Shown: one piece after another, positions 1 through 40,245 of the stretch | How positions within the stretch are numbered: position 1 is the stretch's first letter | How the letters are laid out: each line of letters opens with the position of its first letter | Origin: an uncultured Neomegalonema sp. | GTDB taxonomy: Bacteria > Pseudomonadota > Alphaproteobacteria > Rhodobacterales > Rhodobacteraceae | Length of the DNA stretch: 40,245 bases | Direction of reading: 5' to 3' | Assembly (NCBI GenBank): GCA_938034615.1 | Contig: CALHLW010000034.1 | Span: forward strand, 1-40,245 | Translations under genes and position numbers: made by a program | The notes under the pieces: generated by a model | Told to the model about the DNA's origin: nothing | Seen by the model: only the letters and a program-made list of their open reading frames with translations | Databases searched by the model: none

Positions 1-1512
1 ACTACCGTAGCGCAGGATCGACAACGCGAAGCCGTCCTCACCGCAGAATGGGTCGGCCTCGGGTGCCCCCCATCGCTCCTCGATCTTCACGCGCATGTCC
101 CATGGCAGGGCGGCATAGAAGTCGCGGTACGCATCGAGCGAAAGCCGCTCACCCCCGCCCCGCCCCGCACGATCCGCCAGCCAGTTCGTCGGCCCTGCCT
201 GTATCGCCTCCATCAACTCTGCCGGATCGTAGGGCGCACTCTTCATCGCGTATCCCGATGCCGCCAATATGCCGAGCATGTCCACGCAGCTTTGCGGCGT
301 ATCCAGCCCCACGCCGTTCGCCAGCCGCCCGTCCTTGTTCGGATAATTGGCAAGGATGATGCCGACGCGCTTCTCCGCATTCGTTTTGCCTCCGAGTCGC
401 GCCCAATTTGCGGCCAGCTTCGCCGTCCAAGCCACCCGGTCGCCGACCGCGCGATAAGCCGCAATCCGACATTCCGTCGCTTCGTCGAAATACGCCTCGC
501 CCTTGAAGCTGACCGCGCGGGTCAGAACGCGCCCGTCCACCTCTGGCAAGGCGACATTCATCGCGATATCCCGAGCGCCAAGACCGTTCAGCCCGGTCGT
601 CCAAGCCTCCTCCGTGCCGCCGGAGAAGATCACCTGCAACACAGGCACCCCCGGCGCATCGAGGGGGGTCGGTTCATGCGTTGCATTCTGGGGGGACGAG
701 ACAGCAAAACCCGTTGCATTCAGGACGACGGCGGGCGGTGACTGCTCGAAAAGGATCGCGAGCGTCGCCGCCGACACGGGATCTTTCAACGAGGCGACAA
801 AAACCGGCAGCGGGTTCATCCCCTCCTGGATCAACGCGCGCACCAGCCGGTTCACCGGGTTCAGCCCTGCGCCTTGCAAGAGCGCCCGGTAGAAGACGAT
901 CGGCACGACCGACGCGCCTTCGGTCCAAGCCTCTTGCGCTGCATCGAGCGAGGCAATCCCGGCTCCCGGCCAGTATACTCCAGCACGAAGCAAAGGTCTC
1001 GCCGGATCGGGCCGCTTATCGTCTCCCCGCGCCATCGCCCCAGCCAAACGCAGCAGGTTCGTGGCATTCTCCGGCCCGCCCTCAACGCAATAGGCCCAGA
1101 GCGCGTGCCAATCATCTTCGGAAACCGTGGACGCGCGGCGCAATGCTTCGTCCGGCTTGTCGTCACCGGGCAAAGCCGCAAACGCGACTCCGGCTTCGTT
1201 CAGACGGGCGGCAAATTGTTCGAGACCGTAGGACCAATAACCCTCACCGCCCAAGACCCGCGCAATGACCAGTTTCGCCTTCGTCGCGGTCTGGTCGAGA
1301 TAGAGATCGACCGACATGGGATGCGCTAGATGCAGCAAGGAAGCAAGGCGCAGGCTAGGAGCCTCATCCCCCAACGACCCGCGCGCTTCGGACAGCGCGG
1401 CCAGCTCGGTATCGGCGGCAGAGATAATGATGATATCGGCGGGGGTCTGGCCGAGATCGACGGCATCAGAGCCGTCTGAAATCTCCCCCGGTTGCGCGAG
1501 GAGAAGATGCAT
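1..1512 (-). CDS. cobN: Cobaltochelatase subunit CobN, N-terminal part (truncated by window edge)
   Basis: CobN is the large subunit of the ATP-dependent aerobic cobaltochelatase (with CobS and CobT), which inserts cobalt into hydrogenobyrinic acid a,c-diamide in the cytoplasm. The frame is open from an ATG at 1512 to the left edge, 504 codons of a protein usually near 1,250 residues, so the ORF track shows only out-of-frame fragments here. The N-terminus MHLLLAQPGEISDGSDAVDL is characteristic of CobN, as is the later NYPNKDGRLANGVGLDTP stretch. The start lies two bases after the stop of the upstream small gene, so it is the last visible gene of the hupE-bluB-cobW operon. No frameshift was seen in the visible part. 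CobS and CobT are not in this window. Confidence 0.95.
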   Translation of the reverse strand, partial: MHLLLAQPGEISDGSDAVDLGQTPADIIIISAADTELAALSEARGSLGDEAPSLRLASLLHLAHPMSVDLYLDQTATKAKLVIARVLGGEGYWSYGLEQFAARLNEAGVAFAALPGDDKPDEALRRASTVSEDDWHALWAYCVEGGPENATNLLRLAGAMARGDDKRPDPARPLLRAGVYWPGAGIASLDAAQEAWTEGASVVPIVFYRALLQGAGLNPVNRLVRALIQEGMNPLPVFVASLKDPVSAATLAILFEQSPPAVVLNATGFAVSSPQNATHEPTPLDAPGVPVLQVIFSGGTEEAWTTGLNGLGARDIAMNVALPEVDGRVLTRAVSFKGEAYFDEATECRIAAYRAVGDRVAWTAKLAANWARLGGKTNAEKRVGIILANYPNKDGRLANGVGLDTPQSCVDMLGILAASGYAMKSAPYDPAELMEAIQAGPTNWLADRAGRGGGERLSLDAYRDFYAALPWDMRVKIEERWGAPEADPFCGEDGFALSILRYGS

Positions 1513-1514
1513 CC

Positions 1515-1937
1515 TTATTGTCCGAGCCAGAGAACCGGCATCACGCTCGACCGTTCGCCGCAGTTCTTCGTCACCGTGGCGAGCACAGGAGACATGGTCG
1601 CGTCCTCTCCCGCATGGATCGCGTCGAGATAGGCGACGACGCCCGCAACCTTCTCTTCCGGCGTATCGCCCTTGCTCATAGGCGAGACGCCAATGACGTG
1701 CAGGAAGCAGGGGCACACCCGGATCGCCTTTTGCCGCCCGCCTTCGGCAAGCTGATCGTCGCTCATCGTGGCGGCGAAATCAGGCGCTCGGTCCTTCAAC
1801 AGCGCCACCCGCGATTCAGTCACGTCAGCAAGGCAGCGCTTCATGAACGCGGTTCCAGCCTCGGAAACCGGCCCTTCCGCGTCCTCAGCGAACGCAGGAA
1901 ACGTGACCATTACGAGCAGCGCAGCAAGGCGGATCAT
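1515..1937 (-). CDS. Small secreted cysteine-containing protein in the B12 operon, function unknown
   Basis: This 140-residue protein was not assigned to a named family. An N-terminal signal peptide (MIRLAALLVMVTFPAFA, predicted cleavage after residue 17) points to the periplasm. The mature part has four cysteines, C35, a C75-P-C77 pair and C126, and no transmembrane segment. It lies between cobW and cobN; its ATG overlaps the cobW stop (ATGA at 1937-1934) and its TAA is two bases from the cobN ATG, so translation is probably coupled to B12 synthesis genes. That context suggests a role in periplasmic cobalt handling or redox, but this is inference only. The reading frame and operon placement are firm; the function is not known to me. 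Confidence 0.8.
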   Translation of the reverse strand: MIRLAALLVMVTFPAFAEDAEGPVSEAGTAFMKRCLADVTESRVALLKDRAPDFAATMSDDQLAEGGRQKAIRVCPCFLHVIGVSPMSKGDTPEEKVAGVVAYLDAIHAGEDATMSPVLATVTKNCGERSSVMPVLWLGQ

Positions 1938-2995
1938 ACCGCCAGTTCCTCGCGAATACCGGGCTCATCCAGACCGTGCATCCCGATGACCACCAGCGCG
2001 CTTTGCCGGGGCGTGGCTCCGAATGGTCGGTCGAAATAGGTTTCAATGCGCGGGCCAACGGCCTGAAGCACCATCCGCATCGGCTTGCCTTCGATGGCAA
2101 GGAAGCCTTTTACGCGCAGGACGTCATGCTTGCGGATCGTGGCTTCCACTTTCGCGCGGAACACCTCGACATCGGCAATCTCACCGAAGGTCATGGCAAA
2201 GCTGTCGAACTCGTCATGGCCATGATGATGCTCGTCATCGTGATGGTCGTCGTCATCATGATCGTGGTGGTGATGGTGGATTTCGTGGCGTGCGGCCACG
2301 TCGTCCTCCGCTCCGGCATCGAGACCGAGCAACACGGCAGGGGCCAGCCCATCGATCCCCGAGCGCACCAACCGTACACCATCACGGGTGCGCCCGCCGA
2401 GCGTGGTCACGGTCTCGTCGGCACGGCCCGCCTCCATCGCATCGGTCTTCGAGACGACGACGATATCGGCGCAGGCAAGCTGATCCTCGAAGAGTTCGGA
2501 AAGCGGTGTTTCGTGATCGATGCTCTCATCGGCTTCGCGTTGCGCTGCGACCTTGGCTTCGTCATGGGCAAAGCGACCATCGGCCAGTGCGGGGCCGTCC
2601 ACGACCGTCACCACGCCGTCGATGGTCGTCCGGGTACGGATTTCCGGCCAGTTGAAGGCGCGCACGAGTGGCTGCGGCAGGGCGAGGCCGCTGGTTTCGA
2701 TCACGATATGGTCGGGAGGATTTTCGCGCCCGAGCAACTTTTCGATGGTAGGGATGAAATCGTCGGCCACCGTGCAACAAATGCAGCCGTTCGACAACTC
2801 GATCACATCGTCATCGGTGCAGTTCTCGATGCCGCAGCCTTTAAGAAGGTCGCCATCCACGCCGATATCACCGAATTCGTTGATGACGAGGGCGATGCGT
2901 TTACCGTTTGCCTGTTGCAGCATGTTGCGGATCAGGGTCGTCTTTCCGGCTCCGAGGAAGCCGGTGATGACGGTCGCAGGAATTTTCTGGGCCAT
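1934..2995 (-). CDS. cobW: CobW family GTPase, metal-handling protein of B12 synthesis
   Basis: CobW belongs to the G3E (COG0523) GTPases, thought to deliver cobalt for cobalamin synthesis. Seen here: Walker A GFLGAGKTT (residues 12-20), the CICC metal-binding motif (71-74), a VSKTDA base-recognition motif near 182, and a His/Asp-rich tract at about 237-260 between the GTPase and C-terminal CobW domains. The ORF track runs to 3478, but the family start is MAQKIPATVITGF at 2995, giving 353 residues, close to the family norm; the longer N-terminus overlaps bluB and is not homologous-looking. bluB ends eight bases upstream, and the stop overlaps the next gene by ATGA. The His tract probably buffers or binds divalent metal. 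Confidence 0.93.
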   Translation of the reverse strand: MAQKIPATVITGFLGAGKTTLIRNMLQQANGKRIALVINEFGDIGVDGDLLKGCGIENCTDDDVIELSNGCICCTVADDFIPTIEKLLGRENPPDHIVIETSGLALPQPLVRAFNWPEIRTRTTIDGVVTVVDGPALADGRFAHDEAKVAAQREADESIDHETPLSELFEDQLACADIVVVSKTDAMEAGRADETVTTLGGRTRDGVRLVRSGIDGLAPAVLLGLDAGAEDDVAARHEIHHHHHDHDDDDHHDDEHHHGHDEFDSFAMTFGEIADVEVFRAKVEATIRKHDVLRVKGFLAIEGKPMRMVLQAVGPRIETYFDRPFGATPRQSALVVIGMHGLDEPGIREELAV

Positions 2996-3003
2996 TGGGC
3001 TCG

Positions 3004-3672
3004 CTATCTGTGCAGCACGCGGTCGGGAAGGCTCTGGCGGTCCTGCCATCCGGCGCGCGCGAGTTCGGGGTCGATATGCTCCTCGACCGGATAGCCGAGG
3101 CAGAGATAAGCCACCAGCGACCAATCGTTGGACACGGCAAGGTCGCGGGCAATGCGGTTCGGATCGAGGATGGAGACCCAACCGATGCCAAGCCCCCGCG
3201 CCCGCGCCGCCAGCCACATCTGCATCACGGCGCAAACGACCGAGTAACGACGCATTTCCGGCATTGTGCCGACGCCGAGGCCGCTGCCCTGCTGGGTTGC
3301 TTCGTCGCAGAACACCGCTAGCTGGATCGGGGCATCGCGTAACCCCGCCAGCTTGAGGCTGGCGTAATGCTCGCGTTTGTCCCGGCGTTGTGCAGCGAGG
3401 GCAAGCGCGTTCGCGTCTTCGAAATTGGCCACCACCGCCTTGCGGGCAGCCACCGATCCCACGCGCACGAAACGCCATGGCTCGGACAAACCGACCGAGG
3501 GGGCGGATGCCGCCGCGCGGATCACCTGCGCGACGAGACGCTCAGGCACCTTCGTCGTCTCGAAGCGGCGAACGTCACGCCGCCACTGGAACAGAACTTC
3601 CAACTCCCGCCGGAAAGCAGGCGAGAAGACAGGCGAGTCCGCATCGGTTTGAGCGAAGGCGCTCGCGATCAC
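3004..3672 (-). CDS. bluB: 5,6-dimethylbenzimidazole synthase BluB
   Basis: BluB uses oxygen to cleave reduced FMN and form 5,6-dimethylbenzimidazole, the lower ligand of B12. The nitroreductase-fold signatures are visible: QWRRDVRRF near residues 29-37 (with the conserved aspartate), an APSVGLSEPWRF flavin-binding stretch near 55-66, and GIGWVSILDP towards the C-terminus. The ORF track starts at 3819, inside hupE. I prefer a GTG at 3672, four bases after the hupE stop, giving 222 residues, which matches the family length; no strong Shine-Dalgarno is seen, consistent with coupled translation. The position between a riboswitch-controlled transporter and cobW supports BluB over a generic nitroreductase. 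Confidence 0.92.
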   Translation of the reverse strand: MIASAFAQTDADSPVFSPAFRRELEVLFQWRRDVRRFETTKVPERLVAQVIRAAASAPSVGLSEPWRFVRVGSVAARKAVVANFEDANALALAAQRRDKREHYASLKLAGLRDAPIQLAVFCDEATQQGSGLGVGTMPEMRRYSVVCAVMQMWLAARARGLGIGWVSILDPNRIARDLAVSNDWSLVAYLCLGYPVEEHIDPELARAGWQDRQSLPDRVLHR

Positions 3673-3676
3673 CGGA

Positions 3677-4309
3677 TCAGCCGAGGCCGAGCGCGGCGAA
3701 CGCCATGCCCTCGATGTTCTCCAGCAGGAAGGTCGCGCCGACACCGGCAACGACCGCACCGGCAAGGCGTGGACGCAAACCATCGGTCGAGGCAAGCAGT
3801 TTACCGGCAAGATAGGCAATGGCGTATTGTGTCATCGCGAGGCCGAGCAGGTATCCGACGAACACCATGCTCCCTGCACCCCCCTCCTGAGCGGCAAGAA
3901 CGCCGCCGAAAGCCCAGCCATGGAATAGGCCAGCCGCCGCAAACAGCGACAGCACAACTGGGCTGGTCAGGCGCGTACCGGAGGCAACCAGACCGCCGAG
4001 GACGATCAAAGATGCGGCAATGACGAGTTCAACTGCAGGCAACGCGATGCCGCTCACGACAAGGGCGATCCCGCCCATCATACCGGCGATATAGCCGAAG
4101 GGCGCGGTCGAAAGACGCCCGATCATCGCGGCGGCGAGGCCGACGGCAACGACGAAGAAGAAGTGATCGAATCCGAGCAGCGGATGCCCGATACCCGAGA
4201 GAACGCCGTGACTGAACGTCTCCATCGGCGCGCCCGCAAGCGGGTGGTGCGCCAGCGCGGGCGTCGCGATCAGGGCGGCGAGGGCCGAAAGGCCGGTAAT
4301 CTTTTTCAT
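3677..4309 (-). CDS. HupE/UreJ family transporter, probable B12-regulated cobalt importer
   Basis: HupE/UreJ proteins are small integral membrane carriers for nickel or cobalt. This one has an N-terminal signal-like segment ending in ATPALA, then the family motif GIGHPLLGFDHFFFVVAVGL and about six hydrophobic helices (210 residues). The track starts at 4321, but the ATG at 4309 is preferred because GGAG lies six bases upstream and the product then begins MKKITGLSALAAL. It is the first gene after a cobalamin riboswitch and is followed by bluB, cobW and cobN, so cobalt is the likely substrate. Metal specificity is inferred from context, not from the sequence. Confidence 0.88.
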   Translation of the reverse strand: MKKITGLSALAALIATPALAHHPLAGAPMETFSHGVLSGIGHPLLGFDHFFFVVAVGLAAAMIGRLSTAPFGYIAGMMGGIALVVSGIALPAVELVIAASLIVLGGLVASGTRLTSPVVLSLFAAAGLFHGWAFGGVLAAQEGGAGSMVFVGYLLGLAMTQYAIAYLAGKLLASTDGLRPRLAGAVVAGVGATFLLENIEGMAFAALGLG

Positions 4310-4314
4310 GTCAG

Positions 4315-4339
4315 TCTCCATTCCCGTCCCTCCGACGGG
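4315..4339 (-). promoter_or_regulatory. Hairpin and ribosome binding site between the riboswitch and hupE
   Basis: Read on the minus strand, CCCGTC-GGAGG-GACGGG forms a perfect six-base stem with a GGAGG loop (4339-4323). It lies between the aptamer and the hupE ribosome binding site (GGAG, 4320-4317). There is no U-run, so control of translation rather than termination is more likely. The hairpin could be the regulatory helix that docks onto the aptamer; that is inference. Confidence 0.45.
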
Positions 4340-4355
4340 GTTGCGAGGATCGTCT

Positions 4356-4563
4356 CCACGGCAGGTCTCCTGACTCGCGGCACATCACCAATCCGGCCTT
4401 CCCGGTCTCCGGATAACCGGAATACCAGTGGCATATCGAACAGGCGCGCCGCTCACAGTCGCGGGGGCGGTCGTGGCATCGGGTCTCCGGTATGGATCGG
4501 CCCGTTCCACGTTCCCTTTCAATCCATCGTCTGCGCCGGTGGGCGAAGGCTTCGGAACCGTGG
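4356..4563 (-). promoter_or_regulatory. Cobalamin (adenosylcobalamin-type) riboswitch
   Basis: The minus strand carries the full cobalamin aptamer pattern in order. A closing helix P1 is formed by CCACGG (4563-4558) and CCGTGG (4361-4356). Between these come GGTTCCG, AAAGGGAACGTGG, the core CCCCCGCGACTGTGAGCGG, a GCCACTGG segment, CCGGGAAGG, and the B12 box AGTCAGGAGACCTGCC close to the 3' end. It lies directly upstream of hupE-bluB-cobW-orf-cobN. Known members of this class lower expression of the downstream genes when adenosylcobalamin is bound. A covariance-model search would be the formal confirmation. Confidence 0.95.
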
Positions 4564-4570
4564 CGTCCAG

Positions 4571-4599
4571 ATGTCGGGCATCAGACCCCCCGCTGTCAA
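4571..4599 (-). promoter_or_regulatory. Candidate promoter for the riboswitch transcript
   Basis: A perfect -35 hexamer TTGACA (4599-4594) overlaps the end of cobK. A weak -10-like sequence (CGACAT or GACATC) follows after 17-18 bases. Transcription would start close to 4563, where the riboswitch P1 helix begins, which fits. The weak -10 keeps this tentative. Confidence 0.35.
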
Positions 4600-5321
4600 T
4601 CGCGAAGCACGTAGTCCAACCATTGATGCGCATCCGCGACCGAATGAACGACGGTTGCGGCAAGGTGCGGCGGGCGCTCGATGATATGGATTGGCAATCC
4701 AAGCACCACCGCTGCATCCAGCCGCGCTCGCGATTCGCCCCCCGCATTGCGAGTGAGCAGATGCGTGATGCGCTGTTGCCGCATGAGCGCGGTTTCGGCG
4801 TTCATGGTGAACGGACCACGCGCCGCGATCGGCACGATATGTGCGGGTAGATCGTCAAGCTGATCGACGCTGCGAAGGAATACGGTCAGATCACTGCGGG
4901 CCGTTAAGGGATCAATATGCTTGCGGCCCGTTGTCGCCAGAACCCGCGCCCCTGGCGGCAAAGCGGATACGGCTTCGTCCAACGATCCGAAACCATGCCA
5001 GTTGCCTACAGGTTCCCATGCCGGACGAACGAGCGCGAGCAGGGAGGTGCCCAGCGTATCACAGGCGTAGATAGCATTCCGACTCATGCCCGTCGCGAAA
5101 GGATGCGTTGCGTCGATGACCGCTGCAATGCCTTCCCGCACCAGATAGTCGCGCAACCCTTCGACTCCGCCGAAGCCACCGTTGCGCGTTTCGCAAGGAT
5201 AAGCGAGCGGCTTGGTCGTCACACCCGCCAGTGAGGCGACGAGGCGCGTGCGCTGGCCCTTGTAAGCATTGGCAAATTCCCGCGCTTCTGCGGTTCCGGC
5301 GAGGAGAAGAACGGTCTTCAC
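4596..5321 (-). CDS. cobK: Precorrin-6A reductase CobK
   Basis: CobK reduces precorrin-6A (or its cobalt form in the CbiJ branch) to the 6B compound with NADPH. The product begins VKTVLLLAGTAEAREFA and contains the family features DATHPFA (near residue 80), ATTGRKH (near 138) and the C-terminal TRNAGGESRARLDAA. The ORF track gives 532 residues from 6194, but most of that is cbiD read in another frame. The GTG at 5321 overlaps the cbiD stop (GTGA), giving 241 residues, which matches the family. It forms a coupled pair with cbiD and ends just before the riboswitch promoter region. Confidence 0.93.
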   Translation of the reverse strand: MKTVLLLAGTAEAREFANAYKGQRTRLVASLAGVTTKPLAYPCETRNGGFGGVEGLRDYLVREGIAAVIDATHPFATGMSRNAIYACDTLGTSLLALVRPAWEPVGNWHGFGSLDEAVSALPPGARVLATTGRKHIDPLTARSDLTVFLRSVDQLDDLPAHIVPIAARGPFTMNAETALMRQQRITHLLTRNAGGESRARLDAAVVLGLPIHIIERPPHLAATVVHSVADAHQWLDYVLRD

Positions 5322-6367
5322 GGAAAGGGACAGCGGGCCAGCAACTCCCCGGCCCGTCCGACGATGATCGTTTCGACCTTGGTTTCCGCGCCCCGCAACG
5401 TGCCGTGCACGACCGCCCGCGCATCGGCACAGATAGCGCGCGCCAGCTCTTCGCCGCTCATACCGAAGGCCTCTAGTGCCGTATTCGCGCGAGCGATCTC
5501 CGGCATCCCGGCTCGTGCCGCAAGGGCATCGAGATCGACCTGGCTGCGCTTCGAATGAAGGTCCAATGCTCCTTGGGCCAGCTTGGTCATCTTGCCGGGT
5601 CCGCCAGCGATCGTGATACGCGGTACCGGATGGCGACGCAGGTATTTCAGCAATCCCCCCGCGAAATCCCCCATGTCCAGGTAGGCGGTTTCGGGCAGAT
5701 CGTAGAGCGTCTTTACATACCCTTCCGAGGTCGCTCCCGTTGCGCCGACCACATGCTCCGCGCCCGTCGCCACGGCCACGTCGATCCCGCGATGGATGGA
5801 GGCGATCCAGGCCGAGCAGGAGAAAGGGCGCACGATTCCAGTCGTGCCGAGGATGCTGATTCCGCCTTCGATCCCGAGGCGCGGGTTCCATGTCTTGAGC
5901 GCCAACGCCGCTCCATCCGCAACCGAGATCGTGACACGCAGATCGGCGGCGATGCCATGTTCGGCACTCACCTCTGCGACAGCCTCGTCGATCATCCGCC
6001 GGGGGACGGGATTGATGGCCGGGTCGCCGACGGGTATCGGCAGACCCGGTTTCGTGACTGTGCCGACGCCCTCCCCCGCATGGAACGACAACCCGTGGCC
6101 AGGGACGGCGCGCTCGATGCGCGTGGTGATGAGCGCTCCGTGGGTCACATCGGGATCGTCGCCTGCATCCTTCTCGACGGTTGCTTCCGCCCATCCCTCG
6201 CCCATCCGCGCATCGCGGATCAAGAAGATCGGGCGCTGGCCTTTAGGCAATGTGATCATGATGCTGTCGGGAGTCGCGCCGGTGCAGAGGCCCGTCCATG
6301 CAGCCTTCGCGGCGGCGGTGGCACAAGCACCGGTGGTCCAGCCAGAACGGAGCGGGGCGTCGGTCAT
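5318..6367 (-). CDS. cbiD: Cobalt-precorrin-5B C1-methyltransferase CbiD
   Basis: CbiD methylates C1 of cobalt-precorrin-5B using S-adenosylmethionine. It is the functional replacement for CobF. Seen: RSGWTTGACATAAAKAA at the N-terminus, a hallmark of the family, GGISILGTTGIVRP near residues 170-185, and GGPGKMTKLAQG near 255. The length, 349 residues, is normal. It is followed with a four-base GTGA overlap by cobK and preceded by pqqB with 19 bases between. CbiD was named from the anaerobic route, yet the window also has CobN of the aerobic route; such mixtures are known in proteobacteria. Confidence 0.95.
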   Translation of the reverse strand: MTDAPLRSGWTTGACATAAAKAAWTGLCTGATPDSIMITLPKGQRPIFLIRDARMGEGWAEATVEKDAGDDPDVTHGALITTRIERAVPGHGLSFHAGEGVGTVTKPGLPIPVGDPAINPVPRRMIDEAVAEVSAEHGIAADLRVTISVADGAALALKTWNPRLGIEGGISILGTTGIVRPFSCSAWIASIHRGIDVAVATGAEHVVGATGATSEGYVKTLYDLPETAYLDMGDFAGGLLKYLRRHPVPRITIAGGPGKMTKLAQGALDLHSKRSQVDLDALAARAGMPEIARANTALEAFGMSGEELARAICADARAVVHGTLRGAETKVETIIVGRAGELLARCPFP

Positions 6368-6386
6368 CGCCCGATACTACGCGGGA

Positions 6387-7292
6387 TCAGACCGAAATCT
6401 CCATCCCGTCGAACGCGACTTCCCATCCGGCTTCCTGCACCTCTTCGCGTTCGGCGCTGTCGGGCAGGAGGAGCGGATTGGTGTTGTTCAGATGCACGAG
6501 GACGCGGCGGGCGATATTTGTTTCCGCGAAAACCGCCATGGTCCCATCACCGCCCGAAACCGACATATGCCCCATCCGCGCGCCGGTCTTCTGGCCCACA
6601 CCTTCGCGCTGCATTTCGTCATCGCTCCAGAGCGTGCCATCGAACATGAGCAGATCGGCTCCGTCGATGCGCGCTTTCAGGTCATCCGGCACAGCGGCGC
6701 AGCCGGGAATATACATCGCGCGCTTGCCGTCGCCCGTAATCTCGGCCCCGACCGTTTGCTCACCAACGAGCTGCGTCTCGACTGTCTCCCCCTCCATGTA
6801 GAGCGGCACTTTTCCCGGCACGGCGAAGAGGCGCACGGTGATGCCCGGCACGGGCTCGAACGACGCATCGAGGGCGATCCGCTCCCTAACCACGAAAGCG
6901 GGATCGAGGGCGGCGAAGACCGGGTTGGCATCGAGCACGTTCGCAATCTCGCCCGTCATGTAGAGACCGAGCGGATGCTTCTCGCGCAGGGACAGCAGGC
7001 CCGCCACATGGTCGAGGTCGCCATTGGTGAGGATGACCGACGAGATCGGGCTGTCGCGCAGGCCCCTCTCCGGGCGGGGATGCATCTGCTTGTGGGCAAT
7101 GATCTGCTCGCGCAGGTCGGGTGAAGCGTTGAAGACTGCCCATTGCTCGCCATCCGCACTGACCGCGATGGAGGATTGCGTGCGCGCTGTGACACCCGGT
7201 TCCCCGCGCCAGAAAGCGGCGCAGGTGGAACACGCGCAGTTCCATTGCGGAAACCCACCGCCCGCAGCGGCACCGAGAATGAGGATGTGCAT
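6387..7292 (-). CDS. pqqB: PqqB, pyrroloquinoline quinone biosynthesis protein
   Basis: PqqB is a metallo-beta-lactamase-fold enzyme of PQQ synthesis, reported to act as an iron-dependent hydroxylase on the peptide-derived intermediate. The start MHILILGAAAGGGFPQWNC is diagnostic, followed by the CxCxxC set (NCACSTC, about residues 19-25), a SSVILTNGDLDHVAGLL metal-binding stretch near 90-105, and GHMSVSGGDG near 250. The track begins at 7331 but the family start is ATG 7292, giving 301 residues. No pqqA, C, D or E is visible nearby; instead it leads into cbiD-cobK on the same strand. The family call is firm, but whether it serves PQQ here is open. Confidence 0.9.
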   Translation of the reverse strand: MHILILGAAAGGGFPQWNCACSTCAAFWRGEPGVTARTQSSIAVSADGEQWAVFNASPDLREQIIAHKQMHPRPERGLRDSPISSVILTNGDLDHVAGLLSLREKHPLGLYMTGEIANVLDANPVFAALDPAFVVRERIALDASFEPVPGITVRLFAVPGKVPLYMEGETVETQLVGEQTVGAEITGDGKRAMYIPGCAAVPDDLKARIDGADLLMFDGTLWSDDEMQREGVGQKTGARMGHMSVSGGDGTMAVFAETNIARRVLVHLNNTNPLLLPDSAEREEVQEAGWEVAFDGMEISV

Positions 7293-7368
7293 GTCAGCGC
7301 CCCGGAATTGCTCGTTTGTCTTTGAAGGCATCTACCACGTCGGTTCCCATCTCACCAGAATGCCGCGA

Positions 7369-8235
7369 CTATAAGGCATCGCGCAGGATCGGGCGGGTCA
7401 GGCAGGTCGGGCCGCCCTCGCAGCCGATACAGAGCGCATCGCCGGAGAATACGGCAACATCGATCCCCGCATCCTCCAGCACGGCGCGGGTCTTGGGGAT
7501 GCCGTCCACCATTACGCAGCGACCGGGGGCGAGGGCAAGGATGTTGGTGCTGAGCGTGCCGCTTGTCTGAAACTCGTCATAGGGCGCGGCGAGCAGGGTA
7601 TAGCCCAGCGCCTCCATCCGCTGTCGCAGCGCAACCGGCAGCAGCGGCTCGCAGACGAGGGCCGTGCGCGTATCGACGAGGCTGACGAGCGACATAAGGT
7701 GCAGGCACGCGGCCTCTCCCATGTAGCAGGGCAGATCGAAGGCTTCGACGCCGATGCCCTGCGCCGCCAGGATGGCGGTCAGTTGGGCGATGCCCTTAGC
7801 ATTGGTCCGATAGCCGCGTCCGGCTGCCAGAAGATCGGGCGCGAGCCAGAGGGTATCGCCCGCTTCCATGCGGGCCGTGCCTTCGATGCTGCCGATCACG
7901 GGGATACCGTGGGTCTCGTAGAAAGCGGCGTGCAGCGCTTCCTCGCCCCGGCGCAGGGCCTTGCCGGGTGACATGAGGACGGCCCCGGTTGGGGTCATCA
8001 GCGAAGCGTCATAGGTGAAGACGGCATCGGCGATATCCGTGTTGCCGTCGATCCAGAGGATGTGGATGCCCTCGGCTTCCAGCAGCCGCACGAAGGCGGC
8101 GTGATCGGCCTCGGCCTTTTCGAAATCGAAGGTCGGGCCATAGTGCCAGCGGGTCGGATCGGCATCTCGCAGATCAGGACGGCGCAGGGCAACACGGCGC
8201 AGCGGCGCAGTCATCGAGGCAACGCCGAAATTCAT
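7369..8235 (-). CDS. Amidinotransferase-fold hydrolase (dimethylarginine dimethylaminohydrolase-like)
   Basis: Members of this guanidino-group-modifying superfamily hydrolyse arginine or methylated arginines to citrulline with a Cys-His-acid centre. Here the candidate catalytic residues are the acid in ARMEAGDTLW (near residue 121), the histidine in ACLHLMSL (near 177) and the cysteine in GGPTCLTRP (near 279); an early DGNTDIADAVFTYD substrate-binding stretch is also present. The length of 288 is in the DDAH/arginine deiminase range. The first visible start at 8235 overlaps the preceding gene stop (ATGA); MTAPLRRVALRRP, seven codons in, is an alternative. The true substrate could be arginine, dimethylarginine or another guanidino compound. 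Confidence 0.82.
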   Translation of the reverse strand: MNFGVASMTAPLRRVALRRPDLRDADPTRWHYGPTFDFEKAEADHAAFVRLLEAEGIHILWIDGNTDIADAVFTYDASLMTPTGAVLMSPGKALRRGEEALHAAFYETHGIPVIGSIEGTARMEAGDTLWLAPDLLAAGRGYRTNAKGIAQLTAILAAQGIGVEAFDLPCYMGEAACLHLMSLVSLVDTRTALVCEPLLPVALRQRMEALGYTLLAAPYDEFQTSGTLSTNILALAPGRCVMVDGIPKTRAVLEDAGIDVAVFSGDALCIGCEGGPTCLTRPILRDAL

Positions 8236-8852
8236 TCGTTCCCCTGCACACGCTCCAGATGCGGCGCGTCGGCAGTCATCAGCGCAAGCGCATCCTCCGT
8301 CGTGATCGCCGTGCAGAACTCACCGTTCATACTCGCGACCGACAGGGCGTGCACGACCTCCGGGTCGTAATCCGTACCGTCGATGCCGATGCGGTTCATG
8401 GTCGAGCAGGCGTCATGCACGAGATAGGTGTCGAACCCCATATTCCCGGCCATCCGCACGGTCGTCTCAACGCAAACATTGGTGAAGAACCCGGCGACCA
8501 CAAGCCGATGGATGCGGGCACGGCGCAGGTCCAGTTCCAGCGACGTGCCGACAAAGCCGCTATTGGCACTCTTCGAGACGCTGATATCGCCCGGTGCGAT
8601 CTCCATGCCATCGAGTTGCTGGCCTGTCTCCAGCGAGAGTTTCAGCGGCGATTGCGCCTCCACGGAGTCGTGCCGCGTGAAGGCGATCCGACCCCCCTGC
8701 CCCCGCCACGCAGTCAAAAGACTGCGAATACGGTCCTTTGCTTCGGGGTTGTTCGCGCGTCCGGTCGGACCGGCATAATAGGCGAGATCATCCACCCCCT
8801 TCTGCACGTCGATCAACAGCAGAGCGGTATGGGCGTCGAAGCGGGAGATCAT
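8232..8852 (-). CDS. Isochorismatase-family cysteine hydrolase
   Basis: This family includes nicotinamidase, N-carbamoylsarcosine amidase, biuret hydrolase and ureidoacrylate amidase. The Asp-Lys-Cys triad is visible: LLLIDVQKG (Asp near residue 14), SVSKSANSGFVGT (Lys near 93) and FFTNVCVETTVRMAG (Cys near 127). It has 206 residues. A good GAGGAA ribosome site sits six bases before the ATG. It overlaps the DDAH-like gene by ATGA and starts ten bases after the phosphoesterase stop. Fold and triad are clear, but the substrate cannot be read from the sequence; an amide or ureido compound is plausible from the neighbours. Confidence 0.85.
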   Translation of the reverse strand: MISRFDAHTALLLIDVQKGVDDLAYYAGPTGRANNPEAKDRIRSLLTAWRGQGGRIAFTRHDSVEAQSPLKLSLETGQQLDGMEIAPGDISVSKSANSGFVGTSLELDLRRARIHRLVVAGFFTNVCVETTVRMAGNMGFDTYLVHDACSTMNRIGIDGTDYDPEVVHALSVASMNGEFCTAITTEDALALMTADAPHLERVQGNE

Positions 8853-8862
8853 GGGCGGTTCC

Positions 8863-9459
8863 TCATGCCAGATCGAGGATGATGGGCTGGGGGCCGATAT
8901 TGTGGATGGTCGTTGGGCCTATGGCGGAACGGCTGCCCCAGGAATGATGGATATGGCCACAGAGAACGTGGCGAGGCCAGGTTGCTTCGACGCAGCGCAG
9001 CAGGGCGACGCTACCTTCGTTTGCACCATCCCGCTGGCCGTCGCAATGGCCGAAGGGCGGGGAATGACTCACGAGAATCGCATTCGGTGGACAACCTTCG
9101 AGCAGGCGCGCAGCTTCGATCTCATCTTGCCCCGCGTTCCAACTGGCGGCGTTGCGGATCGGCGTCTCACCGCCGAAGCCGTAGAACTCAACACCCTCGA
9201 TCCGCACGCCTCGACCGTGCAGCAGATGGATACCCGGCCAACTGGCGGTGAGGGCCACAAGCTCATCCGGGTCGTCGTGATTGCCGTGCACCAGCACGAA
9301 GGGGCAGGTCAGGCCACGCAGGATTTCGAGCGTCTCCGACGCTCCCTGACCCTGCGTTGCGAAATCGCCCGCCCCGACGACCACATCTGCCTTCATTGCC
9401 AGCACCGCCTTCGCGGCGTCGCGGTCACGGTGCAGGTCGGAGAACGCAACGATCCGCAT
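8863..9459 (-). CDS. Metallophosphoesterase (calcineurin-like)
   Basis: Calcineurin-like phosphoesterases use two metal ions to cleave phosphomono- or diesters. Seen in order: FSDLHRD (residues 6-12), GAGDFA (near 29), VHGNHDDPDEL (near 56), SHSPPFGHCD (near 130) and CGHIHHSWG (near 166). Those are all five metal-ligand blocks of the family. It is 198 residues long with no signal peptide, so cytoplasmic. The ATG overlaps the M20D stop in a TGATG arrangement and the next gene follows after ten bases, so it is embedded in a four-gene operon. The substrate is unknown, and a phosphate step in an otherwise amide-cleaving set is not obvious. Confidence 0.88.
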   Translation of the reverse strand: MRIVAFSDLHRDRDAAKAVLAMKADVVVGAGDFATQGQGASETLEILRGLTCPFVLVHGNHDDPDELVALTASWPGIHLLHGRGVRIEGVEFYGFGGETPIRNAASWNAGQDEIEAARLLEGCPPNAILVSHSPPFGHCDGQRDGANEGSVALLRCVEATWPRHVLCGHIHHSWGSRSAIGPTTIHNIGPQPIILDLA

Positions 9460-10640
9460 CAGGACGACGGCGGCAAGGCGCGCTCGACCAGGGCCGACCA
9501 GTAGCTTGCGCCCCAGACGTTGTTCTCGTCGTCGAAATCGTAGCGGGGATGGTGCAGGCCCGCCGTGTCGCCATTACCGATGAGCATGAAGCAGCAGGGT
9601 TTTTCCAGCGCATAGAATGAGAAATCCTCGCTACCCATGGTCGGTTCGACCCCGTCATGCACATTGGCCGCTCCAGCCACATCGCGGGCAACGCCGAGGC
9701 AGAAAGCCGTGGCCTCTTCCTCGTTGACGGTCTCGGGGTAAAATTTGACGGATCGCTCGAACTCGACCTCGATCTCGTGGGCATCGGCGATCTGTCGGAC
9801 GAGGCGCTCCATCTGGGCATAGATTTCGTTATGCAGCGCAGAATCGAAACTGCGTACGGTGCCGCCGAGCAGCGCGGTTTCGGGAATGACGTTATAGGCA
9901 TCGCCGGCCTGAAAGGTCGTCACCGTCACCACGGCAGGCGAGACCGGGTTCGTTCGCCGCGCCACGACGGTCTGAAGCGCCTGCACGATGGCTGCGCCAC
10001 AGGGAACCGGATCAAGACATTCGTGGGGCTTGGCGGCGTGACCGCCCCTCCCCTTGAGCCGGATATAGAACTCATCTGAGGCTGCCATGAGCGGGCCGCT
10101 ACGACAGTGAAAGCTACCCACAGGTTCCCCCGGCCAGTTATGCATTCCGTAGACGGAGCGGCACGGGAATCGGTCGAAAAGGCCGTCATCCATCATCGCC
10201 TTGGCTCCGGCTCCGCCTTCCTCAGCAGGCTGGAAACAGAAATGTACCGTACCGTCAAAATTCCGGGTACGCGCCATATGCTGCGCCGCCCCAAGCAGCA
10301 TCGTGACATGGCCGTCATGGCCACAGGCGTGCATCGTGCCGTCGGTCTCGGATTTATAAGGACCGTCAGTCACTTCATGGATGGGCAGAGCATCCATATC
10401 CGCCCGCAGCATGATCGAGCGCGCCTCGTCGCCGGGGCCAGATCGTCCATGCAGCGTGCCGACGACCCCCGTGCCGCCGATGCCCGTCTCCACCCCGTCA
10501 AAATCCATCTCGCGCAGGCGGTCGGCGATGACCTGTGCCGTGCGATGCTCCGCGTAGCCGAGTTCGGGGTGGCGGTGGAAATCCTGCCGCCACTCCTTGA
10601 GCTGGTCGGCGGCATCGGCGATGGAATTGACGACGGGCAT
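9459..10640 (-). CDS. M20D-family amidohydrolase (hippurate hydrolase-like)
   Basis: M20D enzymes remove acyl groups from N-acyl amino acids such as hippurate, N-acetylamino acids or indole conjugates, with two metal ions. The metal-ligand motifs are HACGHDGH (near residue 107), QPAEEGG (near 137), GMHNWPG (near 165) and LHHPRYDFDDE (near 364), with a dimerisation domain in between; length 393 is typical. The start has GGAG six bases upstream. It is the first gene of the cluster, reading away from the HxlR regulator. The sequence does not distinguish hippurate hydrolase from related N-acyl-amino-acid deacylases. Confidence 0.9.
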   Translation of the reverse strand: MPVVNSIADAADQLKEWRQDFHRHPELGYAEHRTAQVIADRLREMDFDGVETGIGGTGVVGTLHGRSGPGDEARSIMLRADMDALPIHEVTDGPYKSETDGTMHACGHDGHVTMLLGAAQHMARTRNFDGTVHFCFQPAEEGGAGAKAMMDDGLFDRFPCRSVYGMHNWPGEPVGSFHCRSGPLMAASDEFYIRLKGRGGHAAKPHECLDPVPCGAAIVQALQTVVARRTNPVSPAVVTVTTFQAGDAYNVIPETALLGGTVRSFDSALHNEIYAQMERLVRQIADAHEIEVEFERSVKFYPETVNEEEATAFCLGVARDVAGAANVHDGVEPTMGSEDFSFYALEKPCCFMLIGNGDTAGLHHPRYDFDDENNVWGASYWSALVERALPPSS

Positions 10641-10723
10641 AGGGTTCTCCGGTCAAAGGGTTGCGGGATGATAAGCACCCCACCCGCCGCCTTGGCCAGA
10701 GGATTCTAACGCACCGTAGTCAG

Positions 10724-10763
10724 GAGATCGTCGTCATCTCATTCAGCACGAATCATGGTGCTG
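10724..10763. promoter_or_regulatory. Inverted repeats in the divergent M20D/HxlR promoter region
   Basis: Two short inverted repeats lie in the gap between the divergent genes: GAGAT-7-ATCTC (10724-10740) and CAGCAC-8-GTGCTG (10744-10763). They are candidates for operators of the adjacent HxlR regulator, since such proteins bind DNA as dimers next to their own genes. No convincing -35/-10 pair was recognised. Confidence 0.35.
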
Positions 10764-10816
10764 TCTTTCCTGTGGCGAGATGAAAGTCATTGTTCCGGCC
10801 TTCCTATCGGCCTAAC

Positions 10817-11230
10817 ATGACAAATACACAAGTACGCACATCTTCGATCCATAGGCACATTTTGGATACTGAACCCATCAGCAATCACGTCAACCGATTC
10901 CACCGTTATGATTGCAGCGAAGGTTGCCCGGTCGAAGCGGCGCTCGAATTGATTTCGGGTAAATGGAAAGGGCTTGCGCTTTATCATCTGCTGGACGGAA
11001 CGTTGCGCTTCACGGAGTTGAAACGGCGGATCGGGACGGTCACTCAGCGGAGCTTGACCAAGCAGTTGCGGGAGTTGGAGGCCGACGGGCTAATCCGCCG
11101 CGAGGTTTTCGCCGTCGTGCCGCCCAAGGTGGAATACAGTCTAACCGACGCGGGTAAGGCGCTTCGACCCGTGCTCGGCACGCTCCACAACTGGGGCAGT
11201 GCGTACGCGCTCACCAAGAACGAAGCATAG
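10817..11230 (+). CDS. HxlR-family transcriptional regulator
   Basis: HxlR proteins are winged-helix regulators, often responding to aldehydes, quinones or redox stress. Visible here: [20 protein letters not shown] (near residues 33-52), a FTELKRRIG segment, [18 protein letters not shown] recognition helix and wing, and the usual [15 protein letters not shown] ending. Two cysteines four residues apart precede the helix, as in several redox-sensing members. The track uses a TTG at 10790; ATG 10817 gives 137 residues and is preferred, although the first 25 residues are unusually long and a later start is possible. It is divergent from the hydrolase cluster and may control it. Confidence 0.88.
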
Positions 11231-11290
11231 TTAGAGTGAGGAAAATCTCCCCAGAAATCGAGACGAACAAGATTTTCTTCATAGCAAACG

Positions 11291-11917
11291 ATGGCAGGGT
11301 CTATGGCAAAGCCACGATCAGATAACGGTGTTGCCCCGATTGCGCTTACCTCCTTTGCGCTCCGCAATTGGGAACCGGGGACAAGCGGCACGCGGATCGT
11401 CGGGATTGAACCCGAGGCTCTCGTGACGCAGTGCAATGCAGCCATGAAGAATGGAGCAAGCCTCGTTCCGGGCTATGCACCCTTCTGCAAGCATCTGTTC
11501 CTGAAGAATACCTCGCCGACACGATGCGGGTTCGCGAAGATCACCGATGAGAATCGCTCGCTGCTACGATCCGGCTACGAGGCACGGCGCGAGGGGGAAC
11601 TGGCGGTTCTCGGGCGCTGGTTCGAGGATATCGACGCGACGGTCGCGGAGTGGCTCGACGTCATTCTCTATTCGCATGACCAGTTGATGCGCGAAGCAGA
11701 GGATTTCCCCGAAGACGTCGCAGAGTGCGAATGGGGGATCGTCAGCATCCTCGGCACCCTCGTCGCCGCAGAACCGCCCATGCCGCCGATCACCCAGCTT
11801 CGCAACGCCCTCGGCCCCGCAGAAGGCGGCTCGGGCATTGCTATCGATCCGGTCGCCTATGAGAAAGCGGTGGCGTTCTGGCAGGATCATGCGCCGGTGA
11901 GGATGCTACCTGTCTGA
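11291..11917 (+). CDS. DUF3228 family protein
   Basis: I recognise the conserved core of DUF3228, a cytoplasmic family of unknown function: LTSFALRNWEPGTSGTRI near the start, GYAPFCKHLFLKN near residue 60, and the acidic helical part with EARREGELAVLGRWFE near 95. The ORF has 208 residues; an in-frame ATG four codons later (11303) has AGGG just upstream and may be the real start. It lies 60 bases after the HxlR gene in the same direction and converges on glmS. No active-site motif is evident to me. Confidence 0.75.
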   Translation: MAGSMAKPRSDNGVAPIALTSFALRNWEPGTSGTRIVGIEPEALVTQCNAAMKNGASLVPGYAPFCKHLFLKNTSPTRCGFAKITDENRSLLRSGYEARREGELAVLGRWFEDIDATVAEWLDVILYSHDQLMREAEDFPEDVAECEWGIVSILGTLVAAEPPMPPITQLRNALGPAEGGSGIAIDPVAYEKAVAFWQDHAPVRMLPV

Positions 11918-11964
11918 ACAGCAGGAAGCCGTTCAGTTCATCTTTCAGTCATGCGCCTTCGCAG

Positions 11965-11996
11965 GGTCATTCCCGCCCAAGAATGAGGGAATGACC
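11965..11996. repeat. Perfect 10-base inverted repeat between convergent genes
   Basis: GGTCATTCCC (11965-11974) and GGGAATGACC (11987-11996) are exact inverted copies around a 12-base loop. The element sits between the ends of the DUF3228 gene and glmS. It could end transcription from both sides, but no U-run follows on either strand, so a chromosomal palindromic repeat is also possible. Confidence 0.6.
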
Positions 11997-12006
11997 AGGG
12001 CAGACC

Positions 12007-13833
12007 TTACTCGACCGTCACCGATTTCGCGAGATTGCGCGGCTGGTCCACATCGGTGCCTTTCGCGACCGCCGTATGATACGCGATCAACTGGGTCGGA
12101 ATAGCATAGACGATAGGCGCGACGAAGGCATCACAATCGGGCATGGTCAGCGTCCGCCAGCATCCCTCGCCCGCATGGGCAATCCCCGAGGCATCCGAGA
12201 TCAGCAACACCTTCCCGGCCCGTGCCATGACTTCCTGCATGTTCGAGACGGTCTTGTCGTAGAGGTGGTCGCGTGGGGCCAATGTCACGACCGGCACGTT
12301 CTCGTCAATCAAGGCGATGGGACCATGCTTCAACTCACCCGACGCATAGCCTTCGGCGTGGATGTAGCTGATTTCCTTCAATTTCAGCGCGCCTTCCAGC
12401 GCAATCGGAAACTGCGATCCCCGGCCCAGATAGATGACATCGCGGGCTTTCGCCAGTTCATAGGCCAGCTTCTCGATCTCGCTTTCGGTCGCGAGGGCTT
12501 CCGAAAGCAGACGCGGCACTTCGGATAGCGCCTTGACGAGCCGCGTTTCTTCCGCCGCATCGATGGTCCCGCGCTGGCGCGCGACTGTAATGGCCAGCGA
12601 CGCGAGGATCATCAACTGACAGGTAAACGCCTTGGTGGAGGCCACCCCGATTTCCGGCCCCGCATGGATCGGCAGCACCAGATCAGCTTCGCGGGCAATC
12701 GAGGATTCCGGCACGTTGACGACGGCCACGATCTTCTGCCCGTTCTCCTTCGCATAGCGCAGGGCCGCGAGCGTATCGGCGGTCTCCCCAGATTGGGAAA
12801 CGAACACGGCGACGCCACCCTCGGGCAGCGGCGGCTGGCGATAGCGAAACTCCGAGGCGATGTCGATTTCCACCGACAGGCGCGCGACTTGCTCGAACCA
12901 GTATTTCGCCACATGCCCCGCATAGCCCGCCGTGCCACAGGCCACGATAGTCAGGCGTGGAGATTTGCTCATGTCGAGAGCAGTGGAGATATCCTTGATC
13001 GCATCCCGCTCCGGCGTCGTCATCGACGCCAGCGCATAGCCTGCAACGGAAGGCTGCTCATGGACTTCCTTGGCCATGAAGTGCCGATACTCGCCCTTGT
13101 CGGCAAGCACCGAACTGACGTTCACGACCCGCACTTCGCGATTGGCGAGATTGCCGTCGCGGTCGTAGATCGTCGCGCTGTCGCGGGTCAGAACGGCCCA
13201 GTCGCCTTCATCCAGATAACAGATGCGGTTGGTCAGATGCCCCAGCGCCAGCGCGTCCGAGCCGACGAACATCTCACCATCCCCGTAGCCGAGCGCCAAA
13301 GGACTGCCCTTTCGCGCAGCGATCATCAGATCGTCCTGGCCATCGAACAGCAGCGCAAGAGCGAACGCGCCCTCCAGCTTGGCCAATGTGGCTGCGGCGG
13401 CGTCTTGCGGCGACAGGCCCGTTCCGAGGAAGTGATCACAAAGCTGCGCGATGGTCTCGGTATCGGTTTGGGTAACGAAGCTTCGCCCATGCTCTGAAAG
13501 CATCGTGCGAAGTTCCTGAAAATTCTCGATGATGCCGTTATGAACAACCGCAACTTTCCCCGAAGAATGAGGATGCGCGTTCACTTCCGTCGGCGCGCCA
13601 TGGGTCGCCCAGCGGGTATGGCCGATGCCGGTCGTGCCGCCAATGGGATGGTTTTCCAGCAGGCTGGCGAGCGCGGACAGCTTGCCCACTGCCCGACGAC
13701 GGTCGAGCGCGCCCTCCTGTACGGTCGCGACCCCGGCGCTGTCATATCCCCGATATTCGAGGCTTTTCAGCGCGTTGAGGATGAGAGGCGCAGCTTCGCG
13801 CCCATTCCCGAGAATTCCGACAATACCGCACAT
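12007..13833 (-). CDS. glmS: Glutamine--fructose-6-phosphate aminotransferase (isomerising)
   Basis: GlmS makes glucosamine-6-phosphate from fructose-6-phosphate and glutamine, the first step to UDP-GlcNAc. The N-terminal glutaminase begins MCGIVGILGNG with the catalytic Cys2, followed by GYDSAGVA and GHTRWATHGAP. Two SIS domains follow, with TIVACGTAGYAG near residue 296, VFVSQSGETADTLAALR near 345 and the C-terminal DVDQPRNLAKSVTVE ending typical of the family. The length is 608 residues. It lies downstream of glmU on the same strand with a gap of about 140 bases, so it may have its own promoter. No glmS ribozyme was noticed. Confidence 0.97.
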   Translation of the reverse strand: MCGIVGILGNGREAAPLILNALKSLEYRGYDSAGVATVQEGALDRRRAVGKLSALASLLENHPIGGTTGIGHTRWATHGAPTEVNAHPHSSGKVAVVHNGIIENFQELRTMLSEHGRSFVTQTDTETIAQLCDHFLGTGLSPQDAAAATLAKLEGAFALALLFDGQDDLMIAARKGSPLALGYGDGEMFVGSDALALGHLTNRICYLDEGDWAVLTRDSATIYDRDGNLANREVRVVNVSSVLADKGEYRHFMAKEVHEQPSVAGYALASMTTPERDAIKDISTALDMSKSPRLTIVACGTAGYAGHVAKYWFEQVARLSVEIDIASEFRYRQPPLPEGGVAVFVSQSGETADTLAALRYAKENGQKIVAVVNVPESSIAREADLVLPIHAGPEIGVASTKAFTCQLMILASLAITVARQRGTIDAAEETRLVKALSEVPRLLSEALATESEIEKLAYELAKARDVIYLGRGSQFPIALEGALKLKEISYIHAEGYASGELKHGPIALIDENVPVVTLAPRDHLYDKTVSNMQEVMARAGKVLLISDASGIAHAGEGCWRTLTMPDCDAFVAPIVYAIPTQLIAYHTAVAKGTDVDQPRNLAKSVTVE

Positions 13834-13982
13834 GGAGATTTTCCCTCACTGAGGCCAAAACGGCCAAGCGCAACATTACAGTACCGGCCCTTACCATAGG
13901 GTAATCGACGATATATCCCTTGCCGCGTCTGGCCGCTTTGACTTTTTATTGCAACAGGTTGCGGGTGGGCCGGGATTATCAC

Positions 13983-15344
13983 TTACTTCTTCGTCTGCCG
14001 CGCCTTGATCTCCAGCAGCTTGATCCTCAGCTTCGCGGCAAAGCTCTCGCGATTATCTTGTGGCGCGCGGGTGATGCCGAGCGCGTCGGCTTCGACATCC
14101 TGACTGATCGCCGATCCCGCGCCGACCATGGCACCATCGCCGATCTTCACCGGGGCGATCAGGGCGGAGTTCGAGCCGATGAAGGCCCCCGCTCCAATCT
14201 CGGTACGGTGCTTCAGGACGCCATCGTAATTGCAGGTGATGGTGCCTGCGCCGATATTCGCGCCCTCGCCCACCGTCGCATCGCCCACATAGGTTAGGTG
14301 GTTTGCTTTCGCGCCCTTGCCGAAGCGCGCGGCCTTGACCTCGACGAAATTCCCGATCTTTGCGCCTTCGCCTATATCCGCACCGGGGCGCAGGCGCGCA
14401 TAGGGGCCGATCACCGCCCCACTCGCGACCGTGCAACCCTCCAGATGGCTGAACGCGCGGATCATTGCCCCACCCTCGACCGTGACGCCGGGGCCGAAGA
14501 CTACATGCGGCTCGACCGTCGCATCCTGTCCGATCACGGTATCATGAGAGAGGAACACGGTGTCCGGGGCCGCCATCGTGACCCCCGCCTCCATCGCCGC
14601 AATCCGGGCACGGGCCTGCCATGCGGCCTCGGCAGCGGAGAGATCGACACGGGAATTAACGCCCAGCGTCTCTTCCTCATCGCAGCGGACGACGGCACAG
14701 GCAAGACCCTCCGCACGGGCAAGGCCGACGATGTCGGTCAAGTAGTATTCACCCTTCGCATTATCATTCGTCACTTTGTCGAGCAGATCGAACAGCACGG
14801 GGCCAGGAACGCACATCACTCCCGAATTACAAAGGTCTACGGCCAGTTCTTCGGCGCTGGCCTCCTTCGCCTCGACGATCCGATCCAGCCCACCATCATC
14901 ATCGAGGATCAACCGTCCATAGCCCCCCGGCACCGCCGCCTCGAACCCCAGCACGATCACATCCGCCCCACCCCGGCGCGCGGCCAGCATCGCCTCTAGC
15001 GTCTCCGCACGGATCAACGGCGTATCCCCGAACAGAACGAACACATCCCCCGCGAAATCCTTCAGTGCAGGCGCAGCCATCTGCACGGCATGGCCGGTGC
15101 CGAGTTGCGGCGACTGCTCGACACAGGTTACGCTGGGGGCCAGCTTGCGCGCCGCGTCGGCCACACGCTCCGACTGATGCCCCGTCACGATCACGATACG
15201 CGAGGGCGCGCATCCATCACCCGATTTCAACGCATGGCCAAGCATCGACAGCCCCGCAACCTCGTGTAGAACTTTAGGCAGGTCGGAGCGCATACGGGTT
15301 CCCTTGCCAGCGGCAAGGAGGCACAGGGCGGTTTCGGTGCTCAT
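13983..15344 (-). CDS. glmU: Bifunctional GlcNAc-1-phosphate uridyltransferase / glucosamine-1-phosphate acetyltransferase
   Basis: GlmU acetylates glucosamine-1-phosphate and couples it to UTP, giving UDP-GlcNAc for peptidoglycan and lipopolysaccharide. The N-terminal nucleotidyltransferase has CLLAAGKGTRMRSDLPKVLH (residues 8-27) and LFGDTPLI (near 103). The C-terminal left-handed beta-helix hexapeptide region includes RLRPGADIGEGAKIGNFVEV, KANHLTYVGDATVG and NYDGVLKHRTEIG, which carry the acetyltransferase residues. The length of 453 is normal. It is directly upstream of glmS and divergent from the epimerase at 15477. Confidence 0.97.
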   Translation of the reverse strand: MSTETALCLLAAGKGTRMRSDLPKVLHEVAGLSMLGHALKSGDGCAPSRIVIVTGHQSERVADAARKLAPSVTCVEQSPQLGTGHAVQMAAPALKDFAGDVFVLFGDTPLIRAETLEAMLAARRGGADVIVLGFEAAVPGGYGRLILDDDGGLDRIVEAKEASAEELAVDLCNSGVMCVPGPVLFDLLDKVTNDNAKGEYYLTDIVGLARAEGLACAVVRCDEEETLGVNSRVDLSAAEAAWQARARIAAMEAGVTMAAPDTVFLSHDTVIGQDATVEPHVVFGPGVTVEGGAMIRAFSHLEGCTVASGAVIGPYARLRPGADIGEGAKIGNFVEVKAARFGKGAKANHLTYVGDATVGEGANIGAGTITCNYDGVLKHRTEIGAGAFIGSNSALIAPVKIGDGAMVGAGSAISQDVEADALGITRAPQDNRESFAAKLRIKLLEIKARQTKK

Positions 15345-15408
15345 GGATCGTCACTCTCTCGGAAAGAGGTTTCAGGGTCGGCATTTATCGGAAACTTTTA
15401 CATTGCAC

Positions 15409-15414
15409 TATACT
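15409..15414 (+). promoter_or_regulatory. Possible -10 element upstream of the epimerase gene
   Basis: TATACT lies 62 bases before the epimerase ATG in an AT-rich patch that stands out from the surrounding sequence. A matching -35 is weak (TTATCG or similar at 17-18 bases). It is offered as a candidate only. Confidence 0.3.
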
Positions 15415-15476
15415 GAAAGTTATGCGCCATCGCCGACACTTCAGCCCCAGAGGGCAAAGACTTCGGGGAGAACACC

Positions 15477-16463
15477 ATGGAAAAGCTTAGCAATACGATT
15501 CTGGTCACGGGCGGGTGCGGTTTCATCGGAACCCATCTCTGTCACGCGCTGGTTAACGCCGGGCAAAAGGTGCGTATTCTTGACGATCTCTCCTCCGGCA
15601 AGGCGGCGGGCATTCCCGAAAACGCTGATCTCATCGTGGGCGACGTGGCCGATGCACAGGCCGTGGCCGATGCTGTTGAGGGCGTCGATGGCGTGATCCA
15701 TCTGGCCGCCATTGCCTCGGTCGAGCTGTGCAACAAGGCCTGGGTCCGCTCTCACCGCACGAATCTGACCGGAACCCTGACGGTGATGGAGGCCGCGCGC
15801 GATGCGGCCAATCCGGCACTCCCCGTCGTCTGGGCCTCCTCCGCCGCGATCTATGGCGCGGCGCGCACGCTGCCGATCAACGAGCGCACGGTGCCTTCGC
15901 CAATGTCGCCCTATGGAGCTGACAAGCTGGGCGGTGAGCAGCATGGTCTGGCGGCGGCGGATATCTTCGGTGTCGCCAATACCGCGTTGCGTTTCTTCAA
16001 CGTGTACGGGCCAGGGCAAGACCCCCATTCCCCATATTCCGGCGTGATTTCGATCTTTGCGGAGCGGCTCGCGAACGGGCTGGCCATCACCATCAATGGC
16101 GACGGCCAGCAGACCCGCGATTTCGTTTATGTCGGCGATGTCGTCCGCGCCCTCATGGCATCACTCGACCGGCTCCAGCGCCGTCAGCGGCTCGATCAGC
16201 CCGCGAGTTTCGACGCGATCAACGTCTGCACGGGCCACGCCGTCACGGTCGCGACCCTCGCGGAAACGCTGCGTACACTCACCGGCTCGACGGCGACCAT
16301 CGCCAACGGCCCGCCCCGCGACGGCGATATCCGCGATTCAGTGGGTGATCCTTCGAAGATGCAGCGGCTCCTTGGCCTCCGCGCGGAAACATCGCTTCAG
16401 GACGGGCTGCGAGTCTTGATCGGGACGCCGGGTGCGGCCCGTCGGATGGAAACCGGGACATGA
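15477..16463 (+). CDS. NAD-dependent epimerase/dehydratase (UDP-glucose 4-epimerase-like)
   Basis: This is an extended short-chain dehydrogenase, the fold of GalE and WbpP-type UDP-sugar 4-epimerases. The NAD motif is TGGCGFIG (near residue 11; the usual alanine is a cysteine), then HLAAIASVELC, the catalytic Ser in WASSAAIYG (near 119), the YxxxK pair in SPYGADKLGGE (near 145), and TALRFFNVYGPGQDP. It is 328 residues long. It is transcribed away from glmU-glmS, which supply UDP-GlcNAc, so a UDP-GlcNAc 4-epimerase role is an attractive guess. The sequence alone does not fix which UDP-sugar is used. Confidence 0.85.
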   Translation: MEKLSNTILVTGGCGFIGTHLCHALVNAGQKVRILDDLSSGKAAGIPENADLIVGDVADAQAVADAVEGVDGVIHLAAIASVELCNKAWVRSHRTNLTGTLTVMEAARDAANPALPVVWASSAAIYGAARTLPINERTVPSPMSPYGADKLGGEQHGLAAADIFGVANTALRFFNVYGPGQDPHSPYSGVISIFAERLANGLAITINGDGQQTRDFVYVGDVVRALMASLDRLQRRQRLDQPASFDAINVCTGHAVTVATLAETLRTLTGSTATIANGPPRDGDIRDSVGDPSKMQRLLGLRAETSLQDGLRVLIGTPGAARRMETGT

Positions 16464-16540
16464 CGCCTGATTCATTGAATGGCAGGATCATCGCGTTACG
16501 GTAATATATCGACGTGACATCGCAACCGGATTCCTGACCC

Positions 16541-17746
16541 ATGAGCATGACCATCACCGGAGAATGGCTGATCGCCGCTGAAACCCGTGCCGTCCTCGAC
16601 GCCCTGTCGGCAGGCGGGGCGCTGCCACGTTTCGTTGGTGGCTGCGTGCGTGATGCGCTGATCGGGCGGACAGTGCGCGATATCGATATCGCCGTGGATA
16701 TCCCGCCGGAGGAAACGGTTGCGGCGCTCGAAGCAACCGGTCTGCGGGCCATTCCGACCGGGATCGAGCATGGCACGATCACGGCGGTCTCAGGCAAGCG
16801 CACCTTCGAGATCACATCGCTCCGGCAGGACCGCGAAACCGACGGACGCCATGCGACGGTCGAATTCACGAAGGACTGGACCCTCGACGCCTCGCGCCGG
16901 GATTTCACGATGAACGCGCTCTATGCCGAAGGTGACGGCACGGTGGTCGATGTTCTCGGCACGGGCCTCGGCGATCTGAATGCGCGGCGGGTGCGGTTTA
17001 TCGGTTCGGCAAACGCGCGGATTCAGGAGGATTACCTGCGAATCCTGCGCCTCTTCCGCTTCCACGCCTGGTACGGAAAAGGCGATATGGAGCCGGATGC
17101 GCTGGTCGCCTGTGCCGGTCTTGCCGGGGGCATATCGGGCCTGTCCCATGAGCGGATCGGGGCCGAGATGTTGAAACTGCTGGCCGCGCCTCATCCCGAG
17201 GTTGCGGTCGATATGATGGCCCAGACCGGCGTGCTGTCTAAGGCGCTGCCCTTTGCGGAGGGCGTCCCTCCCATGGCCGCGCTCGTCGCGGCGGAGGGGC
17301 GGATCGGCGTGTCGGCGGAAGCGATCCGGCGGCTGGCTCTCCTGACCGGCAAGACCGATGCGGTCATGGCAGGCCGCGCACTGCGCCTCTCGAACGAGCA
17401 GATGAAAGCGCTGCGCCAGCGCGCCCCACTCGATTACGAGATCGACGATGCCCCCAGCGCCCGTCGCGCAGGCTACGAACGCGGCGAAGCGGCGGCACGC
17501 GACCTGCTGCTGCTGCGTGCAGCGCGGACAGGCGAGCCGATCAACACGCGTCTCGTCTCGATGGTCATGGACGGAGCCGCCTCCGAATTCCCCGTCTCCG
17601 CCCGCGACCTCATGGCCCTCGGGATGGAGCCGGGACCGGAGATCGGCGAGGCCCTGAGCCGCATCGAACGCGACTGGATCGAGAGCGATTTCACGCTGGA
17701 TCGGGGGACGTTGCTGTCGGGGCTGGCGGGTCGAAAAAGCGCCTGA
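16541..17746 (+). CDS. cca: CCA tRNA nucleotidyltransferase / poly(A) polymerase family
   Basis: This class II nucleotidyltransferase adds or repairs the CCA end of tRNA. Visible: the head-domain motif RFVGGCVRDALIG (near residues 30-42) followed by RDIDIAVD with the two metal-binding aspartates, then RRDFTMNALYAE (near 120), and EDYLRILRLFRFHAWYG (near 165), the neck helix. Length 401 is usual for the alphaproteobacterial form. It follows the epimerase gene by 77 bases and ends three bases from the convergent moaA stop. Distinguishing CCA addition from poly(A) polymerase needs phylogeny; the alphaproteobacterial context favours CCA. Confidence 0.9.
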   Translation: MSMTITGEWLIAAETRAVLDALSAGGALPRFVGGCVRDALIGRTVRDIDIAVDIPPEETVAALEATGLRAIPTGIEHGTITAVSGKRTFEITSLRQDRETDGRHATVEFTKDWTLDASRRDFTMNALYAEGDGTVVDVLGTGLGDLNARRVRFIGSANARIQEDYLRILRLFRFHAWYGKGDMEPDALVACAGLAGGISGLSHERIGAEMLKLLAAPHPEVAVDMMAQTGVLSKALPFAEGVPPMAALVAAEGRIGVSAEAIRRLALLTGKTDAVMAGRALRLSNEQMKALRQRAPLDYEIDDAPSARRAGYERGEAAARDLLLLRAARTGEPINTRLVSMVMDGAASEFPVSARDLMALGMEPGPEIGEALSRIERDWIESDFTLDRGTLLSGLAGRKSA

Positions 17747-17749
17747 GGT

Positions 17750-18775
17750 CTACCCCCCTGTCACGCTCATATGTCGGGCCTTGACTTGTCCCTGCACGCC
17801 CTGCCGCGAGTAGTCGAAATCGTGGCCCTTTGGCTTGAGGGTGATCGCGTGGCGGATGGCGGCTTCCAGTACCGCCGGATCGTCGGATGACCGCATCGGC
17901 GCGCGCAAATCAGCGGAATGGTCTTGCCCGAGGCAGAGATACAGCATCCCGGTACAGGTCAGCCGCACCCGGTTACAGCTTTCACAGAAGTTGTGGGTCA
18001 GCGGAGTAATGAAGCCCAAGCGCCGACCGGTTTCGGCCACATCGAAATAGCGCGCGGGGCCACCGGTCTTGTGGCCGCTTTCGCTGATCGTCCAGCGTTC
18101 GGCGATCTTGGTCCGCACTTCCGTCAGGGGCCAGTACTGGCCCAACCGCTCCTGCTCTTCCATCTCACCCATGGGCATCACTTCTATGAAGGTCAGGTCG
18201 AGGTCTTCGGCACCCGCCCATTCGATCATGTCGTGGATTTCCGAATCGTTGAAATCCTTGATCGCCACGGCGTTAATCTTGACCGCCATTCCGGCCTTCT
18301 TCGCCGCCTCGATCCCGCGTAGCACCGCATCGAGCTTGCCCCAGCGGGTCACGCGCCCAAACTTCTCCGCATCCAGCGTATCGAGCGAGACATTGACCCG
18401 CCGCACCCCCGCATCGGCCAGCGCCTGTGCATGGCGCGCAAGCTGCGAGCCGTTGGTCGTGAGAGTCAGTTCCTCCAGCGCGCCGGTGCCGAGATGCCGC
18501 CCCATCCGGTCGAAGAACCACATGATATTGCGCCGGACCAGCGGCTCGCCGCCTGTAATGCGCAGCTTCTTGACGCCCAGATCGACGAAGGACGTGCAGA
18601 GCCGGTCCAGTTCCTCGAGCGTCAACAGATCGCGTTTCGGGAGGAACGTCATGTGTTCGGACATGCAATAGACGCAGCGGAAATCGCAGCGATCCGTGAC
18701 CGAAACGCGCAGATAATCGATGGTCCGTGCGAACGGATCAATCAGCGGGGCGCTCTGCGCGACGGGTGCATCCAT
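17750..18775 (-). CDS. moaA: GTP 3',8-cyclase MoaA (molybdenum cofactor biosynthesis)
   Basis: MoaA is a radical SAM enzyme that, with MoaC, converts GTP to cyclic pyranopterin monophosphate. The N-terminal radical SAM cluster motif is CDFRCVYC (near residues 29-36), followed by [19 protein letters not shown] and NVSLDTLD. The second Fe-S cluster cysteines are in [16 protein letters not shown] near 266-281, and the protein ends in the conserved double glycine. The track ORF starts at 18991; ATG 18775 is preceded by GGGAGG at eight bases and gives 341 residues, the expected length. No other moa or mob genes are visible here. Confidence 0.95.
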
Positions 18776-18926
18776 GTGGTGGTCCTCCCAAACCAGAACA
18801 GGCAGCCTACGCATGTTCCGCAACGGGCGCAACGCGCAGGTGAGCGCCGCGACATCGTTGCCATGCACCGTTATCCTCCGCATAACCTGCGACCCTGTGC
18901 AAAGGCGACCAAGCGGAGGCCGGGAT

Positions 18927-19316
18927 ATGACGGGGATAGACCCGATTGCGGCGACGGGGGGTGTCGTGTGCTTCCTCATTGTCGCGTTCATCGGGATCAG
19001 ACTGCTGCGTCAGCGTAACGAGGGCGTTCCGGTGCGGGTTACCCTCGTGGAGAACAGGACCAATCTGGGCGGCGATGGGGTAAGCTTTTCCCCTGTCTTT
19101 CGTATCGAGGATGGCGAGCACGCCGGTACGATCATCGCCTCCCTGAACCGTATGCCCAAAGCGCATCGCTCTGGCAGTGGGATCCCGGCACGCTATGATC
19201 CGGCGAGCAACACGATCCACACCCGCCAATCCACGAAAAGCGACCTCTTCACCGCGCTTGCCTTCGCTCTGGTGGGCGTAATCCTTCTCATTGGTGCAGT
19301 GATAATCGGGCGATGA
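18927..19316 (+). CDS. Small membrane protein, DUF3592-like
   Basis: The frame in the track starts at 18720 but the first 69 codons are antisense to moaA. An ATG at 18927 with GGAGG seven bases upstream gives 129 residues. The product has a transmembrane segment at each end ([17 protein letters not shown] and [15 protein letters not shown]) flanking a soluble beta-rich part with [16 protein letters not shown], the arrangement of DUF3592 proteins. The function is unknown. It is divergent from moaA and followed by a GFA-family gene. The match to DUF3592 is from general pattern and is moderate. Confidence 0.65.
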
Positions 19317-19426
19317 ACGCGGCTCATCCCGATCTGTTCCGGGCCGATGCGACGTTTCGGTTGAAATACTGTCCTGTCCTTCAATAGGGTCGCGGCGGCA
19401 CCAATGCCAGATACGAAGGAAAGCCG

Positions 19427-19834
19427 ATGCCCAAACTTACCGGAAAATGCCTCTGCGGCGAAATCTCGTTCGAGGCCGATGGCGAGGTGCCGGTCATGGC
19501 GAATTGCCATTGTACCGACTGTCGCCAGTCCACGGGCAGCGCCTATGCCACGCTGATGTTCATGAAAGAGGGCGACATCAAGATAACCGGCACCCCGAAG
19601 ACCTTCCAGCACAGCTCGGATGCCGGGACCACGATGACCAAGCATTTCTGTGGCAATTGCGGAACGCCGCTGTTCACGCAGAATTCGGCTCGCGAAGGAA
19701 TGCTCGGCCTGCGCGCCGGTCTCATCAACGAACACGCGGAATTCGCTCCAAAGGTGAATGTCTATACGTCGAGCAAGATGAACGCGACCGTCCTAGACGA
19801 AGGGCTTAAGGCCTTCGAGAAGATGCCGGGTTAA
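19427..19834 (+). CDS. GFA-family zinc protein (glutathione-dependent formaldehyde-activating-like)
   Basis: The GFA/CENP-V fold binds zinc through conserved cysteines. Here they appear in GKCLCGEISFE (residues 7-17), ANCHCTDCRQSTGSAYA (near 25-41) and HFCGNCGTPLF (near 82). The length, 135 residues, is normal for single-domain members. Named members bind glutathione and have been linked to formaldehyde, but most are uncharacterised, so no reaction is assigned. The start MPKLTGKC follows a weak AAGGAAAG ribosome site. A hairpin terminator candidate follows directly. Confidence 0.85.
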   Translation: MPKLTGKCLCGEISFEADGEVPVMANCHCTDCRQSTGSAYATLMFMKEGDIKITGTPKTFQHSSDAGTTMTKHFCGNCGTPLFTQNSAREGMLGLRAGLINEHAEFAPKVNVYTSSKMNATVLDEGLKAFEKMPG

Positions 19835-19840
19835 GCCGAT

Positions 19841-19877
19841 TCAACCTCCAGAGGCGTTTTCCGGCTTTGGAGGTTGA
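19841..19877 (+). terminator. Probable rho-independent terminator after the GFA gene
   Basis: TCAACCTCCA (19841-19850) and TGGAGGTTGA (19868-19877) form a perfect 10-base stem with a 17-base loop that can partly pair internally, followed by TCTTCATATTT. It lies six bases after the GFA stop codon. The tract after the stem is only moderately U-rich. Confidence 0.55.
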
Positions 19878-19996
19878 TCTTCATATTTCACCGACCTCGC
19901 TCCCGTCACGATATCCGTGTCGGACCGCAATCGGACCAAGCGCCGCTTGTCGCCGCGTGGTCCCTGCCCTATCAGAAGGGGAGAAGGAGACTTCCG

Positions 19997-20128
19997 ATGC
20001 GTGCGATCCTGTCCGTTCTGATCCTGAGCCTTGCCCTGTCCGCTTGCGGGCGCAAGGGCGATTTGCAACCGCCACCGGGTTCTTCCGCCGCGCCGGAACA
20101 GCCCGCCAAGACCCGCACCCTCTTCTGA
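19997..20128 (+). CDS. Small LptM-like lipoprotein upstream of lysA
   Basis: A 43-residue lipoprotein beginning MRAILSVLILSLALSACGRK: a signal peptide with the lipobox LSAC, then CGRKGDLQPPP, the CGxKGxL motif of the LptM/YifL family. LptM in E. coli helps mature the LPS transport complex LptDE in the outer membrane. The track start at 19874 is too far upstream; ATG 19997 has AAGGAGA six bases before it. lysA begins nine bases after the stop, the same gene order as in many proteobacteria. The short proline-rich tail is typical. The LptM function here is inferred from motif and context. Confidence 0.8.
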   Translation: MRAILSVLILSLALSACGRKGDLQPPPGSSAAPEQPAKTRTLF

Positions 20129-20137
20129 GCATACCCC

Positions 20138-21409
20138 ATGGATCACTTCCTCTACCGTGACGGCGCACTCCACGCCGAGGATGTCGCGATTGCGGCCCTC
20201 GCCAGCGACGTCAGCACGCCCTTCTACTGCTATTCCACCGCCACGCTGGAGCGCCATTTCACCGTCTTTTCCGATGGACTGAAACCGCTCGATCCGCTGG
20301 TCTGCTATGCGGTGAAAGCGAACTCGAATCTGGCGGTTCTGGCCACCCTCGCCCGCCTCGGTGCCGGAGCAGATGTCGTTTCCGAGGGCGAATTTCGCCG
20401 CGCGCTCGCCGCCGGGATACCGGGCGAAAAGATCATCTTTTCCGGCGTCGGCAAGACGAAGGATGAGTTGGCTTTTGCGCTCGACAACGATGTGCGCCAG
20501 ATCAACGTCGAATCCGAACCCGAACTCGACGCGCTGAATGACGTCGCCGTTTCTATGGGGGTTCGAGCGCCCGTTTCCTTCCGCGTTAACCCGGATGTGG
20601 ACGCCAAGACCCATGAGAAGATCAGCACCGGCAAGGCCGAGAACAAGTTCGGCATCGCCTATGACGACGCCCCGCGCATCTATGCCCGTGCCGCCGCCAT
20701 GCCGGGGATCGAGGTGGTCGGCATCGACATGCATATCGGGTCGCAACTGACCGATCTGGAGCCGTTCCGCGAAGCCTATACCCGGATGCGCGCGCTGGTC
20801 GAACGGCTGGAGGCGGAGGGCATCCCCGTCCCCCGGCTCGATATCGGCGGGGGTCTCGGTGTGCCGTATGAACGCACCAACGAGATGCCCCCGCTCCCGA
20901 CCGATTACGGCAAGGTGGTGCAGGAGGTTTTTGCGGGCTGGGAAGACCGCGAGTTCGAGTGCGAGCCGGGCCGGTTGATCGCCGCCAATGCGGGTATTCT
21001 CGTGTCGCAAGTCATCTATGTGAAGCAATCGGGAGACCGCCGCTTTCTCATCCTCGATGCCGCGATGAACGATCTTATCCGCCCTGCCCTTTACGACGCC
21101 TATCACGATATCGTGCCCGTCATCGAACCGGCACCCGGCACCCCGACCTATGAATACGACGTGGTCGGCCCCATCTGCGAGAGCGGAGACACCTTTGCCA
21201 AGGCCCGCGCGCTGCCTGAGATGAGGGCCGGTGATCTTGTCGCCTTCCGCAGTGCCGGAGCCTATGGCGCGGTCATGTCGTCAGAATACAATACGAGGCC
21301 GCTGGCCCCCGAAGTGATCGTCAGGGGCGACGATTTCGCCCTTGCACGTCCACGCCCCACATATGACGATATGTTAGGGAAGGATCGGATACCCGATTGG
21401 TTGGGGTAG
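20138..21409 (+). CDS. lysA: Diaminopimelate decarboxylase
   Basis: LysA is a PLP enzyme that decarboxylates meso-diaminopimelate to lysine. The PLP lysine is in CYAVKANSN (near residue 57), with GADVVSEGEFRRA, the HIGSQLTD segment (near 202), GGGLGVPY (near 238) and the C-terminal active site CESGDTFA and SAGAYGAVMSSEYN. The length of 423 is typical. It probably shares a transcript with the upstream small lipoprotein gene. The long ORF on the opposite strand at 19841-21106 is only its mirror image. Confidence 0.97.
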   Translation: MDHFLYRDGALHAEDVAIAALASDVSTPFYCYSTATLERHFTVFSDGLKPLDPLVCYAVKANSNLAVLATLARLGAGADVVSEGEFRRALAAGIPGEKIIFSGVGKTKDELAFALDNDVRQINVESEPELDALNDVAVSMGVRAPVSFRVNPDVDAKTHEKISTGKAENKFGIAYDDAPRIYARAAAMPGIEVVGIDMHIGSQLTDLEPFREAYTRMRALVERLEAEGIPVPRLDIGGGLGVPYERTNEMPPLPTDYGKVVQEVFAGWEDREFECEPGRLIAANAGILVSQVIYVKQSGDRRFLILDAAMNDLIRPALYDAYHDIVPVIEPAPGTPTYEYDVVGPICESGDTFAKARALPEMRAGDLVAFRSAGAYGAVMSSEYNTRPLAPEVIVRGDDFALARPRPTYDDMLGKDRIPDWLG

Positions 21410-21437
21410 CCACTCCGCTCCCCGCGAGGAGACACGT

Positions 21438-24101
21438 ATGACGACGACCCGAGATTCGCAGGCAGGCTTGCCCCCCGCCCTCACGCGCAAGGTTTCCGCC
21501 ACCCGGCGGACGATCTGGGTCGAGCGGGTCGTGCGCGCGTTCTGGCCGCTCTGGTGCATCGCGCTGCTGGCCCTCGCGCTCTATATTCTCGACGTCTTCT
21601 TCGCTCTGCTCGGTATATGGGGGATGGTTCTGATCGCCGCCCTTGGTGTGGCTACGCTTGCCACCCTCATCTACGGCTTCCGCATCCTCAGCCGCCCCAC
21701 CCGCGCCGATGCCATGCGCCGCCTCGATGAAAGCATCGGCAGTCGCGCGGTCACGATGCTCGACGAGGAAATCGCGGTCGGACGCGGCGAAGGCGATGCC
21801 GAAATCCTCTGGCGCGCCCACCGCGAGAGGGTTGCGAAACAGGCATCCGAGGCCCGCTCGCCCTATGCCGATCTACGCCTCGCCCCGTTCGACCCGTGGA
21901 ACCTTCGCTTTGCCGCAATCGGCATCCTCCTCGCCGCTTTCGGCTTCGCTAAGGTTGGCGGAGCCGACCGCATCGCAGCCCTGCTCGACCCCACGCCCCC
22001 CGCCGCCGAGGCCGCGACGCTGGCACCCGCGCTGGAGGCATGGGCCGCCCCGCCCCCCTATACCGGAGCCGCGCCGATCTATCTGACGGAGAAGGACGGC
22101 GAGACGATCAGCATCCCCACCGGCTCGATCCTCACCCTGCGCGCCAGTGGTATAGCGGAAGCGCCTGTGCTGACCGGATTGGGCGAGGAGGTATTCACCG
22201 AGGAAGCGGCGGGCATCTACGGTTTCTCGCGCGAATTGACCGATGATACCGATATCGCCGTCCTCTTCGGCGAAAACCCGCAGGCAGACTGGGCCTTCAC
22301 CATCACCCCCGACCTGCCTCCCGAGGCCGAAATCGCCGAAGCCCCCGAACCCACCGCAGAGCGTGGCCTAGGCTTTTCGTATCTCGGCAAGGACGATTAC
22401 GGCATCGTCTCCGCCCGAACCTCCATCATTGCCGACCGCAGCGACATGGACAATCCGCCCGAGGAAATCGACGCTCCCATCGACCTCGAACTCGGCGTCT
22501 TCACCGGCTATGCGGATGCCCCCGAACCGGTAGGTTTCGAAGAAGATTTCACCGAGCATCCACTGGCCGGATCGCCCGTCCAGATGGTCATCACCGTCGA
22601 GGATGCGGCAGAACAGACCGGCGACTCGGAAGTGATCCGCTTTACCCTCCCCGCCCGTATCTTCACCGAACCAATGGCGATGGCCCTGATCGAACAGCGC
22701 CGCGCCTTTGCATGGGATATCCGGCGGGCATGGGACGTGCTCGACCTGCTCGAAGCCGTCACCGACTACCCGGACGACTATTTCACGGACTCCAAGGCCG
22801 CCCTGATGACGACGAGCGCTATCAAGCGTCTCACCTACGCCCTCGAACAGGACCGCGTGACCGATGAGCGTGAAGATATCCTCGACCTGTTGTGGCAGGC
22901 GGCGCTCCGGCTCGAAGAAGGCGACCTGTCGGACGAGCTGGAACAGCTTCGTGCCGCCCAGCGACGGCTCAAGGAAGCGCTCGAACGCGGGGCCTCAGAC
23001 GAGGAAATCGAGCGTCTTATGGACGAAATGCGTCAGGCCATGCGCAACTACCTCGACGAAATGACCCGTCAGGCGATGCGCGACCAGCAGAACGGTCAGC
23101 AACAGCAGGGTCAACAGCAACAGCAGCAGTCCCTCTCCCGCGAAGACCTCGAACGGATGCTTGACCAGATGGAGCAATCGGCCAAGGACGGCGCGCGCGA
23201 GCAGGCCGAACAGATGCTCTCCATGCTCGGTCAGATGCTCGAAAACCTGCAAATGGGCCAGAACCAGAGCGGTCAGGGCGGCGAACAGCAACAACAGGAA
23301 CAGGCGCTTCAGGACATGATGCGCCGCCAGCAGGATCTCGCCGACGAAACCTTTCGCGAATTGCAGGAAGGCATGGAAAACCGTCAGCAGAACCGCCCCG
23401 GTCAGGGTCAGAATGGCGAACAACAGCAACCCGGTCAGGGGCAGGGCCAACAGGGTCAGCAACCGCAGGGCCAGCAGGGTCAGGGCCAGTCCGGCCAAGG
23501 CAACCAACGCGGACAGGGCCAGCGCGGCGAAGATGGCGAAAACGGACAGGGTCGCGGTCAGGGCAACGAATTCGGCCAGCAAGGCCAAGGCGGAAACCAA
23601 CGCAGCGGTCAGGGCCTCTCACGCTCACAGGAAGGTCTTCGCGGCGAACTCGACGGGATGATCCCGAACCTGCCCGGTGAAGGCGATGCCGCCGATGCGC
23701 TGGGGCAGGCCGAGCGCGATATGGAAGCGGCGCGCGACCGTCTCGGCGAAGGCGATCTCAATTCGGCCCTCGACGATCAGGCCCGTGCCCTCGACCGACT
23801 GCGCGAAGGCGCACAGGCATTGGCCGAAGAAGGCCGCCGTGAAGCGCAGGAAAGCGGACAAGGGCAGGAGAACGGACGCGGTGGCCGCGCCGATACCGGC
23901 TCGAACCCTGACGAGCTCGATCCCTTCGGTCGCGTGGGCCGCACCTTCGGCCCCGATGACGGCAAGGGCGTCGAAGTCCCCGGCGAACGCTCCCGCAACC
24001 GCGCGCAGGAAATCCAGCGCGAAATCCGCCGCCGACAAGGCGAACGCGCCCGTCCCGAACAGGAACGTGACTACCTCGACCGGCTACAGGATCGTTTCTG
24101 A
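21438..24101 (+). CDS. TIGR02302/DUF4175 family membrane protein with Gln/Gly-rich coiled region
   Basis: This 887-residue protein matches an alphaproteobacterial family of unknown function found after lysA. Seen in order: two membrane helices near residues 37-85 (WCIALLALALYILDVFFAL and MVLIAALGVATLATLIYG), a third near 158-172, an extended beta-rich region to about 400, a long charged helical part with EDILDLLWQAALRLEEGDL and DEMRQAMRNYLDEMTRQAMR, then a Gln/Gly repeat tract of about 180 residues, and a charged tail ending DYLDRLQDRF. It starts with a GCGAGGAG site. It is probably anchored in the inner membrane with a long extracytoplasmic domain. Function unknown. Confidence 0.85.
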   Translation: MTTTRDSQAGLPPALTRKVSATRRTIWVERVVRAFWPLWCIALLALALYILDVFFALLGIWGMVLIAALGVATLATLIYGFRILSRPTRADAMRRLDESIGSRAVTMLDEEIAVGRGEGDAEILWRAHRERVAKQASEARSPYADLRLAPFDPWNLRFAAIGILLAAFGFAKVGGADRIAALLDPTPPAAEAATLAPALEAWAAPPPYTGAAPIYLTEKDGETISIPTGSILTLRASGIAEAPVLTGLGEEVFTEEAAGIYGFSRELTDDTDIAVLFGENPQADWAFTITPDLPPEAEIAEAPEPTAERGLGFSYLGKDDYGIVSARTSIIADRSDMDNPPEEIDAPIDLELGVFTGYADAPEPVGFEEDFTEHPLAGSPVQMVITVEDAAEQTGDSEVIRFTLPARIFTEPMAMALIEQRRAFAWDIRRAWDVLDLLEAVTDYPDDYFTDSKAALMTTSAIKRLTYALEQDRVTDEREDILDLLWQAALRLEEGDLSDELEQLRAAQRRLKEALERGASDEEIERLMDEMRQAMRNYLDEMTRQAMRDQQNGQQQQGQQQQQQSLSREDLERMLDQMEQSAKDGAREQAEQMLSMLGQMLENLQMGQNQSGQGGEQQQQEQALQDMMRRQQDLADETFRELQEGMENRQQNRPGQGQNGEQQQPGQGQGQQGQQPQGQQGQGQSGQGNQRGQGQRGEDGENGQGRGQGNEFGQQGQGGNQRSGQGLSRSQEGLRGELDGMIPNLPGEGDAADALGQAERDMEAARDRLGEGDLNSALDDQARALDRLREGAQALAEEGRREAQESGQGQENGRGGRADTGSNPDELDPFGRVGRTFGPDDGKGVEVPGERSRNRAQEIQREIRRRQGERARPEQERDYLDRLQDRF
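23082..23631 (+). repeat. Low-complexity Gln/Gly codon repeat inside the TIGR02302 gene
   Basis: The coding stretch consists of imperfect short units such as GGTCAGGGC, CAGCAGGGTCAG and CAACAGCAACAG, encoding runs of Gln, Gly and some Asn/Arg. The units are in frame and the ORF stays open throughout. Such tracts are prone to length change by slippage, so the length may vary between strains. Confidence 0.8.
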
Positions 24102-24269
24102 TAACAGTGAGACTTGAAAGGCACCTTTCCTGCCCCGCACTCGATGCGAGGCCACTTCGGGCCAATGAACCTTGATGGCGACAGGCCCCGCAGCAAGTGC
24201 GTAGCAGGAAAAAGATCAGATCATGCGCTATGTGGGCACAATAGCCGCGACGTCAACGGCAGGGCGAAA

Positions 24270-24294
24270 GGCGGCAAAAGTAATCTTTTCCGCC
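24270..24294 (+). terminator. Hairpin in the 275-base gap after the TIGR02302 gene
   Basis: GGCGG-C-AAAAG (24270-24280) pairs with CTTTT-CCGCC (24285-24294) around a TAAT loop with one bulged C. It sits about 170 bases after the TIGR02302 stop and about 80 before the next gene, without a U-run. It may be a terminator or part of the leader of the next gene. Nothing else definite was seen in the gap 24102-24376. Confidence 0.35.
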
Positions 24295-24376
24295 CGGATT
24301 TATAGACTCTGTGGGCCCTTTTTCGCATCATTCGTGTCGATGCGGGCAGTCAAAGCCTGCCAACAGGGAGAAACGC

Positions 24377-25096
24377 ATGAAACGCATTTTCACAGTCGCC
24401 CTTACGGGCGCATTCTTCTCTGCCAGCGGAGCCGTCCTGCCCGCCACTGCTCAGGAGCAGTCCACCAAAGAAGTTCAATGCACCTCCAAAGTCGGAGAGC
24501 GTCAGAGTTGCCCGGTCGAAGGCGAGGTCGTCAGCGCCGCTCTCGTGAGCTATTTCGGAGAAGTCCCCTGCATTCTCGGCTATACATGGGGTCTGGAGCA
24601 GAACGGGATCTGGACCGGCAATGGCTGTTCGGCCAACCTGTTGGTCACGTTGATTTCAGAACAGGAAAAGCAGGTCGAGCAACAAGCCGATCCTGATCGT
24701 CTGCGCGAACGCCTCCGCGATGTGCGTCAGCGACTTCGCAAGGCACGCAGCGAAGTCCAGCAGGAACGCGAGGAGCGCAAGCGTATCGAAGGCGAACTGG
24801 CCGAAGCACAGGCGGCGCTGGCGCAGGTGGGCCAGAAACGTCAGGCGAACAAGAATCGCAGACCGAATTGGTCCGTGCGCTCCGTATCGGCCTGCGGTCG
24901 CAAGGCTACGCGCGAGATGGAAAAGAGCGGCGCGACAAATGCGCGGGTGATCGAAATCGTATCCGCGCGTCCGGTGGAAGGCACGTGGCTCGTGATCGGG
25001 CGTGCCTCGGCAGAGTATGGTAATGGACGTCGCCCCTCCTACTTCCGCTGTTGGGTGGAGAAGGGCGAGGTCCAAAGCTTCGAGAATGCCATCTGA
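24377..25096 (+). CDS. Secreted protein with DUF3011-like N-terminal domain and coiled coil
   Basis: The product has 239 residues from ATG 24377, which has GGGAG six bases upstream; the track start at 24311 is not supported. A signal peptide ends at about residue 25 (LPATAQ). Residues 30-95 resemble DUF3011: CTSKVGERQSCP, then PCILGYTWGLEQNGIWTGNGCSA, a pattern with paired cysteines and a WG motif found in secreted, lectin-like domains. A charged coiled coil spans about 97-160. The C-terminal 75 residues (from SVRSVSACGRK) form another domain I do not recognise. It is likely periplasmic. The trpB gene follows after 163 bases. Confidence 0.75.
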   Translation: MKRIFTVALTGAFFSASGAVLPATAQEQSTKEVQCTSKVGERQSCPVEGEVVSAALVSYFGEVPCILGYTWGLEQNGIWTGNGCSANLLVTLISEQEKQVEQQADPDRLRERLRDVRQRLRKARSEVQQEREERKRIEGELAEAQAALAQVGQKRQANKNRRPNWSVRSVSACGRKATREMEKSGATNARVIEIVSARPVEGTWLVIGRASAEYGNGRRPSYFRCWVEKGEVQSFENAI

Positions 25097-25112
25097 CCGT
25101 CACGATTTCGAT

Positions 25113-25141
25113 CCCGGACGCCGCTCCATGCCGCGTCCGGG
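25113..25141 (+). terminator. Stem-loop after the DUF3011-like gene
   Basis: CCCGGACGC (25113-25121) and GCGTCCGGG (25133-25141) form a perfect nine-base GC-rich stem with an 11-base loop, 17 bases after the stop codon. No U-run follows, so it is a strong structure but not a canonical intrinsic terminator. Confidence 0.5.
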
Positions 25142-25234
25142 ACTTGCGATCACCTGCTACGACGTGAAAACGGTTTCGTTTCCCGGCGAACCCGATTAGA
25201 CCCTGACCTCGACTTTTGATGGTGAGGATCGTGA

Positions 25235-25253
25235 CCTCGCCCCGCTCGCGAGG
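25235..25253 (+). promoter_or_regulatory. Hairpin covering the trpB ribosome binding site
   Basis: CCTCGC (25235-25240) pairs with GCGAGG (25248-25253) across a seven-base loop. The right arm contains the GAGG Shine-Dalgarno of trpB, six bases before its ATG. If it forms, it would hide the ribosome site, so trpB translation could be controlled here. A 14-codon ORF (25219-25263) runs through the hairpin and overlaps the trpB start by ATGA; it contains no Trp codon. Confidence 0.4.
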
Positions 25254-25259
25254 ACCGCC

Positions 25260-26477
25260 ATGACCGCTCAGGACCATAACAGCTTTCGCACCGGCCCCGA
25301 CGAAGAAGGCCGCTTCGGCCAGTTCGGCGGGCGCTTCGTGGCCGAGACGCTGATGCCGCTGATCCTCGATCTGGAACAGGCATGGGAGGAGGCGAAAACC
25401 GACCGCTCCTTCCGCTCCGAGATGGAGAACCTGTGGCGCTATTACGTGGGCCGCCCCTCGCCGCTCTATCTGGCCTCGCGCTTGACTGAGCATCTGGGCG
25501 GCGCGAAAATTTACATGAAGCGCGACGAGCTGAACCACACCGGCGCGCATAAGATCAACAATGTGCTGGGGCAAATCCTGCTGGCGCGGCGCATGGGCAA
25601 GACCCGCATCATCGCCGAGACGGGCGCAGGCCAGCATGGGGTCGCCACCGCGACCGTCTGCGCGAAGTTCGGCCTGAAATGCGTGGTGTTCATGGGCGCA
25701 ACAGATGTGGAGCGCCAGAAACCCAACGTCTTCCGCATGAAGCTGCTCGGGGCCGAGGTTATCCCCGTCACCTCCGGGCGATCCACGCTCAAGGACGCTA
25801 TGAACGAAGCGCTGCGCGACTGGGTCACGAATGTCGAGGACACATTCTACTGCATCGGCACGGTTGCGGGGCCGCACCCCTATCCTGCCATGGTCCGCGA
25901 TTTCCAGTCGATCATCGGCTGGGAGGCGAAAAGCCAGATCAAGCACGCCGAAGGCCGGATGCCCGACGTCCTGATCGCCTGTATCGGCGGCGGTTCGAAC
26001 GCTATGGGCCTGTTCCACCCCTTCCTCGACGAGCCGGATGTCAAGATGATCGGTGTGGAGGCGGGCGGCAAGGGTGTCGATACCGACGAACACGCCGCCT
26101 CGCTGACCGGAGGGCGCCCCGGTGTGCTGCATGGCAACCGCACCTATTTGCTTCAAGACGATGACGGGCAGATCGTGGAAGCGCATTCCATCTCTGCTGG
26201 TCTCGATTATCCCGGCATCGGCCCGGAACATGCATGGCTCAAGGAAGCCGAGCGTGTCGAGTATGTCGCGATCAACGATGACGAAGCGCTGAAGGCGTTC
26301 CAGCTCTGTTGCGAGATGGAAGGCATCATCCCGGCCCTCGAACCCGCCCATGCCCTCGCGCATGTCATGAAGATCGCACCGGAGATGGACAAGAAAGACG
26401 TGATCGTCCTGAATATGTGCGGTCGCGGCGACAAGGATATCTTCACCGTAGCCGAAGCCCTCGGCATCGAAATCTGA
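25260..26477 (+). CDS. trpB: Tryptophan synthase beta subunit
   Basis: TrpB joins indole and serine to make tryptophan, using PLP and an indole channel from TrpA. Seen: [16 protein letters not shown] at the N-terminus, the PLP lysine in [19 protein letters not shown] (near residue 95), [10 protein letters not shown] (near 123), [15 protein letters not shown] (near 240), and [16 protein letters not shown] at the C-terminus. Length 405 is normal. It starts the run trpB-trpA-accD-folC. trpF, which often precedes trpB in related genomes, is absent here; its place is taken by the DUF3011-like gene. Confidence 0.98.
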
Positions 26478-26603
26478 TGGCTCTTGTGGTGTCTGCTTCC
26501 GCACAAGGGGTAGACCCACACGGGTCCAGCCATTAGAACGCCACGCAATTAACCATAGCGGCCCCGCACCACCCGTGCAGCGCCCCCGGAAGGAATACCG
26601 CCC

Positions 26604-27428
26604 ATGTCGCGCATCGACCAGCGCTTCGCGAAGCTGAAAGAAGAGAACCGCGCGGCGTTCGTCAGCTTTGTGATGGCGGGCGACCCGAAACCCGATGTCT
26701 TCGCCAAGCTGCTCAAGGGCCTACCAGGCGCAGGCGTGGATATCATCGAAGTCGGAATGCCCTTTACCGACCCGATGGCCGATGGCCCTGCGGTCCAGCT
26801 TGCGGGCCAACGCGCCCTTGCCGCCGGTCAGACGCTGAAGAAAACGCTCGGTGACATCGCCGATTTCCGCAAGGGCGACGACGAAACGCCCATCGTTCTG
26901 ATGGGCTATTACAACCCGATCTTCAACCACGGTGTCGAGGCGTTCCTGAAAGACGCGAAGGATGCCGGGGTCGATGGCCTGATCGTCGTGGACCTGCCCC
27001 CCGAGGAAGATTCTGAACTCTGTATCCCCGCACGCGAGGCCGGTCTCGACTTTATCCGTCTCGCCACGCCGACGACCGATGAAAAACGCCTCCCGACAGT
27101 CCTCAAGAACACCTCCGGCTTCGTCTATTACGTCTCCATCACCGGCATAACGGGCGCGGGCAGTGCCGATACCGCCGCAGTGGACGATGCGATCAAGCGG
27201 ATCAAGGCCAGCACCGACCTGCCCGTCGTCGTCGGTTTCGGCGTGAAGACCCCCGAACAAGGCGCGGACCTCGCGAAGGTCGCCGATGGCGTCGTGGTCG
27301 GCTCGGCCATAATCGACATCATCGTCGGAAAGCTCGACCGCAAGGGCGGCGCGAAGGTCGGTCTCGTCAAGAACGTCACGGCCTTCGTGAAATCATTGGC
27401 CGACGCTGTTCATTCTGCGCGTGGATGA
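26604..27428 (+). CDS. trpA: Tryptophan synthase alpha subunit
   Basis: TrpA cleaves indole-3-glycerol phosphate and passes indole to TrpB. The catalytic glutamate is in [18 protein letters not shown] (near residue 50) and the catalytic aspartate in [12 protein letters not shown] (near 130); GITGAGSAD and [11 protein letters not shown] form the phosphate-binding part. It has 274 residues. A gap of 126 bases separates it from trpB, wider than usual for this pair, and an AAGGAA site precedes the ATG. accD follows after 48 bases. Confidence 0.97.
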
Positions 27429-27476
27429 TACATTACGGCGTATGACTCACCGCACTGAACCTCGGACGCCGATGCA

Positions 27477-28403
27477 ATGAACTGGATCACCAACTACGTT
27501 CGCCCCCGCATCGGCACCCTGCTGAACCGCCGCGAGACGCCGGACAATCTCTGGCTGAAATGCCCCGATTGCAGCCAGATGATCTTTCACCGCGAGCTCG
27601 CAGAGTCGCAGCAGGTCTGCCCCTATTGCGCTCACCACATGCGGATCTCGCCGCAGGCCAGGTTCGAGGCCCTCTTCGATAGTGGTGCGTTCAAGGAGAT
27701 CACGCCGCCACAGCCGGTGAACGATCCCCTGCATTTCCGCGACGAGAAACGCTACACTGACCGCCTGAAGGAAGCCCGCAAGGCCACGGGCCGCATGGAC
27801 GCGATCCTGATCGGCAAAGGCGATATCCTCGGCGTGAAAGCCGTCGCCGCAGCCTCCGATTTCTCCTTCATGGCCGGGTCCATGGGCGTGGCGGCAGGGG
27901 ATGCGATTCTCGCCGGAGCCAAGGCCGCAGTGGACGAGAACGCGCCCTTCATCATGTTCTCGGCGGCGGGCGGCGCGCGGATGCAAGAAGGCATTCTCTC
28001 CCTGATGCAGATGCCCCGTACGACCATCGCTGTGCAGATGCTCCGCGAGGCGCGCCTGCCTTACATTTCTGTCTTCACGCACCCGACCACGGGCGGCGTA
28101 ACAGCCTCCTACGCCATGCTCGGCGATGTGCAGATTTCCGAACCCGAAGCCCTGATCTGCTTCGCCGGTCCTCGCGTGATCGAACAGACGATCCGCGAGA
28201 AACTGCCCGAAGGCTTCCAGCGCGCAGAATACCTGCTGGAACACGGGATGCTCGATATGGTCATTGACCGCCGCAAGATGTCGATGGAGATCGGGCGGTT
28301 GCTGCGCCTACTCCTTAAACTGCCCGCCCATAAGGAGGCCCTGCCTGCCCCTTCCGAACCTGCGACCGACAACACGCACCCGCTCGCTCCCGACGCAGTC
28401 TGA
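27477..28403 (+). CDS. accD: Acetyl-CoA carboxylase carboxyltransferase subunit beta
   Basis: AccD, with AccA, transfers the carboxyl group from biotin to acetyl-CoA, the committed step of fatty acid synthesis. The N-terminal four-cysteine zinc ribbon is visible (CPDC near residue 29 and CPYC near 49), followed by the crotonase-like core with [25 protein letters not shown] (near 163) and [17 protein letters not shown] (near 199). The length of 308 is typical. folC begins four bases after the stop, so the two are cotranscribed, a common pairing in proteobacteria. Confidence 0.97.
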
Positions 28404-28407
28404 GACG

Positions 28408-29712
28408 ATGAGCGCCGTCGCCCATAGTGATGCAATCCTCGAGCGGTTGCTTGAATTGCATCCGAAGATCATCGATCTGTCACTCGACCGCATGACGCGA
28501 CTGCTGGATCGTCTCGGCAATCCCGAGCGGTCGCTGCCCCCGGTCATCCATATCGCCGGAACGAACGGCAAGGGATCGACCGGCGCGTTCCTGCGCGCGG
28601 GGCTGGAGGCGGCGGGAAAGTCCGTGCACGCCTACACCTCCCCCCATCTCGCCCGTTTCCACGAACGCATCCGGCTGAATGGCGAATTGATCGCCGAAAG
28701 CGCGCTGGCCGAATTGCTGGAGGAATGCGAGGCCGTGAACAGCGGCGAAGCCATCACCTTCTTCGAAGTTACGACCGTCGCCGCCCTCCTCGCCTTTTCC
28801 CGCAACCCGGCCGATTACTGTATCCTCGAAGTCGGATTGGGGGGCCGCCTCGACGCAACCAACGTGATCGACGACCCAGCCTTGACGATCATCACCCCTG
28901 TCTCCCTCGACCACCAATCCTATCTCGGCGACACATTGGCGGGTATCGCGGGTGAGAAAGCCGGGATCATCAAACCCGGTATCCCGGTGGTCGTCGGACG
29001 GCAAGAGGAAGACGCGCTCAAGGTCATCGCCGAACGCGCGGCCCGCGCCAAGGCCATGGTTCATGCTTTCGGGGCGGACTGGTCAGTGCGGCGCGAGGCG
29101 AACGGCTTCTCGGTACAATATCCCGACGGCCTGATCGACCTACCCCGCCCTGTTCTACCGGGCGAGCATCAGCTCGAAAATGCAGGTGCGGCCATCATGG
29201 CCCTCGCCCTCCTCGGCTATGACGACGAGAAGACCGCCACCGCCGCCGTTACCACCGCCGAATGGCCCGCCCGGATGCAGCGGTTGCGCAACGGTCCGCT
29301 CTTCGACATTGCGCCGGGAGGGTCCGAACTCTGGCTCGATGGCGGTCACAACCCGGCTGCGGGCGAAGCCATCGCCTCCCTGATCGCCGACATGGAAGAA
29401 CAATCGCCAAAGCCGTTCCACATGATCTGCGGAATGCTCAACACCAAAGACCCGATCGGCTATCTGGAGCCCTTCCACGGCCTCGTGCGCCGCGTCTACT
29501 GCGTCTCCATCCCCGGAGAAACCGCCACGCTCGATGCCGAAGACCTGATGGATGCCGCCCTCGATGCCGATCTCGACGCGGTTGCCGTCGAAGACGTGGC
29601 CACGGCCATGCGCCTGATCGCGGGCGAAGAAAGCAACGATCTGGAGCCACCGCGCATCCTCATCTGCGGCTCGCTCTATCTTGCCGGACGCATCCTGCGC
29701 GAGAACGGGTAG
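28408..29712 (+). CDS. folC: Dihydrofolate synthase / folylpolyglutamate synthase
   Basis: FolC adds glutamate to dihydropteroate and further glutamates to folates, using ATP. Seen: HIAGTNGKGSTGAFL (P-loop, near residue 48), YTSPHLARFHERIRLNG (near 75), LEVGLGGRLDATNV (near 140), GEKAGIIKPG and the ligase C-terminal domain with LWLDGGHNPAAGEA (near 309). The track ORF starts at 28264 inside accD; ATG 28408 is preferred and gives 434 residues, the usual size. It is the last gene of the trpB-trpA-accD-folC run. Confidence 0.96.
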   Translation: MSAVAHSDAILERLLELHPKIIDLSLDRMTRLLDRLGNPERSLPPVIHIAGTNGKGSTGAFLRAGLEAAGKSVHAYTSPHLARFHERIRLNGELIAESALAELLEECEAVNSGEAITFFEVTTVAALLAFSRNPADYCILEVGLGGRLDATNVIDDPALTIITPVSLDHQSYLGDTLAGIAGEKAGIIKPGIPVVVGRQEEDALKVIAERAARAKAMVHAFGADWSVRREANGFSVQYPDGLIDLPRPVLPGEHQLENAGAAIMALALLGYDDEKTATAAVTTAEWPARMQRLRNGPLFDIAPGGSELWLDGGHNPAAGEAIASLIADMEEQSPKPFHMICGMLNTKDPIGYLEPFHGLVRRVYCVSIPGETATLDAEDLMDAALDADLDAVAVEDVATAMRLIAGEESNDLEPPRILICGSLYLAGRILRENG

Positions 29713-29765
29713 GACGTAGCGAGGCTTTGCGCAGTGTTAGTTTTTCGCTGCGACGACGATGCGAT

Positions 29766-30053
29766 ATGGCAGAGACAGCGGTGACGGATGACGGGCTGGG
29801 CGCGTTGACAGGATTGCGGAAACTGCGGCAGCTCAATCTAAAGGAAACGCTGGTGACAGGGCGCGGGTTTGCCGCCTATGCGGAGCGCAAATACCCGCGC
29901 AAGATCCGTCTGGAAGGTGCGCCGGTGAATGACGAGGGCATGGAACAGATTGCCGGGATGACCTCGCTCGCGAGTCTGTGTGCCCCGACAGGGCATTGCA
30001 CTATACTGGACCGAAGCAAGACGCAGGAGTGGCTGGACGAAAACGTCCGTTAG
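29766..30053 (+). CDS. Short leucine-rich-repeat ORF, probable remnant
   Basis: From ATG 29766 the frame gives 95 residues with leucine-rich-repeat character: VTDDGLGALTGLRKLRQLNL, then ETLVTGRGFAAYAERK and APVNDEGMEQIAGMTSLASL, about three units of the VTDxGL type. Proteins of this kind normally have many more repeats, so this looks like a leftover of a larger gene. No good Shine-Dalgarno precedes the ATG and no signal peptide is present, and the same frame runs open through folC, so an open frame alone is weak evidence. It could be a short real gene or a decaying fragment. Confidence 0.45.
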   Translation: MAETAVTDDGLGALTGLRKLRQLNLKETLVTGRGFAAYAERKYPRKIRLEGAPVNDEGMEQIAGMTSLASLCAPTGHCTILDRSKTQEWLDENVR

Positions 30054-30125
30054 AACTACGTCGCCGCCTGCCTACCGCTCGAAAGCGCAACGTCTCTCGG
30101 GCTTTGCGAAACATGATCGCTGTGG

Positions 30126-31094
30126 TCAGACCGCCCCCAACGCCCGCGCGAACATCGCCGGATCGACATTGCCCCCCGAGGCCGTCACGATCACCGGCCC
30201 CTCATCCAGCGCCTCGCCCTGGAACAACGCAGCGGCGAGGGCCGTCGCGCCTCCCGGTTCTAACACGATCTTCAGCCATTGCCACGCGAGACTCATCGCT
30301 CGCAGGGCGTCCTCGTCGCTGACCGCCAAGCCCGGACCGAACAGCCGCTTGCCGACCGAAAATGTCAGCTTCCCTGGCTTCGGCGTCAGGATCGCGTCCT
30401 GAACCGAGACGCCCGCCCCGTCGTTCGACAGGCGCTTTCCTTCCGCCAGAGAGCGCCCGAAATCCTCGAAACCAACCGGCTCCACGGGCCGCACCCGCAA
30501 CTCCGGCGCATCCCGCTCCAGCGCCAGTGCAATCCCCGAGGACAGCCCACCACCACCACAGCAGGTCAGCATTGTCCCCTGATCGACGCCCAACTCCCGT
30601 GTCTGTTTCGCGATCTCCAGCCCGCAGGTTCCCTGCCCCGCAATCACGAACGGATCATCGAAGGGCGGCACGAGGATCGCACCTCGTTCCTCCGCCAATC
30701 CCAGACTGATCGCATAACGATCCTCCGTCATCCGGTCGTAGAAGACGATATCGGCCCCATACGCGCGCGTGGCGTCCACCTTTGTCTCGGGCGCGTCGGA
30801 GGGCATGACGATTGTGGCTGGAACGTCGAGGATCTTGCAGGACAGCGCCACGCCCTGTGCGTGATTGCCCGACGACGAGGCCACTACCCCGCGTCCACGC
30901 TCGGCATCCGACATCGCAGAAATCCGGTTCCATGCCCCACGAAACTTGAACGACCCCGTGCGTTGCAGACATTCCGCCTTCACCAGCACACGCCGCCCCG
31001 CAATCGCATCGATCTGCGGCACATTCAGCATCGGTGTCACCACCGCCTGCCCCGCCAGCCGCGCCCGTGCGGCGATGATATCGTCATAAGTCAT
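30126..31094 (-). CDS. PLP-dependent threonine/serine dehydratase family enzyme
   Basis: This fold-type II PLP enzyme resembles catabolic threonine dehydratase, serine racemase and threo-3-hydroxyaspartate ammonia-lyase. The PLP lysine is in QRTGSFKFRGAWN (near residue 50), with SSSGNHAQGVAL (near 73), the phosphate-binding CCGGGGLSSGIAL (near 178) and VTASGGNVDP at the C-terminus. Length 322 is typical of the short catabolic form without an ACT domain, so it is not the long biosynthetic IlvA. It probably deaminates threonine or a related hydroxyamino acid. It stands alone on the minus strand. Confidence 0.88.
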   Translation of the reverse strand: MTYDDIIAARARLAGQAVVTPMLNVPQIDAIAGRRVLVKAECLQRTGSFKFRGAWNRISAMSDAERGRGVVASSSGNHAQGVALSCKILDVPATIVMPSDAPETKVDATRAYGADIVFYDRMTEDRYAISLGLAEERGAILVPPFDDPFVIAGQGTCGLEIAKQTRELGVDQGTMLTCCGGGGLSSGIALALERDAPELRVRPVEPVGFEDFGRSLAEGKRLSNDGAGVSVQDAILTPKPGKLTFSVGKRLFGPGLAVSDEDALRAMSLAWQWLKIVLEPGGATALAAALFQGEALDEGPVIVTASGGNVDPAMFARALGAV

Positions 31095-31241
31095 GGCGCG
31101 TGATTACCGAAAGTTTCGCCTCAGCACACGCAAAAGGTCAATGTCGCGAGCTGCAGACAAGACAGCGCTGCTCTGCATCGGTCCGTTATCGTGTTGTGAC
31201 CTACCCCCGGAACAGGGTAGGAAGCGGCTGTTCAACAGGCA

Positions 31242-31949
31242 ATGGCGACATCTCCCATGAAAATGCGCGACACATTCATCAAGCCGATGCATCCCGAAGG
31301 CCTCAGGTTCGTTGCCATTTTCGCAGCCATCAGCGTTGCCCTCTTTTTCCTTTCCCCCATTCTGGGCTGGATCGGCGTGGGGTTGACGATCTGGTGCTAC
31401 TATTTCTTCCGCGACCCGAGGCGGGCGACCCCGACACGCGAGGGGCTGATCGTCAGCCCTGCCGATGGCGTCGTCTCGCTGATCGAGAAAACAGTGCCCC
31501 CGCCCGAACTCGGGATGCCGGACGTTGCCCTGACCCGCGTGAGCGTTTTCATGAGCGTCTTCAACTGCCATGTGAACCGCGTCCCGATTGGCGGCAAGGT
31601 CGTCGCCATCGGCTATCGGCCCGGCAAGTTCTTCAATGCATCGCTGGACAAGGCGAGCACCGACAACGAGCGCAACAGCCTGTGCATCGAGATGGCGGAT
31701 GGACGGCAGATCGCCGTCGTCCAGATCGCAGGGCTCGTTGCACGGCGGATCGTCTGTTTCGTCTCGGAAGGGCAAGCAATGGAGACCGGGGAACGCTTCG
31801 GGTTGATCCGGTTCGGTTCCCGGCTGGATGTCTATCTGCCCGAGGGGGTGCATCCCATGGTCACTCTCGGGCAAACCATGATTGCCGGTGAGACTGTTCT
31901 GGCGGATCTTGCTTCCGGTGAACCCGCCCGTTCAGCTCGCACGGATTGA
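31242..31949 (+). CDS. psd: Phosphatidylserine decarboxylase
   Basis: Psd converts phosphatidylserine to phosphatidylethanolamine in the inner membrane, using a pyruvoyl group made by self-cleavage. This is the short form: a membrane segment near residues 22-47, [12 protein letters not shown] (near 49), SPADGVVS (near 67), [17 protein letters not shown] (near 103) and the cleavage site [13 protein letters not shown] with the Gly-Ser pair (near 189). It has 235 residues from ATG 31242; ATG 31257 is an alternative. pssA starts three bases after the stop, the standard psd-pssA pairing. Confidence 0.96.
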
Positions 31950-31952
31950 GGA

Positions 31953-32693
31953 ATGCCAAAATCCTCATCCGATATCCGCATCTTTCATCTGCTGCCGAAC
32001 CTGCTGACCATCGCCGCCATTTGCGCGGGTCTCACTGCGATCCGCTTCGGGTACGAAGACAGGTTCGAGATGGCCGTCCGCCTCATTCTGGTGGCTTGCG
32101 TTCTGGATGGTCTTGACGGGCGGCTCGCGCGGATGATGAACTGCCCGACACCTTTAGGCGCAGAGCTGGATTCTTTGGCCGACTTCCTCAATTTCGGCGT
32201 GGCCCCAGTCTTGGTTCTGCATAGCTGGGTATTGCAGGATTTTCGCAACGCGGGCTGGATCGCGGTTCTCTGCTACACGATTTGCGCCGTTCTGCGATTG
32301 GCGCGATTCAATGTCAGCAGCCGGGAAGAAACCGATGGAGGCAAAAGCGATTTCTTCGTCGGTGTGCCCTCACCGGCGGGAGCCGTGATCGTCTTGCTGC
32401 CGATGGTCATTTCGTTCGTTTTCTCCGACCTGCCCTTGATGGCTCCCTGGGCCGTTGCGGCGTATATCTGTATCGTTGGGTTGCTGATGATCAGTCATAT
32501 TCCGACTTACTCTTTCAAGAACCTGTCCATTGATCGCAGCAATGCAAAATACTTCCTGCTGGGCACGATTCTACTGGTAGCGGCTCTGCTGACATATCTA
32601 TGGGCAACCCTTGCCCTGCTGACACTCGGCTATCTCGTCGGCCTCGTTTGGGCCATCTGGTCCAAGCGACCTTTCCGGAAGAATGGAGTCTGA
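31953..32693 (+). CDS. pssA: CDP-diacylglycerol--serine O-phosphatidyltransferase
   Basis: PssA makes phosphatidylserine from CDP-diacylglycerol and serine, the substrate for the adjacent Psd. The CDP-alcohol phosphotransferase signature is seen in VLDGLDGRLARMMN (near residue 49) followed by GAELDSLADFLNFGVAP, with its aspartates. About eight hydrophobic helices fill the rest of the 246 residues, so it is an inner membrane protein. It is cotranscribed with psd. A strong terminator lies about 55 bases downstream. Confidence 0.96.
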   Translation: MPKSSSDIRIFHLLPNLLTIAAICAGLTAIRFGYEDRFEMAVRLILVACVLDGLDGRLARMMNCPTPLGAELDSLADFLNFGVAPVLVLHSWVLQDFRNAGWIAVLCYTICAVLRLARFNVSSREETDGGKSDFFVGVPSPAGAVIVLLPMVISFVFSDLPLMAPWAVAAYICIVGLLMISHIPTYSFKNLSIDRSNAKYFLLGTILLVAALLTYLWATLALLTLGYLVGLVWAIWSKRPFRKNGV

Positions 32694-32748
32694 AGTCTGC
32701 TTTTGGGAGCCTGTAGAAAGGTCAACGATCAGGTTATCGTCATGAAAG

Positions 32749-32777
32749 AGGGCTTCGGGACGATCCGAAGCCCTTTT
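32749..32777 (+). terminator. Rho-independent terminator after pssA
   Basis: GGGCTTCGG (32750-32758) and CCGAAGCCC (32765-32773) form a nine-base stem around GACGAT, followed by TTTT and preceded by A-rich sequence on the other side. It ends the psd-pssA transcript. Because it is flanked by A and T it could also stop rpoH transcription from the opposite strand. Confidence 0.85.
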
Positions 32778-32810
32778 CTGTTGCACAGGTCGAGCAATTT
32801 ACTCTGGTCG

Positions 32811-33710
32811 TTACTGCTGGAGCATAACCTCATGCGCCGCTGGTCCCAGCCGCGCTTCGAGGGCACCGCGCATCTTCTTGAGCGCCTGCGTTTCCAACTG
32901 GCGCACTCGTTCCTTTGACAGTCCAAGCTGCCCGCCCAAGGCCTCCAATGTGGAAGGATCTTCCGACAGCTTGCGTTCGGTGATGATCATCCGCTCACGG
33001 TCGGTCAGCACGGTAAGGGCATTGGTGATCCAGCTATGGGTCCGGGCGGTATCTTCTTCTTCCACCGCAAAATCGCTGGAGATCGGCGCATCGTCTTCAA
33101 TGGTCTCGACCCATTCGCGGCCCTCTTCGTCGCCCTGCGGCGTGTTGAGCGAGAAATCGGTTCCGGCAAGGCGCGATTCCATCATCTCGACATCGTGAAG
33201 CGGTACACGCAGGGCAGTCGCGACGGCGCTGCGGGTATCATTACTCATCACCCCGAATTGACGCCCGTATTCGGCGGCTTCGCGTTCTTTCTCGGCGCGA
33301 ACGCGACGCAGATTGAAGAACAGCGATTTCTGTGAGGAGGTGGACCCGGTCCGCACAAGCGACCAGTTCCGCATAACGTAATCCTGGATCGACGCCTTGA
33401 TCCACCAGACCGCGTAGGTAGAGAACCGCACACCGCGATCCGGGTCGAAGCGCTCGGCGGCTTTCATCAGGCCAATCGCACCTTCCTGAATCAGATCGCC
33501 CATGGGCGCGCCATAGCGGCGATATTTCGACGCCATGGAGATCGCGAGGCGCATGTAGGCGTTGGTAAGCTGGTGCAACGCCTCGACATCGTCCTCATCA
33601 CGCCACCGGCGAGCGAGGCTCAACTCCGTCTCAGCGTCCAGCATTGCTGTGGACATGGCTGTGGAAATGACCTTGCGATCTTCGACACTCGGGCGGGTGG
33701 ACTCGGCCAT
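32811..33710 (-). CDS. rpoH: RpoH-type (sigma-32) RNA polymerase sigma factor
   Basis: RpoH directs transcription of heat-shock and related stress genes. Region 2 is clear: MGDLIQEGAIGLMKAAERFD (2.2), VRFSTYAVWWIKASIQDYVMRN (2.3-2.4), then the RpoH box SSQKSLFFNLRR (near residue 127), and the region 4 helix-turn-helix GGQLGLSKERVRQLETQALK near 263-282. Length 299 is as expected. Rhodobacterales often have two RpoH proteins; the box and the ECF-like promoter would suit the RpoHII type, but this is uncertain. The ATG has GGAG eight bases upstream. It converges on pssA. Confidence 0.95.
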   Translation of the reverse strand: MAESTRPSVEDRKVISTAMSTAMLDAETELSLARRWRDEDDVEALHQLTNAYMRLAISMASKYRRYGAPMGDLIQEGAIGLMKAAERFDPDRGVRFSTYAVWWIKASIQDYVMRNWSLVRTGSTSSQKSLFFNLRRVRAEKEREAAEYGRQFGVMSNDTRSAVATALRVPLHDVEMMESRLAGTDFSLNTPQGDEEGREWVETIEDDAPISSDFAVEEEDTARTHSWITNALTVLTDRERMIITERKLSEDPSTLEALGGQLGLSKERVRQLETQALKKMRGALEARLGPAAHEVMLQQ

Positions 33711-33752
33711 GACACAAACTCCGCAATTTCACAGATGAATGACTTGTAAATT

Positions 33753-33781
33753 TCTAAGCGCTGCCACGCATGGAAAGTTCC
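33753..33781 (-). promoter_or_regulatory. Candidate ECF-type promoter of rpoH
   Basis: On the minus strand GGAACTT (33781-33775) is followed after 16 bases by CTTAGA (33758-33753). GGAACTT is the -35 element of sigma-E-type ECF factors. A start near 33746 would leave a leader of about 36 bases before rpoH. The -10 match is approximate. Confidence 0.35.
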
Positions 33782-33860
33782 GTTGACCCTTGAAGTTTTT
33801 CCTTCACGCTCCACCACGGAGCCGTGTCCCATCTCCGTACAGTGGCTCAACGCACTGAAA

Positions 33861-34601
33861 TCAAGCGGGAACCTCTTTTCCCGCATAATCGAAGATTTTC
33901 CCGCCCGCCTCAGGTCCGATCCCGTCGAGCGTTGTCAGCATCCCCGCGACGGATCTTTGCGGCGTGAACAGTTTGCCCTCTGGAACGCCCTGCCGGAACG
34001 GCTCGGACAAGCCCGTTTCCACCGTTCCGGGGTGCAGCCCAATGAACAGGGCATCCTTGTTCACTCGAGCCAACTCGATAGAAAACGTGCGGATCATCAT
34101 GTTCAGTGCAGCCTTCGAGGCACGATAGGAGACCCAGCCCCCAAGCCGGTTATCCGAAATGCTGCCAACCCGCGCGGACAGCGCCGCAAGCGCAGTTTTC
34201 CGGTCTTTGGCCAAGGCGGGCAGCACATGCTTCGCGATCAGGGTCGGGGCGATGGTGTTCACCTTGAGCACCGTGCCCATCGCCTTGGCATCCGCATGAC
34301 GCCACGTCTTCTCGGGCGCGATCCCGTCGCCATGCAGGATGCCCAGCGCGATGATGGCGAGGTGCAGCGGTCCCTCTTCCGTCATCGCCGATACCGCCGC
34401 ATCTAGCGCCTCCTCATCCAGCGGGTCGCAAGAATGAGCACACACTTTATCAGAGGCGAACTCCGGCGACCCCCGCGATACCGCATGGACGCGCTCGACC
34501 CCGTCCTCCGCCGCCAAGGCCTCGACGAAAGCCGCGCCGATGCCGCCGCTCGCACCGAAGACCGCCGCATTCAGGCCCGTTCCGAAACTTTCTAATCCCA
34601 T
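33861..34601 (-). CDS. Short-chain dehydrogenase/reductase
   Basis: A 246-residue SDR oxidoreductase. The NAD(P) motif is GASGGIGAAF (near residue 17), the NTIAP segment is near 114, the serine is in LSARVGSIS (near 142), and the YxxxK pair is in SYRASKAALNMM (near 158). The spacing and the later LHPGTVETGLSEPF resemble the CsgA-like group of SDRs, whose substrates are mostly unknown. It is transcribed toward rpoH and is divergent from the GST gene. No operon partner helps to define its substrate. Confidence 0.88.
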   Translation of the reverse strand: MGLESFGTGLNAAVFGASGGIGAAFVEALAAEDGVERVHAVSRGSPEFASDKVCAHSCDPLDEEALDAAVSAMTEEGPLHLAIIALGILHGDGIAPEKTWRHADAKAMGTVLKVNTIAPTLIAKHVLPALAKDRKTALAALSARVGSISDNRLGGWVSYRASKAALNMMIRTFSIELARVNKDALFIGLHPGTVETGLSEPFRQGVPEGKLFTPQRSVAGMLTTLDGIGPEAGGKIFDYAGKEVPA

Positions 34602-34721
34602 GCACGGCAGGTATGGCGTGCGCGCGCCGCGTCAATGATCGTTCGTGATGACCGACCTCATGAAACATGACTGGTCCCGATGCCCGACATCGTTCACCAT
34701 GACCGGCAAAAGGAGCGTTCC

Positions 34722-35621
34722 ATGGCCTATACCCTCTTTCTCGGCGATGCCGCCTATTCGAGCTGGTCCCTACGCGGCTGGCTGTTTCTCGATGCCTTCG
34801 ATATCCCGTTTCGCCCCGCATGGGTGCCGATGTATACGGATGCCTTCACCGACATGCAGGCGCGCAATGCTCCGGCCCGCACGGTTCCGGCGCTGGAGAT
34901 CGACGGAGAGGGCGCGCTCGTCTGGGAAAGCCTCGCCATCGCGGAAACCCTCGCAGAACGGCATCCCGAGGCAGGCCATTGGCCGCAGGACGTGGCCGCA
35001 CGGGCAGTCGCAAGGTCGCTGGCCGGAGAGATGCACGCCGGATTCCGCGCCCTGCGCGACCGCCCCTCGATGAACCTGCGTCGCATCTATGACGGGTTCG
35101 AGCCAACCGAGGCCGAGAGCGCAGATGCCGCGCGGGTACAGGAACTCTGGTCCTGGGCGTTGGAGAAGTTCGGCGGCCCGTATCTCGGCGGCACGTCCTT
35201 CGGCGCGGTGGACGCCATGTTCGCCCCCGTCGCCACGCGCTTTGTCACTTATGGCTTTGCGCTCGATACACCTGCCGAAGCATATGTGAAAACGATCTAC
35301 GCCCACCCCTCCTTCCGCCGCTGGCACGCCATTGCCGACGCAGACCCGCGTGTCGTCACGCGCTACGATCTCGATCTGCCGAGCCGGGGGCCGAAAGACG
35401 CCCCGCGACCAGCCCCGCTGTCGGCTGAGCGCTACACGGGCGATGCATCCGACGCCATCAACCCCGCCTGCCCCTATTCCGGCAAGCCGGTACAGGCAGA
35501 CAGCCTTGCGCAGATCGATGGCCGGATCATCGGCTTCTGCAATCCTCTCTGCCGCGATAAATCAGTGGTCGATGCCGCCGCATGGCCCGCCTTAATGGCG
35601 CTGTTGGGCGACACGACTTGA
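34722..35621 (+). CDS. Glutathione S-transferase with cysteine-rich YHS-like C-terminal domain
   Basis: The first 210 residues form a glutathione S-transferase: thioredoxin-like start YTLFLGDAAYSSWSLRGWLF, then RTVPALEI and the ESLAIAETLAE glutathione-binding part, followed by an all-helical domain with YLGGTSFGAVDAMFAP. Residues about 245-295 add CPYSGKPV (Cys250) and GFCNPLCRDK (Cys273, Cys277), a pattern like the YHS/TRASH metal-binding fold. Total length is 299, against about 210-230 for simple GSTs. ATG 34722 has AGGAG six bases upstream and is preferred to 34680. The tail may bind metal or sense redox, but this is inference. Confidence 0.85.
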   Translation: MAYTLFLGDAAYSSWSLRGWLFLDAFDIPFRPAWVPMYTDAFTDMQARNAPARTVPALEIDGEGALVWESLAIAETLAERHPEAGHWPQDVAARAVARSLAGEMHAGFRALRDRPSMNLRRIYDGFEPTEAESADAARVQELWSWALEKFGGPYLGGTSFGAVDAMFAPVATRFVTYGFALDTPAEAYVKTIYAHPSFRRWHAIADADPRVVTRYDLDLPSRGPKDAPRPAPLSAERYTGDASDAINPACPYSGKPVQADSLAQIDGRIIGFCNPLCRDKSVVDAAAWPALMALLGDTT

Positions 35622-35675
35622 AACCGCGCGCCGTCGCACGATCTTCTTCGGGAACCTTCCCCGGAGAGATCACCC

Positions 35676-36119
35676 GTGTTCGATAGCCTGACCCGCCTGT
35701 TCCGCAGCGAAGAAACCGCACCGGAGCGCGAAATCGCTGGCTCGCTCGCCCTTGCCGCCCTGCTCGTCGAGGCCGCCCGCCGCGACGACGACTACGCCCC
35801 GGCGGAACGCACCGCGATCCTGCGTATCCTGATGCGCGAGGATGGCGTGGAAGAGAACGATGCCGAGACCTTGCTCCAGCAAGCGGAAAAGGCGCAGGAT
35901 GAAGCAGTGGATGTGTTCCGCTTTACCCATGCCCTGAAGGAAGCGACGCCGTTCGAGGATCGGGTCAGCATCCTCGAAGACCTGTGGGACGTGATCCTCA
36001 CCGATGGCGAGCGCGCCTATGAGGAAGACCATCTGGTGCGCAAAGTCTGCGGCCTGCTCGGCATCCCCGACCGCGATAGCGGGCTGGCTCGGGCGCGCGT
36101 AGAGGCGCGGCAGGGCTGA
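35676..36119 (+). CDS. TerB-like protein
   Basis: This 147-residue acidic, all-helical protein resembles the TerB/DjlA-N fold: LALAALLVEAARRDDDYAPAERTAILRIL near residues 25-53 and LEDLWDVILTDGERAYEEDHLVRKV near 100-124, the two copies of the acidic helical hairpin that can bind metal. TerB names come from tellurite resistance operons, but isolated members have no established role. It starts at a GTG with GGAGAG upstream and lies 54 bases after the GST gene, so it may be cotranscribed. No signal or membrane segment is seen. Confidence 0.8.
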   Translation: MFDSLTRLFRSEETAPEREIAGSLALAALLVEAARRDDDYAPAERTAILRILMREDGVEENDAETLLQQAEKAQDEAVDVFRFTHALKEATPFEDRVSILEDLWDVILTDGERAYEEDHLVRKVCGLLGIPDRDSGLARARVEARQG

Positions 36120-36152
36120 CCCTACCCCGGCGCGATAGAGTTTCGCCTAAGC

Positions 36153-37151
36153 TTAACCGCGCAGCATCCGGGCGACCTCGACCGCATAATAGGTGAGAAT
36201 GCCATCGCATCCTGCACGGCGGAAGGCCATGAGGCTCTCTACGATGGCCTTCTCGCGGTCGATCCAACCGTTTGCCGCCGCCGCCTCGATCATCGCGTAT
36301 TCGCCGCTGACCTGATAGGCGTAGGTCGGCACGCGGAACGTCTGTTTCACTCTCTGGCAGATATCGAGATAGGCCAGCCCCGGCTTGACCATCACCATAT
36401 CCGCGCCTTCGGCCAGATCGAGCGCCACTTCACGCAGTGCCTCGTCGGTGTTTCCGGCATCCATCTGATAGGTTTTCTTGTCGCCCTTCAGGGTCGCATC
36501 CGCGCCCACCGCCTCTCGGAAGGGGCCGTAGAAGGAGGAAGCGTATTTGGCGGCATAGGAGAGGAGCAGCACATCCTGATGCCCTGCCCCCTCCAGCGCA
36601 TCGCGAAGCGCACCGATGCGGCCATCCATCATGTCGGACGGGCCGATGACATTCGCCCCGGCCTCCGCCTGAACAAGCGCCTGCCTGACCAATGCCTCAA
36701 CGCTCTCGTCATTGACGATAATGCCGTCGCGGACGATGCCGTCATGGCCCGTGGCGCTGTAGGGATCGAGGGCGACGTCTTCCATGACACCGATATCCGG
36801 CACCGCCGCCTTGATCGCGCGGGTGGCACGGCATACGAGATTGTCGGGGTTCCAAGCCTCCGCGCAATCCTCCGTGCGCAGCGAGCGGTCGATATTCGGG
36901 AACAGGGCAATGCAGGGGATGCCCAGATCGGCAGCTTCGCGCGCGCGCTCGACCGCGATATCGATGCTGATGCGGTCCACGCCGGGCATCGGGCCGACCG
37001 GCTCGACCCTGCCCTCGCCCTCGACCACGAAGATCGGCCAGATGAAATCGGCGGCGTGGAGGGTCGTTTCGCGCACCAGATCGCGCGACCACGGTGCCTG
37101 CCGCGTCCGGCGCATCCGTGTGCGCGGAAATTCCGGCGATCCAAAATCCAT
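36153..37151 (-). CDS. hemB: Porphobilinogen synthase (delta-aminolevulinate dehydratase)
   Basis: HemB condenses two 5-aminolevulinate molecules to porphobilinogen, shared by heme, chlorophyll and B12 pathways. Both Schiff-base lysines are visible, in LLLSYAAKYASSFYGPF (near residue 203) and MVMVKPGLAYLD (near 256). The catalytic-zinc cysteine cluster is replaced by VALDPYSATGHDG (near 127), so this is the zinc-independent type dependent on magnesium or without catalytic metal. The length of 332 is typical. It supplies the precursor for the B12 genes at the other end of the window. Confidence 0.97.
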   Translation of the reverse strand: MDFGSPEFPRTRMRRTRQAPWSRDLVRETTLHAADFIWPIFVVEGEGRVEPVGPMPGVDRISIDIAVERAREAADLGIPCIALFPNIDRSLRTEDCAEAWNPDNLVCRATRAIKAAVPDIGVMEDVALDPYSATGHDGIVRDGIIVNDESVEALVRQALVQAEAGANVIGPSDMMDGRIGALRDALEGAGHQDVLLLSYAAKYASSFYGPFREAVGADATLKGDKKTYQMDAGNTDEALREVALDLAEGADMVMVKPGLAYLDICQRVKQTFRVPTYAYQVSGEYAMIEAAAANGWIDREKAIVESLMAFRRAGCDGILTYYAVEVARMLRG

Positions 37152-37171
37152 GTGTCGTCCCCTGTTTCAAT

Positions 37172-37202
37172 CCTATCGAGCGTATGTCTTTAAATTTGTC
37201 AA
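37172..37202 (-). promoter_or_regulatory. Candidate hemB promoter
   Basis: A perfect TTGACA (37202-37197) is followed by TCGATA (17-base spacing) or GATAGG (19-base spacing). The leader to the hemB ATG would be only about 15-20 bases and contains GGGGA as the ribosome site. The -10 is weak. Confidence 0.4.
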
Positions 37203-37320
37203 CAATTGCCCCCGACGTCTCTTACCCGCCATTAAGGCTCTGTGGCTAGGTTTCCCCCATACGCGCTGCAATGCCTCTAGCATCCTTCTTGCAGTGTGCG
37301 TCACGAGTTCGGGGAATATC

Positions 37321-37896
37321 ATGCGAAAATCGCTCGCCATTGCTCTTCTGATGCTGCCATCGGCCTGTGCCAGCGTCGGCGACGTCGCACCGATGCAGCC
37401 GCGCCATGCCATTCCCGGCGCGATGAACGCACACGCCGTGCTTCAGGCGCATACCGCTCCCCGCGTAAAGGCCCCGACCCTGCGCGAGATGCTCAAGGGC
37501 GCCACGCAAGGAGGCTCCCAAACGTCCGAAAGCTGGCGCACCCGTGTCGATTACAGCGACCGGATCGACCGCCCGGACCTCGTCGCCCATGTCAGCCGCA
37601 ATGCTGATATCGCACGCCCGGCCTATGCCACGCTGCAACGCAGTTTCGGGACCGGCGAGTTCCGCCCCTATCTCGGCGTTGGCATTGGCGAAACATCTTC
37701 GCGCTTCGATGCGGTCCAGCCCGGACAGGACGAAGGCTACACGGTATCAGGCGTGGTCGGCGGCGATATGCGCTTCACCGATGAGATCGGTGGCTACGTC
37801 CAATACGATTACGCCGTTGCCGATGAGAACCCCGCATTGGTTGACGACCGCGAGTCGCATGGCCTGCGGTTTGGCCTGAGCATTTCGCTGAACTGA
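37321..37896 (+). CDS. Lipoprotein / outer-membrane beta-barrel-like protein
   Basis: From ATG 37321, 191 residues. The N-terminus MRKSLAIALLMLPSACAS is a signal peptide with a possible lipobox (LPSAC, Cys16). The second half (from about 110) has alternating hydrophobic and polar residues, FRPYLGVGIGETSSRF, GYTVSGVVGGDMRF and GLRFGLSISLN, the end of outer-membrane beta-barrel proteins with a hydrophobic C-terminus. Only about half a barrel is present, so it might oligomerise or be a small beta-sandwich. The track ORF from 36784 overlaps hemB and is too long. The function is unknown. Confidence 0.75.
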   Translation: MRKSLAIALLMLPSACASVGDVAPMQPRHAIPGAMNAHAVLQAHTAPRVKAPTLREMLKGATQGGSQTSESWRTRVDYSDRIDRPDLVAHVSRNADIARPAYATLQRSFGTGEFRPYLGVGIGETSSRFDAVQPGQDEGYTVSGVVGGDMRFTDEIGGYVQYDYAVADENPALVDDRESHGLRFGLSISLN

Positions 37897-37927
37897 TTGA
37901 CGCCCGGCTTCCAGGCCCATCGCGCGA

Positions 37928-37950
37928 ACCTCGACAAACGAGGTATTCTT
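37928..37950 (+). terminator. Hairpin terminator after the lipoprotein gene
   Basis: ACCTCG (37928-37933) and CGAGGT (37939-37944) form a six-base stem with loop ACAAA, followed by ATTCTTT. It lies 32 bases after the stop codon. The stem is short but the position and the U-rich tail fit a terminator. Confidence 0.5.
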
Positions 37951-38009
37951 TGCGATTAGCCCTCAAGCCGCTAGATTACCGGTGATCCATTACTTTCACC
38001 GGATTCTTC

Positions 38010-39170
38010 ATGCGCCTTTCCCAATGTCATAATTTCCATGATTTCCGCAGGCTGGCGCAGAAGCGGCTGCCGGGGCCGATCTTCAACTATATCGACGGCG
38101 CGGCGGATGACGAGGGAACCTATCGGCGAAACTCTGCGGCATTCGAGGATGTCGATCTGGTGCCGAACGTACTGGCCGGGGTGGAGGATATCGATCTGTC
38201 CGTCGAGGTGATGGGGCAGAAGCTGGCCCTGCCCTTCTATTGCTCGCCCACGGCACTGCAACGGCTGTTCCATCATGACGGCGAGAATGCAGTCGCGGCG
38301 GCAGCGGCGAAGTTCGGGACGATGTTCGGGGTGTCGTCGCTGGGGACGACCAGCCTCGCCGAAGTGCGGAAGAAATACGACAATCCGCAATGCTACCAGT
38401 TCTACTTCCACAAGGACCGGGGCCTGAACCGCGCGATGATGGAGAGCGCGAAGGAGGCCGGGGTCGAGGTGATGATGCTGACCGTGGACTCGATCACGGG
38501 CGGCAATCGCGAGCGTGATCTGCGCACGGGGTTTTCCATTCCGTTCCGATTGACGCTCGGGGGGATGTTCGAGTTCGCGCGCAAACCCGCATGGGGGATC
38601 AACTACGTCACCCATGAAAAATTCGCCCTGCCGCAACTGGACGACCATGTGGATATGAGTGGGGGTGCCATTTCCATCGGGCGGTATTTCACCGAGATGC
38701 TCGATCCGTCGATGACGTGGGACGACGTGGCGGAGATGGTGGATTTCTGGGGCGGGCAGTATTGCCTCAAGGGGATCATGTCTGCGGCGGATGCCCGGCG
38801 GGCCGTGGATATCGGTTGTACCGGGATCGTCTTGTCGAATCATGGCGGACGGCAGCTCGACGGCTCGCGCTCGGGGTTCGACCAGCTTGGTGAGATCGTG
38901 GATGCGGTGGGCGGCGAGATCGATGTGATGATGGATGGCGGCGTGCAGCGGGGGACGCATGTGCTCAAAGCGCTGTCGATGGGGGCCAAGGCCGTTGGGA
39001 TCGGGCGCGGCTATCTCTATCCGCTGGCCGCCGCCGGGCAACCGGGGGTCGAACGGGCGCTGGGGCTGATGAAGACGGAGCTGGAGCGGGATATGCGGTT
39101 GATGGGATGCCGGTCGGTCGCGGAGTTGTCGCGGGACAATCTGCGGTTCCGGGGCACGATGGCGGGGTAA
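38010..39170 (+). CDS. lldD: FMN-dependent alpha-hydroxy acid dehydrogenase (L-lactate dehydrogenase-like)
   Basis: This family oxidises L-2-hydroxy acids such as lactate through FMN, passing electrons to the respiratory chain or oxygen. Seen: LPGPIFNYIDGAADDEGTYRRN (substrate-binding Tyr, near residue 27), CSPTALQRLFHHDGE (near 79), QFYFHKDR, the active-site LSNHGGRQLDGSRSG (His near 276) and MMDGGVQRGTHVLKAL (FMN phosphate, near 310). The length of 386 matches LldD. The substrate is not fixed; lactate is the usual one, but mandelate or glycolate are possible. It has no operon partner here and converges on the PAS gene. Confidence 0.9.
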   Translation: MRLSQCHNFHDFRRLAQKRLPGPIFNYIDGAADDEGTYRRNSAAFEDVDLVPNVLAGVEDIDLSVEVMGQKLALPFYCSPTALQRLFHHDGENAVAAAAAKFGTMFGVSSLGTTSLAEVRKKYDNPQCYQFYFHKDRGLNRAMMESAKEAGVEVMMLTVDSITGGNRERDLRTGFSIPFRLTLGGMFEFARKPAWGINYVTHEKFALPQLDDHVDMSGGAISIGRYFTEMLDPSMTWDDVAEMVDFWGGQYCLKGIMSAADARRAVDIGCTGIVLSNHGGRQLDGSRSGFDQLGEIVDAVGGEIDVMMDGGVQRGTHVLKALSMGAKAVGIGRGYLYPLAAAGQPGVERALGLMKTELERDMRLMGCRSVAELSRDNLRFRGTMAG

Positions 39171-39180
39171 GGGAACAGGG

Positions 39181-39717
39181 TTATGCCAGAACGACCATCT
39201 GTGCCGCCTTCGGGTGCGGGTGCGCTTGATTGACCGGCACGAGCGGCGGATCGTAGATCGTCTCGCAGGCGACAGTGTCGCGACCGGTTGGGCCGATCCA
39301 TGCGATGAAATGGTCCGTTTTCCCGGATGCCTCGTCCACAAATGGCAGGATCAGCCGTTCGAACCGGGCATATAGTCCTTTGAAAATACCGGCACCGATC
39401 AACGAATAGACGGGACGATGCGTTCTCTCGGCCTCGAAATAGGGTTGCAGAACGACGTCATGGGCATCGACGGGAACTACGTCCTCCAAGTACCCGCTCG
39501 CGTAATAGTTTCCGATGTTTCTGGCGACATTGTTGCCATGCAACTTGATGTAGAGGCGTTTTTCACCCTCATGCAGTTCGAGGATGACGATATCACTCGA
39601 CCACCGGCGCAGAACGGCGGGGTCGAGCGCATCGCCCGACGGTACCGGCTTGTCCCCACAAGCCATTTCCCAGTACGCAAGAAGGCTCCGGGCTTGATCG
39701 GGAAGACTGACGCTCAT
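39181..39717 (-). CDS. PAS_5-type domain protein
   Basis: Most of the protein matches the PAS_5 pattern common in Rhodobacterales and other alphaproteobacteria: LLAYWEMACGDKPVPSGDALDP near the start, LRRWSSDIVILEL, YIKLHGNNVARNIGNYY and RFERLILPFVDE. It is about 178 residues with no output domain, so it may sense a ligand or regulate through a partner. ATG 39717 is preferred by sequence; a GTG three codons earlier (39726, the track start) is possible, and the Shine-Dalgarno does not decide. The function is unknown. It converges on lldD with ten bases between. Confidence 0.75.
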   Translation of the reverse strand: MSVSLPDQARSLLAYWEMACGDKPVPSGDALDPAVLRRWSSDIVILELHEGEKRLYIKLHGNNVARNIGNYYASGYLEDVVPVDAHDVVLQPYFEAERTHRPVYSLIGAGIFKGLYARFERLILPFVDEASGKTDHFIAWIGPTGRDTVACETIYDPPLVPVNQAHPHPKAAQMVVLA

Positions 39718-39804
39718 AAGCCTCACTTCGCAAACAGTCGTTTCATCCTGTTCCCGAAGGTTAGACCATCAAGGTAGGTACTTCGTTAGCATGCCGTATG
39801 AAAT

Positions 39805-40245
39805 CTAAAGCCCGTAGACGTATTCCGGCAGCCACAGCGCGATTTGGGGGAAAATCATGATGAGGGCCAGCGCGACGATCATCACCATCACGAAGGGAAT
39901 GATGGAGATGTAGATGTCCCGCAGGGTCACTTCCGGCGGAGCCATGGCGCGCATGAGGAACAGATTATAGCCGAAAGGCGGGGTCATATACGCGATCTGG
40001 GTCGTGATCGTGTAGAGGACGCCGTACCAGATAAGATCGAATTCCAGCGCCTTGACCAACGGCACGTAGAGCGGCGCGACGATGACCAGCATGGCGGTAT
40101 CGTCGAGGAACGTGCCCATCACGAGGAACGACAACTGCATCAGGATCAGGATTGTCCAGGGGTCAAGGCCGAGCTGATCGGTGAACAGGTTCTCGATGGC
40201 CTTCACGGCCCCCAGCCCGTCGAACACCGCGCCAAAGCCCAGCGC
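39805..40245 (-). CDS. TRAP transporter large permease, C-terminal part (truncated by window edge)
   Basis: The frame is open from the right edge to the stop at 39805, 146 residues of a protein normally near 430. It has three or four membrane helices and the family end pattern FLVMGTFLDDTAMLVIVAPLY, YTITTQIAYMTPPFGYNLF and IPFVMVMIVALALIMIFPQI. It is the DctM-type subunit of a tripartite sodium-driven uptake system for organic acids such as dicarboxylates. The small permease and binding protein are presumably beyond the edge. The substrate cannot be inferred. Confidence 0.92.
   Translation of the reverse strand, partial: ALGFGAVFDGLGAVKAIENLFTDQLGLDPWTILILMQLSFLVMGTFLDDTAMLVIVAPLYVPLVKALEFDLIWYGVLYTITTQIAYMTPPFGYNLFLMRAMAPPEVTLRDIYISIIPFVMVMIVALALIMIFPQIALWLPEYVYGL

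Follow-up and report, generated by a model that had tools for sequence, protein, structure and literature searches.

A predicted exported four-cysteine protein encoded between cobW and cobN in a B12-riboswitch operon of uncultured Neomegalonema-like bacteria

The window that we analysed, a 40,245-nucleotide stretch of DNA from an uncultured Neomegalonema sp., contains a small gene between cobW and cobN, here called X, which is a genuine protein-coding gene under constraint and a member of a cobalamin-riboswitch operon. In the searches run, X appears restricted to a single genus of uncultured Neomegalonema-like bacteria. Its product is predicted to act in the periplasm, and we tentatively propose that it aids the supply of cobalt.

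The operon and the constraint on X

The genes hupE, bluB, cobW, X and cobN follow one another on the minus strand, a point that the initial annotation had left out, with a cobalamin riboswitch at the head (Table 1). This class of riboswitch represses at high adenosylcobalamin. X translates to an open reading frame with a single terminal stop, and its C-P-C pair sits in the motif VCPCF. The start of X (1937) overlaps the end of cobW (1934) by 4 bases, and 2 bases separate its end (1515) from the cobN ATG (1512). The protein that the initial annotation had described, with 140 residues, four cysteines, a C-P-C pair and a signal-peptide-like start, agrees with this translation; the overlap, the gap and the upstream riboswitch were all reproduced, as was the statement that the rest of the operon consists of known B12 or cobalt genes. 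Among these, the nitroreductase-family gene is one that we take to be bluB, from its sequence and context; it occupies the same place in relatives.

Table 1 Features of the operon, in window coordinates
Feature	Position	Strand	Evidence and remarks
Cobalamin riboswitch RF00174	4343-4577	-	100.7 bits, E 3.3e-24
hupE, HupE/UreJ-type cobalt importer	3677..4321	-	Pfam HupE_UreJ; HPLLGFDH motif (PMC7689651)
bluB, probable 5,6-dimethylbenzimidazole synthase	3004..3672	-	Pfam Nitroreductase; start approximate, open frame to 3819
cobW, Co(II)-chaperone GTPase	1934..2995	-	Pfam cobW and CobW_C; TIGR02475 above cut-off
X, 140-aa protein	1515..1937	-	Signal-peptide-like N-terminus; cysteines C35, C75-P-C77, C126
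cobN, cobaltochelatase large subunit	1..1512	-	Pfam CobN-Mg_chel; first 504 residues, runs off contig

A riboswitch followed, on a single strand, by a cobalt importer, cobW and cobN places the operon in the B12-riboswitch cobalt-uptake and cobaltochelatase type. The cobN gene continues on contig C184, and the operon probably ends with it, because the next gene there, which resembles SecD/SecF by eye, lies on the opposite strand. HupE has been demonstrated to import cobalt in Synechocystis, and CobW serves as the cobalt chaperone for CobNST, with a metal site formed by a CxCC thiol motif (PMC7689651). The CobW of the window also has a histidine- and aspartate-rich stretch, HEIHHHHHDHDDDDHHDDEHHHGHDE, before its C-terminal domain; according to the literature, this stretch may have a part in metal hand-over.

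The genus was sampled with 14 genomes, most of them draft assemblies, and 11 of these carry cobW above the family cut-off. Intact X occurs in nine of the 11, the copy in the window included, and the other eight sequences are 44–76% identical to the window protein. The initial annotation had considered that homologues might lie mostly outside cobalt or B12 loci, or that the cysteines might not be conserved. Instead, every copy of X that was found lies in the order cobW–X–cobN, behind a B12 riboswitch wherever the flank is long enough; the riboswitch stands upstream of the operon in all nine congeners in which a long upstream region was scanned. In the alignment of the nine intact sequences C35, C75, P76, C77 and C126 are invariant. 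The 4-base overlap with cobW is kept in all copies, even in one that is internally deleted, which points to coupled translation.

X is under purifying selection. Pairwise dN/dS is about 0.05–0.23 where computable, values that are rough owing to synonymous sites near saturation in many pairs, and differences by codon position (1536, 1210 and 3037) are dominated by the third position, as they are in cobW. That X has no homologue outside its genus might suggest a chance open reading frame, but these substitution patterns, the conserved overlap and the invariant residues all argue against such an origin; the selection test rules it out, and we give it practically no weight.

Two members of the genus depart from this pattern. 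In G007, X is reduced to 83 amino acids by an in-frame internal deletion that includes the CPC core (L010:1498-1749, minus strand), possibly a metagenome assembly error. In G002, cobW and cobN are separated by a gap of ~300 bases without X; this non-homologous stretch (L024:2571-2866) holds only an unrelated antisense frame of 79 amino acids with no Pfam match. Neither cobW, cobN nor X was found in G008 or G009, and G011 yields fragments that lie at the ends of contigs. The HupE branch of G002 looked long in a tree, as co-evolution of HupE with X might produce, but relative-rate tests for a change in HupE where X is lost were not significant, and we dropped this idea.

Distribution of X and occupancy of the cobW–cobN slot

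A profile built from the nine sequences gave no match outside the genus at E 0.001 in 298 genomes that represent 297 genera of the family. At looser settings, 395 genomes from the order, 385 from the class and 379 from the phylum returned no convincing homologue; these searches score the top candidates of an initial screen, and very distant relatives could escape them. The strongest outside matches, ahead of a tail of weaker ones at E 0.01 to 1, were inspected individually and have the character of chance hits: antisense frames, frames with internal stops or similarity confined to the signal peptide. No convincing viral or plasmid copies were found. X has no match in Pfam, in NCBIfam, among PDB sequences or among PDB folds, and our literature search found no paper on any small exported protein encoded in the cobW–cobN interval. 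The protein is thus undescribed, as the initial annotation had supposed. It is not a component shared across alphaproteobacteria: on the profile searches at the family, order, class and phylum levels we reject a general alphaproteobacterial family and place X in its own genus only, among the genomes searched.

Other genera have something else, or nothing, at the same position. X is absent from all 29 cobW–cobN operons of other genera of the family; cobN begins within 79 bases of cobW in 20 of them, and a gene for a GNAT acetyltransferase lies between the two in nine. The GNAT-type operons carry a cobalamin riboswitch, and several include a CbtB and CbtA importer (one CbtA and one CbtB were confirmed with Pfam; the others were read by eye). 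Seven further genera have the arrangement riboswitch–hupE–cobW–cobN, all without X, six with GNAT in the slot and one with the slot empty. X is not a fixed component of B12-riboswitch cobalt-uptake and cobaltochelatase operons across genera. The cobW–cobN position accepts other genes, because sister lineages have GNAT there, and HupE in general needs no X-like partner, because these seven hupE operons are without one.

Compared with the riboswitch operons of the family (CbtAB or HupE, CobW, optional GNAT, CobN), the operon of the window and its congeners shares the riboswitch, cobW and cobN, but bluB follows hupE and X takes the place of GNAT, to which it is unrelated in sequence. Among the operons compared, bluB stands beside hupE only in this genus. 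Altogether, 15 operons of other genera have GNAT in the cobW–cobN slot (L085-L093, L154-L159), and a role for it in B12 synthesis is not obvious. Relocation of the GNAT gene elsewhere in the genus of the window was considered and not supported: the only GNATs found there are 38–43% identical and not clearly the same gene. In another genus, a B12-riboswitch operon encodes a secreted, histidine-rich protein of 151 amino acids between cbtA and cobW (L092:1027-1485, plus strand); it has no Pfam match and is possibly a periplasmic metal-handling protein.

Predicted export, fold and disulfides

All nine orthologues (9/9) have the features of Sec export when read by eye: a basic n-region, a hydrophobic core and an A-x-A cleavage site. 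The predicted location of X in the periplasm rests on this N-terminus. AlphaFold2, run with the nine-sequence alignment, returns an all-helical model, confident for the mature protein (pLDDT 88.8 and pTM 0.81; pLDDT 83.4 with the signal peptide), with helices at 26–50 and 60–84. From residue numbering, these two helices are expected to form an antiparallel hairpin that brings C35 and C75 level (35 + 75 = 50 + 60). C77, two helix residues past C75, would face elsewhere and so be well placed to bond with C126. We therefore infer that X probably has two disulfides, C35–C75 across the first hairpin and C77–C126 tying down the C-terminal tail. When an exported protein conserves four cysteines, these are usually oxidised. 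Among the metal ligands suited to an oxidising compartment (His, Met, Asp, Glu), a few aspartates and glutamates are invariant besides the four cysteines; no histidine is, nor any methionine beyond the start.

Fold searches with the full-length and mature models against the PDB, and against a viral library, gave no match with E below 0.8. The cysteine pattern had raised the suspicion of kinship with Rap1a/Tai (PF18602), which are likewise small, exported, helical proteins with four invariant cysteines, but this was rejected, with a profile–profile probability of 0.9% and no hmmscan match. The spacing also differs: in Rap1a/Tai proteins the first half contains two cysteines, a third precedes helix 3 and the last is at the C terminus, whereas X (C35, C75, C77 and C126) has none before helix 3. 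CbtAB to CbtG and CbtX are listed as predicted cobalt transporters (PMC2667541), and like X they are encoded in B12-linked loci. In contrast to CbtA to CbtG and CbtX, X is predicted to be soluble once its signal is removed, and it has no match to Pfam or NCBIfam families, CbtA and CbtB included.

Possible roles of X

We favour the reading that X is a genus-specific exported protein that aids cobalt supply as an accessory of the operon, while putting its chances somewhat short of even. It is suggested by the co-regulation of X with HupE, CobW and CobN. The fixed cobW–X–cobN order with its overlap, purifying selection, the invariant cysteines and the joint absence of cobW, cobN and X from G008 and G009 also speak for it. 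X would have arisen, or been captured, in one genus and would be translated within the B12-repressed operon, exported through the Sec route and trimmed at the A-x-A site; once in the periplasm it would fold into a small, all-helical protein, probably with two disulfides. When adenosylcobalamin is low, X would be made together with the HupE importer and the CobW and CobN cobalt-insertion machinery, and would assist cobalt supply from the periplasmic side as a non-essential, lineage-specific aid. Against such an accessory stand the seven HupE operons of other genera, the absence of X from G002, the loss of the CPC core in G007, the lack of an invariant histidine, the non-significant rate tests on HupE and a slot that takes GNAT in sister lineages. 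Overall, the evidence weakens the proposal, made in the initial annotation, of a periplasmic cobalt-binding partner of HupE: operon context speaks for it, and HupE operons without X and the two losses speak against it, as does the missing histidine, which weakens a role as cobalt ligand.

A secreted, lineage-specific protein with a function unrelated to cobalt, in the envelope or otherwise, could have entered a tolerant cobW–cobN slot as a passenger and been kept there by expression of the operon, and we consider this possible, if less probable than the cobalt accessory. GNAT occupies the slot in nine genera and twenty others leave it empty, the operon persists without X in G002 and with an internally deleted X in G007, and seven HupE operons manage without it. 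Yet X was never found outside the operon, its 4-base overlap is kept across the genus, and control by a B12 riboswitch would be odd for an unrelated function. More ambitious, and in our view rather unlikely, is the idea that X is the founding member of a new B12-repressed periplasmic family with a new helical fold, which collects cobalt for HupE in one lineage, instead of or beside the role of the displaced GNAT.

The cysteines invite two further explanations. Four invariant cysteines, C-P-C among them, in an operon shared with a cobalt importer could belong to a periplasmic thiol chaperone that hands Co(II) to HupE, but the oxidation usual for such cysteines, the lack of an invariant histidine or internal methionine and the occurrence of HupE elsewhere without X make this improbable. 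Although CobW, from the same operon, does have a CxCC thiol site, for the periplasm methionine is noted as a better ligand than cysteine, and a Met-to-Cys change in CnrX, a cobalt sensor of that compartment, lowers Co(II) affinity about 2000-fold (PMC7689651). The C-P-C pair might also suggest a redox partner that sets the thiol state, reduced or oxidised, of HupE or some other protein of the envelope, as the initial annotation had offered for HupE; structurally this finds no support, and we regard it as very unlikely. In a thioredoxin fold, a C-x-x-C or C-x-C motif would lie in a loop and at the start of a helix; the model of X is all-helical rather than thioredoxin-like and has no PDB fold match, its C-P-C lies inside a helix, so that the two cysteines should face different sides, and the aligned HupE sequences have no conserved cysteine to act on.

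Periplasmic handling of cobalt before import is poorly known in Gram-negative bacteria, and an exported protein under B12 control, encoded among cobalt genes, would give a direct handle on this step. Restriction to a single genus and dispensability in two of its members narrow the scope of the finding and make a local accessory likelier than a missing general component.

Elsewhere in the window, genes of the arginine-deiminase and isochorismatase families overlap by four bases (7369-8852), and a PqqB-like gene with a metallo-beta-lactamase fold (6387-7331) adjoins this pair.
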